Shown here in pieces: positions 1-64,000 of a stretch of 64,000 nt of DNA. Below the pieces are notes generated by a model that was given only the letters and a program-made list of their open reading frames with translations, was not told the origin of the DNA and ran no database searches. This DNA is from Acidithiobacillus sp. (lineage in GTDB: Bacteria; Pseudomonadota; Gammaproteobacteria; Acidithiobacillales; Acidithiobacillaceae), in NCBI GenBank assembly GCA_028697715.1, contig JAQVDS010000007.1:1-64000 (forward strand), written 5' to 3'. The stretch's first letter is position 1, and the number at the start of each line of letters is the position of its first letter. The position numbers and the translations under genes were made by a program.

Positions 1-111
1 AGCTTGCTGGAGAAGGCAACAACTTTCATGAACGGGCTACGCCAAATGCCCGAGAAAGTCGCACGCTATTTCCACCACCCCGCCGCACGCTATGCGATGT
101 TAGATATTTAA
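1..111 (+). CDS. C-terminal end of an unidentified protein (truncated by window edge)
   Basis: Frame 1 is open from the first base and ends at a TAA at 109-111, giving 36 residues of a C-terminus (…FMNGLRQMPEKVARYFHHPA… then RYAMLDI). I do not recognise the family. It runs in the same direction as the glycerate kinase gene 87 bases downstream. It could belong to the same metabolic cluster, but nothing in the fragment proves this. Confidence 0.5.
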   Translation, partial: SLLEKATTFMNGLRQMPEKVARYFHHPAARYAMLDI

Positions 112-198
112 GGGCCTGGTTAATAACCAACCCGTCTTCTATGGGGCAACTGCGCTACACTGACAAGACAATATGTCTGCCTCATCAACGGAAATATT

Positions 199-1365
199 AT
201 GCAGGTGCTGATCGTCCCCGACCACTTCAAGGGTTGTCTGACGGCGGGCGAGGCCGCTGCCGCCATGCAAGCGGGTTTTTGTGACATATTCCCCGATTGG
301 CAGTATCAGCGCTTGCCCCTTGCCGATGGCGGCGAGGGTACCCTGGATCTGCTTTTGCAGGTACTACCGGGAACACGGGTCGCGACCGTAGTGCACGATC
401 CACTTGGTCGCGAGATCCAAGCACACATTGGTATCGTCGACGGTGGTCACACCGCCATCCTCGAGATGGCGCAAGCTAGCGGCCTGCTGCTTTTGGATGC
501 CAAGGAGAGAGATCCGTTGCGCACCGCAAGCACAGGCACCGGCGAGATGATTCGTGCCGCGCTCGATCAAGGTTGTCAAAAAATCGTGATGGGCATTGGA
601 GGAAGCGCAAGCAATGATGGCGGCATGGGCCTACTCTCGGCCTTGGGAATTCGCTTTTACGATGTCGAGGGGCAAGTCCTGCCCCCCTGCGGCGCCGCCC
701 TGGCGCAAGTGCGTTCCATCGACGCTGGTCGTCTCGACGAGCGTTTGCAGAACTGCGGTGTTGAGATCATCTGCGACGTCGATAGCCCCCTGCTGGGAGA
801 CTCCGGCGCGACGCGGATGTTCGGCCCGCAAAAGGGAGCCGACCAGATTGCGATTGAAGTGCTGGAAAGCGGTATGAAAAATTTCGCGGACTGCATTGAG
901 CACAGTATCGGCCGAGACATCCGTCACATCCCGGGCAGTGGTGCCGCCGGTGGCGTGGGTGCCGCCTGCCTCGCCTTCCTGGGTGCCCGATTGCGTCCTG
1001 GCATCGACAGCATTGCCGATCTCATCGATCTCGATGAAAAAATCTGCGCCGCCGACTTGGTTCTCACCGGGGAAGGCCGCATCGACGCCCAGACCATTCG
1101 CGGCAAGACGATTGCGGGTATCGCCAAACGCTGCCAGCGCCTAGGGAAGCCGCTGATTGTCCTGGCCGGATCGCGCTCCGGCGAGACCGATGTGTTCCGG
1201 GAGCTGGGGGTGGATGTGATTCTCACCAGTCTTCCTCGCCTGGGAGAAGAGACCGAGCTATTCCGGGAGGGAGCCGATCACTTGCGCGAGACAGCGCGGA
1301 ATACGGCGGCACTGCTACGCTTGGGTGGGCGACTGTCTCTCACCAGCGCCCAAATTTTCGGGTAA
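199..1365 (+). CDS. glxK: Glycerate kinase (GlxK/GarK type)
   Basis: A 388-residue protein of the type I glycerate kinase family, which phosphorylates D-glycerate to 2-phosphoglycerate with ATP and feeds glyoxylate-derived carbon into glycolysis. The family signatures are all present: the VPDHFKG start, PLADGGEGT near residue 40, the MGIGGSASNDGGMG glycine-rich block near residue 130, and LTGEGRIDAQT near residue 290. The length is usual for the family. The ATG follows a weak GGAAA. The 3' end overlaps the convergent glcF by 51 bases. With glcDEF next door, it is the plausible end point of a glycolate to glyoxylate to glycerate route. The carboligase and tartronate semialdehyde reductase that the classical route needs are not visible here. 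Confidence 0.93.
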   Translation: MQVLIVPDHFKGCLTAGEAAAAMQAGFCDIFPDWQYQRLPLADGGEGTLDLLLQVLPGTRVATVVHDPLGREIQAHIGIVDGGHTAILEMAQASGLLLLDAKERDPLRTASTGTGEMIRAALDQGCQKIVMGIGGSASNDGGMGLLSALGIRFYDVEGQVLPPCGAALAQVRSIDAGRLDERLQNCGVEIICDVDSPLLGDSGATRMFGPQKGADQIAIEVLESGMKNFADCIEHSIGRDIRHIPGSGAAGGVGAACLAFLGARLRPGIDSIADLIDLDEKICAADLVLTGEGRIDAQTIRGKTIAGIAKRCQRLGKPLIVLAGSRSGETDVFRELGVDVILTSLPRLGEETELFREGADHLRETARNTAALLRLGGRLSLTSAQIFG

Positions 1366-2580
1366 GGCGTCGGCCAACAGTTCTAGCCAGTGTCGCACGG
1401 GCACAGCTGCCTCTTGCTGTAAGTGCAGCTGACAACCCACATTGGCGGTGGCAATGCAATCGGGCGCTTTTGCCTCCAGACAGGATAACTTGCGCTCGCG
1501 CAACTCCTTTGCGAGATCGGGCTGTAGCAGGGAGTAACTGCCAGCCGAACCACAACAGAGGTGAGCGTCCGCCACCGGTACCAGATCATAGCCAACGCGC
1601 TGCAACAGGGTTTCAATTTTTCCAGATATTCTCTGGGCATGCTGCAACGAGCAGGGAGAATGGAAGGCTACCTTCCTCTGGTGGGGAGCAAAGCTGGGAA
1701 ATTCAAATTTTTCTGCGAGCAGCCACTCGCCGGGATCACGAGCCAATTCGGCAATGCGCCGGGCCTTTTCGGCGTAGGCGGGATCATGCTGCAAGGCTTG
1801 GCCATATTCCTTGACCATTGCCCCACAGCCGCTGGCACTCACGAGAATGGCCCGCGCGCCCTGCTCTATCCAGGGCCACCAGGCGTCGATATTACGCCGC
1901 ATGAAGCCGAGCGCCTCCTCTTCCGCACTCAGATGCAAGCTGAGGGCACCACAGCAGCCGGCCGCGGCGGGAACCCGCCAGGGAATTTGCAGGTAATCGA
2001 GAATCTTCTGCAACGCAAGATTGGTGGCCGGCGTGCTGACACTTTGCACGCAACCTGCCAGCAACAGCACCCGAGCTTGCTCGGAACCCTGGTGATTCGT
2101 CGCAGCGGTCGACGCAGGGCAGTCGGGAATCCTTCGCGCCCAGTCCTCTCGCAGCACCTCCTTGACCCGTTGCGCGATCTGCAAGAATGGGCGCAGGCGC
2201 TGTGGATACGGGATGATGCTACGCAACAACGCGCGCTGCAGGCGCTCACTTGCCGGTCGACCGAGATGCGGCTCCAGATTGCGGCGGCCAATCTCCACCA
2301 GGCGTGCGTAGCGCACACCGGAGGGACAGGTCGTTTCGCAGGCGCGACAGAGCAAACAGCGATCCAGATGGGTCAGGCTTTCACTGCTGGTCGGCGCCCC
2401 TGCCAGAAACTCCTTGATGAGATAGATGCGTCCGCGCGGCCCATCGAGCTCGTCGCCCAGGATCTGATAGGTAGGACAAGTAGCCGTGCAGAAACCGCAA
2501 TGTACGCAGCTACGCAAAATCGCCTTGGCCTCGATCATATCCTCGTCATTGTGGAAATTCGGGGCGATCTCACATTGCAT
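1315..2580 (-). CDS. glcF: Glycolate oxidase iron-sulfur subunit GlcF
   Basis: A 421-residue Fe-S subunit of the membrane-associated glycolate oxidase (GlcDEF), passing electrons from the flavin subunits toward the quinone pool. Two 4Fe-4S motifs lie near the N-terminus: C25-x2-C28-x2-C31-x3-C35-P, and a second CLLCRACETTCP block near residue 75. The C-terminal half carries CCG-type motifs (AAGCCGALSLH and HLCCGSAGSYS), typical of GlcF and heterodisulfide-reductase-like subunits. It is the last gene of the minus-strand glc operon, 8 bases after glcE. Its 3' end runs 51 bases into the convergent glycerate kinase gene. Confidence 0.93.
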   Translation of the reverse strand: MQCEIAPNFHNDEDMIEAKAILRSCVHCGFCTATCPTYQILGDELDGPRGRIYLIKEFLAGAPTSSESLTHLDRCLLCRACETTCPSGVRYARLVEIGRRNLEPHLGRPASERLQRALLRSIIPYPQRLRPFLQIAQRVKEVLREDWARRIPDCPASTAATNHQGSEQARVLLLAGCVQSVSTPATNLALQKILDYLQIPWRVPAAAGCCGALSLHLSAEEEALGFMRRNIDAWWPWIEQGARAILVSASGCGAMVKEYGQALQHDPAYAEKARRIAELARDPGEWLLAEKFEFPSFAPHQRKVAFHSPCSLQHAQRISGKIETLLQRVGYDLVPVADAHLCCGSAGSYSLLQPDLAKELRERKLSCLEAKAPDCIATANVGCQLHLQQEAAVPVRHWLELLADALPENLGAGERQSPTQA

Positions 2581-2588
2581 TTTTCACC

Positions 2589-3650
2589 TCACAAATCCGC
2601 ATAGAGGCGGCCAGGATTGAGAATGTGCCGTGGATCCATGGCGTCTTTGACGCGTCCGTGCAAGATACGAAGAGGCTCAGACAGTGGAGGTAGGGGATGC
2701 GGGTTCGGTGCGCCCCGATACTGAATGGCATAGCCATTTCGACTGGCCGTCTGCGCGCGGATCTCTTCCGCACTGGCATCGCCGCGCAGCCAACGGATAC
2801 TGCCACCCCATTCCAACAGTTGCGGCAATTCCATCAGTACAGGCGGGGTACCGGTTGGCAGTGCCAGGCGCCACAGGGCTGATCCCGGAGCAAAAAATGG
2901 AAGTTGTTGATCCCGTAGCTGCGCCCAGAACTGTGTTGCTTCGGCGGGCAGGAGTAGATCCCCGCCCACGCACGCGCGTAGACCGGCAAGGGCGGACTCC
3001 GCGCCAGAAAAACGCAGATAGAGTTGCCCGTCCATCCAGGCAGAGGCGCTCAAGGGGATCGGCTGGGCCTCCCAACGCTGCATTTCTTTGATTGCCGCGG
3101 CCATTTGGCGCTCCTGCACGAAGGTCATGTGCCGCGCCGGGAGGGGCAAGACCTTGAGACTGAGTTCGAGCAATACCCCAAGGCTACCCTGGGCGCCCAC
3201 CATCAGCCGCGAAAGATCGTAGCCGGCCACGTTCTTCATGACGTGCCCACCAAAGCGCAGATCTTGCCCGCGCCCATCCAGGATTCGTACCCCCAGTAGG
3301 TGGTCGCGCGCGGAACCGGCGTACGGTCGCGCCGGGCCGGAAAAGCCGCAGGCGACAACCCCACCAATGGTAGAGTCTTCGCCATGACAGGGCGGCTCAA
3401 AGGCCAAGGTCTGTCCCTGCCCGGCAAGGGTTTCCTGCAGTTCGCGCAACCGAGTTCCGGCGCGCACCGTCACATAAAGCTCCGCCGGTTGGTAATCGAC
3501 AATCCCGCTATGTTCGCGCAGATCGAGTTCGGCGTCGGCGTCTACCGGACGACCATAAAAAGACTTGGTAGTACCTGCACGAATACGCAGTGGGCGCTGG
3601 GCGGCATAGGCATCCTGGACCTGCTCCTGCAAGCGCCCAGTGATATCCAT
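2589..3650 (-). CDS. glcE: Glycolate oxidase FAD-binding subunit GlcE
   Basis: A 353-residue FAD-linked subunit of glycolate oxidase. The FAD_binding_4 core is seen in RIRAGTTKSFYG near the N-terminus and in the EPPCHGEDSTIGGVVACGFSG block near residue 100. The open frame extends upstream to 3719, but that part lies inside glcD and looks like noncoding frame. The ATG at 3650 sits one base after the glcD stop (TGAGATG), which argues for translational coupling. It is shorter than GlcD and lacks most of the C-terminal domain, as usual for GlcE. Confidence 0.92.
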   Translation of the reverse strand: MDITGRLQEQVQDAYAAQRPLRIRAGTTKSFYGRPVDADAELDLREHSGIVDYQPAELYVTVRAGTRLRELQETLAGQGQTLAFEPPCHGEDSTIGGVVACGFSGPARPYAGSARDHLLGVRILDGRGQDLRFGGHVMKNVAGYDLSRLMVGAQGSLGVLLELSLKVLPLPARHMTFVQERQMAAAIKEMQRWEAQPIPLSASAWMDGQLYLRFSGAESALAGLRACVGGDLLLPAEATQFWAQLRDQQLPFFAPGSALWRLALPTGTPPVLMELPQLLEWGGSIRWLRGDASAEEIRAQTASRNGYAIQYRGAPNPHPLPPLSEPLRILHGRVKDAMDPRHILNPGRLYADL

Positions 3651-3651
3651 C

Positions 3652-5127
3652 TCAAAAGCGCTCCAGCTCGGGAAATGGCAGGACGCCCCCATGCACATGC
3701 ATGGCCCCCAACTCGGCACAACGGTGCAGGGTCGGTATGGCTTTTCCGGGGTTCAGGCGTCCTTCGGGATCAAAGGCTCCCTTGATCCGATGCATGGTCT
3801 CCAGCTCTGCAGCGGAAAACTGTACACACATGCTATCCAATTTCTCCACCCCTACCCCGTGTTCTCCGGTGATGCTGCCGCCTACCTCCACGCACAGGGC
3901 AAGGATCCGCTGACCAAAAGACTCCGCGGCAGCAATCTGCCCCGCTGCATTGGCATCGTAGAGAATCAGAGGATGCAGATTGCCATCGCCAGCGTGGAAG
4001 ACGTTCGCTACTGCGAGCCCGATTTCCTCCGACCATCGGGCGATCTGCTCCAGGACCTCAGCCAGGCGCCCGCGCGGGATGGTGCCGTCCATACAGTAAT
4101 AATCCGGCGCCATACGGCCCACAGCAGGGAAAGCCGCCTTACGTCCTTTCCAGAGCAGGGCACGGGTATCCGGGTCTCGGGCTACGCGGATGCTGTCCGC
4201 CCCTTGGCGGCGCAGAATCTCCTCGACCAAAGCAACACGTTCCACCAATTCCTCCGCACTCCCATCGAGTTCACAGAGCAAAATAGCAGCAGCATCGCGC
4301 GGGTAGCCGGCATGCACAAAATCTTCGGCCGCCTGGATGGCCAAGCGATCCATCATCTCCAGTCCGGCAGGGATGATGCCAGCAGCGATAATGGCACTGA
4401 CGGCATCCGCGGCAAGGCTGAGCTCGGCAAAGGCGGCCAGCAGGACTACGGTGTTTTCGGGGACAGGCAGCAGCCGTACCGTGACTTCCACCACGATACC
4501 CAGTAACCCTTCGGAACCGATGAACAAGGCGAGGAGATCATAGCCGGGTACATCCGGCGTCAGTCCACCGAGATGAAGGACTTCTCCATCGGCAGTGAGT
4601 ACCTCCAAGGCGAGGACATTATGTACCGTCAGTCCATACTTGAGACAATGCACGCCACCCGAATTTTCCGCCACATTTCCACCAATACTACAGGCAATCT
4701 GCGAAGAGGGATCGGGGGCATAATAGAAGCCAAAGGGTCGCACCGCCTCGCTGATGGCCAGATTGCGCACCCCCGGCTGGACGCGAGCAGTCCGATTTTC
4801 CAGATCGATATCCAGGATGCGATTCATCCGCGCCAAAGATAAAAGCACCGCGCCTGCCACCGGCCGCGCACCCCCGGAGAGTCCGGTACCGGCTCCGCGC
4901 GGAACGACCGGAATCTGATATTGCCGACACAGGCGCAGAAGTGTCTGTACCTCCTCGCGATCCTGCGGCAGAACCACGCATAGGGGCAGTTCCCGCAATA
5001 CCGAAAGCCCGTCACACTCGTAGGGTTGCAAGGATTCCCGGCCACTGCGCACGCGCTCGGCAGGCAGGGCCGCGGCCAGCGCCCGCAGAAAATCCTGCTC
5101 TGCCGGGGTATGCGTAGCCTCTTCCAT
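3652..5127 (-). CDS. glcD: Glycolate oxidase catalytic FAD subunit GlcD
   Basis: A 491-residue FAD-linked oxidase subunit that oxidises glycolate to glyoxylate. It carries the PCMH-type FAD site (VPRGAGTGLSGGARP, then IACSIGGNVAENSGGVHCLKYG) and the C-terminal FAD-linked oxidase domain, ending GEHGVGVEKLD and GRLNPGKAIP. The frame is open to 5259, but the ATG at 5127 lies three bases after the stop of the upstream kinase gene and gives the normal family length, so I chose it. It is the third gene from the 3' end of the five-gene operon. Confidence 0.95.
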   Translation of the reverse strand: MEEATHTPAEQDFLRALAAALPAERVRSGRESLQPYECDGLSVLRELPLCVVLPQDREEVQTLLRLCRQYQIPVVPRGAGTGLSGGARPVAGAVLLSLARMNRILDIDLENRTARVQPGVRNLAISEAVRPFGFYYAPDPSSQIACSIGGNVAENSGGVHCLKYGLTVHNVLALEVLTADGEVLHLGGLTPDVPGYDLLALFIGSEGLLGIVVEVTVRLLPVPENTVVLLAAFAELSLAADAVSAIIAAGIIPAGLEMMDRLAIQAAEDFVHAGYPRDAAAILLCELDGSAEELVERVALVEEILRRQGADSIRVARDPDTRALLWKGRKAAFPAVGRMAPDYYCMDGTIPRGRLAEVLEQIARWSEEIGLAVANVFHAGDGNLHPLILYDANAAGQIAAAESFGQRILALCVEVGGSITGEHGVGVEKLDSMCVQFSAAELETMHRIKGAFDPEGRLNPGKAIPTLHRCAELGAMHVHGGVLPFPELERF

Positions 5128-5129
5128 GG

Positions 5130-6461
5130 TCAGGACTCTCCGTGCAGGCGGCGACGCGCCAAGGCAAGGGCATCCGCATCGCCGACATTGCCCGGGAAAA
5201 TCACCACGGGCAGTGCCGGAAACTGCGGATGCTCCGCAGGACATTGCAGCACCGAACAACCCGGCAGGATCTGCCCCAAGACCCGGGCCTGACGCAAGGC
5301 CAACCCATGGCTCAGCACGTCATTGGAAGTGATACCGCCCTTGCTGATCAAAAATCCCAGGTCTGCAGGCATGGCCTGTAAGGCACGCATCAGGAGTGCG
5401 GATACCGCCACCCCAAAGGCAAGGCGCGTGTCTTGATCCGGAAATTGGCGTTCGACGCGGCTGGTGTAGAGCACAATGTCCTTGCCGCCGGCGTGGATGG
5501 CTTCTGCCTGTTGCCGGATTTCCGCGAGCTGCGCATCCCCCGCCGCGCCCTGACAGGCATCGACATCCACCTCGATCCCTTGCAGATCCGGTTCCGCCAA
5601 GAGGCGTTCTAGCTGTTCCGTCGTCTTGCGCACGTGTGAACCAACCAGGATCAGACCAGGACGGTTAGCGCGCACCCAGCGGTACATTTCCTCTGCCGGA
5701 ACCGGCTGCGGGGGCAAGTCAGCGAGCGCCGTCAGCAGACTGGCGGCACTGCGAAAGAGAAAGCGTTTTCCTTGCGTTACGGCCTGTTTGACGTCGCGGG
5801 CGAAGGCCGCCAGATCCTCTGGCTTTTCGGCATCTACGACCACGCAGACATTGCCCTGCAAAGTCAGCAGGCGCGGCAGACAACCTGCATGCAGTTCTGG
5901 CAAGGATATCCGCTGAACGCTGGAGGCGGGAATCCGGCCCTGGGTCTTTTCCGCGACGTAATCGGGGAGGTAACTGTGTTGGTAGGCAAAGACCGAATCG
6001 CGGGCAAATTCGGTCTCATGCGCGGGGATCTCCCGCCCGTTCTGACGTACGTAGTGTGTGCCATCGCGGGTAATCCGCCCGCCCTCAAAAAAGGCGGGTA
6101 CCAGAAAATGGGCATCGAAAGGCCCGAGAACCTCGGCCAGCACATCCGTTTCCAAGGGATAATGACCGCGCAGGGTAGAGTCCGAACGACTGACGAGAAG
6201 GGGCGGCGGACCCTCCGCATCGCTTTGCGCCAGCACCGTACGTAGATTCTCCGCAATTTCCCGCGTCACCCGCGCCGCCTCCGCCGCCGTCATCCCCCGA
6301 CTGTTGCTCAGGATAAAGCAGAGCGGTGATGGGTCCGCCAGCCCCTCGACCAAGGTCTGCACGTCCCAGCGCAGGAGCAGGGGACAGGAGTGCACCGTCT
6401 GCGAGCCGGTCGGGTCGTCATCGATGACGATAATTTTGCTGCTCGCCTCACCCATTTTCAC
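5130..6461 (-). CDS. DUF1537 four-carbon acid-sugar kinase family protein
   Basis: A 443-residue member of the DUF1537 kinase family, whose characterised members (OtnK, DtnK, LtnK) phosphorylate 3-oxo-tetronate or tetronates at O4. Family marks are the N-terminal IDDDPTGSQTVH, SRSDSTLRGHYP near residue 92, and the C-terminal FLISKGGITSNDVLSHGL and VVIFPGNVGDADALALA, which form the nucleotide-binding part. The usual partners of this family (PdxA2-type dehydrogenase, OtnC aldolase/decarboxylase) are absent. Instead it lies between a phosphoketolase-like enzyme (9-base gap) and glcD (2-base gap). The substrate is therefore unknown; a C3 or C4 sugar acid linked to glycolate metabolism is my inference. 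An alternative start is the ATG two codons in. Confidence 0.85.
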   Translation of the reverse strand: MKMGEASSKIIVIDDDPTGSQTVHSCPLLLRWDVQTLVEGLADPSPLCFILSNSRGMTAAEAARVTREIAENLRTVLAQSDAEGPPPLLVSRSDSTLRGHYPLETDVLAEVLGPFDAHFLVPAFFEGGRITRDGTHYVRQNGREIPAHETEFARDSVFAYQHSYLPDYVAEKTQGRIPASSVQRISLPELHAGCLPRLLTLQGNVCVVVDAEKPEDLAAFARDVKQAVTQGKRFLFRSAASLLTALADLPPQPVPAEEMYRWVRANRPGLILVGSHVRKTTEQLERLLAEPDLQGIEVDVDACQGAAGDAQLAEIRQQAEAIHAGGKDIVLYTSRVERQFPDQDTRLAFGVAVSALLMRALQAMPADLGFLISKGGITSNDVLSHGLALRQARVLGQILPGCSVLQCPAEHPQFPALPVVIFPGNVGDADALALARRRLHGES

Positions 6462-6470
6462 CGCCCCAGT

Positions 6471-8684
6471 TCAGGCCGACAAGGCCTGTACCCTAGCCAC
6501 GATGGCCGCGCTGGTCAGCCCATTGAATGCCATGAGCTCGCCCGCACTTGCCGTGGTTTCACCACGACGCCACGCCAGGATATCACGATGCTGGGCACGG
6601 CTACGCAGAAAGACCGGCTCCAGCGGCGCCGATCCGCCGCCGCTGATACCTAACAGGATCTCACCAGCAAACAACGCATAAAATTCGGCATCCGGCAGGA
6701 AATCTCGATCCGGTTCCGCCACGGTGTCGACCGCCACATCACTCTCCCGGTAGAGCTGGCGCGGATTGAGCACACTGACGATGCGCACCCCGTAGCCCTG
6801 CGCCGCCAGCTCGTCGCCTGCGGCAAAAACCGGCTGCAGAACCATATCTCCGGTGACCGCCAGGGTTACCGTTGCCCGCGTGCCCGTGCTTTCGTGCAAC
6901 AGTACCGCACCCCGCCGGATCGCCATCCGCGCAGTCGCCATATCCAGGTGAACGGGCAACGGGCTCTTGGAGGCAATGATCACCATCACCTTGTTCTGGC
7001 TCTCTACCGCATATTCGTAGGCGGCCTGCGCCGCATTGGCATCGCAGGGGTAGAGCAGAAAGACATTGCCATTGCGCATCTGCGCGGCAAAATAGTTCTC
7101 GATTTCGGGACGCTGATGGGTCCAGCCGTTCCGCCCTTGCTCCAGGGCACCTGCGGTGAACATGCAAACCACCGAAGGCGTCGGCCGCCGTAATTCCGCC
7201 ATCGCCTGCCCCACAGTCTGCACGATAGGCCAGCCGTTGATGGCAAAGGATTCGTACGACAACCAGAGGGAGCGACCGCCAAACAAGGCCAAGCCCGCGG
7301 CAAGACCGGCGCAGGCATCCTCGTTGAGCGGTTCATAGACCTGGCCGTTGGGCGTCTGGTTGTAGAGCGGGTCTTCCGTGGGATGGCGAATCTTCAGGGC
7401 ATCGTTGATGTTTTTCATCGCTGAAGCCTCGTTACCGTCGGCATTGGTCACCACAAAACGCCGATCCTGCTGGCCGAGCCAAGCCACCAGTGCGCCGAAG
7501 GCCGTAGCTGGCACCACCTGCTCGCCCACAGCGAAATCCTGCATTGGGAAGGAACCCAATGGCGCTAGGTCAAGAATCGTCTCCGTGACCACCGTCTGCG
7601 CGGCGGGGCCACCACCGGCGCGGCGGGCATTTTCCCGCACCAGAGCCCAGGCCTTTGGCGCCAGCGCCAGACGCTGCAAAGCGGCGTGGATCTCGGGGGA
7701 GTCCATAGTATCCTTGGGATACAGATTGTGGGATTTCGCCCCCGTGACATGCACGCCAGCGCCCTTGAGCTGCTTGAGAATGACGGCGGTGTGGCGCCCC
7801 TGCAAGGCCGAGTCTGCCGCCTTGGCCGTTGCCGCGAGCACTGCCTGCATGAAAGCGAGGCGCTGCGCGAGGGAAAATTTGGACGAATCTACATAGGGCC
7901 CAGACTGACTGGCGTCGTCAAAATCCTTGGCGTCGATCAGGATGACTTCATCGAAGTCATGCGCCTTCCAGTAGGCAATCATCTCGGCATTGCTCATGCG
8001 CGAGACCATGGAGTGGTGCTCCTGACTGAAGCCATTCCAGACCAGGATGGGCAGATAGTTGGTGACCTGCGGATAGGCAAAATGGAAGTGCTTCATGCTG
8101 CTCAGCACATAGGGTTCACCAAAGCCGCCGTCACCGATGGTGACGGGAAACAGGGTACCCGGATGCAACAGCGCTCCCGCCATAGCAAAGTGCTGCCCCT
8201 GCCCGAGCGGCCCCGCCGGTGCTAGGAGACCTGGGATAGCGCCGGAGAGATGCCCCAGTAGGCCGTGGCGCTCGCGAAAACGTGCCATGAAATCGCTCAT
8301 GTTCTGGATCTGCATGGCCTCCAGAGAACCATCGAGAAACATCGCGCTGTAGAATCCTGGCGCATGATGCCCTACTTCAGTCACGATATTGGTGTGTCCG
8401 AGCATGACCAAAGCCGCATAGATATCCGCGCTGGAGGCAAATCCCCCAGGGTGTCCGGACGACTTGGCGGCACAGACCTGCAGGGTGCAGTAACGCAGGG
8501 CGTCAGCGAGCAACAGGGTCTGATAGACGGCACTTTCGTCGGCGGGATCAGGAATCGCCCGCGACCCTTCCCGGATGACTGCTTCGCTTCCCAAACGGTC
8601 AAATTCTGGCCAAGCCTCGCCGTAGCAAAGCATGCCAGCGCAAAAATCGGGGGCGTGGGCGGGCAATGAAGGTACTTGTGTCAT
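6471..8684 (-). CDS. Phosphoketolase/transketolase-like ThDP-dependent enzyme
   Basis: A 737-residue ThDP enzyme. The ThDP/metal motif begins IGDGGFGEPYV and ends LPILVWNG about 30 residues on, a form closer to phosphoketolase (LPILHLNG) than to transketolase. The ERHGLLGHLSGAIPG and AGPLGQGQHFAMAGA stretches are also phosphoketolase-like. The C-terminal half has a LSYESFAINGWPIVQT block followed by a pyrimidine-binding-like domain. It is shorter than classical Xfp (about 790-830 residues) and lacks that family's usual N-terminus. Databases often label similar proteins transketolase or xylulose-5-phosphate 3-epimerase. It is the first gene of the glc operon, so a role in making or breaking C-C bonds around glyoxylate or glycolaldehyde units is plausible but unproven. 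Confidence 0.75.
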   Translation of the reverse strand: MTQVPSLPAHAPDFCAGMLCYGEAWPEFDRLGSEAVIREGSRAIPDPADESAVYQTLLLADALRYCTLQVCAAKSSGHPGGFASSADIYAALVMLGHTNIVTEVGHHAPGFYSAMFLDGSLEAMQIQNMSDFMARFRERHGLLGHLSGAIPGLLAPAGPLGQGQHFAMAGALLHPGTLFPVTIGDGGFGEPYVLSSMKHFHFAYPQVTNYLPILVWNGFSQEHHSMVSRMSNAEMIAYWKAHDFDEVILIDAKDFDDASQSGPYVDSSKFSLAQRLAFMQAVLAATAKAADSALQGRHTAVILKQLKGAGVHVTGAKSHNLYPKDTMDSPEIHAALQRLALAPKAWALVRENARRAGGGPAAQTVVTETILDLAPLGSFPMQDFAVGEQVVPATAFGALVAWLGQQDRRFVVTNADGNEASAMKNINDALKIRHPTEDPLYNQTPNGQVYEPLNEDACAGLAAGLALFGGRSLWLSYESFAINGWPIVQTVGQAMAELRRPTPSVVCMFTAGALEQGRNGWTHQRPEIENYFAAQMRNGNVFLLYPCDANAAQAAYEYAVESQNKVMVIIASKSPLPVHLDMATARMAIRRGAVLLHESTGTRATVTLAVTGDMVLQPVFAAGDELAAQGYGVRIVSVLNPRQLYRESDVAVDTVAEPDRDFLPDAEFYALFAGEILLGISGGGSAPLEPVFLRSRAQHRDILAWRRGETTASAGELMAFNGLTSAAIVARVQALSA

Positions 8685-8718
8685 GGTACTGGCGTCCCGT
8701 AGTCAGATCGTGTCCTTT

Positions 8719-8747
8719 AGGGTAGGAGAGATATGCATTTTCCGCAA
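8719..8747 (-). promoter_or_regulatory. Candidate promoter of the ThDP enzyme-glc operon
   Basis: On the minus strand, TTGCGG (8747-8742) and TACCCT (8724-8719) are separated by exactly 17 bases. The start codon at 8684 would follow a leader of about 28 bases. The -35 hexamer lies inside the putative IclR operator. The same TTGCGGAAA-N14-TACYCT layout recurs upstream of the MFS permease at 10860. Confidence 0.5.
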
Positions 8748-8754
8748 TAAGGTA
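8740..8754. promoter_or_regulatory. Candidate IclR-family operator, site 1
   Basis: TTCCGCAATAAGGTA is an imperfect dyad of the form TTCCG-N5-CGGAA. It lies in the 83-base gap between the divergent iclR-type gene and the glc operon. Two relatives occur upstream of the MFS gene, one of them a perfect dyad. It overlaps the -35 of the glc operon promoter, the expected place for repression. Confidence 0.5.
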
Positions 8755-8767
8755 TATATTCCACATT

Positions 8768-9568
8768 ATGAAAAATACGGATCCCATCAGTCGCAGTTCC
8801 GTGCAGGTCATTGATCGTTTGCGCCTGTTGCTGGACGCGCTTGCCGAAGAAGGTGGCAGCACTTCGTTAAAAGTGCTGTCTGCCTGTACTGGCCTTGCCC
8901 CATCCTCTGCCTTTCGCATTCTGGCGTCTGCCCAGGAAAATGGTTTAGTCGAGCGGGATCTGCAGGGGAATTATTGCTTCGGCCCACGCCTGCTCGACTG
9001 GAGCCGCTTGGTCCACAGTCGCGCCGATCTCCGTGCCCTCGCACGGCCAGCCATGGCGTGGTTGCGGGACCAGATCGGGGAAACTGTAAATCTGACCATC
9101 CAACAGAAGGACGAGGTACTATATATCGAGCGTGTCCTCTCTCCCCGAATGATGCGCGTGGAACAGGTCATTGGCTCACATGCCCCCCTGCACTGCACCG
9201 CAGTAGGCAAATGGATGCTGGCTGAGCATGGCTACGACTGGGTACGAGGCTACGCAGAACGCACCGGGTTACCTGCGCTCACCTCGCACTCCATCACCCG
9301 GCTCGCTAGCCTGTGGGATACCGTACAGCAAGCTCAGAAAGACGGGTATGCGCGCGATGACGAGGAAGCCGAGATCGGCGTTGGCTGTCTCGGCGTCCTC
9401 GTTCGTACTACCCTTCCGTGCCTGGTGGGTCTGAGCATTTCTTCGCCCATTCACCGTCGCAGAGAAGAGTGGATACCTCTGCTGCAAGAGGCCGCCCGGC
9501 GCATCGAGCAACGCTTACAGGGACTTACCGTCATCCTCGATCTCGACGCACCAGTACCGACTCAATGA
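8768..9568 (+). CDS. IclR-family transcriptional regulator
   Basis: A 266-residue regulator. The N-terminal winged helix-turn-helix (about residues 12-75: VIDRLRLLLDALAEEGG… LAPSSAFRILASAQENGLVERD) is followed by the IclR effector domain, with the ADLRALARPAMAWLRDQIGETVNL and HCTAVGKWMLAE signatures. It is divergent from the glc operon and converges on the MFS gene with a 7-base 3' overlap. By position it most likely controls both. The effector is unknown; glycolate or glyoxylate is a reasonable guess. Confidence 0.88.
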   Translation: MKNTDPISRSSVQVIDRLRLLLDALAEEGGSTSLKVLSACTGLAPSSAFRILASAQENGLVERDLQGNYCFGPRLLDWSRLVHSRADLRALARPAMAWLRDQIGETVNLTIQQKDEVLYIERVLSPRMMRVEQVIGSHAPLHCTAVGKWMLAEHGYDWVRGYAERTGLPALTSHSITRLASLWDTVQQAQKDGYARDDEEAEIGVGCLGVLVRTTLPCLVGLSISSPIHRRREEWIPLLQEAARRIEQRLQGLTVILDLDAPVPTQ

Positions 9569-10860
9569 CTGAGGCCGGCGGCACAACTCGCAGAACCAAC
9601 CGCTTCCCCCTCGATTTCTATGGGCAGGCGCGTCTGGCTCGCCAGATAGTTCACGCCGAGCCCCACCGCGGCGAGCCCCACCATCACCCAAAACACCCCA
9701 TCCCAGCCAACGGTGTGAATGATAATCGACGATACCACCGGACCGATAGCACTCACCGAGTTTGAGATGACGCCGATAGCGAAGGCACCTGCACCCATCG
9801 TCGCAACCGGAAAGATATTACAGGGCGAGGCCCAGTAATTGGGTGGCGTTGCCATCGTGCACGCCACGACCAACGCCGACAGGAGCAGCAAGGGATAGGA
9901 GATCGGTGCAATGTAAAGAATCATCAAGGCACCGACAATGATGAACACATTTGCCAAACTGATCACACCAAGGCGAGCGTTCACGAAATTCCGGTGCGTA
10001 TTGTCCCGTTTTGCCCAGTAATCACCGAGCAGCGCACCGAGTACAGCAGCTGCAAAACCCATCAATCCCCAAATAAACATTACGTTACCAGTTTCTTCTG
10101 GCTTATAACCTAGATGATAGGCATAGATGGGCAAAAATCCGCCAATCGTAAAAAGCGTCCAGTTATTGGGAATTTGCACGATACCCATGATCCAGGTCAT
10201 GGGATAAGACCACAACTTATGCTTGCGGTGCTCGGCCTTGGATTTCTTGATTCCCTCGGCATGACTGCTGGCATCTCGGGCAAAGACAAAGTACACCGCC
10301 GCACCGGCGATCATGATCGCCGCGGTAATGAAATAGACGACCTGCCAGCCCATAGATGCGAGATCTCCGGTAATCACTCCACCAACGGCACCGCCCAGGG
10401 TAATGGCACCCAACATCGCTGCGAGCGAGATTCCACGTTGACTGGAGCGAAACCAACCCGCAAGTTGCAGGGAAAACAGGGCGATCATCATGATCATGAG
10501 CCCCTGCAAAAATCGAAATACGATCAGCAGCACCAAAGACTGCGTGATTGGCATGAGAATTGGGATGAGAATCTGCGGAACGATCAAGAAGAGCTGCGCA
10601 ACCAAGACTCCCAGGCGAATCCGAGTATCAAATATCCCACCATGACCGAGAAAAAAAGCGATAAATAAACCCACCGAAAAGGCATCGATGCCGGCAGCAG
10701 ATAGCGACTGCACAGAAACATGCATCGCCGCCGCCATGGCTGGCGCCGATACGCCGAATGAGGTGAGAGAGATGAAACTGGTGGTCATGATGACCCCAGT
10801 GATTGCCGCCATGACCCAACGATAGGGAGATGAATATTCAGGCATTTCTTGTATTGACAT
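9562..10860 (-). CDS. MFS transporter, probably a glycolate or related acid permease
   Basis: A 432-residue protein with about 12 hydrophobic segments and a hydrophilic central loop with the ARDASSHAEGIKKSKAEHRK stretch near residue 200. The open frame reaches 10884, but the ATG at 10860 follows a strong AGGAGGA ribosome-binding site with 5-base spacing, so I chose it. The 212-base upstream gap holds a promoter and two candidate IclR operators matching the one ahead of the glc operon. This links the permease to glycolate metabolism by regulation rather than by sequence. The substrate is not readable from the protein. Confidence 0.82.
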   Translation of the reverse strand: MSIQEMPEYSSPYRWVMAAITGVIMTTSFISLTSFGVSAPAMAAAMHVSVQSLSAAGIDAFSVGLFIAFFLGHGGIFDTRIRLGVLVAQLFLIVPQILIPILMPITQSLVLLIVFRFLQGLMIMMIALFSLQLAGWFRSSQRGISLAAMLGAITLGGAVGGVITGDLASMGWQVVYFITAAIMIAGAAVYFVFARDASSHAEGIKKSKAEHRKHKLWSYPMTWIMGIVQIPNNWTLFTIGGFLPIYAYHLGYKPEETGNVMFIWGLMGFAAAVLGALLGDYWAKRDNTHRNFVNARLGVISLANVFIIVGALMILYIAPISYPLLLLSALVVACTMATPPNYWASPCNIFPVATMGAGAFAIGVISNSVSAIGPVVSSIIIHTVGWDGVFWVMVGLAAVGLGVNYLASQTRLPIEIEGEAVGSASCAAGLSH

Positions 10861-10981
10861 AGTTATCCTCCTGACCAACATCAAATTACCTCAAAAGAGG
10901 CAGAAAGCCGCAAGTCAGGCACATCATAATTTACATATATAGCAATTTACTGAATAGATTTACCCTCTGCGACTGTATTGG

Positions 10982-11010
10982 AGAGTAGACCAGCACATTT
11001 CTTTCCGCAA
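10982..11010 (-). promoter_or_regulatory. Candidate promoter of the MFS permease gene
   Basis: TTGCGG (11010-11005, minus strand) and TACTCT (10987-10982) with a 17-base spacer, the same architecture as the glc operon promoter. The predicted leader is about 115 bases. The -35 element overlaps operator site 2. Confidence 0.5.
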
Positions 11011-11036
11011 TAAGATATTGTTTCCGCGATACGGAA
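11003..11036. promoter_or_regulatory. Candidate IclR-family operators, sites 2 and 3
   Basis: TTCCGCAATAAGATA at 11003-11017 and TTCCGCGATACGGAA at 11022-11036, starting 19 bases apart. The second is a perfect TTCCG-N5-CGGAA dyad, a form typical of IclR-family operators. Together with site 1 they give the shared pattern TTCCGCRATA followed by a variable right half. Confidence 0.55.
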
Positions 11037-11072
11037 TTTATAAGGATAAATGAAATAGAATAAAATAAAAAG

Positions 11073-11831
11073 CTATATTCGCCATTCCAGCCCGTCATAC
11101 GCTGGGGCAATATTTTCCGGCAGAATGGAACAAAGTTTTTGATAATCTAGATCATGGGTCATATGGGTGAGGAGGGTTTGCCGGGCGCCGATCCGTGCCG
11201 CAAGCGCCAGAGACTCGGCAAGATTCACATGGGTCGGATGTTCTTCCTCGCGCAGGCAGTCGAGGATGAGAAGATCCAGATCTTGCAGCAGCGCGTAGCT
11301 TTCTTCTGGGATGGTTTTCAGATCCGTCAGGTAGGCAGCTCCACCAAAGCGATACCCATAAATGGGCAGGTTGCCGTGCAAAACCGGTACAGGCAAGACG
11401 GTGATCGTGCCCACCTGCTGCTTCGCCTTGATGACCGTCATCGATAGTGACGGCTTTGCCCAACCCGGGTCGGGGGGAAGAAAACAATAGCGAAAGCGCT
11501 CTTCCAGCTCGTGCGCTGTACGTGCATCAGCGAAACAGGGAATCACCTGCTTGGCGAGAAAATTGAAGGCACGCAGATCATCGATTCCGTTGATATGGTC
11601 GGCGTGAAAATGGGTATAAAAAACAGCGTCCAAGTGCCGAACATCGGCACGCAACATTTGCATACGCAAATCCGGGCCGGTGTCGATGAGAATCCGAGTG
11701 TCCTGCTCTTCTACCAGAATGCTCGCCCGACTGCGTTGATTCCGGCTATCTGCACTGCGACACACGGCACAATCGCAGCCAATCTGCGGCGTTCCGGCGC
11801 TGGAACCTGTACCTAGGAAGCGAATGCGCAT
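11073..11831 (-). CDS. PhnP-like metallo-beta-lactamase-fold phosphodiesterase
   Basis: A 252-residue MBL-fold hydrolase. It begins MRIRFLGTGSSAGTPQIGC, the classic start of the PhnP/RNase Z-related phosphodiesterases, and has the metal motif THFHADHINGIDDLR near residue 75 and a LTHMTHDLDYQ block near the C-terminus. CDCAVC near residue 20 matches the extra metal-binding cysteines of PhnP. I start at 11831 rather than 11861 because MRIRFLGTG is the family N-terminus. This leaves a 19-base overlap with the tatD end. No phosphonate genes are nearby, so it is probably a general cyclic-phosphodiester hydrolase. Confidence 0.82.
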   Translation of the reverse strand: MRIRFLGTGSSAGTPQIGCDCAVCRSADSRNQRSRASILVEEQDTRILIDTGPDLRMQMLRADVRHLDAVFYTHFHADHINGIDDLRAFNFLAKQVIPCFADARTAHELEERFRYCFLPPDPGWAKPSLSMTVIKAKQQVGTITVLPVPVLHGNLPIYGYRFGGAAYLTDLKTIPEESYALLQDLDLLILDCLREEEHPTHVNLAESLALAARIGARQTLLTHMTHDLDYQKLCSILPENIAPAYDGLEWRI

Positions 11832-12610
11832 TCCGGCTCCGGCAATTTGAACAGATGACAAAAATTCTGCGAAGTCACCGCCGCCAGGCTGTCGCGATCT
11901 TCTCCGCGCAACTCCGCAAGAAAACTTGCGACATGAGCAACAAAAGCGGGTTCGTTGCGTTTACCGCGCATCGGCACTGGCGCCAAATACGGCGCATCCG
12001 TCTCAATCAACAGCCGCTCCTGCGGGATGAATTTGGCGACTTCCTGCAACTCTTTGGCGTTTTTGAAGGTAACGATGCCGGAGAACGAGATGTAAAACCC
12101 CAAGTCCATTGCCTGACGGGCAAAATCGAGGGTTTCGGTAAAACAATGGATGACTCCACCACAATCACGGGCACCCTCGCTGCGCAATAAGGAGAGGGTA
12201 TCGGCAGCCGCTTCCCGGGTATGAATGATCAGAGGCTTGCCGGTTTCCCGCCCGGCGGCAACGTGCCGCGCCAAGCGCTCTTGCTGCCAGGTAAGGTCTC
12301 CCTCGGAGCGAAAATAATCCAGGCCCGTTTCGCCAACGGCGACAATTTTTTTATGGTCCAGGGCAGCGAGAAGATCTTGATAGCGCGGAGTCTCTGTGAC
12401 CGGTTCATTCGGATGTACTCCGGCAGCGCCCCAGATCTCCGCTTCCGACTCTGCCAAGGTGCGCACTCGTCCCCAGTCCGGCTGGCGCACAGCGGCAATC
12501 AGAATCGACTCGACTCCCGCCTGCCGCGCGCGTAGCAAAACTTCCGCACGGTCAGCGGCAAAATCGTCAAAATCGAGATGACAGTGGGAATCGACAACGC
12601 TTGGGGACAT
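11813..12610 (-). CDS. tatD: TatD-family metal-dependent DNase
   Basis: A 265-residue TatD hydrolase with the DSHCHLDF metal motif at the N-terminus, the AVGETGLDYF block near residue 90, IIHTREA, GGVIHCFTETLD, and the C-terminal LLIETDAPYLAP. The start at 12610 is preceded by AGGAGAGCCC and gives the usual length. It lies between rlmB and the MBL hydrolase on the same strand. The family does 3'-5' exonuclease processing of DNA/RNA and has been linked to DNA repair. Confidence 0.9.
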   Translation of the reverse strand: MSPSVVDSHCHLDFDDFAADRAEVLLRARQAGVESILIAAVRQPDWGRVRTLAESEAEIWGAAGVHPNEPVTETPRYQDLLAALDHKKIVAVGETGLDYFRSEGDLTWQQERLARHVAAGRETGKPLIIHTREAAADTLSLLRSEGARDCGGVIHCFTETLDFARQAMDLGFYISFSGIVTFKNAKELQEVAKFIPQERLLIETDAPYLAPVPMRGKRNEPAFVAHVASFLAELRGEDRDSLAAVTSQNFCHLFKLPEPECAFAS

Positions 12611-12635
12611 GGGCTCTCCTGTGCAGGGGCCCATT

Positions 12636-13400
12636 CTAGCGCGAATGCCGTGCCGATGCCTCCCCACTTCGTTGCCGCCTGGCTTCGAAGAGTACCAGCG
12701 CGGTCGCGACCGAGACATTCAAGCTCTCGATCTGGCCGGCCATAGGAATACGCAGCAGGTAATCGCAATGCTCGCGAACCAGGCGGCGGACACCCTTCTC
12801 CTCGCTCCCCATAACTAATACCAGAGGGCCGCGCAGATCCACTTCGTAGATGCTTTGTTCTGCATCTCCGGCAAGGCCAGCCACCCAAAAATTGCGTTGC
12901 TGCAGCTCCGCGAGCGTGCGGGACAGATTGGTCAGAAAAAACACCGGCACGCGGGAAGCGGCACCGGCAGCCACCTTGCGTACCGTAGCAGTAATGCCGC
13001 AGGCATTATCCTTGGGCAATAGCACGGCATCTACCCCCGCCGCTTCGGCACTGCGCAAGCAGGCACCGAGGTTATGCGGGTCCGTCACCCCATCGAGCAT
13101 CAACAGAAAGGCATGCTCTGGAAGATGATCTGCAAAGGCTTTCCAATCCCGCGGGGGAAGCGGCAAAGCGCGGGCCACCACCCCCTGGTGCTGATCCGCA
13201 TGGCAACGCCGTTGCAGGGCCTGCATTGGCTCTAGCGCTAGCGGAAGGCCATGGGCCTCGGCGGCTTGGCGGATAGACGAGATTCTGGCATCGCCGGCCC
13301 TCTCCGCCGCCAGCCATAGACGCTCTACCTCTCCCGCCGCGATCGCCGCCTCTACGGCGTGGATGCCATAGATCCATTCTTCTGCCACAGTTCGCTCCAA
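12636..13400 (-). CDS. rlmB: 23S rRNA (guanosine-2'-O-)-methyltransferase RlmB
   Basis: A 254-residue SpoU-family methyltransferase. It has the N-terminal substrate-binding domain starting EWIYGIHAVEAAI, then the knot motifs DPHNLGACLRSAEAAGVDAV, VMGSEEKGVRR and IPMAGQIESLNVSVATAL. The family methylates G2251 of 23S rRNA using S-adenosylmethionine. The length is usual. It lies 25 bases upstream of tatD on the same strand, directly after the terminator at 13402-13427. Confidence 0.92.
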   Translation of the reverse strand: MERTVAEEWIYGIHAVEAAIAAGEVERLWLAAERAGDARISSIRQAAEAHGLPLALEPMQALQRRCHADQHQGVVARALPLPPRDWKAFADHLPEHAFLLMLDGVTDPHNLGACLRSAEAAGVDAVLLPKDNACGITATVRKVAAGAASRVPVFFLTNLSRTLAELQQRNFWVAGLAGDAEQSIYEVDLRGPLVLVMGSEEKGVRRLVREHCDYLLRIPMAGQIESLNVSVATALVLFEARRQRSGEASARHSR

Positions 13401-13401
13401 G

Positions 13402-13427
13402 AAAAACGGCGGCCAAAGCGACCGCCG
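13402..13427 (-). terminator. Rho-independent terminator
   Basis: On the minus strand, CGGCGG-N9-CCGCCG is followed by TTTTTC. It lies 3' of the glutamine/methionine-rich small gene at 13454-13870 and just before rlmB, so it separates the two transcripts. Confidence 0.75.
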
Positions 13428-13453
13428 TCGGCTACTGACTGCCGGTGAAACAA

Positions 13454-13870
13454 TCAGAACATATTGAAGATATCGTCGACGATGTTATCCGCGACGGCAA
13501 AACCAGCACCCAAGCCCAAACCGGTCATCACATTGCCCATGAAACCGCTGCCCATGCCGCCCTGCGCCGGCGCGTTCCAGGGACGTTGCGCCATGTTCGG
13601 ATTCATCCCGGGCTGCCCGCCCATCTGCTGCATCTGCATCTCCAACTGCTGGATGCGCTGTCCCATCTGCTGCAACAGCATATTCACACTCTGCTGCTGG
13701 CTTTGCAGATTCATCGCCATGTTACGCAGATCGAGGATCAGTTCCCGCGCCTGGGTGGCATCGGGAATCGCCGACTGTACCTTCTGCGCTACCTGCTGCA
13801 AGCCCTGCACGTTGTTCTGGGTCGCCTGAGCAATCTGATTGTACTGCTGATCAAACATCTGATAATCCAT
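13454..13870 (-). CDS. Gln/Met-rich coiled-coil hypothetical protein
   Basis: A 138-residue protein I do not recognise. The first two thirds form a glutamine-rich heptad-like coil (QQSVNMLLQQMGQRIQQLEM). A Gly/Met/Pro linker follows, then a glycine-rich hydrophobic C-terminus (GFMGNVMTGLGLGAGFAVAD) that could insert in or associate with membrane, ending in an acidic tail. The chosen ATG at 13870 follows a GGAGGTGCAGA site. The C-terminal Gly-rich part resembles DUF2076-type periplasmic proteins only loosely. It is 17 bases downstream of an AI-2E-type membrane protein. Confidence 0.65.
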   Translation of the reverse strand: MDYQMFDQQYNQIAQATQNNVQGLQQVAQKVQSAIPDATQARELILDLRNMAMNLQSQQQSVNMLLQQMGQRIQQLEMQMQQMGGQPGMNPNMAQRPWNAPAQGGMGSGFMGNVMTGLGLGAGFAVADNIVDDIFNMF

Positions 13871-13887
13871 TCTGCACCTCCGGGAAT

Positions 13888-14958
13888 TCAAAACTTGGAC
13901 TGCGCCGCACCCGCCCCGGTTCCACGCTCAAGCAGCACCCGCCGCTCCCACGCCAGCCATACACTCCGTGCCAACAATACTAATATGGGGCCGATAATCA
14001 AACCAATCAAGCCAAAGGCAGCCGCGCCACCCAGGATACTAAAAAAAACCAGGAAAAAGGGCGCTTGGCTTTGCGACCCGGTGAGCAGAGGGCGGATGAC
14101 CAAATCCGCAAGAGTGATGACGAAGAAACCCCAACCCAATACCACAAAACCGGCAAGCCAATGCCCGCCGAAGATCAGCCACAAGGTTGCAGCAGCAACC
14201 ACCACCGTTGCACCAAAAGGGATCGGTGACAGAAGAGCCGTGACGACCATCCATAAGGGCCAGGCATTGAGACCAGCGACAGCATAGGCGACACCAATGA
14301 GCAAGCCCTCGATGACGCCAACGCCAATCAGCCCGATGAGAACCGAACGCGTCGCCTCCCGCGCGGCCCACAAGAAGCGATCTCCCCGCTCCGCGCCCCA
14401 TAGCTGGGCCGCAGTCAGACGCAGGACTTCACTCAAGCGTCTGCCATGCAGACTGATGGCAAAAACCGTCAACGCGACAAAAAAGGTATGCAAAACAAAA
14501 AACCAGAGCTGCCCGAGGGAACTGGTGATAACCGCCGCATGTTCCGAAAAAAAGTGCGACAGATGTGCGCCATTCAACACCCGCAGATGCGCCGCGAGCC
14601 ATTTTCCGAAATAGGGAACCTGCTGCAGCTCCCGCGGCACCCCAAGCAAGGGAGCCCCGCTCTGCCAACGTGCTACCACCTGCAGCAATTGCGGCAGGAT
14701 GGATTCGACCACTAAAACAGCCGGAATGATGATAATCGCCATCCACGCCAGCGCATGGAGAAACGAAGCGAGCCAACGTGGCAAATGGAAGGAACGCTCG
14801 GCACGCAGTTGCCATGGCCAGCCCACGGTAGCGAGGACGGCGCCCATGAGCAGGGGTCCGGCGTAGGGGCTCAGGGTATACAGAGCACCCAGGTAGATGA
14901 GGACGAGAACCACCGTCCCCCAGCTGGCAAAGCGGATTTTTTCCCGCATTTGGGGCAT
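13888..14958 (-). CDS. AI-2E transporter (PerM/TqsA) family membrane protein, copy 1
   Basis: A 356-residue multi-spanning protein with the family layout: two N-terminal hydrophobic segments, a long extramembrane middle region (about residues 90-170), then further transmembrane segments including the GLIGVGVIEGLLIGVAYAVA stretch. Similar proteins include Na+/H+ antiporters and signal exporters, so the name does not fix a substrate. The frame is open to 15108, but that part overlaps the upstream PHP gene. The ATG at 14958 is 10 bases after the PHP stop; the ATG at 14949 is an alternative. Confidence 0.8.
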   Translation of the reverse strand: MPQMREKIRFASWGTVVLVLIYLGALYTLSPYAGPLLMGAVLATVGWPWQLRAERSFHLPRWLASFLHALAWMAIIIIPAVLVVESILPQLLQVVARWQSGAPLLGVPRELQQVPYFGKWLAAHLRVLNGAHLSHFFSEHAAVITSSLGQLWFFVLHTFFVALTVFAISLHGRRLSEVLRLTAAQLWGAERGDRFLWAAREATRSVLIGLIGVGVIEGLLIGVAYAVAGLNAWPLWMVVTALLSPIPFGATVVVAAATLWLIFGGHWLAGFVVLGWGFFVITLADLVIRPLLTGSQSQAPFFLVFFSILGGAAAFGLIGLIIGPILVLLARSVWLAWERRVLLERGTGAGAAQSKF

Positions 14959-14968
14959 AGAAATGCTG

Positions 14969-15847
14969 TCAGTGGACTGGTGAAAGGGGGAAAGGATGCC
15001 CGAGGCACTCCCAAACCGGCTGCACCCCAACGGGAAGGGGCGCCAATTGCCCAATCTCGGCGTGACCAATTTCCGGGCCATGAAAATCGGAACCCAGGGA
15101 GGCAGCAAGATTCAATTGCCGCGCCAATTTACCCAGATGTTCGCGATCAGCCGCCGCCTGCGAACCGGAAGAAACCTCGATAGCACCACCGCCAGCATCA
15201 CGGAACTCTACAAATAGCTCGCGCAGGCGCTCCGCACTCAGCTTGTAGCGCCCTGGGTGCGCAACCACGGCAATGCCCCCCGCCTGGCGAATCCAGGATA
15301 CCGCGTCACGCATGGGAATCCAGTCACTCGGTACATAGGCCACCTGTCCCCGCCCGAGCCAACGTTGAAAGGCCTCTCCATTATCGCGGCAGTGGCCAGA
15401 ATCTTTCAGCCAACGGGCGAAGTGAGTCCGCCCCACCATGCGGCTACCGGCCAGTTCCCGCGCGCCGGCTTCGGCACCAGGAATTCCAGCACTATCCAGC
15501 AGACGGCTGATTTCCGCAGCACGCCAGTCGCGAAACTCCATGATCCGGTCGAGGCCGGTCTGAAGCTCCGGATTTCGGATATCGATACCCAAGCCAACGA
15601 TGTGAATGCCGATGCCATTCCATTCGCTTGATACCTCCACCCCAGGCAGAAAATCGATACCCAGACGGCCTGCCTCCGCTGCGGCCGTCGTAATTCCAGC
15701 AGTGTTGTCATGATCAGTCAGCGCCATCAAACCCACGCCGCGCGCGGCAACCCGCGCGACCAAGTCTTCTACCCGCAGGCTGCCATCGGAATGCAGTGAA
15801 TGCATGTGGAGATCGACTGTGGAACGAGGGGGACTGGACTGTGGCAT
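14969..15847 (-). CDS. PHP-domain phosphoesterase (RNase AM / nucleoside bisphosphate phosphatase type)
   Basis: A 292-residue PHP protein of the YciV/TrpH type, hydrolysing 3',5'-nucleoside bisphosphates or 5' ends of short RNA. Metal-binding motifs are DLHMHSLHSDGS near the N-terminus, ALTDHDNTAGI, FLPGVEVS, RTHFARWL, VVAHPGRY and GSDFHGPEIGH. The frame extends to 16048, across the divergent gene; the ATG at 15847 gives the family N-terminus, with 15886 as an alternative. It is upstream of AI-2E copy 1. Confidence 0.85.
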   Translation of the reverse strand: MPQSSPPRSTVDLHMHSLHSDGSLRVEDLVARVAARGVGLMALTDHDNTAGITTAAAEAGRLGIDFLPGVEVSSEWNGIGIHIVGLGIDIRNPELQTGLDRIMEFRDWRAAEISRLLDSAGIPGAEAGARELAGSRMVGRTHFARWLKDSGHCRDNGEAFQRWLGRGQVAYVPSDWIPMRDAVSWIRQAGGIAVVAHPGRYKLSAERLRELFVEFRDAGGGAIEVSSGSQAAADREHLGKLARQLNLAASLGSDFHGPEIGHAEIGQLAPLPVGVQPVWECLGHPFPLSPVH

Positions 15848-15928
15848 AGAGAAGCTCCCGACACACTGCGTCAGCAAAGTTTTCATGGTATCATCAAAGG
15901 CGAATTTTGGCACTTTGAGGAACCCGCC

Positions 15929-16654
15929 TTGCCTTCTCTCGCCGACATCGCCAGCGCCAAGGCTCGCTTCGAACAGCAGGTCCAGCCACTCCTCGCTCGC
16001 TTCGCCGAAAGCAAGATCGCCACCGGTGAGCAAGTCACCCCGCCGCAACTGGTGGATGCCCTGCGGCAGCTCTTCGCTGTGCTGGAGAAAGACACTACCG
16101 ACTGGGATCCTTCACTGCCCGAAGACGAAGCAGAGCGGATTGGTGATCTCAGCATTGGCCTGCTCATGGATCTGGCGACCTGGGCGGACCGCCTCGGAGA
16201 GCGCAAGAGCAAAGCAGCACTCGAGGTGGTCAGTGTCAGTATCGCTGCCTGGCTGGTACAGGAGCAGCAGCCGATTCATACCCTCGACCCGGTGGTGAAC
16301 GGCTTGGCAGTTTTGGCCAACGGCGAACGGGATCCGGCGGCACTTGCCAGCCTGGCGCGCCTAATGGGCGCGGTAGTCGCAGCCGCCGAAGCCGATTACG
16401 CCGCCGACCTGGAAAGCAACGATCCGCAGCGGCCCTGGCGTATCCTGCTGTTCAACTGGGGCATCACGGCCACCCGCGCACAAGCCCCGGAGCTGATGAG
16501 CGAGGCTTTTGCGGCCCTACAAAAATTCCTTCCCGCCGACGCACAACTTTTTTTCCAGGAAGGTCGACAGCAGGTCCTGCAAGGCGACTTTAGTCCTGAG
16601 GTACAGCAGGTCATGCTCGAGGCGGCGGAGGGCAGCGGCCATAATCTCCATTGA
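15929..16654 (+). CDS. Hypothetical helical protein
   Basis: A 241-residue protein, alpha-helical in appearance and without clear membrane segments, that I do not recognise. I place the start at TTG 15929, 8 bases after a GAGG site, because the ATG at 15800 lies inside the divergent PHP gene and no other ATG is near. Features include an acidic middle (TTDWDPSLPEDEAERIGDL) and repeated alanine-rich helices. It is 51 bases upstream of AI-2E copy 2 and likely cotranscribed with it and hemY. Confidence 0.65.
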   Translation: MPSLADIASAKARFEQQVQPLLARFAESKIATGEQVTPPQLVDALRQLFAVLEKDTTDWDPSLPEDEAERIGDLSIGLLMDLATWADRLGERKSKAALEVVSVSIAAWLVQEQQPIHTLDPVVNGLAVLANGERDPAALASLARLMGAVVAAAEADYAADLESNDPQRPWRILLFNWGITATRAQAPELMSEAFAALQKFLPADAQLFFQEGRQQVLQGDFSPEVQQVMLEAAEGSGHNLH

Positions 16655-16705
16655 ACCTGTCCTCCGACTCGGCCACCACCAGTTTCTTCGACACCAGCCC
16701 TGACC

Positions 16706-17761
16706 ATGCCGCTGCGTTGGCTTCCCTGGCTCGTCCTGGCCCTGCTCCTGTGGCTGATCTACCTGCTTGGTCCCATTCTTTCTCCCTTCCTGATTGCCGG
16801 CGTACTCGCCTATCTGGGCAACCCCCTGGTAACGTTTCTGCAGCGCTGGCGCATTGGCAGGACACTCGGTACCACCCTGGTTTTCCTCTTCGCCCTCCTG
16901 CTGGCTGCCGCGATCATCATCGCTTTACTGCCCACAGTGCGCGCCCAGAGCCTGATTGCCATCGATTATCTCCAGCAATATGCCAAGCTGCTGCAGACGC
17001 AGCTCTTGCCGCAAATATCTCAGCGCTTGGGGATTCCCATCGACAGTCATACCCTGACGGCCTACGCCAGCAAAAACGCCAGCAAACTCGCCCATTGGGC
17101 CAGCAGCAGCCTCCAGGTCGCACTGGTTTCCGGCTCCGGCATCCTCTCGTTTCTGATGAACTTTCTGCTCATTCCGGTCATCACGTTTTACCTGTTACGG
17201 GACTGGCCGCGCCTGTTACAGCGCCTCGACGAGCTCATCCCGCGTCGCCAGCTGGCCCTTGTCCGGCAACTGGCCATCGATTCCGACCGGATGCTGATGG
17301 CCTTTCTGCGTGGGCAGCTCCTCGACATGCTCGCGCTGGGCGCCACCTATGCCATTGGGCTCAGCATCGTGGGCCTGAAAACTGCCCTGCTCATCGGTCT
17401 CCTCTCCGGACTCTTGAGCTTTGTTCCTTACTTGGGGTTTGCCAGCGGCATCATTCTCGCGAGTCTGGCAATGTATATTCAGGGCGGCACCCTACTCTCG
17501 CTGGCAGAAGTCTGGGCGGTATACGGCGTTGGACAAGTCCTCGAAAGCACCCTGTTCATTCCGATACTGGTTGGGGATCGCATCGGCCTGCATCCGGTGC
17601 TGGTAATTTTTGCCGTCCTTGCCGGTGGGCAGCTACTCGGCTTTGTGGGCCTTCTCATCGCCCTACCCGTCACCGCCATCCTGATCGCCCTGCTCCGGCA
17701 CGCACACCGCTGGTATCGGCAGAGTCGCGCGTACGCTGCAAAACTACCGCAGGAGGAATAA
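16706..17761 (+). CDS. AI-2E transporter (PerM) family membrane protein, copy 2
   Basis: A 351-residue membrane protein with the PerM layout: an N-terminal hydrophobic pair with GPILSPFLIAGVLAYLGNPL, an extramembrane region to about residue 150, and C-terminal segments with LSFVPYLGFASG and LVGDRIGLHPVLVIFAVL, conserved in this family. It is the second family member within 3 kb, flanking the PHP gene and an unknown gene. It is followed by the heme gene after 3 bases. Confidence 0.87.
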   Translation: MPLRWLPWLVLALLLWLIYLLGPILSPFLIAGVLAYLGNPLVTFLQRWRIGRTLGTTLVFLFALLLAAAIIIALLPTVRAQSLIAIDYLQQYAKLLQTQLLPQISQRLGIPIDSHTLTAYASKNASKLAHWASSSLQVALVSGSGILSFLMNFLLIPVITFYLLRDWPRLLQRLDELIPRRQLALVRQLAIDSDRMLMAFLRGQLLDMLALGATYAIGLSIVGLKTALLIGLLSGLLSFVPYLGFASGIILASLAMYIQGGTLLSLAEVWAVYGVGQVLESTLFIPILVGDRIGLHPVLVIFAVLAGGQLLGFVGLLIALPVTAILIALLRHAHRWYRQSRAYAAKLPQEE

Positions 17762-17764
17762 AAC

Positions 17765-19072
17765 GTGGACGTACTGCCCTATCTCATTGTTGGTGCTGGA
17801 ATCACCGGCCTCAGTCTGGCTCTGCGCCTACAAGAAGAGGGAAAAGAATTTTTGCTGCTCGAGGCGCGCGAGACGGCGGGTGGCAATATTCGCAGCCGTA
17901 GCGAAGAGGGCTTTACCTACGACCTTGGCCCCAACACCTTGCTCGTTCGCGACCCTTTGGTGGCAGATCTACTGCGGCGTCTCGCTCTCGATGGTGTTAC
18001 CGCCAACCCTCTTGCTCGTCGTCGCTTTGTCCTGAATCGGCACAAGCGACTGGTTGCACTTGGCCCTGGAGCCCTGCTCGGCGGCAAGCTCTTGTCTCCC
18101 GGTGCCCGTCTACGCCTTCTTGGTGAACCCTTCCGCGCCCGCGCGGCGGCGGAGGAGTCCGTGGCAACATTCGTGCGCCGACGCCTGGGGCCGGAAATAC
18201 TGGACTGGATGGTCGACCCCTTTGTCTCCGGGGTTTTTGCTGGCGATCCCGAGCGTCTCTCCCTCGCCGCCAGCCTCCCTCGTCTGGCGCAGATGGAGAA
18301 GGAGCATGGATCCTTGCTGCTCGCCGGCTTGCGCCGCAAGCGCCCGACCATGCGCAGTCGCCTGCTATCCTTTGCCGGCGGCATGCAGGACCTGCCCCGC
18401 GCCGCTACCGCAAAACTGGGCGATAGACTGCGCTGCAATGCGCCGGTGACCGCCATCCTTCCCGTCGATCAAGGCTGGAGAGTGGAAAGCAGAACCGGCG
18501 CTCTGCTGGCAAAACAGCTGTTTCTCTGCCTCCCCACCGATGCAATCATTCGCCTTCTGCCTGCGACCGCACAGCCATTACGCGATCAGCTCGCAGAAAT
18601 TGAATACCCCGCGGTCGCGACGCTTGCCCTGGGTTTTCCGCGCACACAGGTAGAGCATCCCCTGGATGGCTTTGGCGTGCTGATCCCCAGGCGCTTGGGT
18701 ATTCCCACCCTGGGGGCACTATTCTCTTCCACCCTTTTCCCGAAGCGTGCGCCCGATGGCCAGGTACTGCTTACCGTGTTTCTGGGCGGCGCGCAGGAAG
18801 CCATCCCGCAAGAAGAAGCTCTCCTCTTTCGCCAGGCACTGGAAGATCTCTCCCCCATCCTGGGCATCCAGGGTCAGCCCAGTTTCCAGCGGGCGCAACT
18901 TTGGCCGTGCGCCATTCCGCAATATAACTTGGGACATGCCCAACGCCTCGCCGCCATAGACAGCGCCCTAAGCGACTGGCCGGGCTTGTCACTGCTGGGC
19001 AACTGGCGTGGCGGCGTGGCGCTGGGCGACTGTATCCGCAACGGCTGGGAGGCAGGGCGAATAGAAAGGTAG
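17765..19072 (+). CDS. hemY: Protoporphyrinogen oxidase (FAD-dependent, HemY type)
   Basis: A 435-residue FAD-dependent oxidoreductase that oxidises protoporphyrinogen IX to protoporphyrin IX in heme synthesis. The N-terminal dinucleotide-binding motif (IVGAGITGLSLALRLQEEGK), then GGNIRS and YDLGPNTLL, are classic for this enzyme. The C-terminus has LSLLGNWRGGVALGDCIRNG, the FAD-contact block. The GTG start at 17765 follows AGGAGGA with good spacing. HemY-type enzymes can use oxygen, fitting an aerobic acidophile. Confidence 0.9.
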   Translation: MDVLPYLIVGAGITGLSLALRLQEEGKEFLLLEARETAGGNIRSRSEEGFTYDLGPNTLLVRDPLVADLLRRLALDGVTANPLARRRFVLNRHKRLVALGPGALLGGKLLSPGARLRLLGEPFRARAAAEESVATFVRRRLGPEILDWMVDPFVSGVFAGDPERLSLAASLPRLAQMEKEHGSLLLAGLRRKRPTMRSRLLSFAGGMQDLPRAATAKLGDRLRCNAPVTAILPVDQGWRVESRTGALLAKQLFLCLPTDAIIRLLPATAQPLRDQLAEIEYPAVATLALGFPRTQVEHPLDGFGVLIPRRLGIPTLGALFSSTLFPKRAPDGQVLLTVFLGGAQEAIPQEEALLFRQALEDLSPILGIQGQPSFQRAQLWPCAIPQYNLGHAQRLAAIDSALSDWPGLSLLGNWRGGVALGDCIRNGWEAGRIER

Positions 19073-19126
19073 AAAATTTTTGCCGACCGATCTTTTACCA
19101 TCGGCATCATAACGGGATCTGCAAGA

Positions 19127-19933
19127 TCACTCGTTCTGCAACTTTTGGGGTGACTGTCCGGCGGCGGAGCTACCGAATGTCAGCCCTCTATCCGCCACGT
19201 GATGGTATTGAAAAGCCAAACGCCCGCTTTGATTGATTTGCTCCGGATAACTCGCCACCTGTCCAATAATTTCTACAGGTGTGCCGGGTTGAACCATACT
19301 CGCAATATTTTGTGCGTCGTGATTGGAGAGCGCCACACAGCCTGCCGTCCAGCGGCCTGGGAACACTCTGGCAGTACGATCGTACGAAAAACTTGGCCCC
19401 ATGCCGTGGATTCCGATGTACCCGCCCAAGGGCGTGTTCTGCGGCGGCACCTGCCCAGCATCGATGGCCGACACAATCGCGTGATACTGGCTCTGCGAGA
19501 TGATCCCTTCACGTAAGCCCCATTCGGCGTCGTGCCGATTAGGATAGGTGAGAAGCATGAAGGGTCCGTATTGGGTTCCCCAGCGTACATACCCTATGTG
19601 ATAGTGTCCGATGGGCGTTTTGTTATCACCGCGAATCCGGCGCGGGGCCGAACCGCCAAAGCCAATAGCGACCGGATAGCTGGCCAACAGCGTCGAGCCG
19701 CGATATAGATACAGCTTGCGTTGATCGGTATTAACGATGATGTGCAAAGTCACATCTTGCGGCGCAACGGACTGTACCGGTGCCGTGGAAATCGCAGGAC
19801 TGACCGGAGGCGGAGGAATGCGCGCCGCGTAGTAGGCAACCGAGTGGACCTTGGTCGGTGGGAGCTGCGAAGTACAGCCGCCCAGAAATACCATACCAAC
19901 TACCGCCACAGACCAGTGATACCAACGTCCCAC
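19127..19933 (-). CDS. L,D-transpeptidase (YkuD), lipoprotein
   Basis: A 268-residue peptidoglycan-modifying enzyme. The lipobox is FLGGC with the cysteine at residue 20, so it is probably a periplasmic lipoprotein. The YkuD domain (about residues 60-215) carries IGIHGMG and the catalytic WTAGCVALSN, with the Cys nucleophile and preceding His. A proline-rich spacer follows the lipid anchor. The start is GTG, 12 bases after a GAGGAATT site. It is convergent with hemY. Confidence 0.88.
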   Translation of the reverse strand: MGRWYHWSVAVVGMVFLGGCTSQLPPTKVHSVAYYAARIPPPPVSPAISTAPVQSVAPQDVTLHIIVNTDQRKLYLYRGSTLLASYPVAIGFGGSAPRRIRGDNKTPIGHYHIGYVRWGTQYGPFMLLTYPNRHDAEWGLREGIISQSQYHAIVSAIDAGQVPPQNTPLGGYIGIHGMGPSFSYDRTARVFPGRWTAGCVALSNHDAQNIASMVQPGTPVEIIGQVASYPEQINQSGRLAFQYHHVADRGLTFGSSAAGQSPQKLQNE

Positions 19934-20035
19934 GCGTAATTCCTCGCGCTAATATAAAATTTTTCGAAGAATACTCCAGCCCATTCCTGACTGTCTACCG
20001 GAACACCTTCGCCAGCGCCTTTCCGTTGGCTGCGG

Positions 20036-20131
20036 TCAGTAGTGGTAGCGTAACTGAGCGATCAGAATCGAATCATCCAATGTCTTGTAGACGATCCGAT
20101 GTTCATCGTTGATTCGCCGCGACCAATCAGC
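20036..20131 (-). pseudogene. Remnant of a YoeB-type toxin gene (C-terminal 31 codons)
   Basis: Read on the minus strand, this stretch encodes ADWSRRINDEHRIVYKTLDD then SILIAQLRYHY and a TGA. This is the conserved C-terminus of YoeB/Txe ribosome-dependent mRNA endonucleases (family pattern FWSRRI…EHRLVY…IAxxRYHY), including the terminal His-Tyr. The rest of the gene is missing: an in-frame TAG stands at 20134-20132, and the recG stop overlaps the first codons. No antitoxin gene is visible. It is a scar of a toxin-antitoxin module, inactive as it stands. Confidence 0.8.
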
Positions 20132-22178
20132 CTATTGCCGCATAGGCGGTGGCTGAACCCAACCAGCGCTGGATGAGCACATCAATCGCCTCCGGACAGT
20201 CCCGCTCCAGGCGTTCGGCAAGCCCTGGAAGAAGGGGCAATAGCGCTTCATCGCGCAACAGATCGGCGATACGCAACTGCCGCTCACCGCTCTGCCGCAC
20301 CCCCAGAAACTCCCCCGGTCCCCGCATCTCCAAGTCCTTGCGCGCAATGACAAAGCCATCCTGCGACGCACGCAGGGTCTGCAGTCTTTCCCGCGCCTTG
20401 GCCGAAAGGGGTGCGTGATACATCAGGATACAAACACTGGCCTGCGCGCCCCGCCCCACTCTCCCGCGCAACTGATGCAATTGCGCCAATCCCAGACGCT
20501 CGGCGTGCTCGATCACCATCACCGATGCATTGGGAACATCCACCCCTACCTCGATCACCGTCGTCGCCACCAATATTCGCAGCTTCCCGTGCCGGAATGC
20601 TTCCATGATCTGCGCCTTCTCCTCGCTACGCTGGCGCCCATGCAGCAAGCCGATGGGAATTTCCGGCAATACCGCCTGCAAATCGGCATAACTGGTCTCC
20701 GCTGCCTGCAATTGCAGGATCTCGGATTCCTCGATCAAAGGACAGACCCAATAGATCTGGCGCCCAGCGGCAAGCAGGTGATGCAGCCGCTGGATCAATT
20801 CCTCCCGCCGCTCATCGGCCAGCACCAGCGTGTCGATGGGTTGCCGCCCCGGCGGCAATTCATCGATGCTGGAAATATCCAGATCGGCGTGCAGGGTCAT
20901 GGCCAGAGTACGCGGGATCGGCGTCGCGGTCATTACCAGAAGATGGGGCATGTCGCCCTTTTCCAGCAGCCGACGACGTTGCTCGACGCCAAAGCGGTGC
21001 TGCTCATCAATGATCACCAGCCCCAGACGGGCAAACTCCACATTCTCCTGGAATAACGCCTGCGTCCCACAAACTACCGACAGGCTACCTTCCTGCAAAT
21101 CCGTCATGGTAGTGCGTCGCTGACGCAGTCCCTGGCTACCCAGCAAGAGCCCAACCGCCACGTCCAGCGAAGACAACCAGGACTGCAGACGCTCATATAG
21201 TTGCACTGCCAGGATTTCCGTCGGCGCCATGACGGCAACCTGTTTACCCGCTGCTACCACATGCAAGAGTATCGCAACCGCCACCAGGGTTTTCCCCGAA
21301 CCGACGTCACCCTGCACCAGCCGCCGCATCGGCCGCTGGCTCGTCAGGTCGGCTACCGCCTCGGCAATCACCCGTTCCTGCGCAGACGTTGGCGAAAAAG
21401 ACAAGGTCGTACGCAGCCGCTGCCAAAGACTGGGATCAGGCACAGATTCTACGAGTTGCGGAGCACTTTTCCGACGTTCCCGGCGCAATGCCAGATGATG
21501 CGCCAGGAGCTCCTCCAGGGCGACTCGTTGCCACTCCCGATCCGCGGCCATGGGCGCACGCTCCCCTCCCCGGTGCAGGTAGCGAATACTGTCGGCCACG
21601 CTCGGCCAGTCCGGGAAATATGCCTGTAAGGGATCTACGAGGCTTGGCAACAATTCCTGCGCGGCAGCAATGAAACGCCGCCACTGCTGTTGGTGGATGC
21701 CCTGGGTGCTGGGATAGAACGGTGTCAGATGCTCGGGAGGCCGAAAATCCGCTCGATCGGCGAGCTGCCACTCGGGATGCACCATCTCCAGCCCCTGCAG
21801 ACCCGCGCGCAATTCGCCAAAGCACCAGAGCCTGCGTCCGCTGTGCCATTGCTGGCGCAAAGCCGGACTCAGGTGAAAGAATCGCAGGCGAAGGGCTGTC
21901 CCACTTGCATCCGCAAGGCGCAGCAACCACTGCTCTCGCCGGCCGGTCTGGCGCTGCAGATCGACGATTTCCCCCAGTACCGCGCATTCCATCCCTGGCC
22001 GCAGAGAAGCAATCGGCAAGAGGCGCCGACGATCCTGAAACCGCAGGGGGAAATGAAAGAGCAGGTCCTCGATCCTGGTGAGACCGAGGCCCGCCATGCG
22101 TCCAGCAAGCGCCGGCCCGATGCCGGGCAACGCTGCCAAGGAATCCTGCAGACGCAGCGCTGGACGCGATACAGCCAT
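20127..22178 (-). CDS. recG: ATP-dependent DNA helicase RecG
   Basis: A 683-residue helicase that remodels stalled forks and Holliday junctions. The N-terminal wedge region starts SLAALPGIGPALAGRM. Helicase motifs follow: GDVGSGKT (Walker A), IIDEQHRFG (DEQH box), MTATPIPRTLAMT, TTVIEVGVDVPNASVM and QLRGRVGRG. The length is close to the usual 690. It is 4 bases after the small DUF1858-like gene on the same strand. Its stop codon abuts the YoeB remnant. Confidence 0.95.
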   Translation of the reverse strand: MAVSRPALRLQDSLAALPGIGPALAGRMAGLGLTRIEDLLFHFPLRFQDRRRLLPIASLRPGMECAVLGEIVDLQRQTGRREQWLLRLADASGTALRLRFFHLSPALRQQWHSGRRLWCFGELRAGLQGLEMVHPEWQLADRADFRPPEHLTPFYPSTQGIHQQQWRRFIAAAQELLPSLVDPLQAYFPDWPSVADSIRYLHRGGERAPMAADREWQRVALEELLAHHLALRRERRKSAPQLVESVPDPSLWQRLRTTLSFSPTSAQERVIAEAVADLTSQRPMRRLVQGDVGSGKTLVAVAILLHVVAAGKQVAVMAPTEILAVQLYERLQSWLSSLDVAVGLLLGSQGLRQRRTTMTDLQEGSLSVVCGTQALFQENVEFARLGLVIIDEQHRFGVEQRRRLLEKGDMPHLLVMTATPIPRTLAMTLHADLDISSIDELPPGRQPIDTLVLADERREELIQRLHHLLAAGRQIYWVCPLIEESEILQLQAAETSYADLQAVLPEIPIGLLHGRQRSEEKAQIMEAFRHGKLRILVATTVIEVGVDVPNASVMVIEHAERLGLAQLHQLRGRVGRGAQASVCILMYHAPLSAKARERLQTLRASQDGFVIARKDLEMRGPGEFLGVRQSGERQLRIADLLRDEALLPLLPGLAERLERDCPEAIDVLIQRWLGSATAYAAIG

Positions 22179-22182
22179 ACCT

Positions 22183-22395
22183 TCAGGCGTTGGTGTCTTG
22201 CGCGCGGCGCCTTTCCCAGTCCTGCAGCAACGACTGTAGATCGAGATGATGCATGGCAGCTACGCCAGCCAGGGTTTCTCGCTCGGCGACGAAACACTCA
22301 TTGCAGTGGATTCCCCTTTCTTCCAGCAAGCCACGCAATTCCGGATAGCGTTGCAGAAGAACGCGAACCGGCTGCTGCAGATCAGCCGGTAGCAT
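22183..22395 (-). CDS. DUF1858-like small CxxC protein
   Basis: A 70-residue protein. GIHCNECFVAERETLAGVAA followed by HHLDLQSLLQDW matches the DUF1858 pattern (G..C.GC…ETL..A...HGLD...LL), found alone or fused to hybrid-cluster/ScdA-like proteins and thought to relate to redox or metal chemistry. The pair of cysteines at about residues 31 and 34 is kept. Its start overlaps the ridA end by 14 bases and its stop is 4 bases before recG, so translation is probably coupled. Confidence 0.75.
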   Translation of the reverse strand: MLPADLQQPVRVLLQRYPELRGLLEERGIHCNECFVAERETLAGVAAMHHLDLQSLLQDWERRRAQDTNA

Positions 22396-22783
22396 GATCC
22401 GCCTCAGCCAGGGCTACAATCCCGTCGATCTCCACCACCGCATTGCGCGGTAAGGCTGCAACCTGTAATGCCGCACGCGCCGGATATGGAGGGGTAAAAA
22501 ATTTCTCCATGAGCGCATTCACCGTCGCAAAATTGCTCAGATCACTCAGATACACCTGTAATTTCACCGCCCGCCGCAGGTCGGTGCCCGCCGCCACACA
22601 GACGGCTTGCAGATTATCCAGGACCTGTTGCATCTGCGCAGCAAAGTCTCCCTGCACCAGCTCTCCCGTTTTCGGATCGATTGGGATCTGGCCAGAGAGA
22701 TACAGCAGATCGCCATGGATCATGGCCTGACTGTAGGCGCCTATGGCCTTTGGGGCTTCTGCACTGTGAACGGGTTTGGGCAT
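22382..22783 (-). CDS. ridA: RidA family enamine/imine deaminase
   Basis: A 133-residue RidA protein that hydrolyses reactive 2-aminoacrylate-type enamines. Family marks are APKAIGAYSQA near the N-terminus, LYLSGQIPIDP, the DLRRAVKLQVYLSDL block, and the C-terminal PARAALQVAALPRNAVVEID with its substrate-binding Arg. The upstream open frame lies in spoT. The ATG at 22783 follows AGGAGATTGCT, so it is the likely start. It sits 17 bases after spoT. Confidence 0.92.
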   Translation of the reverse strand: MPKPVHSAEAPKAIGAYSQAMIHGDLLYLSGQIPIDPKTGELVQGDFAAQMQQVLDNLQAVCVAAGTDLRRAVKLQVYLSDLSNFATVNALMEKFFTPPYPARAALQVAALPRNAVVEIDGIVALAEADHATG

Positions 22784-22800
22784 AGCAATCTCCTGAGAAT

Positions 22801-25068
22801 TCATCCTTTCACGCGCTGCACCCGCGACACCGAAGGCAGGGAGCGTAAATTCCGCACCACCTGAGCCAGGTGATCGCGGTCGCGCACCGTGATGGTAAAG
22901 GTAATACCGGTATAAAGGCCATCCTGGGGTTCGATATCGACATGATCGATGTTGGCATCGGCCTGGGCAATATGGGTTGCCACCCGCGCCAGGACCCCGC
23001 GTCCACTCTCCGCCACGACCCGCACCAGGACCGGGAACTCGGCATGCACTTCGGGATCCCACTGCACGTCCACCCAGCGGTCACGACGCTTGCGCCATTC
23101 CCGAATGTTGTGGCAATCGTGGGTGTGCACCACAATCCCTTTACCCGCCGTGATAAAGCCGAGGATCGGATCCCCGGGAATGGGACGACAACAGCGCGCC
23201 AGGGTGACTGGCATTCCCTCGGTACCGCGGATCAGCAATGGCTGCTTGTGTCCCGCCTCGCGCCCAGGCCGCCCCGGTAGCAAGGAACTTACCGCCTGCC
23301 CCAGTCGGCGCGCCGTTTGCGCCAGACGCCCACGCTCTTCCTCGGGTACGAGCTTTTGCGCCACCACCAGCGGAATGATCTGACCGATGCCGATCGACAC
23401 CAACAAAGCGCTACGGTCCGCCACTTGAAAGGTGGGATAGACACGCCGAAAATCTTCTTCCGTCAATGCCTCGAGAGAGGTTCCCAGACTACGCAGGGCC
23501 TTGTCGAGCAGACTGGCACCCAGTTGTTCCGCGTCGCCGCGCTGGATGGTCTTGAGGTAAGAGCGGATATTGGCACGCGCTTTGGCGGTGACCACGACCT
23601 CCAGCCAACCGGCCTGGGGATGTGCCGACTCAGCGGTGATGATCTCCACCTTGTCACCATTGTCGATGATGCTGCGCAACGGCACATAGATCTCATTGAT
23701 TTTAGCGGCCACCGCGCGATTACCGATATCACTGTGCACGGCATAGGCAAAATCAATCGCTGTAGCACCCCGCGGTAGACCAAGAATTTTGCCCTTCGGG
23801 GTGAACACGTAGACCTCATCAGGGAAGAGATCCATCTTCAGGCTTTCGAGAAATTCTTGCGAATCGCCCCCCTGGGCCTGCAACTCCAGCAGACGCTGGA
23901 TCCATGCGCGCGCTTGCGCCTCGGCATGTGCCCGCTGAATTCCGCTTTTATAGAGCCAATGCGCGGCCACTCCGGCTTCCGCCACCCGGTGCATATCCTC
24001 GGTCCGAATCTGGACCTCCACCGGATGCCCAAAGGGCCCTAGCAGGATCGTGTGGAGAGACTGATAGCCATTCGATTTCGGGATGGCGATGTAATCTTTG
24101 AAACGCCCAGGAATGGGACGAAACAGACTGTGGACGATACCGAGCACTCGGTAGCAGGTATCGACATCATCGACGATGATGCGAAAGGCATGGAGATCGT
24201 GAATGGCGGAAAAGGGCAATCCCTTGCGCTGCATCTTCCGATAAATGCTGTAGACGTGCTTTTCCCGCCCGCTCACCTGGGCATGGATTGCCTCCTGCCG
24301 CAAACGCTCGGCAATCAGCTGTCCAATTTTCTGTACGCCCTCTTTACGATTACCCCGGGCTGCCTTGATAGCTTGATTCAGGGCATGCCAACGTTTCGGG
24401 TAGAGATGCGAAAAGGCGAGTTCTTCCAATTCGATACGAATAGCGTGGATACCCAGACGCTGGGCAATTGGCGCGTAAATATCGAGGGTCTCGCGGGAAA
24501 TGCGCCGGCGTTTGTCCGCCGTCATCACCCCCATGGTGCGCATGTTATGTAACCGGTCGGCAAGTTTGATCAGCACGACGCGGATATCACGTGACATCGC
24601 CAGGAACATCTTGCGGAAGTTTTCCGCCTGCGCCTCTTCCCGGGTCTCGAAGCGCACTTGGCCGAGTTTGCTGACGCCATCCACCATCTCGGTGACCTCG
24701 GCGCCGAAGCGTTCCGTCAGCTCGTCTTTGCTGATGCCACAATCCTCGATGACATCATGCAACAGTGCTGCCTGTATGGTGGCGACATCCAACTGGAGTT
24801 CTGCGAGGATGCAGGCAACTGCTACCGGGTGATGAATGTAGGGTTCACCACTACGACGCCGTTGCTCCCGATGCGCCAATGCCGCCAGCTCGTAGGCATC
24901 GCGCACCTTCTGCACATCCTCTGGCGACAGATAGCGCTGCAGGAGAAGACGTAGCGGCGCACAAGGATCATCCAAAGCCGGGGTTACCGGCGAGAGCTGT
25001 AACACCTCGGCAGCCTCCGCCAGAAAAACGGAGTCTGCCGGGTTGCTGAGTTCAGTCGCCGCCGACAT
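22801..25068 (-). CDS. spoT: Bifunctional (p)ppGpp synthetase/hydrolase SpoT
   Basis: A 755-residue RelA/SpoT homologue controlling the stringent alarmone. The HD hydrolase domain keeps LLHDVIEDC and [12 protein letters not shown]. The synthetase domain carries [16 protein letters not shown] and [21 protein letters not shown] ([20 protein letters not shown]) and C-terminal ACT domains follow. An intact HD box argues that hydrolase activity is kept, so SpoT/Rel rather than RelA. It lies in the conserved order rpoZ-spoT with a 17-base overlap, then ridA. Confidence 0.94.
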
Positions 25069-25327
25069 CCTCGATACCTGCGGGTTCCCGCCGTGCGGCG
25101 CCAGGGAAACTGGCCAAAGGTGGTGGTGCCGGCTCGTCGAGGATGGTGCGACTCACCTTACCGGCGGCGATTTCGCGTAGCGCAACCACAGTATTTTTAT
25201 CGCGATCGACGGGCACCAGTGGCTGCGCACCACTGGCGAGCTGGCGGGCACGCCGCGCCGCCACCAGGGTCAGCTCAAAGCGGTTATCCACCTTCGACAA
25301 ACAGTCTTCTACAGTAATACGAGCCAT
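25052..25327 (-). CDS. rpoZ: RNA polymerase omega subunit
   Basis: A 91-residue omega subunit that helps assemble beta' into RNA polymerase. It opens [20 protein letters not shown] and keeps the ARRARQL and [14 protein letters not shown]-like block (here [15 protein letters not shown]). The C-terminal tail is proline-rich and overlaps the spoT start by 17 bases. The gmk-rpoZ-spoT order is the standard proteobacterial one. Confidence 0.94.
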
Positions 25328-25355
25328 GACGGCAGTTCCTCACTATTTTGCAAAA

Positions 25356-25988
25356 TCACGCCAAAAGAGTACGCAGACGCGCGTGTTCCTCGTGCTGCTG
25401 GCGATTGCGCCGCAGATGCTCGGCACGCACGATACAACGCAAGTCCTCCAAAGCGCGCTGAAACTCCTCATTTACCACCAGATAGTCAAACTCATCGTAA
25501 TGTAGCAGCTCTTCCCGCGCTGCCGCCAGTCGTCGGGCAATCACCTCGTCACTATCCTGGCCGCGACCCCGCAAGCGCTCAGCGAGAACGGCCAAGGAGG
25601 GTGGAAGGATGAAAACGCTGACGACATGCTCTGGCAAGCGCTCCCGCACCAGGCGAGCGCCCTGCCAGTCGATTTCCAGCAAGCAGTCCACCCCGGAGAA
25701 CAGCTGCTTTTTCACCCACGATTCGCCGGTACCATACCGGTTGCCGTGTACCAACGCATGCTCCAAGAATTCTCCGCGCTCTGCCATTCCGGCAAACTGC
25801 TCTGCCGAGATGAAGTGATAGTCCTGACCATCGACCTCTCCCGGACGCGGAGCGCGCGTGGTAAAAGACACCGACGTACGTAGGGCCGTCGTTTCCTGCA
25901 CCAAAGCACGAGACAGGCTGGTCTTGCCGGCGCCGCTGGGCGCCGAAATGATCCAGAGAATCCCTGCATGATGGGCGTGATCACTCAT
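25356..25988 (-). CDS. gmk: Guanylate kinase
   Basis: A 210-residue nucleotide kinase converting GMP to GDP. It has the P-loop SAPSGAGKTSLSRALV, the GMP-binding SFTTRAPRPGEVDGQDYHFI block, FLEHALVHGNRYGT, and LLEIDWQGARLV. The length is typical. It lies 8 bases after yicC and 28 bases before rpoZ in the same direction. Confidence 0.95.
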   Translation of the reverse strand: MSDHAHHAGILWIISAPSGAGKTSLSRALVQETTALRTSVSFTTRAPRPGEVDGQDYHFISAEQFAGMAERGEFLEHALVHGNRYGTGESWVKKQLFSGVDCLLEIDWQGARLVRERLPEHVVSVFILPPSLAVLAERLRGRGQDSDEVIARRLAAAREELLHYDEFDYLVVNEEFQRALEDLRCIVRAEHLRRNRQQHEEHARLRTLLA

Positions 25989-25996
25989 AATTATGG

Positions 25997-26860
25997 CTAC
26001 TCCACATTCTGGATCTGCTCACGCAACTGTTCGATCAGCACCTTGAGCTCGATGGCGGCCCGACTGACCTGTGGATCGCCGGCCTTGGAGCCCAAGGTAT
26101 TGGCCTCCCGATTGCATTCCTGCACCAGGAAATCCAGACGTCGTCCGACGGCCTCGTCACGTTGCAGCACTTGGCGAATTTCTACGAGGTGCGTTGCCAA
26201 TCGTTCCATTTCCTCGGCCACATCCTGCCGATGCAAATAAAAGACCAGTTCTTGCTCCCAACGACCGGGCTCCACCTGTTGCCGCAGATCGCCCAGGCGT
26301 CGTTCCAGGCGTTCTGCCAGCCGCGCTTCAATGCCGGGAAGTTGCATGCGCAGGGATTGCAGTATCTCCTCCATAGCCTGGAGCTTTTGCAGGAAAATTT
26401 CTGCAAGCGCGCTGCCCTCCCGCAGACGCGATTGCTGCAGCTCCTGCAAGGCATCATCGAGATGCGTCAGCAACGCCTCAGGCTGAATTTCCTCTACTTC
26501 TCGGCCCTGCAGGACACCCGGCCAACGCAACAGCTCGAGGGGATCGGGTCCCGGGAGTGGAGCGTCCCACAGCTCTGCAATCTCACCGACGGCGCCACGC
26601 AGTTCAGCCAGCAACGCGGGGTTGATGCGAATACTCGGCTGCTCCTCCTGGACAGAATGTCGTAGCCACACTTCGACCCTGCCGCGCTTGATCACCTGCG
26701 CGACCCGCCGGCGCAATTCCGCCTCGATACCAAGGAGACTGTCGGGAAGGTGCAGGACGATCTCCAGGAAGCGATGATTTACCGCACGGACTTCCCAGGA
26801 TCGCCCATCTTCCGCCCCGCCCGTCACCACCCGGGCATACCCCGTCATACTCCGAATCAT
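25997..26860 (-). CDS. yicC: YicC-family endoribonuclease
   Basis: A 287-residue YicC protein, starting MIRSMTGYARV and ending with the DUF1732 domain (GRRLDFLVQECNREANTLGS, then IELKVLIEQLREQIQNVE). Members are metal-dependent endoribonucleases acting on small RNAs. The coupling to gmk is conserved widely. A small hairpin (CCCGT-loop-ACGGG) lies about 20 bases upstream of the start. Confidence 0.93.
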   Translation of the reverse strand: MIRSMTGYARVVTGGAEDGRSWEVRAVNHRFLEIVLHLPDSLLGIEAELRRRVAQVIKRGRVEVWLRHSVQEEQPSIRINPALLAELRGAVGEIAELWDAPLPGPDPLELLRWPGVLQGREVEEIQPEALLTHLDDALQELQQSRLREGSALAEIFLQKLQAMEEILQSLRMQLPGIEARLAERLERRLGDLRQQVEPGRWEQELVFYLHRQDVAEEMERLATHLVEIRQVLQRDEAVGRRLDFLVQECNREANTLGSKAGDPQVSRAAIELKVLIEQLREQIQNVE

Positions 26861-26913
26861 TTGCGCCCCACCCGTAAAGACGGGAGTTTAGCACGCAGAC
26901 ATCCGCAGGACAC

Positions 26914-26941
26914 GTCCTCTCTGGACAGTCCTCTCTGGACG
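26914..26941. repeat. Two tandem 14-base repeats with internal dyads
   Basis: GTCCTCTCTGGACA followed directly by GTCCTCTCTGGACG. Each unit holds the dyad GTCC-N5-GGAC. They lie in the 89-base gap between slp and yicC, eight bases past the slp stop. No role is evident. Confidence 0.6.
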
Positions 26942-26949
26942 AGATCAGG

Positions 26950-27492
26950 TCACCAGGGATACATCCAGCCAAAACGGGGACCAAACGGACCGTAATAACC
27001 CGGCCAGCCCCAGCCCCACCCACCACCCACGACAACGGTGCTCATGCGCGGTTCCGGCTCTGGCAAGGGCCAGAGATAGACCTGACTCGCACTCAGGCGC
27101 GGATAGGGATATTCGAAGCCCCCCACTTTTTTGGTCACAATGCCTTGCACGGTACCAATAAACGTCATCTCGCGTCCCGGCGCATAGAGCGTTGGATCGT
27201 AGAATCCAGGCGCACAGGCGAGAAAACGACCGACATCCGCTGCCTGACGACCGAGTACCGGGCGGCCCTCGGAGTTGAGGGGGAAACCCAGCACGGTGAA
27301 ACAGGTCTGCTGGGCCTCGGGCTCGGCCTGGATCAACTCGCCGCCCCAGCGTACGAGTTTGCCATTCTCGGCCCCGCTTTGCGCCTGGCGGGGTGTGATA
27401 TTGGGAAAGTTTCCCGCCACCGGCGACACCGTAGCGCAAGCCGAAAGAGCGAGAGGGAGGAGGAGTGTGACCGCAAACCTTGCATGGGACAT
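26950..27492 (-). CDS. slp: Slp-family outer membrane lipoprotein
   Basis: A 180-residue lipoprotein. The signal peptide is MSHARFAVTLLLPLALSAC, with the lipidated cysteine at the end of LSAC. The Slp-family core follows: PRQAQSGAENGKLVRWGGEL and VLGFPLNSEGRP. In E. coli, Slp is induced by starvation and acid stress. The C-terminus is unusually rich in Gly, Trp, Tyr and Pro (GGGWGWGWPGYYGPFG). The frame is open to 27567, but the signal peptide fixes the start at 27492. Confidence 0.88.
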   Translation of the reverse strand: MSHARFAVTLLLPLALSACATVSPVAGNFPNITPRQAQSGAENGKLVRWGGELIQAEPEAQQTCFTVLGFPLNSEGRPVLGRQAADVGRFLACAPGFYDPTLYAPGREMTFIGTVQGIVTKKVGGFEYPYPRLSASQVYLWPLPEPEPRMSTVVVGGGWGWGWPGYYGPFGPRFGWMYPW

Positions 27493-27561
27493 GACTAAAT
27501 ACCTCCGCAGGATCAACGAGGTACAATGTAGCACAATTTTCTGGCCAGAGAGGAACGAGAA

Positions 27562-27605
27562 TGTCATAAAAGTGACACAAAAGATTCATACAAATGTAAC
27601 ATTTC
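27562..27605 (+). promoter_or_regulatory. Pho-box-like array of four 11-bp-phased repeats
   Basis: TGTCA (27562), TGACA (27573), ATTCA (27584) and TGTAA (27595) start exactly 11 bases apart, each followed by an A-rich six-base spacer (TAAAAG, CAAAAG, TACAAA, CATTTC). This is the architecture of two adjacent PhoB boxes (TGTCA-N6-TGTCA). A possible -10 (TAAGGT, 27611-27616) lies downstream in the orientation of the TonB receptor operon. Binding by PhoB is an inference. Confidence 0.65.
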
Positions 27606-27699
27606 TCTGATAAGGTTCCTTTCACATAAGGTCTGACCCATGCAGGTGAGACCAAGAGCCGCGGCAAAAGTGACTCATCATCGATAGGAGCGTATCAGA

Positions 27700-29898
27700 A
27701 TGAAGACCAGAAAACCCCTGTTGCTGTCCGTAGTAGCCGTCATTGGCGCTTTGGTACAAATCAATGCCCATGCCGATACCCAGTCTCTGGGTACGGTTAC
27801 CGAAACTGCCAGCAGCGAGTCCGGTTTTTTCGGTGCCGCCCCCAATCTGAACGTGGGCCAGACACCCAAGAGCGATGTCCAGCGCGTGCAGAAGTTTGAC
27901 AAGACCGCCACCCAGCAGGAGACCACCATTACCAAGGGGCAGTTTGAGATGATCAGCCCCACCGATTCCTACACCCAGGTACTCAACACCCTGCCCAACG
28001 CCATGGTCGTCAGCAGCGGCGACAGCATGGATGGCGATGACGTCTATATCAACGGCTTCGGCAAGTCGCTCATCAACTTCACCCTGGATGGCATCCCCCT
28101 CAACGACAACGACAGCTATTCCTACTACACCAACGAGTTCATCCCTTCGGTACTGGTAGCCGGAGCCAGATATTATCCCGGCGCCGAATCGGCCGCCCTA
28201 CCCGGCCTGGCGGCCTTCGGCGGCGCCTTCGCCACCTATAGCCTCAAGCCCTCGCCTTTCCCCATCGTGCGGCCCATTGTCGGCGCCGGCAGCTTTGGCA
28301 AGTACAACTATGGTGGCTTGATCAATACCGGGCTCTTTGCCAAGAACATCGCTCCCACCTCGGCCTGGATCTATGTCAATCAAACTGAACGCGATGGCTA
28401 TTTTCAGAACAATGGTGCCATTCAGACGCAGTTTCTCTTCAAATCTCTTACCCACATCGGCCCCGGCAACCTGACCCTGTTCTTCACTCAGAACAACCAG
28501 CGTTTCAATTACTACAATGGCGCGACTGCGGCGCAGATTGCCGAGTTTGGCCGGGATTACAACAGTTATACCAGCAACCTGCTGAATCCCAATGGCACGG
28601 TGAACTACCTGTATTCAGGTTTCAACTACAACAATTATCTCAACTGGCTGGGCTACGCCAAATATGAAGGACATCTCGGACGGGTTCGCTTCTCGGATCA
28701 ACTATATTACTACTATGGCAATGGCTTTGGCGCCAGTGCTACCACTTATAGCCAGACGGTGCTGACGCCGACCGGGGCCATCGCAACGGTACGGCCAAGC
28801 TCTGGAGAGGTGTTGCTGCGCAATAGCGTCAACAATACCCATCGCTGGGGCAATATTGCCAAGCTGCTCGTGCCGCTGGGGCCGGTGGATAGCGAACTGG
28901 GCTTCTGGTTCAACCACAACAACACCTTGCACGATTCACGCTATCTCAGCATGAGCAATGTCTACTTGGGCTCCAGCTACTACGAACCGGTGGTCACGAA
29001 CACCTATGAGCCCTTCCTGGTGCTCAATTACAAGCCCATCGATGCACTGAAATTGACGGTCGGTTTCAAGTATCTGTACGTCAGCCGCAGCTTTGTCGAT
29101 GACGTGGCCTTGGCGCGCGGGCGCCCTGGCAAATTCGATGTGAATTTCAGCTCGGTGCTGCCCTCCGTCGGCGCCAACCTGCGCATCCTGCCCAACTGGC
29201 ACGCCTATGTGAATTACAGCGAGAATAGTAATCCCCCGGGCTACAACCAGTTCTATACCGGCACCTACAATGCCAACCTGCAGCCCCAGCGTGCCAAGAC
29301 CTACTCGGTAGGCACCAATTGGGAAATTGTCCCCTGGTCTTCGCAATTGCAGGCCTTCCGCGTGGATTTCAGCAATTACATCCTGAGCACCACCATCCTG
29401 CTAGGTTCCTTCAATCAGACGGTGCTGGCCAACGCCGGCAAGGCAATCAACCAGGGCATCAGTTGGCAGAACAATGTGGTGCTGAACGATATCTTCAGTG
29501 CCTACGCCAACGTCGGTATCCTCGACGCCCGTCTGAGCTCCGCCGGACAGCCATTCCCCTATGCCCCGCACCACACCGAAGCGGTGGGCTTCATCGCTCG
29601 CTACCACGGCTTCCGCGGGACCATCTCCTTCCATGAGATGGGGAACTCCTACTACAGCCTTGGTGGTAAATTCTTGCCCCTGGGTAGTCGCTTCTACAGC
29701 AACATGAGTCTGCGCTATACCTTCCACAACGCGCCCCTCAGCGATACCCTCGGCTTTAAGAAGGTGACTGCCGCGCTCAATCTCAACAATCTTTTCGATC
29801 GCAGCTATATCGTCAGTTACAGCGGCAGCAGCAGCAATCCTTATCAAAAGCTGAACCTGCCTTTCAACGTCTACGCCACAGTAGATGCCACTTTCTGA
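27700..29898 (+). CDS. TonB-dependent outer membrane receptor
   Basis: A 732-residue receptor with an N-terminal signal peptide (about residues 1-25, ending NAHA). A plug domain follows with the DDVYINGFGKSLINFTLDGIPL block near residue 110, then a beta-barrel rich in aromatic and Asn residues, ending in Phe as outer membrane proteins do. It starts the operon with its own exbB-exbD-tonB energiser and a PhoD phosphatase, behind a Pho-box-like array. Uptake of a phosphorus compound is therefore likelier than iron, but the ligand is not readable from the sequence. A GATAGGAG ribosome-binding site precedes the ATG. Confidence 0.88.
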   Translation: MKTRKPLLLSVVAVIGALVQINAHADTQSLGTVTETASSESGFFGAAPNLNVGQTPKSDVQRVQKFDKTATQQETTITKGQFEMISPTDSYTQVLNTLPNAMVVSSGDSMDGDDVYINGFGKSLINFTLDGIPLNDNDSYSYYTNEFIPSVLVAGARYYPGAESAALPGLAAFGGAFATYSLKPSPFPIVRPIVGAGSFGKYNYGGLINTGLFAKNIAPTSAWIYVNQTERDGYFQNNGAIQTQFLFKSLTHIGPGNLTLFFTQNNQRFNYYNGATAAQIAEFGRDYNSYTSNLLNPNGTVNYLYSGFNYNNYLNWLGYAKYEGHLGRVRFSDQLYYYYGNGFGASATTYSQTVLTPTGAIATVRPSSGEVLLRNSVNNTHRWGNIAKLLVPLGPVDSELGFWFNHNNTLHDSRYLSMSNVYLGSSYYEPVVTNTYEPFLVLNYKPIDALKLTVGFKYLYVSRSFVDDVALARGRPGKFDVNFSSVLPSVGANLRILPNWHAYVNYSENSNPPGYNQFYTGTYNANLQPQRAKTYSVGTNWEIVPWSSQLQAFRVDFSNYILSTTILLGSFNQTVLANAGKAINQGISWQNNVVLNDIFSAYANVGILDARLSSAGQPFPYAPHHTEAVGFIARYHGFRGTISFHEMGNSYYSLGGKFLPLGSRFYSNMSLRYTFHNAPLSDTLGFKKVTAALNLNNLFDRSYIVSYSGSSSNPYQKLNLPFNVYATVDATF

Positions 29899-29948
29899 GC
29901 CATGATCTGGGCCGCTCTGGCGGCCCCTTCCTTTGAGGATTCCGTACC

Positions 29949-30623
29949 ATGAATTTTACCGAGCTGTTCAAGATTGCCGCCGAGTCCGGCGGGATCCTTT
30001 TCATTATGCCCATCCTCTTGCTTATCGTCCTCTGGGTGAGCTTCGAGCGTTTTCTGTTTCTGAACCGCATGACCCATCTGGGCGAACAATCCGCGCAGAG
30101 TCTCGATCAATTGCCGGATCTGAACGCCCACAATCTGCGCCCTCTTGCCGAGAGCACGCCGGCGCCCTTCAAAGCCCTGCTGGAAGTGCCCTTGCGCTAT
30201 CCGAACATCCGCGACAGCGGACGCATGGCGGAAATTCTGCAGGAAGTGGTCATGCGCCAGGTTCCCACCCTCGATCGCGGTTTATGGATTCTTGACACCA
30301 CTGTTACCTTGGCGCCGCTGCTCGGTCTGTTGGGGACCATCGTCGGCATGTTCCATGCCTTTCAGGTGCTCGACAGTGTCAGCAACCATCCCACCGCCAT
30401 AACCGGCAATGTCGCCGAGGCCCTGTTGGCGACTGCCGCCGGTCTGGTCATCGCCATCATTGGTCTGATCACCTTCAATGGCCTGCACAATCGCATGCGC
30501 CTCGTGGTCCACCAGATGGAAACCCTGCGGACTATGCTCGTCAATCGCCTGGAGGGACTAGAGCAGCACGAACTCGGTGCGAGTTCGGCAAAGCCGGTCT
30601 ACTACGCGGCGCAGGAGGCCTAA
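29949..30623 (+). CDS. exbB: ExbB/TolQ-family proton channel subunit
   Basis: A 224-residue MotA/TolQ/ExbB protein: one N-terminal membrane helix, a cytoplasmic loop, and two C-terminal helices with TVTLAPLLGLLGTIVGMFHA and AEALLATAAGLVIAIIGLI, the conserved channel region. It powers TonB with the proton gradient. It lies 50 bases after the receptor gene and 5 bases before exbD. Confidence 0.92.
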   Translation: MNFTELFKIAAESGGILFIMPILLLIVLWVSFERFLFLNRMTHLGEQSAQSLDQLPDLNAHNLRPLAESTPAPFKALLEVPLRYPNIRDSGRMAEILQEVVMRQVPTLDRGLWILDTTVTLAPLLGLLGTIVGMFHAFQVLDSVSNHPTAITGNVAEALLATAAGLVIAIIGLITFNGLHNRMRLVVHQMETLRTMLVNRLEGLEQHELGASSAKPVYYAAQEA

Positions 30624-30628
30624 GCACC

Positions 30629-31033
30629 ATGCAATACCTAGAGGTAAAGAAAGGCCGGGTAGAGATCATTCCAATGATCGATATCATGTTGTTTTTATTA
30701 ATTTTCTTCATCATGATCACGATCCACATGATTCCCGACCAGGGACTGCCCGCAAATATGCCGGGCTCCAGCACGGCGCAACCGCTACCCAAGCCCAAGA
30801 TAGTGGTGAACCTGTATCCTGACGGTCACATCGAGGTAGAGGGCAAGACCATGACACTGAGCGCCCTGAGCGATTACCTGCACAACCATGAACCGGGCGA
30901 AACCCAGGTGACCATCGCCGCTGACAAAACAGCGGACATTCAGGCCCTGGTCAAGGTCATGGATGCCTGCCGCAGCGCCGGTGTGACGGCCATCGGCCTG
31001 GCGGCCAAAGCTGGAGGAGTGGGCGGCGCATGA
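30629..31033 (+). CDS. exbD: ExbD/TolR-family protein
   Basis: A 134-residue single-helix protein. The membrane segment near residues 12-35 (IIPMIDIMLFLLIFFIMITI) contains the essential Asp that carries protons, followed by the periplasmic domain. The start codon follows GGAGGCCTAAGC. The stop overlaps tonB by 4 bases (ATGA). Confidence 0.92.
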   Translation: MQYLEVKKGRVEIIPMIDIMLFLLIFFIMITIHMIPDQGLPANMPGSSTAQPLPKPKIVVNLYPDGHIEVEGKTMTLSALSDYLHNHEPGETQVTIAADKTADIQALVKVMDACRSAGVTAIGLAAKAGGVGGA

Positions 31034-31749
31034 GTACGGACCTACGCGGCCTAGGTAATCTGATCCAGGCGCAAAGCCCGCGACCCGCAGGGGGACGCGC
31101 TCTGCTGTTGGCGGCGGTGGTGGAAGCCGTCCTCATCGGCGTAATTGTCTGGGAAAGTGCGCAGCAGCGGACGCCGCCCCCCCCGGCTCTGCCGCCCATG
31201 CAACTGCAGCTGTTGAAAGAAGAGCCCCCCAAACCGACGCCGCCGGCACCGAAACCACCAGTACCTACGCCCCCGAAGCCCACGCCCAAGCCGACGCCGA
31301 AACCCCAGCCGCGTCCGCTCCCGCGTCCGGCACCTCGCCCGACACCGGCACCGGTTCGCGAGGTTCTGCCCCCCAGCCCTTTGCCCAGCCCGGTGCAGGC
31401 GCCCCCGGCGCCGCCGGTCACGCCTACGCCACCACCACCGGCACCCGCCAATCCAGCGGTCAAGGCGGATTATCTGGCCCAGGTCAAGGGCGCCATCCAG
31501 GCCGCCGTGCACTTTCCGGAAGCAGCGCGGATGCTGGGTCAGGGTGGGCGGGTGCAGGTGGAGTTCACCCTTCAGGATGGGGTAATCACGGGTCTGCGCA
31601 TATTGCAAAAAGACAGTATGGATTCTTTCAATAGCGCTGCCCTGAGCGCCGTGCGCGAGGCACGCCTCCCCGCCCTTCCGCCAGAACTCAAAGGCAAACG
31701 CTTTCAGCTGGAGCTGTGGGTAGAGTTCCTCCTGCACAACAACGACTGA
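31030..31749 (+). CDS. tonB: TonB energy transducer
   Basis: A 239-residue TonB protein. It has an N-terminal anchor near residues 25-42 (RALLLAAVVEAVLIGVIVW), a long proline/lysine-rich periplasmic stretch (about residues 50-145), and a C-terminal TonB domain with HFPEAARMLGQGGRVQVEFT and ALSAVREARLPALP. It is coupled to exbD by an ATGA overlap. A dedicated TonB in the receptor operon suggests a private energising system. Confidence 0.9.
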   Translation: MSTDLRGLGNLIQAQSPRPAGGRALLLAAVVEAVLIGVIVWESAQQRTPPPPALPPMQLQLLKEEPPKPTPPAPKPPVPTPPKPTPKPTPKPQPRPLPRPAPRPTPAPVREVLPPSPLPSPVQAPPAPPVTPTPPPPAPANPAVKADYLAQVKGAIQAAVHFPEAARMLGQGGRVQVEFTLQDGVITGLRILQKDSMDSFNSAALSAVREARLPALPPELKGKRFQLELWVEFLLHNND

Positions 31750-31768
31750 ACGATAGACAGAGGCAAAC

Positions 31769-33157
31769 ATGAAAAATCAGATGCAACGTCGCGATTTCCT
31801 GCGCAGCAGTCTCGTAATTGGTAGTGCCGGGATGCTTCCCATGCCGCTATGGGCCATGAATCTCCCGGCTTCGGCCACCCGCCTCCATGCCGGGCCGATG
31901 CTGAGCTATCCGGCCTATCGCTCGGCGACGGTCTGGGTGCAGACCCTCGGACCCGCGCAAGTACAGATCCGTTACCAAGCACAGGTCGGCAAGGGAGCGG
32001 TGCAGCACAGCGAAACGGTACAGACCAACGCAGGGAATTTCTATAGCGCCAATATCGTTCTGGATGAGTTGCAGCCAGACACCCGCTATCAAACCCAGCT
32101 CCTCCTCAACGATCAGGTCTTACCCAGTCCAGGGCCCCTGCTGCGTACCCCAAGTCTATGGAAATTCCGCGCCCCAGCGCCGGATTTCAAGGTTTTGACT
32201 GGATCCTGCGCCTACATCAACGATCCTCGCTATGATCGTCCGGGGAAGCCCTATGGTGGTGGCTATGAAATCTACGAACCCATGCGACGGGAACAGGCAG
32301 ACCTGATGATTTGGCTCGGTGATAATCTGTATTTTCGTGAAGCCGACTTCGCCAGTCCTGCGGGAATGGCCCTGCGCTACTGGTCTGATCGTGCTTTTAC
32401 CCCGCTGCAACGGTTTCTGAACAGCACTCCGCAGATCGCCATCTGGGACGACCACGACTATGGCCCCAATGACAGTGACAGCAGCTTTATTTTCAAGGAG
32501 GCGGCACTGCGACTCTTTCAGTCCTACTGGCCCAACCCCAGCTTCGGCTTACCCGGCACGCCCGGCGTATTTACCCAGCAATCGGTCTACGATGCCGACT
32601 TCTTCCTGCTCGACGACCGCTGGTATCGGGATGCCGATGCGGCTGCGGCATCCCGCGGCAAGGTCATGTTTGGCAAGATGCAACTGGATTGGCTCAAAAA
32701 TGCGCTGTTGAGCTCCCATGCCCGTTTCAAATTCGTCGCGGCAGGCGGACAGATGCTGAATGATGACGACGCGTATGAGGGCTGGAATCTCTACCCGGAA
32801 GAACGGCAGGAATTCCTCGACTGGCTGGCAAACAACCAAATTCGCGGGGTGATTTTTTTGTCGGGCGATCGTCACATTTCCGAACTCATGCGTCGCCCGC
32901 GCCCGCGCTACAGCGGCAAGCATGACTACCCCCTCTGGGAAATCACCAGTTCCCCCCTCAATTCCGGGCCTGCCAAGGGCGATCACAATCCTTACCGCGT
33001 ACCTGGAACTCTGGTGCAGGAGCGCAATTACTGCTCTCTCGGCTTCCACGGTCAAGGCCGTGATCGCCAGCTCCTGGTGAGCTGCAAAGACGTCCATGGA
33101 CGCACACTGTGGCAACACCGCATCACCAGTCGGGATCTCGGCTACGACTCTGCCTGA
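31769..33157 (+). CDS. phoD: PhoD-like alkaline phosphatase/phosphodiesterase, Tat-exported
   Basis: A 462-residue PhoD-family metallophosphoesterase. The Tat signal MQRRDFLRSS sits at the N-terminus, followed by a hydrophobic stretch, so it is exported folded with its metals. The N-terminal PhoD domain contains VWVQTLGPAQVQIRYQ. The catalytic domain has KVLTGSCAYIN, IWLGDNLYFREADF, IWDDHDYGPNDSD and LSGDRHISEL, the metal ligands of the family. It releases phosphate from esters in the periplasm or outside. Its place at the end of a Pho-box operon fits phosphate scavenging. It overlaps the convergent regulator by 16 bases. Confidence 0.9.
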   Translation: MKNQMQRRDFLRSSLVIGSAGMLPMPLWAMNLPASATRLHAGPMLSYPAYRSATVWVQTLGPAQVQIRYQAQVGKGAVQHSETVQTNAGNFYSANIVLDELQPDTRYQTQLLLNDQVLPSPGPLLRTPSLWKFRAPAPDFKVLTGSCAYINDPRYDRPGKPYGGGYEIYEPMRREQADLMIWLGDNLYFREADFASPAGMALRYWSDRAFTPLQRFLNSTPQIAIWDDHDYGPNDSDSSFIFKEAALRLFQSYWPNPSFGLPGTPGVFTQQSVYDADFFLLDDRWYRDADAAAASRGKVMFGKMQLDWLKNALLSSHARFKFVAAGGQMLNDDDAYEGWNLYPEERQEFLDWLANNQIRGVIFLSGDRHISELMRRPRPRYSGKHDYPLWEITSSPLNSGPAKGDHNPYRVPGTLVQERNYCSLGFHGQGRDRQLLVSCKDVHGRTLWQHRITSRDLGYDSA

Positions 33158-33834
33158 CCGGGTTCGAAACGGTAGCCGATTCCCCGCTCGGTGAGCAGGA
33201 AACGTGGCTGTTTGGGATTATCCTCGATGATCTTACGCAGCCGCGTGACCCGCACATCGATACTCCGGTCAAAGCGGCCATCCTCCTCTCCCCCAAGAAT
33301 TTGCAGCAAGGTATCGCGACTGAGAATTCGGCGGGGCCGCTGGGCAAAGACCAGTAGCAGTTCCATTTCGGCCGGATTGAGGTCCAGTTCCTGCCCATCG
33401 GCGAACAGGCGTCGGCTGGCAAAATCCAGTCGGAAACGCCCAAATGACAGGCTGGAGCTGGGCTCCTCGCGTCCCTGTCGACGCAACAAGGAACGCAAAC
33501 GAGCCACCAACTCCCGCGCATTGAAGGGTTTGGCGAGGTAGTCATCGACGCCGCTTTCCAGGCCACTGATGCGATCATCGTCATCCCCTCGTGCCGAGAG
33601 CATCAGCACCGGCGGGGCGTTCTTGCCACGCAACTCCTTGACGAGGGCTATACCGTCTTTGCCGCCGGGGAGCATCCAGTCGAGGATGAGCACGTCGATC
33701 GCGCCGTGGGAAAGCTGCTGCCACATCTCCGTGCCATTGCCCGCCAGGAGTACACCAAAACCCTCTTTCTCCAGAAAACCTTTCAGCATCTGTGCCAAGC
33801 GCAAATCGTCGTCGACGATCAGAACCACAGCCAT
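33142..33834 (-). CDS. OmpR-family response regulator (orphan)
   Basis: A 230-residue response regulator. The receiver domain has VDDDLRLAQ, the phospho-acceptor Asp in LILDWMLPG and the DDYLAKPFN switch Lys. The C-terminal winged helix has NPAEMELLLVFAQRPRRILS and RKIIEDNPKQPRFLLTERGIGYRF. It looks more like OmpR than PhoB. No histidine kinase lies beside it. The start at 33834 gives the family N-terminus; upstream sequence holds a GAAAT-N6-GAAAC site also found in the repeats at 33933-34420. Confidence 0.9.
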   Translation of the reverse strand: MAVVLIVDDDLRLAQMLKGFLEKEGFGVLLAGNGTEMWQQLSHGAIDVLILDWMLPGGKDGIALVKELRGKNAPPVLMLSARGDDDDRISGLESGVDDYLAKPFNARELVARLRSLLRRQGREEPSSSLSFGRFRLDFASRRLFADGQELDLNPAEMELLLVFAQRPRRILSRDTLLQILGGEEDGRFDRSIDVRVTRLRKIIEDNPKQPRFLLTERGIGYRFEPGQAES

Positions 33835-33859
33835 GAATCGCTCACTCTTCAGCCCCTCA

Positions 33860-33883
33860 GGAAATAATTCTGAAACAATTCCC
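33860..33883. promoter_or_regulatory. GAAAT/GAAAC 11-bp-phased site upstream of the OmpR-type gene
   Basis: GGAAATAATTCTGAAACAAT, then TCCC: GAAAT and GAAAC start 11 bases apart, one helical turn, as expected for head-to-tail binding of OmpR/PhoB-family dimers. Nearly the same sequence occurs at 34026-34050 and 34243-34267. Autoregulation by the adjacent regulator is my inference. Confidence 0.4.
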
Positions 33884-33954
33884 TTGCAGAATCCAGAATA
33901 TTGAATGTGGGTGCGATTCCGCATCTGCACTCTAGCGGTTGTTTTGCGGCTATT

Positions 33955-33981
33955 AGACGGGCAGCTCGCCCGTCTTTTTTT
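33955..33981 (+). terminator. Rho-independent terminator, array copy 1
   Basis: AGACGGGC-AGCTC-GCCCGTCT followed by seven T. Perfect 8-bp stem on the plus strand. Together with copies 2 and 3 it marks the 3' ends of putative small transcripts. Confidence 0.85.
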
Positions 33982-34064
33982 ATCCCGAGCGCCATCGCTA
34001 CTCCAGAATATTCCAGCGCACACCCGGAAATATTCTCGAAACATTACCCCGGCATTCTACCTTT

Positions 34065-34198
34065 CAAGGAAGGCGATCTACCCAAGCCTCGGGAGTTGGA
34101 GCGTACCATTCAGGGCAAACAGGCCAAGACCTGGCAGCCAAAAAGTTTGTAGCGGTTGTTTTGCGGCTATTAGACGGGCACCTCGCCCGTCTTTTTTT
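34065..34198 (+). ncRNA. Candidate small RNA, repeat unit 1
   Basis: Predicted only from layout: a GAAAT-N6-GAAAC site at 34026-34050, a weak -10 (CATTCT, 34053-34058), about 130 bases of noncoding sequence with a CAGG-loop-CCTG hairpin near 34120, and a strong terminator at 34172-34198. The start is approximate. Tandem small RNAs under an OmpR-type regulator are known (OmrA/OmrB), but no sequence similarity to these is claimed. Confidence 0.35.
34172..34198 (+). terminator. Rho-independent terminator, array copy 2
   Basis: AGACGGGC-ACCTC-GCCCGTCT followed by seven T, identical to copy 1 except for one loop base. It closes repeat unit 1. Confidence 0.85.
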
Positions 34199-34281
34199 AT
34201 CCTGAGCGCCATCGCTACTCCAGAATGTTCCAGCGTACACCCGGAAATATTCTTGAAACATTACCCCGGCATTCTACCGCT

Positions 34282-34416
34282 CAAAGAAGGCGATCTACCC
34301 AAGCCTCGGGGAGTCGGAGCGTACGATTCAGGATAAGCAGGCCAAGACCTGGCAGCCAAAAAGTTTGTAGCGGTTGTTTTGCGGCTATTAGACGGGCACC
34401 TCGCCCGTCTTTTTTT
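34282..34416 (+). ncRNA. Candidate small RNA, repeat unit 2
   Basis: The paralogue of the unit 1 candidate, with the GAAAT-N6-GAAAC site at 34243-34267 and the terminator at 34390-34416. It differs by about a dozen substitutions and small indels in the putative RNA body, while the terminator and the 20 bases before it are unchanged. The start is approximate. Confidence 0.35.
34390..34416 (+). terminator. Rho-independent terminator, array copy 3
   Basis: Same hairpin as copy 2 and seven T. It lies 50 bases before the orn start and so also insulates orn from upstream transcription. Confidence 0.85.
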
Positions 34417-34428
34417 ATCCGGGCGAGA

Positions 34429-34442
34429 GCATGGTACCATGC
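34429..34442. promoter_or_regulatory. 14-bp perfect palindrome before orn
   Basis: GCATGGTACCATGC, a perfect 14-base dyad, lies between the last terminator and the orn ribosome-binding site (GAGGAGAG at 34455). It could be an operator or an mRNA hairpin. Nothing else nearby identifies a factor. Confidence 0.35.
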
Positions 34443-34465
34443 CGCGGTGATCATGAGGAGAGCCA

Positions 34466-35041
34466 ATGGACCCCAAAAGTCAGCGCCTAGTCTGGATCGA
34501 CCTCGAGATGACTGGTCTACAGCCGCAGCAGGATCAGATCCTGGAAATCGCCAGTATCATCACCGACAACCAACTGCGCGTTATCTGCGAGGGTCCCGTG
34601 TTGGCAGTCCACCACGAGGAATCCGTGCTGCGCGCCATGGACGACTGGAATCAACGCACCCATGGGGCTTCTGGGCTGATTGATCGCGTGCGCGTCAGTC
34701 GCCTCGACCTAGCCGCTGTGGAAACGCAAACCCTGGATTTTCTCTCCGCCCACGTCACTCCTGGCACCTCCCCTCTCTGTGGCAATAGCGTCTGTCAGGA
34801 TCGCCGTTTCCTCGCACAGCACATGCCACGCCTGGAGCGATTTTTCCATTACCGTCTGATCGATGTCTCAACCCTGAAGGAATTGAGCGCCCGCTGGTAT
34901 CCCAAACTTCCCCGCTTCCAGAAGTCGGAACGCCATGAGGCCCTCAGCGATATCCGTGAGTCCATAGAGGAGCTACGCTACTATCGCAAGACCATCCTGA
35001 GTGATCCGGATTGGGAAGAGGAGAACCCGGAGTTTGTTTGA
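34466..35041 (+). CDS. orn: Oligoribonuclease
   Basis: A 191-residue DEDDh 3'-5' exonuclease that degrades dinucleotides and short oligoribonucleotides, including pGpG from c-di-GMP turnover. Catalytic residues are visible in WIDLEMTGL (Asp, Glu), [12 protein letters not shown] (Asp) and [11 protein letters not shown] (His, Asp). It has the [18 protein letters not shown] block. The start follows GAGGAGAGCCA. The length is normal. Confidence 0.95.
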
Positions 35042-35044
35042 CGT

Positions 35045-35287
35045 CTATTTGACTGGGGTTGGCAGGTTCTGGATCAGATCGACGCGCACGCGAATCTCCG
35101 TGTCGTCCTCCAGCACCCGACAACGCAGGTAATCGGCACTTTCCCCCGCCTCCACGGCAAGGGGCAGAACCACTGTCATGTAGTGGGTCTGATCCTGCTC
35201 ATCGACCCAGTGCAGTCGCATCTGCTCTGATGTTAGGATGGCAATTTCCAGACGCTCGGCGATCTGTCGTGGCGTATGAGTTGACAT
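35045..35287 (-). CDS. Small Rof-like/hypothetical protein
   Basis: An 80-residue protein convergent with orn and divergent from the LLM gene. RLEIAILTSEQMRLHWVDEQ and the C-terminal IRVRVDLIQNLPTPVK suggest a small beta-barrel like the Rof/YaeO Rho inhibitors, but the resemblance is loose and I would not rely on it. The ATG at 35287 follows a GGAGACTCC-type site on the minus strand. Only 15 bases separate it from the LLM start. Confidence 0.55.
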   Translation of the reverse strand: MSTHTPRQIAERLEIAILTSEQMRLHWVDEQDQTHYMTVVLPLAVEAGESADYLRCRVLEDDTEIRVRVDLIQNLPTPVK

Positions 35288-35302
35288 GGAGTCTCCCGAA
35301 TC

Positions 35303-36388
35303 ATGCAGGTGGATCTCTTCTACGAACTGGCGGTACCCGCCCATCTTCCGCGTAGCGAGCTACAAGTCTATCACGAAACCCTGGAGGAGCTCGCGCTGGC
35401 GGACGCGCTGGGCTTTCATGGCGCCTGGTTGGTAGAACACCACTTCATGCGCGAGTATTCGCATTCCAGCGCCCCTGAGGTCTTTCTGGCCGCCGCTAGT
35501 CAGCGTGCTCAGCGGCTGCGTCTTGGCCACGCCGTCATCGCCCTACCCTACAACAACGCCGTGCGGGTGGCAGAACGCGTTGCGGCACTCGACCTTCTCT
35601 CTAATGGCCGCCTGGAGGTGGGGATCGGCCGCGGCTTCTCGCCGCGAGAATATGCTATCTTTGGCGCCGCAATGAGTGACAGCCGCGCCCATCTGCAAGA
35701 GGGCTTGGCGATTCTGCGTGCCGCGGGAGGGGGGCCGGTGCAGCACCAGGGCAAGCTGTACCAGCTGGAAAACATCGATATTCTACCCAAACCGCTACAA
35801 CAACCCCATCCGCCGCTCTGGGTCGCCGCCGTCAGTCCGCAAACCTTTAGCTGGGCCGCGCAGGAAGGCATCGGCGTGCTCAGTGGTCCATTCAAACCGT
35901 GGTTTCTGATCAAGCAGGACCTGAAAGCCTACCGCCGCGCCGTGCAAGCAAGTTCGTATGCCGCCATGCCCGGCTTCAATCCGCATTTTGCCATGACCAT
36001 TGGCTGCCTGTGTCTGGAAGATGGCGCAGAAGCGCGGCGCTTGGCCGAAGGCTTCACCTGGTATTATCAGCGTCTGCTCGATCAGACCCGGCCCGTGCTG
36101 GCGCAGTTACGTGAAAGTTACGAGTATTACCATCGCCTGGCATTTCTCGAACCGCTACTGCGAAAAGGCCTGAGCCTGCGCCTGCTGGAGACCATGGGCA
36201 TGGTCGTGGTGGGCACCCCCGAGCAGTGCCGCAAAGGGCTGGCGCGCTATGCCCGGGCAGGGGTGGATCGCCTGCTGCTGGCGGTAGGTGCGGGTATGGT
36301 TTCTTCCGATGTTACGCGGCGCTCCCTCGAACTCCTGGCCCACGAAGTCTTGCCCGCGCTGAACGACTCCCCTGCCGACGCGGCATGA
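35303..36388 (+). CDS. LLM-class flavin-dependent oxidoreductase
   Basis: A 361-residue luciferase-like monooxygenase with a TIM-barrel fold: HGAWLVEHHFMREYS near residue 38, LRLGHAVIALPYNNAVRVAE, GRLEVGIGRGFSPREYAIFG and HPPLWVAAVSPQTF. These bind reduced FMN or F420-like cofactor. The substrate cannot be told from sequence. It is coupled to the following epimerase by an ATGA overlap. Confidence 0.87.
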   Translation: MQVDLFYELAVPAHLPRSELQVYHETLEELALADALGFHGAWLVEHHFMREYSHSSAPEVFLAAASQRAQRLRLGHAVIALPYNNAVRVAERVAALDLLSNGRLEVGIGRGFSPREYAIFGAAMSDSRAHLQEGLAILRAAGGGPVQHQGKLYQLENIDILPKPLQQPHPPLWVAAVSPQTFSWAAQEGIGVLSGPFKPWFLIKQDLKAYRRAVQASSYAAMPGFNPHFAMTIGCLCLEDGAEARRLAEGFTWYYQRLLDQTRPVLAQLRESYEYYHRLAFLEPLLRKGLSLRLLETMGMVVVGTPEQCRKGLARYARAGVDRLLLAVGAGMVSSDVTRRSLELLAHEVLPALNDSPADAA

Positions 36389-37326
36389 GCCGCATTCTGC
36401 TCACCGGGGCGGCTGGCCATACGGCAAGCGTCCTGCTGCCACGCCTGCTGGAACACCCAGACAGGCCCGAGATCATCGCCTTCGATCTTCTGCCTGCCAC
36501 AATGCGGCACCCACGCCTGCACTGGCGGCAGGGTGATTTGCGTGCAGTCGACTGGCAACCCATTCTGGCGGGCGTGGACAGCGTCATCCATCTCGCCTTT
36601 GTGGTGCTCAGCCCGCGTCTAGGTCGGCAGCGCCATTGGCGGGCAGAGATGGCTGAAATCAATCGCGAGGGCAGCGGGCGCTTGCTGCAGGCAGCGAGTA
36701 GCGTCGGGGTCGAGCGCTTCGTGTACAGTAGTAGCGTGGCGGTCTATGGCGCTTGGCCAGATAATCCAGAAGGCATCAGCGAGGACCAGCCGTTGCGTCC
36801 GCCGCCGGGCTTTGCCTACGCAGAAGACAAGACTTCCGTCGAAGCGCTGATGCAGGAATACAGCCTGCGCCATCCAGAATTGCGACTCAGCCGCTTGCGT
36901 CTGCATGCCATAGTCGGGCAACACGCCCAGCCTCTGGTGAATGCCATCGCCTGCTCACCAATTGGCCTGCGCCTCCCCAATCCTGATCTGCCCATTCAAT
37001 GTCTGCATGAGGAAGACGCCGCTGCCGCCATCCTGGCCGCCTGGGAGCGGGGCGCGCACGGGGCTTTCAACATCGCCGCGCCGGAGCCCGTGGCCTGGTC
37101 ACAAATTCCGCGACGATGGCAACTCCCTGTCAGGCCACGGCAACTACACTGGCTGCACCAAAGACTGCGCCCCTTCACTCGGCGCCTAGGGGACCCGGGT
37201 TGGCTGCTGGGCTTGCAATATCCCCTGATTGTGAGCTGTCAGCGCGCGGAAGAGGAATTAGGCTGGCACCCCGGCTATACTGTGGGCGAAGCCTTGGCAT
37301 CGCTCCCCTGTGGCAAGTCCGCGTAG
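36385..37326 (+). CDS. NAD-dependent epimerase/dehydratase
   Basis: A 313-residue extended SDR protein. It begins MSRILLTGAAGHTASVLLPR, a TGxxGxxG NAD-binding motif, with the conserved VERFVYSSSVAVYG region and the catalytic Tyr/Lys pair in FAYAEDKTSVEALM. The frame extends upstream into the LLM gene, but the ATGA junction at 36385 is the natural start. Its 3' end overlaps the convergent uracil-DNA glycosylase gene by 52 bases. Substrate unknown. Confidence 0.85.
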   Translation: MSRILLTGAAGHTASVLLPRLLEHPDRPEIIAFDLLPATMRHPRLHWRQGDLRAVDWQPILAGVDSVIHLAFVVLSPRLGRQRHWRAEMAEINREGSGRLLQAASSVGVERFVYSSSVAVYGAWPDNPEGISEDQPLRPPPGFAYAEDKTSVEALMQEYSLRHPELRLSRLRLHAIVGQHAQPLVNAIACSPIGLRLPNPDLPIQCLHEEDAAAAILAAWERGAHGAFNIAAPEPVAWSQIPRRWQLPVRPRQLHWLHQRLRPFTRRLGDPGWLLGLQYPLIVSCQRAEEELGWHPGYTVGEALASLPCGKSA

Positions 37327-38177
37327 GTTTGCAGAGCCAGTTTGAGATCTTCCCAGACCTTGCGTTTTTCAATGGGATTCCGCAGCAAATAGGCGGGGTG
37401 ATAGGTAACGATGAGGGGAATATCGCCGTAGCGTTGCACGAAGCCGCGTAAACTCGCGAGCGGCTCGGCGCTCTGCAGCAGACTCTGCGCCGCGAAACGT
37501 CCCATGGCCACGATGATGCGCGGTTGCAGCAAAGCAATCTGGCGCTGCAGAAAGGGCAGGCAAGAGCGCACCTCGGGGCCGAGAGGGTCGCGATTCTGCG
37601 GCGGGCGGCATTTCAACACATTCGCAATATAGACCTGCTCCTGCCGACTGAGCCCCATTGCTCCGAGCATGGAATCGAGCAACTGTCCAGCACGACCGAC
37701 AAAGGCCTCACCGCGGCGATCTTCCTCGGCCCCAGGCGCTTCCCCCACAAAAAGCCAGGGGCTCGGCCGAGTACCCGCACCAACAACGGCATTCTTCCGG
37801 GTTTCGCCCAGACTGCAGGCGCGACAGGCATGGATACTCGCCTCGAGCACGGCCCAATCCATGCGCGCGATGCGTGCGACACGATCCTCTTCTGGAGCTG
37901 GCTCAACATCTGTCGGTGTCGCGGTTTCAACTGCTGGGATTGCCGGCGGTTGCGGTCCTGCGCCAGCATCGGCCAAGGGATCCTCCGCGGAAAGCTCTGG
38001 AATGTCCTCGATCGCCCTCACGGGAGGCGTGGCGGGCATGTCTGACAAACGGGTAACGGGCACCAAACGGGCCTCTTGCTGCTGAGATGTCGACTGTCCC
38101 TCCATGACCTCTGGCAGGGCCACCTCGAGCAACTGCAGATAGACGATTTGCGCTGGACTGAAAATCTTGCTGATCAT
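37275..38177 (-). CDS. Uracil-DNA glycosylase, family 4 (Fe-S)
   Basis: A 300-residue protein. The C-terminal two thirds are a type 4 uracil-DNA glycosylase: FVGEAPGAEEDRRGEAFVGR, YIANVLKCRPPQNRDP and VTYHPAYLLRNP. The cluster cysteines appear in CRACSL, LKCRPP and EVRSCLPF. An N-terminal stretch (about residues 30-110) rich in Pro, Ala and Glu is a linker typical of the proteobacterial versions. The first block, SKIFSPAQIVYLQLLEV, may be a protein-binding tip. The start is the ATG at 38177. Confidence 0.9.
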   Translation of the reverse strand: MISKIFSPAQIVYLQLLEVALPEVMEGQSTSQQQEARLVPVTRLSDMPATPPVRAIEDIPELSAEDPLADAGAGPQPPAIPAVETATPTDVEPAPEEDRVARIARMDWAVLEASIHACRACSLGETRKNAVVGAGTRPSPWLFVGEAPGAEEDRRGEAFVGRAGQLLDSMLGAMGLSRQEQVYIANVLKCRPPQNRDPLGPEVRSCLPFLQRQIALLQPRIIVAMGRFAAQSLLQSAEPLASLRGFVQRYGDIPLIVTYHPAYLLRNPIEKRKVWEDLKLALQTYADLPQGSDAKASPTV

Positions 38178-38253
38178 GCTGGGATGATAGCCCCTCTCTG
38201 AATCACAAAGAAACCTGCTCGGAAAGTCGACGCGGTGAAGTAACGCCAGAGGA

Positions 38254-38282
38254 TAGACAAGATTTTCCGGTAACATTATAAT
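38254..38282 (+). promoter_or_regulatory. Sigma-70-type promoter of the DUF4870 gene
   Basis: TAGACA (38254-38259), 17-base spacer, TATAAT (38277-38282). Both hexamers are near or at consensus. Transcription would start about 22 bases before the ATG, leaving room for the GGGAG ribosome-binding site. Confidence 0.7.
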
Positions 38283-38311
38283 TTCTATGAAACAACACAA
38301 GGGAGCGTCAC

Positions 38312-38665
38312 ATGTCGGAATCTACTACTGTAGTACCAGAAAATCCTAACGAAGATCGCAACATTGCCACGCTCGTTCATGCGGGTGGCATTCTCTTTGG
38401 TTTTCTTCCCTCGCTCATTGTCTACCTGCTGAAAAAGCAGGAGGCCAACGCCTGGCTGCTAGGGCAGCTCAAAGAAGCCTTGAACTTCCAGATCACCATG
38501 CTGATTGGCTACGTGATTGCCACCATCCTCAGCTCTTTACTGATTGGTCTGTTTATTTTTCCGCTTCTTCTCATTGTCAACCTGGTGTTCTGTATTCTGG
38601 CGGCAGTAAAGACGAGTAGTGGTGAAGCCTACCGGTACCCAGCAATTCTGCGTCTGGTAAGCTGA
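38312..38665 (+). CDS. DUF4870 membrane protein
   Basis: A 117-residue protein of the DUF4870 (Tic20-like) type: a charged N-terminus, then ATLVHAGGILFGFLPSLIVYL, an EALNFQITMLIGYVIA segment, a third helix, and the YRYPAILRLVS end. It has three to four membrane segments. Function unknown in the family. It has its own near-consensus promoter. Confidence 0.85.
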   Translation: MSESTTVVPENPNEDRNIATLVHAGGILFGFLPSLIVYLLKKQEANAWLLGQLKEALNFQITMLIGYVIATILSSLLIGLFIFPLLLIVNLVFCILAAVKTSSGEAYRYPAILRLVS

Positions 38666-38695
38666 TCAGCGTCCGGCTCTTGTCGGGCAACACTG

Positions 38696-38735
38696 CCCTC
38701 CCCTAAGCTTAGCTGCTCATCTGGTTAAGGGAGGG
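38696..38735 (+). promoter_or_regulatory. Hairpin enclosing the uup ribosome-binding site
   Basis: CCCTCCCCTAA (38696-38706) can pair with TTAAGGGAGGG (38725-38735) through seven plus three base pairs with one mismatch and an 18-base loop. The right arm contains the GGGAGG Shine-Dalgarno, 8 bases before the TTG start of uup, so folding would hide it. Confidence 0.5.
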
Positions 38736-38742
38736 TAACGTC

Positions 38743-40578
38743 TTGCCCGTTCTGGAGTTGCATGATGCCCTCATCGAGTGGGGCGGCAGGGTACTACTGG
38801 ATCACGCCGATCTGCGCGCCGAGGCTGGCGAGCGCATCGGTCTGATTGGCCGCAATGGTGAAGGCAAATCTACCTTGCTTGCGGCACTCGCCGGGCAATA
38901 TCTGCTGGACGGGGGCAGTTTGTGGATTGACCCGGCCCTGCGACGCGCGTTTTTGCCGCAGGAGCCCGAGCTTCCGGAGCAGCAGACCGTATTTGCGTAC
39001 CTACTGGCCAGCCCCCAGGATAGCGCCAGCGGTGAGGCCCTTCACGACGACGCGCCAGAGCGATGGACCCTCACGGCGCGAGCCGAGGCGCTCTGCGACA
39101 GCCTGGATCTGCCGCGCGAGCGGCAAATCAACGGCCTGTCCGGCGGGCAGAAAAAACGCTTGGCCATTGCCAGCACCCTGATTCACGGGGCAGAACTGCT
39201 ATTTTTGGACGAGCCCACCAATCACATGGATCTGAGGGGTATCGAGGCTCTGGAAAAAACCTTGTTGCGCTATCGCGGCACGCTGTTCTTCGTGACCCAC
39301 GACCGTCGTTTTCTGGAGTCCCTGTCTACTCGCATCATCGAACTCGACCGCGGCAAGCTGCGCAGCTTCCCTGGCCAGTTTTCCGTCTACCAGCAGCGCA
39401 AAGAGGAACTGCTCGCCGCCGAAGAGGCGGATCTCGGCCGCCTTGAACAACAACTGGCCAGTGAAGAGGCGTGGCTGCGGCAGGGCGTCAAGGCTCGTGC
39501 CAAACGCAACCAGGGTCGCCTGCGCCGACTGGAGCAACTGCGCGAGGAGCGCAAGCGCCGGCGGGGCCGGATCGGTGAAGCACAGATTCATATCCAGCAA
39601 TCCGAACGTTCTGGCAATCTCGTCGCCGAGCTTGAGGGGGTTTCTCTGCGTTTTGGCCAGCAGCAGATTTTGCGCGGCTTTTCCACCCGCATCGAACGCG
39701 GTGACCGGGTGGGGATCATCGGCCCCAATGGCGCCGGCAAAACCACCCTCCTGCGCCTGATCCTGGGGGAGCTGAAACCTGACAGTGGCAGTGTCCGTCT
39801 CGGCACGCGACAATCCATCGCTTACTTTGATCAGTTGCGCGAGCAGCTCGACCCGGAGACCCGGGTCGTCGACGTAATTGCCGATGGCAATGATTTCATC
39901 GATATCGATGGTGAGCGTCGACACGTACTCGGTTATCTGCAGGACTTTCTCTTTGCGCCGGATCGTGCCCGTGGCCTGGTAAAGGGGCTTTCCGGCGGGG
40001 AACGGGCCCGCCTGCTTCTCGCCCGCCTCTTTGCCAGACCTGCCAACATCCTGGTCCTGGACGAACCGACCAACGACCTCGACCTGGAAAGTCTAGAGGT
40101 CCTGGAGGATCGTCTGTTGGCCTTTCCTGGCACGGTCCTGTTGGTCTCTCACGACCGGGATTTTCTCGATCATGTAGTCACCCAGAGCATCGTCAGCCTG
40201 GGCGAGGGTCGCTGGCTGAACACCGCTGGCGGGCATCAGGAATTTCTCGCCTGGCAGGCGACACAAGCTATCCCGAGCGACGCCGAAAAGGCCAAGGGCC
40301 AAGAGGGCGCCAAGCCGCAGAGAGCAGCACGGCGCCCAAAATCTCTCAGCATGCGCGAGCGCAAGGAACTGGACGAGTTGCCGGCACGGATCGAGGCCCT
40401 GGAGCAGGAGCAGGCGAGTCTCGCAGAACTGCTGGGCCAGCCCGAGACCTATCAGAGCAGCGAAAAAGCCATAGCCCTGCAGGCGGAAGCGGCGCGCATC
40501 AACGCCGAGTTGGAGGCCACTTATGCGCGCTGGGAGGCGCTGGAGACCAAGGAAGCAGAACTCAGTAATACCGGGTAA
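38743..40578 (+). CDS. uup: ABC-F ATPase Uup
   Basis: A 611-residue ABC-F protein, soluble with two ATPase domains: GRNGEGKST, LSGGQKKRLAIA and FLDEPTNHMDL in the first; GPNGAGKTT, LSGGERARLLLA and VLDEPTNDLDL in the second. The charged linker (residues about 225-285) lies between, and a C-terminal coiled coil (LDELPARIEALEQEQASLAE) is typical of Uup. These proteins act on ribosomes and have been linked to transposon excision. The TTG at 38743 follows GGGAGGG. Confidence 0.92.
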   Translation: MPVLELHDALIEWGGRVLLDHADLRAEAGERIGLIGRNGEGKSTLLAALAGQYLLDGGSLWIDPALRRAFLPQEPELPEQQTVFAYLLASPQDSASGEALHDDAPERWTLTARAEALCDSLDLPRERQINGLSGGQKKRLAIASTLIHGAELLFLDEPTNHMDLRGIEALEKTLLRYRGTLFFVTHDRRFLESLSTRIIELDRGKLRSFPGQFSVYQQRKEELLAAEEADLGRLEQQLASEEAWLRQGVKARAKRNQGRLRRLEQLREERKRRRGRIGEAQIHIQQSERSGNLVAELEGVSLRFGQQQILRGFSTRIERGDRVGIIGPNGAGKTTLLRLILGELKPDSGSVRLGTRQSIAYFDQLREQLDPETRVVDVIADGNDFIDIDGERRHVLGYLQDFLFAPDRARGLVKGLSGGERARLLLARLFARPANILVLDEPTNDLDLESLEVLEDRLLAFPGTVLLVSHDRDFLDHVVTQSIVSLGEGRWLNTAGGHQEFLAWQATQAIPSDAEKAKGQEGAKPQRAARRPKSLSMRERKELDELPARIEALEQEQASLAELLGQPETYQSSEKAIALQAEAARINAELEATYARWEALETKEAELSNTG

Positions 40579-40857
40579 TCAGGGCAGTCGCAGAATTCGA
40601 ATCACCAGGTAATCGGCAGCAGCCGGAACCAGCGTGGCGAGGACAGCAAGCCCCATCGCCAGCCATGGCGTGGGGATCTGCTGGGGACTGGGTACCCAAC
40701 CATCCCACTGCCAGGGGGTTCCGGTAATGAGGTACGCCAGTAGCAGTCCGGGGATCAACAACAAAACGTCCACCAACAGTCCCAGCAGCACGGCGAGGAG
40801 CACCAACACGATTTGCACTAGGCCACGCAGGATGGGCATCAACCGCGATAGACCCAT
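40579..40857 (-). CDS. Small membrane protein, hypothetical
   Basis: A 92-residue protein with two long hydrophobic segments (about residues 15-45 and 65-85), not recognised. It overlaps the end of the preceding small gene. A second ATG at 40839 forms a TGATG stop-start junction with that gene and may be the true start. It lies directly against the convergent uup stop. Confidence 0.6.
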   Translation of the reverse strand: MGLSRLMPILRGLVQIVLVLLAVLLGLLVDVLLLIPGLLLAYLITGTPWQWDGWVPSPQQIPTPWLAMGLAVLATLVPAAADYLVIRILRLP

Positions 40858-41162
40858 AGCAACACATCATGACGCGGCAACCGGACACTTTTACCCGAGG
40901 AAAAATACAGGGTGGCAGTCGATGAAAAGGCGGCATTGCTGGCCAAGGGTTTGACGCGATAGGCGCCCGGCCAGTCCGGCGCAGCCTCCACCAGGACTCC
41001 AGCATGCCGCAGAATTTGCGCGCCTTGGGCGTTGATTTCGAGGTGTGAGAGCGGCACGCGGGCGAACAGAGCGACGAGCAGAATCCCGAGCAGAATCAGC
41101 GCCACGCCGCCGGCCAGGATGCCTGCCATCCAACGGTCTACCCTATCCATGCTTTTTCTCAA
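40839..41162 (-). CDS. Hypothetical single-span membrane protein
   Basis: A 107-residue protein: a short charged N-terminus, one membrane helix (WMAGILAGGVALILLGILLV), then an extracytoplasmic domain of about 75 residues. I do not recognise the family. The ATG overlaps the stop of the FtsI-like gene (ATGA), so translation is coupled and a cell-envelope role is plausible. The second ATG at 41150 is an alternative. Confidence 0.65.
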   Translation of the reverse strand: MRKSMDRVDRWMAGILAGGVALILLGILLVALFARVPLSHLEINAQGAQILRHAGVLVEAAPDWPGAYRVKPLASNAAFSSTATLYFSSGKSVRLPRHDVLLWVYRG

Positions 41163-42910
41163 TTTCCGCCTCCTTCCGCCCAGATCTCTGCCTGCGCCTG
41201 CGTGATCTGCTTAGTGGCCGAGGCGCAAGGGTGCGTCCCACACCAACGCGGTGCGATTCCCAGTTGCTGCAGGGCATGGTGCATGGTCACGCGAAACACC
41301 GGTGCCGACTCCACACCACCAAAGTTCCAATACCGAGTACTGCCGCGCAAGGATACCGCCATCACCAGATCGGGCGCAAAACCGGGGGCAAAACCGACGA
41401 AGGTGGCATTGGTCTTGTTCTTCTGGAAACCATCCTTGCCATTGGCGAGGTTGGCGGTACCGGTTTTGCCCCCCACCACGTAGCCAGGAATGGCGGCGAG
41501 AATGCCGGTGCCATTCGCGCTACAAACTCCCTCGAGCCAATGGCGCAAGTGCTTGGCGATCCCTTCTGCCATGATGCGATCGCGACGGGTGGGTTGTCCG
41601 GCAATCAGGATCGGTTGCACATGCACGCCGCCATTGGCGATGGCGGCATAGCCCTCGGCCAGCTGCAGGGTCGTCACTGATACACCGTAGCCCAGGGCGA
41701 TGGTGGCATGGCGTGCCTTGTCCCAGGTGTTGGGCGGCGGCAGGACCCCACTGGTACCCCCGTCGAAGCCCAAGTCAGGGTCCTGCCCAAAGCCGGCCTT
41801 GCGGTACATGTTGTAGATAGCGTCCGGTGCGGTGCGCAAGGCGATCTTAGCCGCGCCAATGTCACTCGAATATTTGAGGATGTGAGCCACATCGAGTTCC
41901 TGGTGGACGACATCGTCACGCAAACAGAAACCCCCGATAGGCAGGCAATGCGATACGTTGAAGCTTTCGTCCGGCTGAATGCTGCCAGTAGCCAATGCGG
42001 CAGCGACGACAAAGGGTTTCATCACCGACCCCGGCTCAAAGGCCTGATGCACTGCATTGTTCACGTAGTCGTCAGGACTGGCACAGCCATTTTGCATATT
42101 CGGATTGCAGGACGGCACGCTGACCATGGCGAGAATCTGGCCGGTGTGCACATTCATGACCACCGCCGAACCGTTCTCCGCGCCAAAGTGCTTCTGGGCA
42201 GCGCGCAAGGTCATATAGGCCCAGTACTGGATCTGCGGCTGAATGGTGAGGTGCAGGTCATGGCCGTTCTGCGCCGGCTGCGTCTGTAATACCCGCAGGA
42301 TGTCACCCTTGCCATCCACGAGCACCTTTTCCCGCCCGGGCTTGCCCTGCAACCAACTGTCAAAACCGCGTTCCAGTCCCGCTGCACCGTGATGATCCAG
42401 ATGCACCAGACCGAGCAGCGGGGTCGTTACCGAACCCAGAGGGTAGTAGCTGCGGCTGGTTTTTTCGACGTAGATACCAGGTACATGCAGCTTTTCCAGT
42501 TCCTGGCCCAGCTGCGGATGCACCTGACGCAGAAGATAGACAAACTGCGCCGACCCCCGCTGGAGGCGGGCTTCCAGCTCATTTCCCGAAATCTGCAGTG
42601 CCTGGGCGACGGCTGGCCACTCTTTGCGGTAGTGCTGGAAGATTCGCGGATCGGCCCAGATGGTGACAGCGGGGACATTGACCGCCAGGGCCTGCCCGTT
42701 GGCGGCATAAATGATGCCGCGCTGGGCTGGCAAGGGACGCTCCTGCACGTAGCGCATCTCGCCTTGCCCACGTAGCAGGTGCCTCTGCAGGAACTGTAAT
42801 TCGGTATCGCGGCCCAACACCAGGGCCAAGCCGCCAAGGATAAGCAGAATCAGGAGGCCGGCACGCCAGCCGGGCAGGGATCGAAAGCGCGGACTGGGTT
42901 CCCGGCTCAT
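41159..42910 (-). CDS. FtsI-like class B penicillin-binding protein
   Basis: A 583-residue peptidoglycan transpeptidase with an N-terminal membrane anchor (about residues 16-34). The catalytic motifs are S295-V-M-K, S348-S-D and K482-T-G-T. The middle motif is SSD where FtsI usually has SxN. It looks like FtsI/PBP3, but none of the dcw cell-division genes surround it. Instead it lies between a PP0621-type protein and two small membrane proteins. I prefer ATG 42910 (overlapping the upstream stop) over the TTG at 42925. Confidence 0.85.
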   Translation of the reverse strand: MSREPSPRFRSLPGWRAGLLILLILGGLALVLGRDTELQFLQRHLLRGQGEMRYVQERPLPAQRGIIYAANGQALAVNVPAVTIWADPRIFQHYRKEWPAVAQALQISGNELEARLQRGSAQFVYLLRQVHPQLGQELEKLHVPGIYVEKTSRSYYPLGSVTTPLLGLVHLDHHGAAGLERGFDSWLQGKPGREKVLVDGKGDILRVLQTQPAQNGHDLHLTIQPQIQYWAYMTLRAAQKHFGAENGSAVVMNVHTGQILAMVSVPSCNPNMQNGCASPDDYVNNAVHQAFEPGSVMKPFVVAAALATGSIQPDESFNVSHCLPIGGFCLRDDVVHQELDVAHILKYSSDIGAAKIALRTAPDAIYNMYRKAGFGQDPDLGFDGGTSGVLPPPNTWDKARHATIALGYGVSVTTLQLAEGYAAIANGGVHVQPILIAGQPTRRDRIMAEGIAKHLRHWLEGVCSANGTGILAAIPGYVVGGKTGTANLANGKDGFQKNKTNATFVGFAPGFAPDLVMAVSLRGSTRYWNFGGVESAPVFRVTMHHALQQLGIAPRWCGTHPCASATKQITQAQAEIWAEGGGN

Positions 42911-43092
42911 GGCTTGCGCGGGCAAAGCGGGTCGCTACAGGGGATAGCTGATCGCGGCGGAAAGTAGCGCGCACAGCGGCGGCATTGCTGCAGATCCTGC
43001 ATCATTGGCTGTCCTCGCTGCAGATGCCTTGCCCAGCGCCAGCGCCACACGCCATAGGCAGCAATGGCAATCAGGATGAGATATTTCCACAT
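42907..43092 (-). CDS. PP0621-type small Cys-rich membrane protein
   Basis: A 61-residue protein: an N-terminal membrane helix (MWKYLILIAIAAYGVWRW) followed by QQCRRCARYFPPR and CSDPLCPRKP, a four-cysteine ribbon (C-x2-C…C-x4-C). This resembles the PP0621 family. It is too small for a firm call. The stop overlaps the FtsI-like start by 4 bases. Confidence 0.65.
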   Translation of the reverse strand: MWKYLILIAIAAYGVWRWRWARHLQRGQPMMQDLQQCRRCARYFPPRSAIPCSDPLCPRKP

Positions 43093-43115
43093 CCGACCAG
43101 CGGTCTCCCTTATAG

Positions 43116-43142
43116 AAAAAACGCCTGCTATGCAAGCAGGCG
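43116..43142 (-). terminator. Rho-independent terminator after tRNA-Pro
   Basis: On the minus strand, CGCCTGC-TTGCATA-GCAGGCG is followed by six T. It begins about 8 bases past the tRNA CCA and ends the ispB/tRNA transcript. Confidence 0.85.
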
Positions 43143-43149
43143 CTGTTGT

Positions 43150-43226
<77 letters not shown>

Positions 43227-43231
43227 ATGCG

Positions 43232-44200
43232 TTAGTGATCACGATGGACCGCAAAATCTGCCAAAAACCGTAGAGCTTCCTTCTCGGAACACTCTGGAAA
43301 GTCCTGCAGGCAATCGCGTGCCTGACGGGCGATTTTTTCAGCAGAGCGCAAAGTGTATGCAATGGCATCGGTCTTGGCAATGATTTCGAGAACCTGAGGG
43401 AGATGCTGACGCGTTTCATCAGCGAGAGCAGCGCGCAGAATGGCTTGTTCCGCCGGGCTCGCCTCACGCATGGCGTGGATGAAAGGCAAGGTGGCCTTGC
43501 CATCGGCTAGATCGTCACCGCGATTTTTGCCCATGCGTTCGGCAGCGGCCTCATAGTCTAGGGCATCATCCATGAGCTGGAAAGCCGTTCCCAGGAGCCG
43601 ACCATATTCGGCCAGGGCATTTTCCTGCTCGACAGACATCCGATTGACAATGGCTGCCAGACGCGCGGCGGCCTCAAAAAGCTTGGCGGTCTTGGCGGCG
43701 ATTACGGCATAGTAACTCTCGGGATCGAGGTCGGCATCGTTGGCGTTTTCCAGCTGCGCCACCTCGCCTTGCGAGATGACACTGGTAGCCTCAGCCATGG
43801 TCGCCATGATCCGCATGTCGCCATCTTTGACCATCATCTCGAAGGAGCGGGCATAGAGAAAATCACCGACCAGAATCGCCGCGGCGTTGCCCCAGATCTG
43901 ATTGGCGGTGGCATTACTGCGCCGCAATTCGGAACCATCCACCACATCGTCGTGCAACAGGGTGGCGGTGTGAATGAACTCCACGACCGCTGCCAGGGGA
44001 ATGGGTCGGCCACTGCGATCTCCTCCCAGGCGCGCCGCGAGCAGAAGGATAATGGGGCGTAGACGCTTACCGCCGGCATTGACAAGATACGCACCCATGG
44101 CAGGGATGGTGGGCACGCCAGATTGCAACTGTTCCTGGATGATGCGGTTCACTGCCAGCATGTCGGCCTGGACAAGCTCTTTTACGCCAGCAAAATCCAT
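43232..44200 (-). CDS. ispB: Octaprenyl diphosphate synthase (polyprenyl synthetase)
   Basis: A 322-residue trans-prenyltransferase making the ubiquinone side chain. The first aspartate-rich motif is LLHDDVVDGSELRR (DDxxD), with GGKRLRP before it and GDFLYARSFEMM after; the second is QLMDDALDYE. The start at 44200 gives the normal N-terminus; the open frame to 44296 runs past the promoter. Chain length is inferred from family similarity. Confidence 0.9.
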   Translation of the reverse strand: MDFAGVKELVQADMLAVNRIIQEQLQSGVPTIPAMGAYLVNAGGKRLRPIILLLAARLGGDRSGRPIPLAAVVEFIHTATLLHDDVVDGSELRRSNATANQIWGNAAAILVGDFLYARSFEMMVKDGDMRIMATMAEATSVISQGEVAQLENANDADLDPESYYAVIAAKTAKLFEAAARLAAIVNRMSVEQENALAEYGRLLGTAFQLMDDALDYEAAAERMGKNRGDDLADGKATLPFIHAMREASPAEQAILRAALADETRQHLPQVLEIIAKTDAIAYTLRSAEKIARQARDCLQDFPECSEKEALRFLADFAVHRDH

Positions 44201-44254
44201 TCTGTGCTCTCTCCCGCTATGGCGCGAACCCCATGACTCGCGCAAATTGTGGCA

Positions 44255-44284
44255 ATTGTCGGTAGCCGGGCGCTTCTTTGTCAA
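44255..44284 (-). promoter_or_regulatory. Candidate ispB promoter
   Basis: On the minus strand, a perfect TTGACA (44284-44279), an 18-base spacer, and GACAAT (44260-44255). The leader would be about 48 bases. It lies in the 146-base gap shared with the divergent GH15 gene. Confidence 0.5.
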
Positions 44285-44346
44285 GGCGATTTCCATCTTC
44301 GTACCCTATACTTGTATGCAACGTTACCCGGGAAGGAGTGTAGCCG

Positions 44347-46701
44347 ATGTCTCATGCACCATCGCCCAGCTGGCGCCACCCCGTCTGGGCCACGGCCCAG
44401 AAAAGTTGTGTTGGCGTTGCTCCCAAAAACAGCCGCGTGTGGTTTACCGTAGGGCGGGGAATCCTGACGGAGGTTTTCTACCCCCGCATCGACATCCCGC
44501 AGATTCGCGATATGGGCTTCATCATTGCCGATGATCAAGGCTTTTGGGTGGAGATCAAAAACCTGGCCAACGACGAATTTCAACTCGAAGATCCGCAAAT
44601 CCCACTACCCCGAATCATCCACCGTCATAAACGCTTCACCTTCTCCCTGCGCATCTGCCCCGACCCAGATCGCGACGTCCTGCTGCTGGAATATTCCCTG
44701 GAAGGTGACGAGAAACTCCGCCCGTATCTGCTCTGTGCCGCCCGCCTGGGAGGGGACGCCACACAGAATCAAGCTTGGTGTGGCAGCTGGGAGGGGCGCG
44801 AATTGCTTTGGGCCGAACAGGGACCTTTTGGCCTGGCCCTGCTCTGCCAAAACCAGGAGGGACTACCGGGCTATTTCCGTCGCTCCGTGGGTGAGGTCGG
44901 CGCGAGCGATCTCTGGCAGGACTTCAATCAGAATGGTCGTATGCTTTGGCACTACGACAGCGCCGGGCCCGGCGAGGTGGCTTTATCAGGTGAATTACCA
45001 CGACAGGGGCATCTGGCGCTGGGTCTCGGCAGCAGCAAAGAAGCGGCTGCCACCAATGCCTGGGCCTCGCTCGTCTGTGGCTTCGCGCAAATTGCCGAGG
45101 AATATCAGACGGCCTGGCACAATTGGCATCGTCAGCATCCCTTACCACGCAGCTTCGCACGCAAGATTCCCGAGGATCTGCATACCCTTTATGCCCGCTC
45201 GGTCAATGTCCTCAAAGTGCACGAGGATCACACCTTTCCCGGTGCCCGCGTGGCGAGTCTTTCCGTGCCCTGGGGCGAGGCCAGCGACAGCCGTGGCGGG
45301 TATCACTTGGTCTGGTCTCGCGATCTGGTGGAAAGTGCCGGCGCTCTGGTAGCCATCGGTGCCCTGGGCGAGGCTCGCCAGGTATTGGCCTACCTGATCA
45401 GCACCCAACAGGCCGACGGGCACTGGCTACAGAATCAGTGGCTGGGCGGCAAACCCTTCTGGCAAGGCATTCAGCTCGATGAAGCCGGCTTCCCCGTGTT
45501 GCTCGCCAGCCTGCTACAGGAACGCGAGGCCTTGCAAGACATGGCGGTCACCGACATGATCCAGCGCGCCCTGCAATTCATCGTGCGCGAAGGGCCGGTT
45601 ACCGGCCAGGATCGCTGGGAAGAAGATGGTGGCATCAATGCTTTTACCCTCGCCGTCGCCATCGCTGCATTAGTCGAGGGGGCGTCCTTTCTGGAAGGCA
45701 AGGCGGCGGAGTGCGCCCTGATGCTCGCAGACTATTGGAATGTCCATCTGGAAGAGTGGACCTTTACGCGTGGTACCGATCTCGCCCGGCGTTTTCAGGT
45801 ATCGGGTTACTTCATGCGCATTGCTCCAGCCGACGTCCTTACCCATGACGGGGCCAAGGATGAATGGATGCTGATCAAGAACCGCGCTCAGGATCCGCAC
45901 TGGTCCGCCAACGAACAGGTGGCTACGGACTTCTTACAATTGGTGCGCTATGGTTTACGTGCCGCCGACGATCCGCATATTCAGGATTCGGTCAAGGTCA
46001 TGGATGGCTTGCTCAAGAGCGACACACCCAGCGGTCCGGTCTGGCACCGCTACAACGGCGATGGCTACGGCGAGCATCGCGACGGCAGCCCCTTCGACGG
46101 TACGGGCATCGGGCGCGGCTGGCCGCTGCTCACTGGCGAGCGCGGCCATTATGCCCTCGCTGCCGGGGAAGATCCGCTGCCCTACCTGCGCGCCATGGCG
46201 ACCATGACCGGCGCGGGCGGTCTGTTACCGGAACAGATCTGGGAAAGTGATCCGATTCCCGAAAAGGGGCTGTTTCCAGGTAAGCCCAGCGGCTCCGCCA
46301 TGCCCCTCTGCTGGACCCACGGCGAATTTCTCAAGCTCTGCCACAGCACGATCAAAGGGCATGCCGTGGATCGTCCAGCGCAGACCTGGAAACGTTACGC
46401 GGGCAAGAAGCCGGAACTGGACTACCGCATCTGGCGTCTACGCCATCGGCCACGCAAATTGCTCGCTGGACAAGAGCTGCGCATTCTCCTGGCTGCCCCT
46501 TTCCGTATCCATTGGGGCATCGATGGTTGGCAGAAGGTACAGGATCTCGATGCCGAAGACTGGGGTCTGGGATACCTGGCCTGCCTGCCTACCCGCAAAT
46601 TACGCCCCGGGCAGAGCCTACAGTTCGCCTTGTATTGGGCAGACAGCCAGAGTTGGCAAGGAGAAGACTTTTCCGTGCAGATTATTGGAGGTGTAGCATG
46701 A
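44347..46701 (+). CDS. GH15 glucan 1,4-alpha-glucosidase (glucoamylase)
   Basis: A 784-residue glycoside hydrolase with a bacterial glucoamylase layout: an N-terminal beta-domain (to about residue 270) and an (alpha/alpha)6 barrel. Barrel blocks include YHLVWSRDLVESAGALVAIG and DRWEEDGGINAFTLAVAIAA, which carries active-site acidic residues; EQIWESDPIPEKGLFPG is near residue 640. It releases glucose from alpha-1,4 glucans. No signal peptide is visible, so it probably acts inside the cell on stored glycogen or maltodextrin. It is followed by a sugar-type SDR with an ATGA overlap. Confidence 0.9.
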   Translation: MSHAPSPSWRHPVWATAQKSCVGVAPKNSRVWFTVGRGILTEVFYPRIDIPQIRDMGFIIADDQGFWVEIKNLANDEFQLEDPQIPLPRIIHRHKRFTFSLRICPDPDRDVLLLEYSLEGDEKLRPYLLCAARLGGDATQNQAWCGSWEGRELLWAEQGPFGLALLCQNQEGLPGYFRRSVGEVGASDLWQDFNQNGRMLWHYDSAGPGEVALSGELPRQGHLALGLGSSKEAAATNAWASLVCGFAQIAEEYQTAWHNWHRQHPLPRSFARKIPEDLHTLYARSVNVLKVHEDHTFPGARVASLSVPWGEASDSRGGYHLVWSRDLVESAGALVAIGALGEARQVLAYLISTQQADGHWLQNQWLGGKPFWQGIQLDEAGFPVLLASLLQEREALQDMAVTDMIQRALQFIVREGPVTGQDRWEEDGGINAFTLAVAIAALVEGASFLEGKAAECALMLADYWNVHLEEWTFTRGTDLARRFQVSGYFMRIAPADVLTHDGAKDEWMLIKNRAQDPHWSANEQVATDFLQLVRYGLRAADDPHIQDSVKVMDGLLKSDTPSGPVWHRYNGDGYGEHRDGSPFDGTGIGRGWPLLTGERGHYALAAGEDPLPYLRAMATMTGAGGLLPEQIWESDPIPEKGLFPGKPSGSAMPLCWTHGEFLKLCHSTIKGHAVDRPAQTWKRYAGKKPELDYRIWRLRHRPRKLLAGQELRILLAAPFRIHWGIDGWQKVQDLDAEDWGLGYLACLPTRKLRPGQSLQFALYWADSQSWQGEDFSVQIIGGVA

Positions 46702-47483
46702 TCAGTATCGACCTGGCCGGCAGAACGGCCTTGGTGACGGGTGGTAGCGGCGGATTGGGGCGCGCCATGAGCGAGACCCTGGCTGCGGCCGGGGCAGAGG
46801 TGGCGGTGCACTACCGTAAAGGACAGGAAGAGGCCGAAGCCGTGGTACGCAACATTGAGAAAGCGGGGGGCAAAGCTCGGGCCTTTGCCGCCGATATTTC
46901 CGACCCGGAGGCAGTGGAACAGCTCCTGAGCAACGTCGAAGGCGCGTTTGGTGGCCTGGATATCCTGGTCAACAACGCGGGGATGGATGGCCCCCATGCC
47001 CTGGTAGGGGACGACGACCCGCAAGCATGGGAAAAAGTCATCGCAGTGGATTTGCTGGGTCCCTATTACTGTGCCCGCGCCGCCATCTCCCGAATGGAGA
47101 AGAAAAAACACGGCGTGATTCTCAACATCACCTCGGTACATGAATTCATTCCCTGGGAGGGCTACAGTGCCTACACCAGTGCTAAGGCGGGCCTGTCGAT
47201 GTTCACCAAGACCTTGGCCCAGGAAACTGCCGACAAGGGCATTCGGGTGGTCGCCCTCGCCCCCGGTGCCATCAAGACCCCTATCAATCAGTCGGTCTGG
47301 GACGATCCGGAATCCCTCAAGGACCTCGACAAAAAAATCTCCATGGGTCGCTTGGGCAAACCGGAAGAGGTTGCCGCAGTCGTGGCCTTTCTGGCGAGCG
47401 ATCTGGCCAGTTACATCACCGGTACCACCCTCGCGGTGGATGGCGGCATGCTGATCTATCCCGATTTTCGCCACGGAGGCTGA
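46698..47483 (+). CDS. SDR-family dehydrogenase, glucose 1-dehydrogenase-like
   Basis: A 261-residue classical SDR: TGGSGGLGRAM cofactor motif, LVNNAGMDGP, catalytic Ser in NITSVHEF, YxxxK in YSAYTSAKAG, and the LAPGAIKTPIN block. The sequence most resembles bacterial glucose 1-dehydrogenases. Coupled after a glucoamylase, oxidation of glucose to gluconolactone is a good guess. The ATG at 46698 follows GGAGGTGTAGC. Confidence 0.85.
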   Translation: MISIDLAGRTALVTGGSGGLGRAMSETLAAAGAEVAVHYRKGQEEAEAVVRNIEKAGGKARAFAADISDPEAVEQLLSNVEGAFGGLDILVNNAGMDGPHALVGDDDPQAWEKVIAVDLLGPYYCARAAISRMEKKKHGVILNITSVHEFIPWEGYSAYTSAKAGLSMFTKTLAQETADKGIRVVALAPGAIKTPINQSVWDDPESLKDLDKKISMGRLGKPEEVAAVVAFLASDLASYITGTTLAVDGGMLIYPDFRHGG

Positions 47484-47487
47484 ACCC

Positions 47488-48999
47488 ATGGACGTCGACG
47501 TCCTCATCGTCGGCAGTGGCGCTGGTGGCGGCACCCTCGCCCGCGCCCTGGCCGACAGCGGTTTGCGCATCCTGATTCTGGAGCGTGGTGATTACCTGCC
47601 GCGCGAATGGGGCAACTGGGATCCACAAACGGTCTTTGCAAGTTACCGCTACCATACCGAAGAAACCTGGCGGGATGGCGACGGCCAGCCTTTCCATCCG
47701 GTGACGGGCTATCACGTGGGTGGCAATACCAAGTTTTACGGCGCGGCCATCCTGCGGCGGCGTCCCACGGATTTCCGGGAGCGTCGCCATGTCGACGGGG
47801 TGACGCCGGCGTGGCCCATTTGTTACGAAGATCTGGCGCCCCATTACGATACTGCCGAGCACTGGTACTTCGCCCATGGCGCAGCCGGGAGCGACCCAAC
47901 CGAGGGAGCCCGAGGCCCCTATCCATTTCCCCCCATGCCCCACGAGGAAGACATAGCGCTGGTCGATACGGCCTTACGCGCCCAAGGATATCATCCTTTC
48001 CCCCTGCCGCTGGCGTTGCACCGCTTGGAAGACGACCCTGCGCAGAGTCCTTGTGTGCGCTGTCCCACCTGTGACGGCTTTCCCTGTCTCGTTCATGCCA
48101 AGGGCGACGCCGAGCTCTGTGGGGTACGACCGGCCCTGCAACACGCCAATGTCACCCTGCTTCGCAACGAGCGAGTACGCAGGATCCTTCTGGCAGAGGA
48201 CGGCAGACGGGTATCCGGGGTGGAGACCGATCAGCACCGCTACCATGCCCGTGTCGTGGTCCTGGCGGCGGGCGCGGTCAATAGCGCCGCTCTGCTCCTG
48301 GCCTCCCGCAGCGAGACATTTCCCAATGGCATCGCCAACAGTAGTGATCAGGTTGGACGCAACTATATGTGTCACCTCAACAGCGCCTGCATGGCGATCA
48401 AGATCACCCGCGAGAACCGCAGTATCTTCCAAAAAACCCTAGCTCTGAATGATTTTTACGAAGACTCTGGCGATCCCGATTACCCCTATCCCCTTGGCCA
48501 TATCCAGGGCCTTGGTAAGGTGACACCGGCCCTGCTGCATGCGCAACGTCCGCGCTGGCCAATTCCCATGACCGCCTGGGCGGCCAGCCATTCTGTCGAC
48601 TGGTGGCTGACAACAGAGGATCTGCCAAGCCCCGAAAACCGCGTCACCGTGGATGAGCGCGACGGCATCCAGCTGCATTGGCAACCCAAAAATCGTGAGA
48701 GCCATCGCCGTCTCTGCGCAAAATGGCAAGACATTCTACAGAAGATCGGCTTTCCCCTGGTGTTCTTTCAGTCCATGGATATCTCCGCTACCGCCCACCA
48801 GGTGGGAACCTGCCGCTTTGGCGATGACCCGCAGACGAGTGTTCTCGATCGTAACTGCAAGGCCCATGATCTCGACAATCTATATGTGGTTGACGCGAGC
48901 TTCATGCCTTCCATCAGCGCGGTGAACCCCTCTCTCACCATCATGGCCAACGCCATCCGCGTAGCCAGCGTTCTGCGCGAACGACTGCGGAGCAGTTGA
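47488..48999 (+). CDS. GMC-family FAD oxidoreductase
   Basis: A 503-residue GMC oxidoreductase. It has the N-terminal FAD motif VLIVGSGAGGGTLARALADS, GGNTKFYGAAILR, the VVVLAAGAVNSAALLL block and the C-terminal catalytic region ISATAHQVGTCRFG … LDNLYVVDASFMPSISAVNP. An internal cysteine-rich loop (CVRCPTCDGFPC near residue 190) is also seen in a GMC subgroup that includes sugar-acid dehydrogenases. Four bases follow the SDR gene. It probably oxidises a sugar or sugar acid made by its neighbours. Confidence 0.87.
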   Translation: MDVDVLIVGSGAGGGTLARALADSGLRILILERGDYLPREWGNWDPQTVFASYRYHTEETWRDGDGQPFHPVTGYHVGGNTKFYGAAILRRRPTDFRERRHVDGVTPAWPICYEDLAPHYDTAEHWYFAHGAAGSDPTEGARGPYPFPPMPHEEDIALVDTALRAQGYHPFPLPLALHRLEDDPAQSPCVRCPTCDGFPCLVHAKGDAELCGVRPALQHANVTLLRNERVRRILLAEDGRRVSGVETDQHRYHARVVVLAAGAVNSAALLLASRSETFPNGIANSSDQVGRNYMCHLNSACMAIKITRENRSIFQKTLALNDFYEDSGDPDYPYPLGHIQGLGKVTPALLHAQRPRWPIPMTAWAASHSVDWWLTTEDLPSPENRVTVDERDGIQLHWQPKNRESHRRLCAKWQDILQKIGFPLVFFQSMDISATAHQVGTCRFGDDPQTSVLDRNCKAHDLDNLYVVDASFMPSISAVNPSLTIMANAIRVASVLRERLRSS

Positions 49000-50148
49000 G
49001 TGAAAAAGGGCACGACAGCGGTATTTGCGGCGGGGTTTCTGCAGGGTTCGGCCTTCGTGCTGATCCCGGCGCTGGGGAGTATCCTGCGCAGCGCGCCGTA
49101 CAACATGAGCAATAGTACCTATGGCATGTTGTATTTTCCGGAGATCATTGGTGCCGTCATCGCCGCCCTCGCCGCCGGGAGCATCCATAGGCGCCTCGGT
49201 GCGCATGGACTCTTTCGTATTGGCATCTTGAGCAACGCAATCGCCATGGGACTGCTGGTCCTTGCCTACTTCAGCGGGCATGGTTCCGTAGTTTTTCTGC
49301 TGCTCGCCGAAACACTGCTTCTTGGCGTCGGTTTTGGTCTGACCAACGCTGCCATCAACCGAGCTTCTACCCTGATCTTTGCCGGTAGCGCCACGGCGGC
49401 CGTCACCATCCTGAATGCCGTGATTGGCGGTGCCACGGCAGTTTCCCCCATGCTCCTGCATCTGTCCTCCAACTGGCTGACCTGGGTACTGTGGCCCGCA
49501 GTCATCCTCCTGCTCTGGCTGCTGGTCTTGCTCCTGCCCCAGGCCCAGGAAGAACAACAGGGACAGGAGATCGGTGGCTTGCGCGCCTGGAAAAAATCCA
49601 TGATCCCCTTTGCTGCCGCAGTCCTCATCTACGCCATCTGCGAGGGTAGCTTTGGCAGTTGGGCGAATATTCTGGTCAGCGTCGATCATCATTTCCCGCG
49701 GGCAACGGGTGCTGCAGCCCTGTCCCTGTTCTGGGGCGGCGAGACCGTCGCGCGCTTTGTCCTCGGATCCATTCCCGACCACTGGCTTTCGCGATGCTGG
49801 GTCTATCGTGCCATACCCTTGGGAATGGCTGCCTGCTTTCTGATCATTCCGCAGTTGCAAAGCGCCGAATCTCTGCTCTTGTTCTTTGCCTTGGCGGGGA
49901 TAGCCTGTGGCGTCTATTACCCCTATAGCATGGCGTTTGGTGTTGCCCGTCATGGCAAGGAGGGAACACAAATGGCAGGACTACTGGTGGGGGCATTGAT
50001 GGTCGGTGAGGGCATTGGCTCGACCGGACTGGGGCCCCTGCAATCCTTGTTGTCTCTCAACCAGATTTATCAGTTCTCCGCTTTGTGGGCCATTCCCCTC
50101 CTATGGCTGGCTTGGCGTAATAGCACGGGACAGAAGCCAACGCACTAG
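49000..50148 (+). CDS. MFS transporter in the GH15 operon
   Basis: A 382-residue membrane protein with about 12 hydrophobic segments. The GTG start immediately follows the GMC stop (TGAGTG), so coupling is tight. Charged loops such as SIHRRLGAHGLFR after the second helix fit the MFS signature between TM2 and TM3. By context it moves a sugar or sugar acid, but direction and substrate are unknown. Confidence 0.8.
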   Translation: MKKGTTAVFAAGFLQGSAFVLIPALGSILRSAPYNMSNSTYGMLYFPEIIGAVIAALAAGSIHRRLGAHGLFRIGILSNAIAMGLLVLAYFSGHGSVVFLLLAETLLLGVGFGLTNAAINRASTLIFAGSATAAVTILNAVIGGATAVSPMLLHLSSNWLTWVLWPAVILLLWLLVLLLPQAQEEQQGQEIGGLRAWKKSMIPFAAAVLIYAICEGSFGSWANILVSVDHHFPRATGAAALSLFWGGETVARFVLGSIPDHWLSRCWVYRAIPLGMAACFLIIPQLQSAESLLLFFALAGIACGVYYPYSMAFGVARHGKEGTQMAGLLVGALMVGEGIGSTGLGPLQSLLSLNQIYQFSALWAIPLLWLAWRNSTGQKPTH

Positions 50149-50178
50149 AAAAATCGAATTTTTGTGCCCAATCGACAG

Positions 50179-51207
50179 TCAGCGTATCTCCTTGGCGAAA
50201 TAGCCCGCTGTGACTCTGCGCCACAGCTCCCAGAAAATACTGGTAAACCAAAAGAGTAATGCGAAAAATCCAGCCACAATCCCCAAGCAGTGGAACGCGG
50301 GGATGGAAAGGATTGATGCCGACTGCAGGCAACTCAGCGCGAATACCGACGTGGAGAACGTGGGAGGCCAGGCAACGGGGTTGCGGAAGGCGCAGTTACG
50401 GAACAGAAAAATGGCGCTGCGAAAGGCTATTGGAAAGAACAGAACGATGGCGACAATTTCCGCCAGTATGATCAGCATGGCGAGCGCATGGTGTGCTGCA
50501 GGGGTCAAATTCTGCCAGGCCCAGGCATGCCCCAGAGCCAGGGCGGCGAATCCGGCACAGCCCATGGCGATCCACCAGGGGGCCTGCGGTACGCCATGCA
50601 AGCCAAACCGACGAATGCGCAGGACTGCTAGGAACGCGATGGCAGCATATAGAATCCCACCCAGCAGGGCACCGGCAACGACGACAAGGTTCCAATCGCT
50701 TTGCGTCGATGCGACGACATCTCCACTAGCAACGCTGGCTCCCAAGACCGCTGCCGGCACCAGGAACCATGCACCACTCACCCGTTCCAACGAAATCCCG
50801 AACCGGTATAAAGCCAGGAAGAATTGTGCTGCACAAAGAAGTACTAGCAGCCAACTGAGAGCGAGCAGGAACTCTGCCAAGCCCAGCAATGCTGGTATGC
50901 CTTCCACATACCCAAAAAACGCCATCCCCGAGCTTAATACCGCCAAACCAAGGGGAATGGTGTGGGCGCCGACATACTGATCAGCCGACCTTTGGGCAAA
51001 GTGGAAGCTCGGTGGCATCGACAGGGATCGACGCCGGAGCCAAATCCAGGTCAATGGAATGTACACTGCCTGCAGGCAGGCCAAGGTGAGCAAGGTTGTG
51101 GCCAGCAGCCAATAATCAGCCGCTGCCACCATACTTGCCGTTCCGCCGGTGGCCATGACCACCGCGTAGGGCATCGCTGTCGGTTTCCAGTCGGCTTTTC
51201 TCTTCAC
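50179..51207 (-). CDS. TDT-family membrane transporter (TehA/SLAC1/Ssu1-type)
   Basis: A 342-residue protein with about ten membrane segments. The N-terminal PYAVVMATGGTASMVAAADY block resembles the MATG motif that opens the tellurite-resistance/dicarboxylate transporter family, which includes SLAC1 anion channels and the fungal sulfite exporter Ssu1. It lies downstream of the sulfur oxygenase reductase on the same strand, which produces sulfite, so sulfite export is an attractive guess. The GTG at 51207 lacks a good ribosome-binding site; the ATG at 51171 is an alternative. Confidence 0.65.
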   Translation of the reverse strand: MKRKADWKPTAMPYAVVMATGGTASMVAAADYWLLATTLLTLACLQAVYIPLTWIWLRRRSLSMPPSFHFAQRSADQYVGAHTIPLGLAVLSSGMAFFGYVEGIPALLGLAEFLLALSWLLVLLCAAQFFLALYRFGISLERVSGAWFLVPAAVLGASVASGDVVASTQSDWNLVVVAGALLGGILYAAIAFLAVLRIRRFGLHGVPQAPWWIAMGCAGFAALALGHAWAWQNLTPAAHHALAMLIILAEIVAIVLFFPIAFRSAIFLFRNCAFRNPVAWPPTFSTSVFALSCLQSASILSIPAFHCLGIVAGFFALLFWFTSIFWELWRRVTAGYFAKEIR

Positions 51208-51245
51208 AAAAAGTATCGCAAATTCCGTAGCGTTGCATACAGCAG

Positions 51246-51263
51246 AAAAGGAGCGACCGCTCC
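51246..51263 (-). terminator. Weak Rho-independent terminator after SOR
   Basis: On the minus strand, GGAGC-GGTC-GCTCC is followed by TTTTC. It lies 53 bases past the SOR stop and before the TDT gene. The T run is short, so read-through into the TDT gene is possible. Confidence 0.45.
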
Positions 51264-51315
51264 GAAAACCGATTTCTTTTTCATCACCAGTCTGGTAACT
51301 TAACTCAGTTCCCCG

Positions 51316-52251
51316 CTATTTTACCAGTCTTTTCCGCCACTGCCCTTGTTCCATCATCGGCGCGAAAATCTGGTAATAGGGGCCTTTGTCGAGGTGTGCC
51401 AATACACCATCGTTGTGAATCTGACGACACTCATAGTCGAGCATCGCGTGGGCAATGCCCATGTGAGCCGCCTCTGGCGATTCCCACTCCATGTGTACCA
51501 GATATTGAACTGGAGTTTGCCCAGGAATTGGTGGCGTACTGGGGATCGCGCTGCCGCGATTGGTATTATATTTTGGCGGATTGGCTCCCAGAGTTGCCTT
51601 CAACATTCCTTGCGGATCGAGCTGGAAGGAACCAATGGCCGAAACACCGAATTGCTTTAGAATCATCCAACCAATCATTCCGGGAATGTTCTCTTTGAAC
51701 CAACTGAGCGTACGCTCTGCCCCCTCCTCAAACGCCGTTTCATGCCCATCCATGACCCAGTGATCACCAATCGCAATGGCCCGCTTGGCAGCCAGTGCTA
51801 CCTTGGGAACAGCCTCTTGCTTGGCAAAGGCTCCGCCCAAGGCAGCGGGAACGTCGGTTATGGCAATGATCGGTGGCAAATCCGAACGGACGATTTCATA
51901 GTATGGCTCCCACGGTCCCTCGATCACCATGTCCAGACAATCACCGCAAAGCTCATAAATTTCCTTGAAATTATCATGATGCATTTCTTCGTGGGATTTT
52001 ACGTCTTTCCATACGGTGTACTGAAACATGCCAATAGGATTGAGCGTCTCGCGCATATCGATAGCGCCGCCGCCGTAGCGCCCCGCCATGGGATGGATTC
52101 CCGTTTGCAGCAATTGTTCAAAGCCCAGGAATCCGTGGTGAGATGCCGTAGTAATGCAAACTTTTGGGCCAATTTTCATCATCGTCTGATAGCTTTCTGG
52201 ACGATTGGCAACTTTTGACTGATTGATAGCAATAATAGGGTTATTACTCAT
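51316..52251 (-). CDS. sor: Sulfur oxygenase reductase
   Basis: A 311-residue SOR, the cytoplasmic nonheme-iron enzyme that disproportionates elemental sulfur with oxygen to sulfite, thiosulfate and sulfide without external cofactors. All marks are present: C32 (catalytic, persulfide-forming), the iron ligands H87, H91 and E115, and C102-x2-C105. These match the Acidianus ambivalens residues 31, 86, 90, 114, 101 and 104 with a constant offset of one. The length fits the family. The ATG follows AGGAGAAGATGAGG. Base composition is visibly AT-richer than the flanking genes, in line with horizontal acquisition. It is a main reason for assigning the window to an Acidithiobacillus-like acidophile. 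Confidence 0.95.
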   Translation of the reverse strand: MSNNPIIAINQSKVANRPESYQTMMKIGPKVCITTASHHGFLGFEQLLQTGIHPMAGRYGGGAIDMRETLNPIGMFQYTVWKDVKSHEEMHHDNFKEIYELCGDCLDMVIEGPWEPYYEIVRSDLPPIIAITDVPAALGGAFAKQEAVPKVALAAKRAIAIGDHWVMDGHETAFEEGAERTLSWFKENIPGMIGWMILKQFGVSAIGSFQLDPQGMLKATLGANPPKYNTNRGSAIPSTPPIPGQTPVQYLVHMEWESPEAAHMGIAHAMLDYECRQIHNDGVLAHLDKGPYYQIFAPMMEQGQWRKRLVK

Positions 52252-52440
52252 TCCTCATCTTCTCCTTTTTCCGTTGCAAGACAGAAATTATGACCAATCA
52301 AATAGGACAAAGTTCAAAATATTGTAGAAAAAATATATTTTGAGATAACTACATACAAATAAATGGACAGAAAATTACAAAACAATTCGCCGATTGTGTC
52401 ATCGATGAAAGTAAAATCTCACTGATATACAGCCGCCAAT
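52252..52440. promoter_or_regulatory. AT-rich upstream region of sor
   Basis: About 190 bases strikingly rich in A and T lie upstream of sor, unlike the GC-rich surroundings. A possible promoter on the minus strand is TTGAAC (52317-52312) and CATAAT (52292-52287), but the 19-base spacer is long. No clear sigma-54 element was found. The rest to the proS start (52441-52616) holds the hairpin described separately and a possible proS promoter (TTGCCT-17-TGTAGT, 52576-52604). Confidence 0.4.
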
Positions 52441-52499
52441 AAAAAACTGCTGCCGCATGATCACCGGCGCGCTCCGCGGCGCAGCAACGAAATCATGCG
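52441..52499 (-). terminator. Hairpin with T run, unassigned
   Basis: On the minus strand, CGCATGAT (52499-52492) pairs with ATCATGCG (52461-52454), enclosing a GC-rich inner region. A second pairing TGCTGC/GCAGCA leads directly into GTTTTTT. It looks like a terminator, but no minus-strand gene ends here. Confidence 0.35.
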
Positions 52500-52616
52500 A
52501 CCTACCCGACGCATGGAGCGCGGGGACATGGGTTACCCTACAGCTCGCTCCTCCCCCTTTTGCGTGGCCCTGACTTTGCCTACACTGCACCATCTTTCTG
52601 TAGTCATGGATCGGGT

Positions 52617-54323
52617 ATGCGCGCTAGTCAATTCTTTCTTCCCACCCTCAAGGAAACCCCAGCGGAAGCCGAGCTCATCAGCCATCAGATGCTGCTGCGC
52701 GGCGGTTTCATCCGCCGCCTCGCTTCGGGCCTCTACACCTGGCTGCCGCTGGGCCTGCGCGTACTGCGCAAGGTGGAGGCGGTAGTACGCGAGGAGATGG
52801 AACGCGCTGGTGCTCAGGAAGTGCTGATGCCAGTGGTACAACCGGCAGAGCTGTGGCAGGAGTCGGGGCGCTGGGAACTCTATGGCCCCGAGCTGTTGCG
52901 CCTAAAAGATCGCCATCAACGCGATTTCTGCCTGGGACCGACCCACGAGGAGGTGATCAGCGATCTGGCGCGGCGGGAGATCCGCTCCTATCGACAACTA
53001 CCGCTGAACCTGTATCAAGTGCAGACGAAGTTCCGCGATGAGATTCGTCCGCGCTTTGGACTCATGCGTGCACGCGAGTTCATCATGAAAGATGCCTATT
53101 CCTTTCACATCGATCAAGACTCCCTGAGGGCCACCTATCAGGAAATGTACGACGCCTACCACCACATCTTTACGCGCCTGGGCCTGGAATTTCGCGCCGT
53201 CGATGCCGATTCCGGGGCCATCGGTGGTAAGGCCTCCCATGAATTCCATGTGTTGGCGGATTCCGGAGAAGATGCCATCGTGCATTGCTCGGCCTGCAAC
53301 TACGCGGCCAATCAGGAGCTGGCTCGTAGCCGTCCGCTGCCGGACAGCAGCGATCCCCTTCTACCTGCCGAGCAACGGGCTACTCCGGGGATTCGCACGG
53401 TAGAAGAACAGGCGAAGATGCTCGGCGTCAGTCCTGCTCAGGTGGTCAAGAGTCTTCTGGTCTTTGCCGATGACAAACCCATGCTGCTTCTGCTACGGGG
53501 AGATGATGAGCTGAACCTGATCAAGGCGGCGCGTGTGCTGGACGCGGACACACTACGCCTCGCCAGCGCCGAAGAGACCCAGGAGCTGCTCGGCGTGCCC
53601 TTTGGCTTTCTCGGCCCCAAGGACTTGCCGGCCCCCCTGCCCATCGTCGCGGACCAGCGGGTTCTAGTCCTGCGCAACTTCAGTACGGGCGCCAACATTG
53701 GCGGACAGCACTGGCTGAATCTCAATTGGGAACGCGATCTGCCGCACCCACAAGCAGCGGACCTCCGTAATGTTCAGGTAGGGGATGCCTGTCCGCACTG
53801 TGCCACGGGTAGCCTGGGCATTCGCCGCGGCATCGAGGTGGGGCACGTTTTTCAGCTGGGCACCCGCTACAGCGAGAAGCTGGGCGTACGCGTCCTCAAT
53901 GAGTCCGGGAAAGAGCAGGTCGTGCTCATGGGCTGCTATGGCATTGGTGTATCGCGCATCGTCGCTGCCGCTGTCGAACAGAATTTTGACGAACGTGGCA
54001 TCTGCTGGCCACCCGCCATGGCGCCCTTTGACGTTGGCATCGTCGCCATCCAGGCCAAGAAATCGCCGGCGGTGCTGGCAGCCGCCGAAGCGATGATGGC
54101 GCAGCTCGAGGCAAAAGGACTGCAAGTCTTCCTCGATGACCGCGACGAACGTCCGGGGGTACAGTTTGCGACTATGGACCTGATTGGCCTGCCCCATCGC
54201 CTAGTCATCAGTGAAAAGACTCTGGCGCAGAGTCTGTGGGAATACCGCGGCCGCCGCGACAGTGAAAATCGCCTGCTCAGCGAAGCAGAGGTGCTGAGCA
54301 TCCTGCAAGGAGAACCCAGATGA
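52617..54323 (+). CDS. proS: Prolyl-tRNA synthetase (bacterial type with editing domain)
   Basis: A 568-residue class II synthetase charging tRNA-Pro. It starts MRASQFFLPTLKETPAEAEL, followed by ISHQMLLRGGFIRRLASGLY. Motif 2 lies in RDEIRPRFGLMRAREFIMKD. A YbaK-like editing insertion (about residues 230-390, with RTVEEQAKMLGVSPAQVVKS) removes mischarged alanine. Motif 3 and the anticodon-binding domain follow (MGCYGIGVSRIVAAAVEQN). The start at 52617 gives the family N-terminus. The stop overlaps uspA by 4 bases. Confidence 0.95.
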   Translation: MRASQFFLPTLKETPAEAELISHQMLLRGGFIRRLASGLYTWLPLGLRVLRKVEAVVREEMERAGAQEVLMPVVQPAELWQESGRWELYGPELLRLKDRHQRDFCLGPTHEEVISDLARREIRSYRQLPLNLYQVQTKFRDEIRPRFGLMRAREFIMKDAYSFHIDQDSLRATYQEMYDAYHHIFTRLGLEFRAVDADSGAIGGKASHEFHVLADSGEDAIVHCSACNYAANQELARSRPLPDSSDPLLPAEQRATPGIRTVEEQAKMLGVSPAQVVKSLLVFADDKPMLLLLRGDDELNLIKAARVLDADTLRLASAEETQELLGVPFGFLGPKDLPAPLPIVADQRVLVLRNFSTGANIGGQHWLNLNWERDLPHPQAADLRNVQVGDACPHCATGSLGIRRGIEVGHVFQLGTRYSEKLGVRVLNESGKEQVVLMGCYGIGVSRIVAAAVEQNFDERGICWPPAMAPFDVGIVAIQAKKSPAVLAAAEAMMAQLEAKGLQVFLDDRDERPGVQFATMDLIGLPHRLVISEKTLAQSLWEYRGRRDSENRLLSEAEVLSILQGEPR

Positions 54324-54769
54324 GCTACCACAAAATCCTCGTCGCCGTCGATTTCAGCGGAATGGCCAGCACGGTCCTTGCGCACGCAGGCGAGGAGGCG
54401 CGCCTGCATCAGGCCGAGCTCACCCTGCTGCACATCCTTGATACCCAGATCATGGACCTGCAGCTTCCGGAGGAGCTGCTACCGAGTTCTCTGGAGATGA
54501 TGCAGCGCCTGCGTTCGTTGGCGCAGGAACGACTGGATGCCCTGCAAAAATCCACCAGTGTTCCGAGCCACGGTTTACTTCTCGAAAAAGCGGGTGGCAT
54601 TGGCCGGAATATCTGCGAATATGCGGCAGAAGGGGGATATAACCTGATCGTCATCGGCAGTCAGGAGCAAGGGGCGATTGGTCGCCTACTATTGGGTTCC
54701 GTGGCCAGTGCCGTGGTCCACCACGCACACTGTCCGGTACTGGTGGTCAAGGCTCCTGCAGCCGCTTAG
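54320..54769 (+). CDS. Universal stress protein (UspA family)
   Basis: A 149-residue UspA-fold protein: KILVAVDFSG at the N-terminus and the nucleotide-binding GSQEQGAIGRLLLGSVASAV near the C-terminus (G-x2-…-G-x9-GS type), ending CPVLVVK. An ATP-binding subtype is suggested by this motif. It is coupled to proS by ATGA. Its end overlaps the convergent lipoprotein gene by 4 bases. Confidence 0.9.
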   Translation: MSYHKILVAVDFSGMASTVLAHAGEEARLHQAELTLLHILDTQIMDLQLPEELLPSSLEMMQRLRSLAQERLDALQKSTSVPSHGLLLEKAGGIGRNICEYAAEGGYNLIVIGSQEQGAIGRLLLGSVASAVVHHAHCPVLVVKAPAAA

Positions 54770-55401
54770 TCTGCGGCGGGACTGTGTTGCGCCGCCCAAT
54801 CGCCGATCTGCGCCACCAGCTCCTGAGCGGCCCGGTTCATGGCAGTGGCACCCGCAGCGGGTCCAGTACTTGGCAAAGGTGCTTGGACGGCAAAACTTTT
54901 CTGCGCCAGAACGCGATAGCCCCGAGCGGCCAGCAGGGTAGCGGTACAGGAGATCTGCGCCTCGCCCGCCGTGGCATTGCTGTAATGCACGGTAAAGTCT
55001 TGCAGCCCCAATTGCAGCAGCAAGGCCGGACGGCCCGCCTGCGCCGGCCCCAGGACGGCGCGCCAGTCGCCCTGCTGTCGCAGACGTTGGCTCAGTAACA
55101 GGGTCAGCATCTGGCCCGGCGCCGCCGCCCAGCGCGCATCGTTATAGGGTCGCAGGGCCTGGGGACTGGCATACTGCAAACGGTAGAGGTACTCCTCGCC
55201 CGCCAACCAGCTCGGCGCCGTGACGGCTTCCAGACGCAACACGCCGGCCTGGTGTTGCCTCACGGGCTGAGTATCCGGCGCAGCAGTCAAGGCGTACGGC
55301 TGCTGCCAGGCCGGCGCACTGGCACAAGCCGCCAGGGCCAAGCTTGTCGACGCCAGCGCACTGCCCACGAAAACGCGCCAGAAACTTGACTTTCCCTTCA
55401 T
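54766..55401 (-). CDS. PqiC-like ABC transport auxiliary lipoprotein
   Basis: A 211-residue lipoprotein with signal peptide and lipobox (SLALAAC, Cys at about residue 26). The mature part matches the PqiC/YmbA-type auxiliary component: LRLEAVTAPSWLAGEEYLYRL, NDARWAAAPGQMLTLLLSQR and the periplasmic beta-sandwich. Partners are MCE proteins in lipid transport between membranes. It is coupled to the MCE gene by an ATGA overlap. Confidence 0.82.
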   Translation of the reverse strand: MKGKSSFWRVFVGSALASTSLALAACASAPAWQQPYALTAAPDTQPVRQHQAGVLRLEAVTAPSWLAGEEYLYRLQYASPQALRPYNDARWAAAPGQMLTLLLSQRLRQQGDWRAVLGPAQAGRPALLLQLGLQDFTVHYSNATAGEAQISCTATLLAARGYRVLAQKSFAVQAPLPSTGPAAGATAMNRAAQELVAQIGDWAAQHSPAAD

Positions 55402-56336
55402 GAGTTTCCCCCGGCAAAGCCCGACTGTCCCGGACCGGGCGGCGGTGCTCCACGCCCATACAGGAGCGATTGCGGGTTTTGCCGCAATTCACGACTCAGG
55501 GCGCCCAAGTCCTGACTGCTTTGCAATAGACTCTGCGTCAGGGCATTGAGCTGCGGGAGCGTCTGATCATTGAGGACGGCGAAACTCTGCTGACCGGAAC
55601 TCGCTAACTGGTGCAAGGCGACACTGGTACCGTTGAGCTGTTGCAAAGGTGCCTTGGCGGCAAGTGCCAGATCATCCAGGTGACGCACGAGTTGCTGACT
55701 GGACTGCATGGTCGAGCGTGTCGCGGCGATGGTCGACGGCAACTCCCGCAGAGCTGGCTGTAAAGCGGCCTCCAGCTCGGCCAGCTCAGCGCTGGCCTGG
55801 TCCAGGTGCCGCAAGGTCGCCGTGAAGTGCTTGCGGTTCTCCTCATCGAGGAGGTCGTTCATGCGCAAGGCCAATTCATTGCCCTGCTTGACCAGGGATT
55901 CGCCACTGCGGGATAGCACCTGAATGAAACTGGGATGCATCGGAATGTCGGGAACCTGCCCTGGCGCATGCGCCAGCGGAGAAAAATCCGTGCCGGCATC
56001 GTTGAGCGACAAATAGCTCAGTCCCGTCACCCCCTGCGGTTCCAACTCGGCAAAGGTCGCTTTGGTGATGGGGGTATTGGCGTCGACACTGACTTGCACT
56101 CGCACCATACGCGGATTGCGTGGATCGAAACCAATGGACTTCACCTCGCCCACGCGCACGCCTTTGAAACGCACCGGCGCTTGCACCGTAAGACCCGTCA
56201 CACTGTACGGGGAGATGACATTGTAAAGCTTGCCGACCGGCGCTGAATGGTGCATCCAGAGTCCGGCCACCGTGAGTGCTGCCCCTAACACGACAACGAA
56301 GACCAAGGCAATCAAAGCGTGCGCCCGACTTTCCAA
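55398..56336 (-). CDS. MCE-domain lipid transport protein (MlaD/PqiB type)
   Basis: A 312-residue protein with an N-terminal membrane anchor (ALIALVFVVVLGAALTVAGL), one MCE domain (about residues 38-120: YSVTGLTVQAPVRFKGVRVG and LEPQGVTGLSYLSLN), and a long helical tail to about residue 290 ending in a Gly/Pro-rich stretch. It works in phospholipid trafficking. The ATPase and permease genes that usually accompany it are not next to it, so the transporter core must be elsewhere or be lost. Confidence 0.85.
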   Translation of the reverse strand: MESRAHALIALVFVVVLGAALTVAGLWMHHSAPVGKLYNVISPYSVTGLTVQAPVRFKGVRVGEVKSIGFDPRNPRMVRVQVSVDANTPITKATFAELEPQGVTGLSYLSLNDAGTDFSPLAHAPGQVPDIPMHPSFIQVLSRSGESLVKQGNELALRMNDLLDEENRKHFTATLRHLDQASAELAELEAALQPALRELPSTIAATRSTMQSSQQLVRHLDDLALAAKAPLQQLNGTSVALHQLASSGQQSFAVLNDQTLPQLNALTQSLLQSSQDLGALSRELRQNPQSLLYGRGAPPPGPGQSGFAGGNS

Positions 56337-56355
56337 TGATCGACCCCCGGAAAAA

Positions 56356-56384
56356 TTGACTTGCCCTAGACGGCGTGCCTAAAT
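56356..56384 (+). promoter_or_regulatory. Candidate pcm promoter
   Basis: TTGACT (56356-56361), 17-base spacer, CTAAAT (56379-56384), in the 64-base gap between the divergent MCE and pcm genes. The leader would be only about 10 bases to the first ATG or 19 to the second. Confidence 0.5.
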
Positions 56385-56400
56385 GTAGCAGGTATTTTGG

Positions 56401-57060
56401 ATGATTCCCATGCACTTCGACAGCCTTCGCCAAACCATGATCGACACCCAGATTCGCACCTGGGATGTTCTTGACCCCGAAGTTCTGCAAGTTCTGCAAC
56501 GCGTCAAGCGGGAACAGTTCGTGCCTACGCAGCTGCAGGAGCTCGCCTTCGCCGACTTTGAAATCCCCTTGGGGCACGGCGAACGAATGTGGACACCAAA
56601 GATGGAAGCACGGGTTTTGCAGGAGCTGGAAATTCGCCCGCAAGACCAGATCCTCGAAGTTGGCACCGGTAGTGGCTACTTTACCGCCCTGTTGGCCAGT
56701 ATGGGCAAGCTCGTCCATAGCGTTGATGATCGCGCCGATTTCATTCACGCCGCCGAAGGGCGTCTGCAAATGCAGGGCGTTACCAATGTACATCTCCACG
56801 TGGGTGATGCTTCGGGCGGCTGGGCCGCATCCGGCTCTTGCGACGTTATCGTCCTGACCGGTTCTCTCCCGCAGCTCCCCAAGGCCTTTCTCGAGCAGTT
56901 GAACCCCGGCGGGCGCCTCCTCGCCATCCTCGGCGAGTCTCCACTTTGCAAGGTGCGCCGCTATCGCCGCGCCGCCAACGGCAGCCTGGGTAGCAAGGAC
57001 CTGTTTGAAACGGATATCCCCGCGCTACGCCACCCCACCAACAAGAAATTCCAGTTCTGA
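56401..57060 (+). CDS. pcm: Protein-L-isoaspartate O-methyltransferase
   Basis: A 219-residue PCMT-family methyltransferase. The SAM-binding block is ILEVGTGSGYFTALLASMGK, preceded by the family-typical MIDTQIRTWDVLDPEVL and MWTPKMEARVLQELEI and followed by LNPGGRLLAILG. The protein may act in repair of aged proteins, although this subgroup (starting FDSLRQTMIDTQIR) has also been annotated simply as PCMT-like. The ATG at 56410 is an alternative start. It is 2 bases from the next gene. Confidence 0.85.
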   Translation: MIPMHFDSLRQTMIDTQIRTWDVLDPEVLQVLQRVKREQFVPTQLQELAFADFEIPLGHGERMWTPKMEARVLQELEIRPQDQILEVGTGSGYFTALLASMGKLVHSVDDRADFIHAAEGRLQMQGVTNVHLHVGDASGGWAASGSCDVIVLTGSLPQLPKAFLEQLNPGGRLLAILGESPLCKVRRYRRAANGSLGSKDLFETDIPALRHPTNKKFQF

Positions 57061-57062
57061 AG

Positions 57063-57605
57063 ATGCGGGTTCGGGCAGCACGCAGCCTCATCCTGGCCAT
57101 CGACCTGCAGGACAAGCTACTGGCCATGCTGGGGGACGAACGCAAGGAAACACTCTTGCACAACGTCCGTCGCTTCCTGAACAGTGCCAGAGCCTTGGAC
57201 CTTCCCATTCTGCTCTCGGCCCAATATCCTATAGGGCTCGGCGCGATCGATCCCAGCCTCCACGATTTCGGTCCGACGTTCGAGAAAACCGAGTTCTCCT
57301 GTCATGCCAACCCCGCCTTGCGCAATGCCCTGCGTTCCCGGCTGGATCGCCGGCAGATCTGCCTGCTGGGAGTAGAAACCCACATCTGCGTGCTGCAAAC
57401 GGCCCTTGACCTGCAGGCCCAGGGCTGGCACGTGCTTGTCCCCATCGATGCGGTAGCCAGTCGCGAGCCCCGGCAGAGCGAGTGGGCACTCGAACGTCTG
57501 CGCCATGCCGGTGTCATCCTCAGCAGTACCGAATCCATCTTCTATGAATGGATGGAGGACGCCGCCGATCCACGCTTTCGCCAACTGGCGCCCGCCTGGC
57601 GCTGA
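57063..57605 (+). CDS. Isochorismatase-like cysteine hydrolase
   Basis: A 180-residue hydrolase. The Asp-Lys-Cys triad is visible: Asp in LILAIDLQDKLL, Lys in FEKTEFSCHANP and Cys in LLGVETHICVLQTALDLQ. The ycaC/nicotinamidase-like group acts on amides or related esters. It is compact and probably cotranscribed with pcm and the M61 gene. Substrate unknown. Confidence 0.85.
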   Translation: MRVRAARSLILAIDLQDKLLAMLGDERKETLLHNVRRFLNSARALDLPILLSAQYPIGLGAIDPSLHDFGPTFEKTEFSCHANPALRNALRSRLDRRQICLLGVETHICVLQTALDLQAQGWHVLVPIDAVASREPRQSEWALERLRHAGVILSSTESIFYEWMEDAADPRFRQLAPAWR

Positions 57606-57612
57606 GGCATTC

Positions 57613-59376
57613 ATGAATCTGCAATACCATATCCGTCTTCAAGAAAATGCCCACCTGATTCAGGTAGATCTGCACCTTGCCGAGCCCGACCCAGACGGTC
57701 AGATTCTCGCCCTGCCCGCCTGGGTACCCGGCAGTTATACCATCCGTGATCTCGCCCGCCACATCGTCAGCATGCGGGCAACGGCGGGCGGACGGAAATT
57801 GCCGGTGGAAAAATTCCGCAAGGATCACTGGCGCCTGGCTCCCTGTAACGGCCCGGTAACCATTTCCTACCAGGTTTATGCCTTTGACCGATCAGTGCGC
57901 ACTGCCTATCTCGATGACCGGGGCGGGTTCTTCAATGGCCCGGCAGTATTTCTGCGGGTACTTGGTCAGGAGCAGCAAGAACATACCTTGCAAATCAGCG
58001 GTCCCGCCGACTGGCAACTGGCCACCAGCATGGAAGCGATCTCTGACAGCGCGTGGTCCTGGGGCGAGTTTCGCGCCCCCGACTACCGCAGCTTCTGCAA
58101 TCATCCCTTGCTCTTCGGCCCCCTGCATCGGGTGGATTTCTGTGCCGGAGAATTACCTCATCACCTCGCTCTGTTGGGCCACGACAACCCAGAGTTACTC
58201 CGCCTGGGCGAGGATCTTGCCAGAATCTGTGCTTGCCAGCAGCAGTTCTGGGGCGGCAGCCCCTTCTCGCGCTATCATTTTCTGTGCATGTGTGGGCAAA
58301 ACGCCTATGGTGGCCTCGAGCACTCGGCATCCTCTGCCCTGTTGTGCAACCGTAGTGATCTCGACGGCACGGATCCCAAAGGCTACCGTCAGTTTCTTGG
58401 ACTCGCCAGCCACGAGTATTTTCATTCCTGGCTGGTCCAGGGTATCCGTCCGGCGGCATGGAGTGACAGCTTCTGGGAAACAGAGATAATCAGTCGCGAT
58501 CTCTGGGTCTTCGAGGGTATCACTTCCTACTACGACAGCCTGCTTCTGTGTCGCGCAGGCCTATGGTCTCCGGCACAATACCTCGAAGAACTGGGACAGG
58601 AAATCACTCGCCTCGCCCGGCGTCCCGGGGAAAGCTATCAGAGCCTGGCCGAATCCAGCGCCGACGCCTGGACCAAGCTCTATCATCCGCATCCATCCGC
58701 GGCCAACTTCGAGATCAGCTATTACAACAAGGGCGCCCTTGCCGCCCTCTGTCTCGACGCGCGGCTGCGGCAGCGTGGCTCCAGCCTCGACGCGTTTCTG
58801 CGCCGACTCTGGCAAGACTATGGAGAAAGGCAGCGGTCCCTGCCAGAAGGCGAAATTTTTGCCCTCCTCAAGCCTGTCCTGGGAAATGCTGGGGTCGACG
58901 AAGTGCGACAGTGGGTTGCCGAAGCGCAGCCCCTGCCCCTGCAAGAATGCCTGCAGATTCTGGGTGTTGATCTGCTCTGGCGTGCCGCCCGCGACGAGCA
59001 GGACCGTGGCGGTGTGGAAACGGAAGGTCGACGCTCCGATCTCGGTGCAAACTGGGAAAAGGCAGCGATTGGCGTGGAACTGACTTTCGTGCGTGCTGGC
59101 GGAGCGGCGGAACAGGCTGGTCTTTGTCCGGGGGACCGTCTGCTGGCCCTGGACGGAGAGGAAATCTTGGCCGAGCGTCTGCAGTCCCAAATCGATCGAC
59201 TGACTCCAGGAATCCCTCGGCACCTGCACTTTCTGCGCGATGGCAGGATGCGCGAGTGCGACTGCATTCTGCTTGTTCCCCCGCTGGATACTGCCTATCT
59301 ACAGATCGGCGATGGCGGAAACCAGCGCTGCAGCGACTGGCTCAGTGGGGCTTCAGCAGCTCAATCCGCGGGGTAG
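57613..59376 (+). CDS. M61-family metallopeptidase with PDZ domain
   Basis: A 587-residue M61 (glycyl aminopeptidase-like) enzyme: N-terminal beta-domain (about residues 1-170), zinc-binding HEYFHSW near residue 275 (HExxH), ISRDLWVFEGITSYYDSLLL with the second Glu, and a C-terminal PDZ (RAGGAAEQAGLCPGDRLLAL). No signal peptide is obvious, so it may be cytoplasmic. The upstream frame to 57505 lies in the previous gene; ATG 57613 is chosen. The 3' end overlaps the convergent ymdB by 16 bases. Confidence 0.9.
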   Translation: MNLQYHIRLQENAHLIQVDLHLAEPDPDGQILALPAWVPGSYTIRDLARHIVSMRATAGGRKLPVEKFRKDHWRLAPCNGPVTISYQVYAFDRSVRTAYLDDRGGFFNGPAVFLRVLGQEQQEHTLQISGPADWQLATSMEAISDSAWSWGEFRAPDYRSFCNHPLLFGPLHRVDFCAGELPHHLALLGHDNPELLRLGEDLARICACQQQFWGGSPFSRYHFLCMCGQNAYGGLEHSASSALLCNRSDLDGTDPKGYRQFLGLASHEYFHSWLVQGIRPAAWSDSFWETEIISRDLWVFEGITSYYDSLLLCRAGLWSPAQYLEELGQEITRLARRPGESYQSLAESSADAWTKLYHPHPSAANFEISYYNKGALAALCLDARLRQRGSSLDAFLRRLWQDYGERQRSLPEGEIFALLKPVLGNAGVDEVRQWVAEAQPLPLQECLQILGVDLLWRAARDEQDRGGVETEGRRSDLGANWEKAAIGVELTFVRAGGAAEQAGLCPGDRLLALDGEEILAERLQSQIDRLTPGIPRHLHFLRDGRMRECDCILLVPPLDTAYLQIGDGGNQRCSDWLSGASAAQSAG

Positions 59377-60155
59377 CCCCGGCGAATCCGCTCCACCTGC
59401 ACTGCCTTCCCCGTCTCGGTGTCGATTTCTGCCAGCAGACCACAGAGGCTCGCCACGCCATCGACCACCGGCGCCTTGGCAGGCATAGCGTCGATGAATC
59501 GGCGTTTGGCAATTTCCCGATCCACGCCGATGATCGAATCGTAACAACCGCACATGCCGGCGTCACTTTGATAAGCCATACCCCCGGGGAACACCCGCTC
59601 GTCCGCCGTAGGAACATGGGTATGGCTACCGACCGCCATGCTGACTCTGCCGTCCAGATGCCAGGCAAGGGCATATTTTTCGCTGGTGGCCTCCGCGTGC
59701 AAATCGACGAGGATCACATCACAGCCGGCTAGTTCGTCGCCCAGGGCGACGTCCGCGGCACGGAAGGGACAATCGTAGAGCGGATGCATGAACAGGCGCC
59801 CCATGAGGTTGAGCACGCCGAGGCGCCAGCCATTTTTTTCGATCCGCAGTGCTCCGCGCCCCGGCGTACCGGGAGGTGCGTTATAAGGACGAAGTAGACG
59901 CGGCTCCTCCACAATAAAGCTGATCGTTTCTTTTTGATCCCAAACATGATTTCCCGCTGTGACCGCATCGATGCCCCAGGCGAAAAACTCGTCCAGGATC
60001 TTGCGCGTGATTCCCGCACCACCAGCGGCATTTTCGCCATTGACCACTACCGCATCCAGAGCTTTTTCCACGCGCAGATCGGCCAGCCCTTGCTGCAAGG
60101 CACGGCGTCCAGGCGCTCCCATCACGTCGCCCGCAAAGAAGATTCGTACGTTCAT
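59361..60155 (-). CDS. ymdB: YmdB-family metallophosphoesterase
   Basis: A 264-residue protein of the TIGR00282/YmdB family, cyclic nucleotide and related phosphodiesterases. The metal site residues are in FAGDVMGAPGR, VVNGENAAGGAGIT, AGNHVWDQKE, ILVDLHAEATSEK and VGSHTHVPTADER. The start at 60155 is the family N-terminus and overlaps the ygfA stop by 4 bases (ATGA). Confidence 0.92.
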   Translation of the reverse strand: MNVRIFFAGDVMGAPGRRALQQGLADLRVEKALDAVVVNGENAAGGAGITRKILDEFFAWGIDAVTAGNHVWDQKETISFIVEEPRLLRPYNAPPGTPGRGALRIEKNGWRLGVLNLMGRLFMHPLYDCPFRAADVALGDELAGCDVILVDLHAEATSEKYALAWHLDGRVSMAVGSHTHVPTADERVFPGGMAYQSDAGMCGCYDSIIGVDREIAKRRFIDAMPAKAPVVDGVASLCGLLAEIDTETGKAVQVERIRRGYPAD

Positions 60156-60748
60156 CGTCGAAAACTCCGGTATTCTCGTTCCGTAGCAATGGCATCCAGC
60201 GGGATATCCCATGGCTCCGTCGGCAATTCTCGCACTTCCTGAAAGGCGTGGGCTACCCCCACCAGACGGGGGCGACGCCAGTGACGGCGATGCCGCAATG
60301 CTGCCAGGCTGCGATCATAGAAGCCTCCCCCCATACCCAGGCGTTGGCCAGTGGCATCGAAGGCGACCAACGGCAACAACAACAGGTCCAGCTCTGCGGC
60401 GGATTTCCAGTAACGACGCGGCACCTCGGGCTCGGGGATTCCCAGACGGTTTTTGCTGAGGGTTGTACCTACGGAAAACGGCGCAAAACGCAACTCAGTC
60501 GCATGCAAGCCAGCCAGAACGGGGAGAAAGAACCGTTGGCGATGCGACCATGGTAGTTGCAGGATAGGCAGGGCACCAATCTCCCCGCGCATGGGCCAAT
60601 ATAAAGCAATGGTACGCGCCTTGCGGAGAATCGGGGAATTTCGCAATTGGCGAAGCAGGCCACCCTCCGCTTGACGGAGATCGGCGGCACTCAGGGCCGC
60701 GCGGCGTTGCCGCATGCTACGACGAATATCGATTTTGGATACCGACAA
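60152..60748 (-). CDS. ygfA: 5-formyltetrahydrofolate cyclo-ligase
   Basis: A 198-residue enzyme that converts 5-formyl-THF to 5,10-methenyl-THF with ATP. It has IALYWPMRGEIG, PEPEVPRRYWKSA, LLLPLVAFDATGQRLGMGGG and YDRSLAAL. Linkage to 6S RNA is conserved across proteobacteria. The TTG at 60748 has GGGGAG 7 bases before it, inside the 3' stem of 6S RNA. The ATG at 60715 (MRQRRAALS, matching the E. coli N-terminus) is an alternative without a ribosome-binding site. Confidence 0.92.
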   Translation of the reverse strand: MSVSKIDIRRSMRQRRAALSAADLRQAEGGLLRQLRNSPILRKARTIALYWPMRGEIGALPILQLPWSHRQRFFLPVLAGLHATELRFAPFSVGTTLSKNRLGIPEPEVPRRYWKSAAELDLLLLPLVAFDATGQRLGMGGGFYDRSLAALRHRRHWRRPRLVGVAHAFQEVRELPTEPWDIPLDAIATEREYRSFRR

Positions 60749-60755
60749 AGAAAAA

Positions 60756-60937
60756 CTCCCCGCTTGGGTCGTGGCGCCCGCTATCCCACGAACCTGATGA
60801 CCAGGTCGGGAGCCCGGGAATCGTATCAGGCTACTCCGCAGCGGAGCGGCACACCAACGATATGGACCAAGGCCCCCTGGATAGACAATGTTGGTTCAGG
60901 AAATATCCCGGAACCACGAGCCCCGCAGGGAGTAGCT
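60756..60937 (-). ncRNA. ssrS: 6S RNA
   Basis: The roughly 180-base region between zapA and ygfA has the conserved position and secondary structure of 6S RNA, the RNA that binds sigma-70 RNA polymerase. The closing stem is formed by CTCCCTGCGGGGCTCGTGG (60932-60914) and CCACGACCCAAGCGGGGAG (60774-60756), pairing in blocks (TCGTGG with CCACGA, CTCCC with GGGAG). A central part has GCCGCTCCGCTGCGGAGTAG. The 5' end is approximate and almost at the zapA stop, so any dedicated promoter must lie within zapA. Confidence 0.82.
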
Positions 60938-60942
60938 CCAAG

Positions 60943-61260
60943 CTACTCCGCGCCCTGACCCATGTCAACCAAGTTCTGCAATCGGGCAGTCACGGTCTCC
61001 AGAGTGTTCTGCGCCTGTTGCAATTCACCCTGGCTGCGCTGCAGGTCGGCAGCGAGATTCAACGCAACCATGAGCAGGGCGCGCTCCCTTTGGACGCCCA
61101 CGCCCTGACGCACCTTGGCTGCCTGCAAACGCTCCTGCAGCGTGACAATGGCCTGCCCAAGCAGATTCCGTTCCTCGGGCGAGCAGGTGATTTGATAGGA
61201 CTGATTGAGAAACTCTGCGGCGATCAGCTCGCGCGCATCGGCGGCATTGCCCTGACTCAT
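60943..61260 (-). CDS. zapA: Cell division protein ZapA
   Basis: A 105-residue ZapA: an N-terminal beta region (FLNQSYQITCSPEERNLL), the ALLMVALNLAADL helix, and a C-terminal coiled coil. It stabilises FtsZ filaments at midcell. The gene lies directly upstream of 6S RNA, as in E. coli. Its start overlaps the upstream gene by 4 bases (ATGA). Confidence 0.92.
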   Translation of the reverse strand: MSQGNAADARELIAAEFLNQSYQITCSPEERNLLGQAIVTLQERLQAAKVRQGVGVQRERALLMVALNLAADLQRSQGELQQAQNTLETVTARLQNLVDMGQGAE

Positions 61261-61457
61261 CGCTGATACTCTTCCCGTTCCCAGATGGAGATTTGCTCCA
61301 GTAGCCGATCCAGACGCTCGCGAATGTCTTGCTGCTGCCGACGAAGCTGCAGATTTTCTGCCTCCAGGATCTCTTTTTCCCGACGTAGCCGCGCAAGCTC
61401 GGCAATCTGACCCACTCCCCGCACCTGGCGGCGCAGAGCGTGATAATCGAGTATCAT
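61257..61457 (-). CDS. ZapB-like / TIGR02449 coiled-coil protein
   Basis: A 66-residue, almost wholly coiled-coil protein (ELARLRREKEILEAENLQLR), of the TIGR02449 type found ahead of zapA. The open frame reaches 61559, but the ATG at 61457 fits the usual size. A role in division with ZapA is likely from linkage, not proven. Confidence 0.78.
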   Translation of the reverse strand: MILDYHALRRQVRGVGQIAELARLRREKEILEAENLQLRRQQQDIRERLDRLLEQISIWEREEYQR

Positions 61458-61530
61458 GGCTTCGACTTGACCCAGGAGAAATTCGACCCGAGATTCCCGC
61501 ACGCTTACCCCCGGCTTCCGTGTGGCAAGG

Positions 61531-61559
61531 AGTGTACGAAGGGCGGCAGGCATTTGCAA
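61531..61559 (-). promoter_or_regulatory. Candidate promoter of the zapB-like/zapA/ssrS/ygfA/ymdB run
   Basis: On the minus strand, TTGCAA (61559-61554), 17-base spacer, TACACT (61536-61531). It lies in the 114-base gap shared with the divergent mrdA gene. Confidence 0.55.
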
Positions 61560-61571
61560 ATCGATAACCCC

Positions 61572-63416
61572 ATGAAAAAGACCTCCACCCCTCTTGTTTC
61601 CGGACAGAATTTTCGTAACCGGCTCGGCATTGCTGCCATCGTGGTGCTGCTGCTATTGCTGGTCGTGCTCGCCCGCCTGCTCGACCTGCAGGTATTGCAT
61701 TATCAAAAATTCCGGCAACTGGCCCATGACAACCATATTGCCCTGGTTCCCGTCAACCCACCCCGCGGCTTGATCCTTGCCGATCATGGCCAGATTCTTG
61801 CAAAAAATCAGCCAACCTACGCGGTGGAAGTCACACCAGATCAGACCAGCGACCTGCACAGCACCCTTGATCGCCTGCAGAAGCTGCTCGATCTTTCCGA
61901 CGGTGACATGGCCCGTTTCGACAAAAGCATGGCAGCCAAGGCGAGCTTTGATCCCATCATCCTCAAAGCGAATCTCAGTCCCCAGCAAGTCGCCGCCCTG
62001 GCGGTGCGCAAGGCAGAATTTCCTGGGGTGCGCGTTACCGCCCTGATGCATCGCAACTACCCCTTCGGCACCATTTTTTCCCACATCGTCGGCTATGTGG
62101 GGCCGATCACCGCTACTGATCTCAAACGGCATCAGGCAGAGAACTACCGCGGGCGGGACTACGTCGGCAAAACTGGTCTGGAAAGCTACTATGAGCAACG
62201 ATTGCGTGGCCAGATGGGGTATCAAATCAAACAGATCAATGCCGAAGGCTTGCAGGTCGGCACGCTGGAAGAGCAAGAGCCGCTGGCTGGCGACAACCTT
62301 GTAACCCATTTACGGCTACGGGTGCAGGAAGCCGCTGCAAATGCCCTCGAGAGCAATCATTATCGGGGTGCCGTCGTCGCTCTTGATCCCAACAACGGTC
62401 ATGTACTTGCCATGGTCAGCAGCCCCAGTTTCGATGCCAACTGGTTTGTGGATGGCATCAGTACAGCGCACTGGCGCAGCCTCCTCGATAATCCTGGCCA
62501 TCCGCTTACCGACCGTGCCGACAATGGCCTCTACCCGCCCGGCTCCTGCGCCAAACCCTTCTTCTCCATCCAGGCCATTCAGTCGGGGGTAATAGGCCCG
62601 GATTTTCGGACCTATTGTCCGGGCAATTTTCAGCTTGGCGGACACACTTACTGGGACTGGAACCGCGGTGGTTTTGGTGAAACCAATCTCACCAAGGCGC
62701 TGGCCTGGTCTGTGGATGTCTTTTATTACAAGCTGGCGGTGAAGATGGGCATCCAGTTGCAGGATCAAACCCTGTGGCGCTTTGGCTTTGGCAAGTCTCC
62801 CGGCATCGATTTACCGGGCGGTTTAGCGGGCTTGGTTCCCACTCCGCAGTGGAAGCGGGCCCGCCTGCACGCCCCCTGGTACACCGGCGATTCGGTCATT
62901 TTGGGCATCGGTCAGGGCTATCTCCTGGTTACCCCCCTGCAACTCGCGCGCGCCGTATCCGCCATTGCCAATGGCGGCTATCTGGTGCAACCACAGGTCG
63001 CCAAGGAATGGGTCAATTCCAGCACTGGAGAACGGAGTCCGATCCCCAATGCGGTACCGGAAAACCTGCATATCGACCCAGTGGCATTGCATGCCGTGCG
63101 CCAGGGAATGGAGGCCTGCGTCAATACCGGCACCTGTCATACCGTCAGCATCCCCGGCATCAGCATCGCCGGCAAAACAGGTACCGCACAAATTCCCGAG
63201 GGCTACGCCTATGGGCGGACGATTTACAATAACGACTCCCTGTTCATCGGCTGGGCACCAGTCGATCACCCCAAAATCGCCGTAGCCGTGGTCGTCGAGA
63301 ATGGCGGGCACAACGCCTGGCAAGCCTTGCCGGTGGCCCGTGCCACCATCGCCGCTTACTTGCAACCCGACCGCGACCCGGGCCCGCCGCTAGCACATTT
63401 GCACCTACAGCATTGA
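61572..63416 (+). CDS. mrdA: Penicillin-binding protein 2 (rod-shape peptidoglycan transpeptidase)
   Basis: A 614-residue class B PBP with an N-terminal membrane helix (IAAIVVLLLLLVVLARLLDL), the PBP dimerisation domain, and the transpeptidase domain: the active Ser in PPGSCAKPFFS, SVD in LAWSVDVFYYK and KTGT in AGKTGTAQIP. The SxD second motif is normal for PBP2. The usual partner rodA does not follow directly. The ATG at 61572 is chosen; the upstream frame is in the opposite gene. Confidence 0.93.
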   Translation: MKKTSTPLVSGQNFRNRLGIAAIVVLLLLLVVLARLLDLQVLHYQKFRQLAHDNHIALVPVNPPRGLILADHGQILAKNQPTYAVEVTPDQTSDLHSTLDRLQKLLDLSDGDMARFDKSMAAKASFDPIILKANLSPQQVAALAVRKAEFPGVRVTALMHRNYPFGTIFSHIVGYVGPITATDLKRHQAENYRGRDYVGKTGLESYYEQRLRGQMGYQIKQINAEGLQVGTLEEQEPLAGDNLVTHLRLRVQEAAANALESNHYRGAVVALDPNNGHVLAMVSSPSFDANWFVDGISTAHWRSLLDNPGHPLTDRADNGLYPPGSCAKPFFSIQAIQSGVIGPDFRTYCPGNFQLGGHTYWDWNRGGFGETNLTKALAWSVDVFYYKLAVKMGIQLQDQTLWRFGFGKSPGIDLPGGLAGLVPTPQWKRARLHAPWYTGDSVILGIGQGYLLVTPLQLARAVSAIANGGYLVQPQVAKEWVNSSTGERSPIPNAVPENLHIDPVALHAVRQGMEACVNTGTCHTVSIPGISIAGKTGTAQIPEGYAYGRTIYNNDSLFIGWAPVDHPKIAVAVVVENGGHNAWQALPVARATIAAYLQPDRDPGPPLAHLHLQH

Positions 63417-63426
63417 ACTCGCGATT

Positions 63427-63705
63427 GTGACGACATCTTGGACTCCTCCCGAGCGGTTACGCAGCTCCATTGTTGTCAATACTGAGGTGGCCGCTGTCGA
63501 GGTAGCTGGTCAGGGCCGGCCAGCGCTTCAGGGCATACTGGAGCGCTGCTGGACACGGGAATGGCAGAAACTTCGCCCTGAGCAGGGAATACAGCACTAC
63601 TATCGTCTGATTTCACACTCCGGCCCTCCTCCTACGGTCCCTGATAATCCTCACAGACCACCAAGGTCATGCGATGCCAGTTCACCCCTTCGGAGCGCGC
63701 CGTAA
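63427..63705 (+). CDS. Uncertain small ORF after mrdA
   Basis: A 92-codon frame starting at GTG 63427, 10 bases after mrdA. I do not recognise the protein (…LQGILERCWTREWQKLRPEQ…), and its last 74 bases lie antisense to the glycosyltransferase end. The C-terminal part is proline-rich and looks noncoding. Either a short real gene or spurious; no strong ribosome-binding site. Confidence 0.25.
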   Translation: MTTSWTPPERLRSSIVVNTEVAAVEVAGQGRPALQGILERCWTREWQKLRPEQGIQHYYRLISHSGPPPTVPDNPHRPPRSCDASSPLRSAP

Positions 63706-64000
63706 AAAAGACGGGCTGCCGGCAGCTGGCAAAATGGGCCCGCCAGGAAGTGGGAATATGGCCGATGTCGCCGCACAGGACGAGGATGGCATTCTGGCCG
63801 CGGCGCCCGGCGTAACCGGGCCAGAGGGCATACTGGTTGCCCAGCGCCGGTCGGGGGCCGAATGACTGATAGTATACGAAAGGCTGCCCCGCCAGGTAGA
63901 AGTTCAGGGTGGCGCTAACCTGATAGAAATCCGTGACCACAAAATAGGGCGCCAGCCCCCTGCCGGCCCGATCTACGGCCGCAGCGATCTCCGACCAGCC
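63632..64000 (-). CDS. C-terminal part of a GT39/ArnT-like glycosyltransferase (5' end beyond window)
   Basis: A 122-residue C-terminal fragment, open to the window edge. The sequence YFVVTDFYQVSATLNFYLAG, then QPFVYY and GNQYALWPGY, resembles the soluble C-terminal domain of dolichol-phosphate-mannose/ArnT-type membrane glycosyltransferases, which act on lipid-linked or lipid A sugars. The membrane part is outside the window, so the call rests on this domain only. Confidence 0.6.
   Translation of the reverse strand, partial: GWSEIAAAVDRAGRGLAPYFVVTDFYQVSATLNFYLAGQPFVYYQSFGPRPALGNQYALWPGYAGRRGQNAILVLCGDIGHIPTSWRAHFASCRQPVFFTARSEGVNWHRMTLVVCEDYQGP

Follow-up and report, generated by a model that had tools for sequence, protein, structure and literature searches.

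How iron oxidisers, sulfur oxidisers and other chemolithoautotrophs handle the oxygenation product of Rubisco is little understood. In the glycerate pathway (gcl, hyi, tsr and glycerate kinase, as in Cupriavidus necator) the route starts from GlcDEF and returns carbon to the Calvin cycle, and in the malate cycle (Claassens 2020, PMC7486775) glyoxylate has an alternative fate in chemolithoautotrophs. However, the survey in that work found malate synthase in 0% of Halothiobacillales and in none of the Acidithiobacillales covered. Related chemistry on four-carbon acids occurs in the L-threonate pathway (LtnD, 2-OtnK and 2-OtnC; LtnD-OtnI-OtnK-OtnC in E. coli). In E. coli, OtnK acts as a kinase on 3-oxo-threonate, and OtnC forms DHAP by decarboxylating the phosphorylated acid (PMC12540250). 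A literature search on the operon described below found no account of it.

The window, the whole stretch of 64,000 nucleotides of Acidithiobacillus DNA that was analysed, carries the genes listed here. The five closely spaced one-strand genes and the facing glycerate kinase described in the earlier note were all located, the five on the minus strand with gaps of 1-9 bases; the regulator and the transporter were absent from that note.

199..1365, plus strand: glycerate kinase (TIGR00045, 447 bits), convergent with the operon and sharing 51 bases with the end of glcF
1315..2580, minus strand: glcF, glycolate dehydrogenase iron-sulfur subunit, gap of 8 bases
2589..3650, minus strand: glcE, glycolate dehydrogenase FAD-binding subunit, gap of 1 base
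3652..5127, minus strand: glcD, glycolate dehydrogenase FAD subunit, ATG at 5127, gap of 2 bases
5130..6461, minus strand: DUF1537 (SBD_N/NBD_C) four-carbon acid sugar kinase of the DDDPTG...KGGITS subfamily, gap of 9 bases after the ThDP gene; proposed 3-oxotetronate kinase
6471..8684, minus strand: ThDP-dependent enzyme of 737 aa, transketolase/phosphoketolase superfamily; proposed role in C2 transfer to glyoxylate
8768..9568, plus strand: IclR-family regulator, divergent from the operon
9562..10884, minus strand: MFS transporter

Pfam and NCBIfam back every gene name of the five-gene operon. GlcE and GlcF score above their NCBIfam equivalog cut-offs; GlcD, with 757 and 538 bits, stays below two strict cut-offs of 897 and 568, and GlcD is its best family by far. 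Assignment of GlcDEF as a glycolate dehydrogenase, which would oxidise glycolate to glyoxylate, is well supported by family. An alternative, longer glcD start, the TTG at 5259, would overlap the kinase gene. Scans for sigma-70 promoters and terminators gave matches at chance level only. For comparison a set of 81 loci was used, made up of 80 named relatives and the window, and genome-wide gene presence was judged by family search.

Identity of the ThDP enzyme

The three-domain ThDP fold, the GDG...N motif and the catalytic Glu and His are all present in the ThDP enzyme, and the ThDP machinery and catalytic histidines of the superfamily are invariant in its strongly conserved clade. The label phosphoketolase-like, given to it previously, holds as far as a distant kinship goes: the Pfam XFP and XFP_N domains match above gathering, and the closest solved structures are phosphoketolases at ~18% identity. 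As a family assignment it does not hold, since the best NCBIfam phosphoketolase score reaches 118 bits where the cut-off is 777, and the enzyme forms a separate clade in the tree (support 100/97), with the phosphoketolases to one side of a 99/96 branch. Curated transketolase models gave 62 bits (cut-off 488), and a plasmid search for the enzyme matched only distant phosphoketolases.

With phosphoketolase (XFP; Bifidobacterium 3AHC and 3AI7) the enzyme shares the fold (TM 0.73-0.76 by query length), the ThDP site and the catalytic positions H97, H142, H320, E479, Y501, Q546, N549, H553 and K605, but it is shorter and only ~18-23% identical, and its anion-binding positions are rebuilt, S440 and R442 being replaced by Ala and H548 and D555 by Arg. 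The phosphoketolase phosphate site S440, R442, H548 and K605 corresponds to A420, A422, R518 and K573, of which only K573 is conserved. With transketolase it has the C2-transfer superfamily in common, and its GHPG and GPLGQG motifs are transketolase-like; in contrast, identity is ~18%, TM is 0.60-0.66, the substrate-phosphate residues R358, S385 and H461 are lost and D469 is changed to Asn. Because the active-site loops of the AlphaFold model (144-159, 186-189, 314-317 and 512-524) have low confidence, no geometric argument was drawn from it. A plain phosphoketolase or transketolase identity was rejected on scores, tree and residues, and judged by sequence the enzyme is a new, undescribed clade that is neither.

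A true phosphoketolase variant would convert ketose phosphate to acetyl phosphate, the derived acetyl-CoA then reacting with glyoxylate via malate synthase. The retained equivalents of H142, Y501, Q546 and N549, malate synthase G in five loci and genes for pyruvate carboxylase or malic enzyme close to a few loci would all fit such an enzyme. Its probability is nevertheless low, given that S440, R442 and H548 of the phosphate site are lost, that the genome of the window already encodes one canonical phosphoketolase (as well as one true transketolase), that malate synthase was found in 0/9 Acidithiobacillales in the survey (PMC7486775), and that the DUF1537 kinase would be unaccounted for.

Distribution of the module and of glyoxylate carboligase

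The DUF1537 kinase gene directly follows the ThDP gene in 78/78 loci where the contig leaves room, a recurrence far beyond chance; the apparent exception, L133, was an ORF-picking artefact. In 42/81 loci glcD/E adjoins this pair. Glycerate kinase, adjacent in 4/81 loci, was rejected as a conserved member and is a lineage-specific neighbour. The module is linked to Rubisco: in a family-spread class sample of 321 genomes, Rubisco was present in 28/29 carriers versus 125/292 non-carriers (p = 4e-9), the link spanning 22 families, and in the named set it was present in 68/71 carriers. Carriers of the module are not confined to acidophiles, and 82% of the Rubisco-positive genomes in the class sample are without it.

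Glyoxylate carboligase (gcl) was found above cut-off in 0/76 genomes searched, the window's own included, and in 0/71 distinct ThDP-positive genomes; because gcl occurs in only 4/321 genomes of the class sample, its absence in carriers is not a statistical exclusion. Acidithiobacillales, which are without malate synthase in the survey, are here without glyoxylate carboligase either. In four Acidithiobacillales both the ThDP gene and gcl are missing while Rubisco is retained; not every member therefore needs the module. Tartronate semialdehyde reductase was found neither in the window's genome (best 128.8 bits, cut-off 340.75) nor above cut-off in any of the 24 Acidithiobacillales searched. Elsewhere it does occur without gcl (20/75 genomes), so that the expected absence of both enzymes stands for gcl, and for the reductase within Acidithiobacillales, but not for the reductase in general.

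These counts bear on the reading of the ThDP enzyme as a glyoxylate carboligase analogue, which would join two glyoxylate, one of them decarboxylated, to tartronate semialdehyde, followed by reduction and phosphorylation along the glycerate route. The carriers without gcl, the reductase genes, some of which lie inside the cluster, the glycerate kinase adjoining the operon in Acidithiobacillus and the rebuilt anion-binding positions, which permit an acid donor, are in agreement with this. However, the reductase shows no association with the module (4/29 carriers versus 8/125 Rubisco-positive non-carriers in the class sample, and none in Acidithiobacillales), and the analogue acting with the reductase was rejected as a general route. 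The rarity of an adjacent glycerate kinase also argues against it, as do the invariant DUF1537 partner and the aldolase described below, which it leaves unaccounted for, and we regard it as quite unlikely.

The DUF1537 kinase and a proposed salvage route

Both kinase domains score above gathering (SBD_N 193.6 bits, NBD_C 128.7 bits), and the kinase falls in the DUF1537 subfamily of L-threonate operons, beside class II aldolases; it is 35-40% identical over its full length to the kinases of such operons, with identical motifs. Its nearest relatives elsewhere neighbour a class II F_bP_aldolase in Deinococcus, Rhodococcus and Arthrobacter, and several also adjoin an LtnD/GarR-type dehydrogenase, which is the layout of the three-step L-threonate pathway. 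An aldolase of the same family is also found within the module, where an F_bP_aldolase-family gene lies directly 3' of the kinase in four loci (L081, L089, L098 and L102) with gaps of 4-13 bases or an overlap. The earlier note named PdxA2- and OtnC-type kinase partners, but for this DUF1537 type the partner is F_bP_aldolase and not PdxA2 or the E. coli-type OtnC. No dedicated decarboxylase was found in the window's genome, whose sole F_bP_aldolase lies in a glycolytic region. The one strong Aldolase_II match in that genome adjoins a Rubisco-like protein and probably belongs to methionine salvage.

The kinase subfamily, together with ABC or TRAP transporters in some clusters, might suggest that the module breaks down an external four-carbon sugar acid, with the ThDP enzyme running in reverse from oxo-tetronate to glyoxylate and a C2 unit. 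This is very unlikely in view of the Rubisco association over 22 families, the presence of the module in specialist autotrophs, and GlcDEF, which produces glyoxylate and does not consume it. L-threonate dehydrogenase was above cut-off in none of the neighbours tested. In contrast to the L-threonate pathway, the module is without LtnD or OtnI, and its C4 acid would be built from glyoxylate by the ThDP enzyme, not imported.

We give about even chances to the module being a glyoxylate-assimilating salvage of Rubisco-derived phosphoglycolate, in which C2 transfer by the ThDP enzyme, the kinase and loss of CO2 would lead to DHAP. After oxidation of glycolate to glyoxylate by GlcDEF, the ThDP enzyme would move a dihydroxyethyl (C2) unit from a Calvin-cycle ketose phosphate, e.g. 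xylulose 5-phosphate, to glyoxylate, yielding glyceraldehyde 3-phosphate and 3-oxotetronate. The product of C2 transfer to glyoxylate is a C4 oxo acid that ends in CH2OH, which is the substrate kind of this kinase family; as its subfamily and operon suggest, the kinase would then convert 3-oxotetronate to the 4-phosphate. This beta-keto acid would lose CO2 to give DHAP. Loci with a class II aldolase-type gene after the kinase would use that dedicated enzyme for the step, and elsewhere, including Acidithiobacillus, it would proceed spontaneously or through a housekeeping enzyme. The net result would be two triose phosphates and CO2 from glyoxylate, ketose phosphate and ATP, with no NAD(P)H and no ammonia. 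Since glyoxylate is equivalent to CO2 and one carbon at the formaldehyde level, the proposed route would be redox-neutral, which would suit organisms that make NADH by costly reverse electron flow. Compared with the glycerate pathway, the module is without gcl and, in Acidithiobacillales, without tsr, and the route would be NADH-free and yield DHAP, but half of the glyoxylate carbon would be lost versus a quarter.

The earlier note's idea that a CO2 fixer salvages phosphoglycolate through an alternative branch thus gains support from the missing gcl, the missing reductase in Acidithiobacillales and the co-occurrence with Rubisco. The note's further suggestion, of C2 units linked by the ThDP enzyme and a product phosphorylated by the kinase, fits the evidence; of the C3 and C4 products it named, the C4 product is the chemically consistent one. 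The ThDP-DUF1537 pair, carried by many CO2-fixing bacteria, may serve to recycle a toxic Rubisco by-product along an undescribed route. Whether this is a widespread, undescribed and redox-neutral salvage in Calvin-cycle chemolithoautotrophs and purple sulfur bacteria, replacing the glycerate pathway, we judge to be evenly balanced. If so, at least 22 of the sampled families of bacteria with Rubisco would have a salvage route, and an enzyme family, that are both new, and engineering would gain a candidate photorespiratory bypass.

The lost equivalents of S440 and R442 count against the proposal as formulated, and the donor could be other than a sugar phosphate. The same salvage logic could then operate with a different C2 donor, e.g. 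hydroxypyruvate, or with a different C4 product entering the kinase, whose subfamily is closest to 2-oxotetronate kinases; the route proposed above has the 3-oxo isomer as its product instead. However, the cluster has no conserved source of hydroxypyruvate, and a glyoxylate-type aminotransferase occurs in three loci only; we consider such a variant unlikely, if conceivable.

The IclR regulator and its operators

The IclR-family regulator is divergently encoded in 65/81 loci, and its best NCBIfam match is BhcR, at 131 bits below the cut-off of 350. Operator sites were found at the following positions of the window.

8739..8755, plus strand: a further operator-like site, TTTCCGCAATAAGGTAT, its start 19 bases from that of the palindromic operator
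8758..8774: palindromic operator, consensus ATTTCACANTGTGAAAT, between the IclR and ThDP genes and overlapping the predicted IclR start codon
11002..11037: two operator-like sites upstream of the MFS gene, 19 bases apart, with two mismatches each

The operator is shared among the loci: a score of 12 of 16 or higher was reached in 59 of the 65 upstream regions, where ~0.9 would be expected from shuffles. The IclR protein is likely a glyoxylate-responsive regulator of the operon and of its own gene. The sites upstream of the MFS gene have nearly the same sequence as the TTTCCGCAATAAGGTAT site and identical spacing, so the transporter, which may carry a small hydroxy or oxo acid, is possibly under the same regulator. 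Over the whole window there are 6 operator matches versus 1.2 expected.

Operon, regulator and operator in the window

A tight single-strand operon of five genes with a glycerate kinase gene facing it had been claimed in the earlier note, and both features were borne out by the coordinates. All five genes lie on the minus strand, with Pfam and NCBIfam support, and the gaps from the ThDP enzyme gene through to glcF are 9, 2, 1 and 8 bases when glcD and glcE are read from ATG, hence nowhere more than 9 bases.

Features of the operon and its surroundings (coordinates in the window)
199-1365, plus strand: glycerate kinase, convergent to the operon
1315-2580, minus strand: glcF
2589-3650, minus strand: glcE, ATG start
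3652-5127, minus strand: glcD, ATG start
5130-6461, minus strand: DUF1537 kinase
6471-8684, minus strand: ThDP enzyme
8739-8755: second operator-like site, 19 bases from the first
8758-8774: operator-like palindrome (first site), overlapping the start codon predicted for the IclR regulator
8768-9568, plus strand: IclR-family regulator, divergent, upstream of the operon
9562-10884, minus strand: MFS gene, next after the IclR gene
11002-11037: operator-like pair upstream of the MFS gene, also spaced by 19 bases

The window is part of contig C36 in a genome of 2.46 Mb, where the DUF1537 domain occurs once; the closest named record is Acidithiobacillus sp. YTS05 (97% identity in the ThDP enzyme). 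The 17-base palindrome ATTTCACANTGTGAAAT, with at least 12 of 16 positions matching, was found in 59/65 upstream regions of IclR-bearing loci (among the matches listed plus the window), the shuffle expectation being about 0.9. As the consensus came from these 65 regions themselves, the excess is somewhat optimistic, though not by enough to explain so large a gap. The pair before the MFS gene matches the pair before the ThDP operon in spacing, and these tandem sites suggest that one regulator may serve both. The best NCBIfam match of the IclR regulator is BhcR, at 131 bits with a cut-off of 350. Regulators of the BhcR kind respond to glyoxylate.

Conservation of the module and its tie to Rubisco

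When 84,980 species genomes were scanned, at least 80 named ThDP enzyme loci were obtained, those listed including Acidithiobacillus, Gallionella, Sideroxydans, Thiobacillus, Sulfuriferula, Mariprofundus ferrooxydans PV-1, Nitrotoga, Halothiobacillus, Thiocapsa, Allochromatium, Thiorhodococcus and others. Among the matches listed plus the window, ORF clustering put the kinase gene immediately after the ThDP enzyme gene, on its strand, in 77 of 81 loci; three of the remaining four run to the contig end and the fourth (L133) has the kinase by tblastn, so that the pairing holds in 78/78 loci with room on the contig. In the same set an IclR gene is present in 65/81 loci and glcD/E in 42/81. Among these 81 loci, some without glcDEF have LutABC-type genes, and other neighbours are malate synthase G (5 loci), class II aldolase (5), tartronate semialdehyde reductase (7), aminotransferase (3), ABC or TRAP transporters and a GlcG-like protein; glycerate kinase is nearby in only four, all of the Acidithiobacillus group. 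In the Gallionella-type clusters L062, L065, L066, L072, L076 and L105 the module is continued by a LivK-type ABC transporter, and some of these clusters add a methylmalonate-semialdehyde-dehydrogenase-like gene and tartronate semialdehyde reductase behind it. Two consecutive DUF1537 genes stand behind the ThDP enzyme in Candidatus Nitrotoga sp. M5 (L121:11257-14357).

In the class sample the ThDP enzyme was found in 29/321 genomes, from 22 families. Rubisco is encoded by 28/29 carriers vs 125/292 non-carriers (Fisher p = 4e-9, a test that ignores relatedness, in a sample spread over families), and the sole carrier lacking it is a genome 86% complete. Rubisco was also found in 73/76 genomes of the named set, which holds four Acidithiobacillales without the ThDP gene and counts PV-1 twice, leaving 71 distinct carriers tested.

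Glyoxylate carboligase (gcl) was above cut-off in 0 of these 71 carriers, an absence and not a proven exclusion, since few genomes of the class have gcl at all (4/321); the best scores of carriers, at most 363 bits with a cut-off of 711, are such as acetolactate synthase would be expected to give. Tartronate semialdehyde reductase was above cut-off in 20/75 named-set genomes, none of them among the Acidithiobacillales searched, and in 4/29 class-sample carriers. In a published survey 0/9 Acidithiobacillales had malate synthase, and the fate of their glyoxylate was left unassigned (PMC7486775).

Several further genomes are recorded here. The single-chromosome MAG G352 (L095) has the module, and Rubisco was not found in its 2.4 Mb, a result for which catabolic use, a lost gene or an incomplete record may account. 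Four Acidithiobacillales genomes (G304, G319, G322, G326) are without the ThDP enzyme and gcl and keep Rubisco. The genome of the window has two strong Rubisco large-subunit genes (contigs C5 and C43), and a Rubisco-like protein (G000:C3:4063-6102, weak PF00016 match) adjoining an Aldolase_II gene; the two probably serve methionine salvage.

A separate clade of ThDP enzymes

The ThDP enzyme scored 118 bits against the best phosphoketolase model (cut-off 777) and 62 bits against the transketolase model (cut-off 488); a canonical phosphoketolase and transketolase are both also encoded in the genome. A tree of 42 sequences gives its family a clade of its own (support 100/97), with phosphoketolases separate at 99/96 and transketolases at 100/100. 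The predicted structure (pLDDT 83, pTM 0.85) is best matched by phosphoketolases (TM about 0.73-0.76) and next by transketolases (TM 0.60-0.66), both at ~18% identity. Conservation within the family is extreme, with a mean column identity of 78% (43 sequences). The catalytic residues are kept and invariant, namely, with phosphoketolase numbers in brackets, H78 (H64), H106 (H97), H145 (H142), H319 (H320), E455 (E479), Y477 (Y501), Q516 (Q546), N519 (N549), H523 (H553) and K573 (K605). In contrast, phosphoketolase S440 and R442 align with A420 and A422, and H548 and D555 with R518 and R525, both Arg being invariant across the family. These correspondences come from a computed alignment to phosphoketolases. 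They suggest a functional ThDP enzyme whose anion pocket has been remodelled; the residues alone do not fix the substrates. A second divergent phosphoketolase-like clade of about 785-850 aa (L005, L010, L025 and L030; motif HTWENGKNEQSHQDP in L005) sits on a long branch next to the canonical phosphoketolases.

Proposed reaction and partners of the kinase

Operon, conservation, operator and Rubisco association are established by the data above; the module is likely a glyoxylate-using salvage module. Among transketolase-type reactions, C2 transfer onto glyoxylate would give 3-oxotetronate. This C4 acid ends in a CH2OH group and is known to be a substrate of DUF1537 in E. coli (PMC12540250); its phosphorylation and then decarboxylation would yield DHAP. 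Since glyoxylate matches CO2 and one CH2O together in redox state, the route would use ATP and no reductant. Chemistry and synteny argue for this route, and we give the exact reaction, as a specific proposal, about an even chance. Its weak points are the final step, a dedicated decarboxylase not being found in the window's Acidithiobacillus genome, and the identity of the C2 donor. No paper describing the module was found in the literature searched (subscription papers and preprints were outside its scope), which does not prove priority.

The relatives of the kinase point to a C4 oxo acid as its probable type of substrate. The closest from annotated plasmids show 35-40% identity to it along their whole length and have the motifs DDDPTG and KGGITS in common with it. 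They are accompanied by a class II F_bP_aldolase in Deinococcus, Rhodococcus and Arthrobacter, and by a dehydrogenase, in most of the LtnD/GarR type, in Deinococcus, Arthrobacter, Priestia and Ligilactobacillus, which is the gene arrangement of the three-step L-threonate pathway, where 2-OtnK and 2-OtnC take part (PMC12540250). The PdxA-partnered DUF1537 type, which adjoins one of these relatives in Rhodococcus, gave no match to the module kinase at E 1e-5. Among loci of the module, an aldolase 32-40% identical to the plasmid partner aldolases follows the kinase in L081, L089, L098 and L102, and L081 has in a single row the ThDP enzyme, kinase, aldolase, glcDEF, tartronate semialdehyde reductase and malate synthase.
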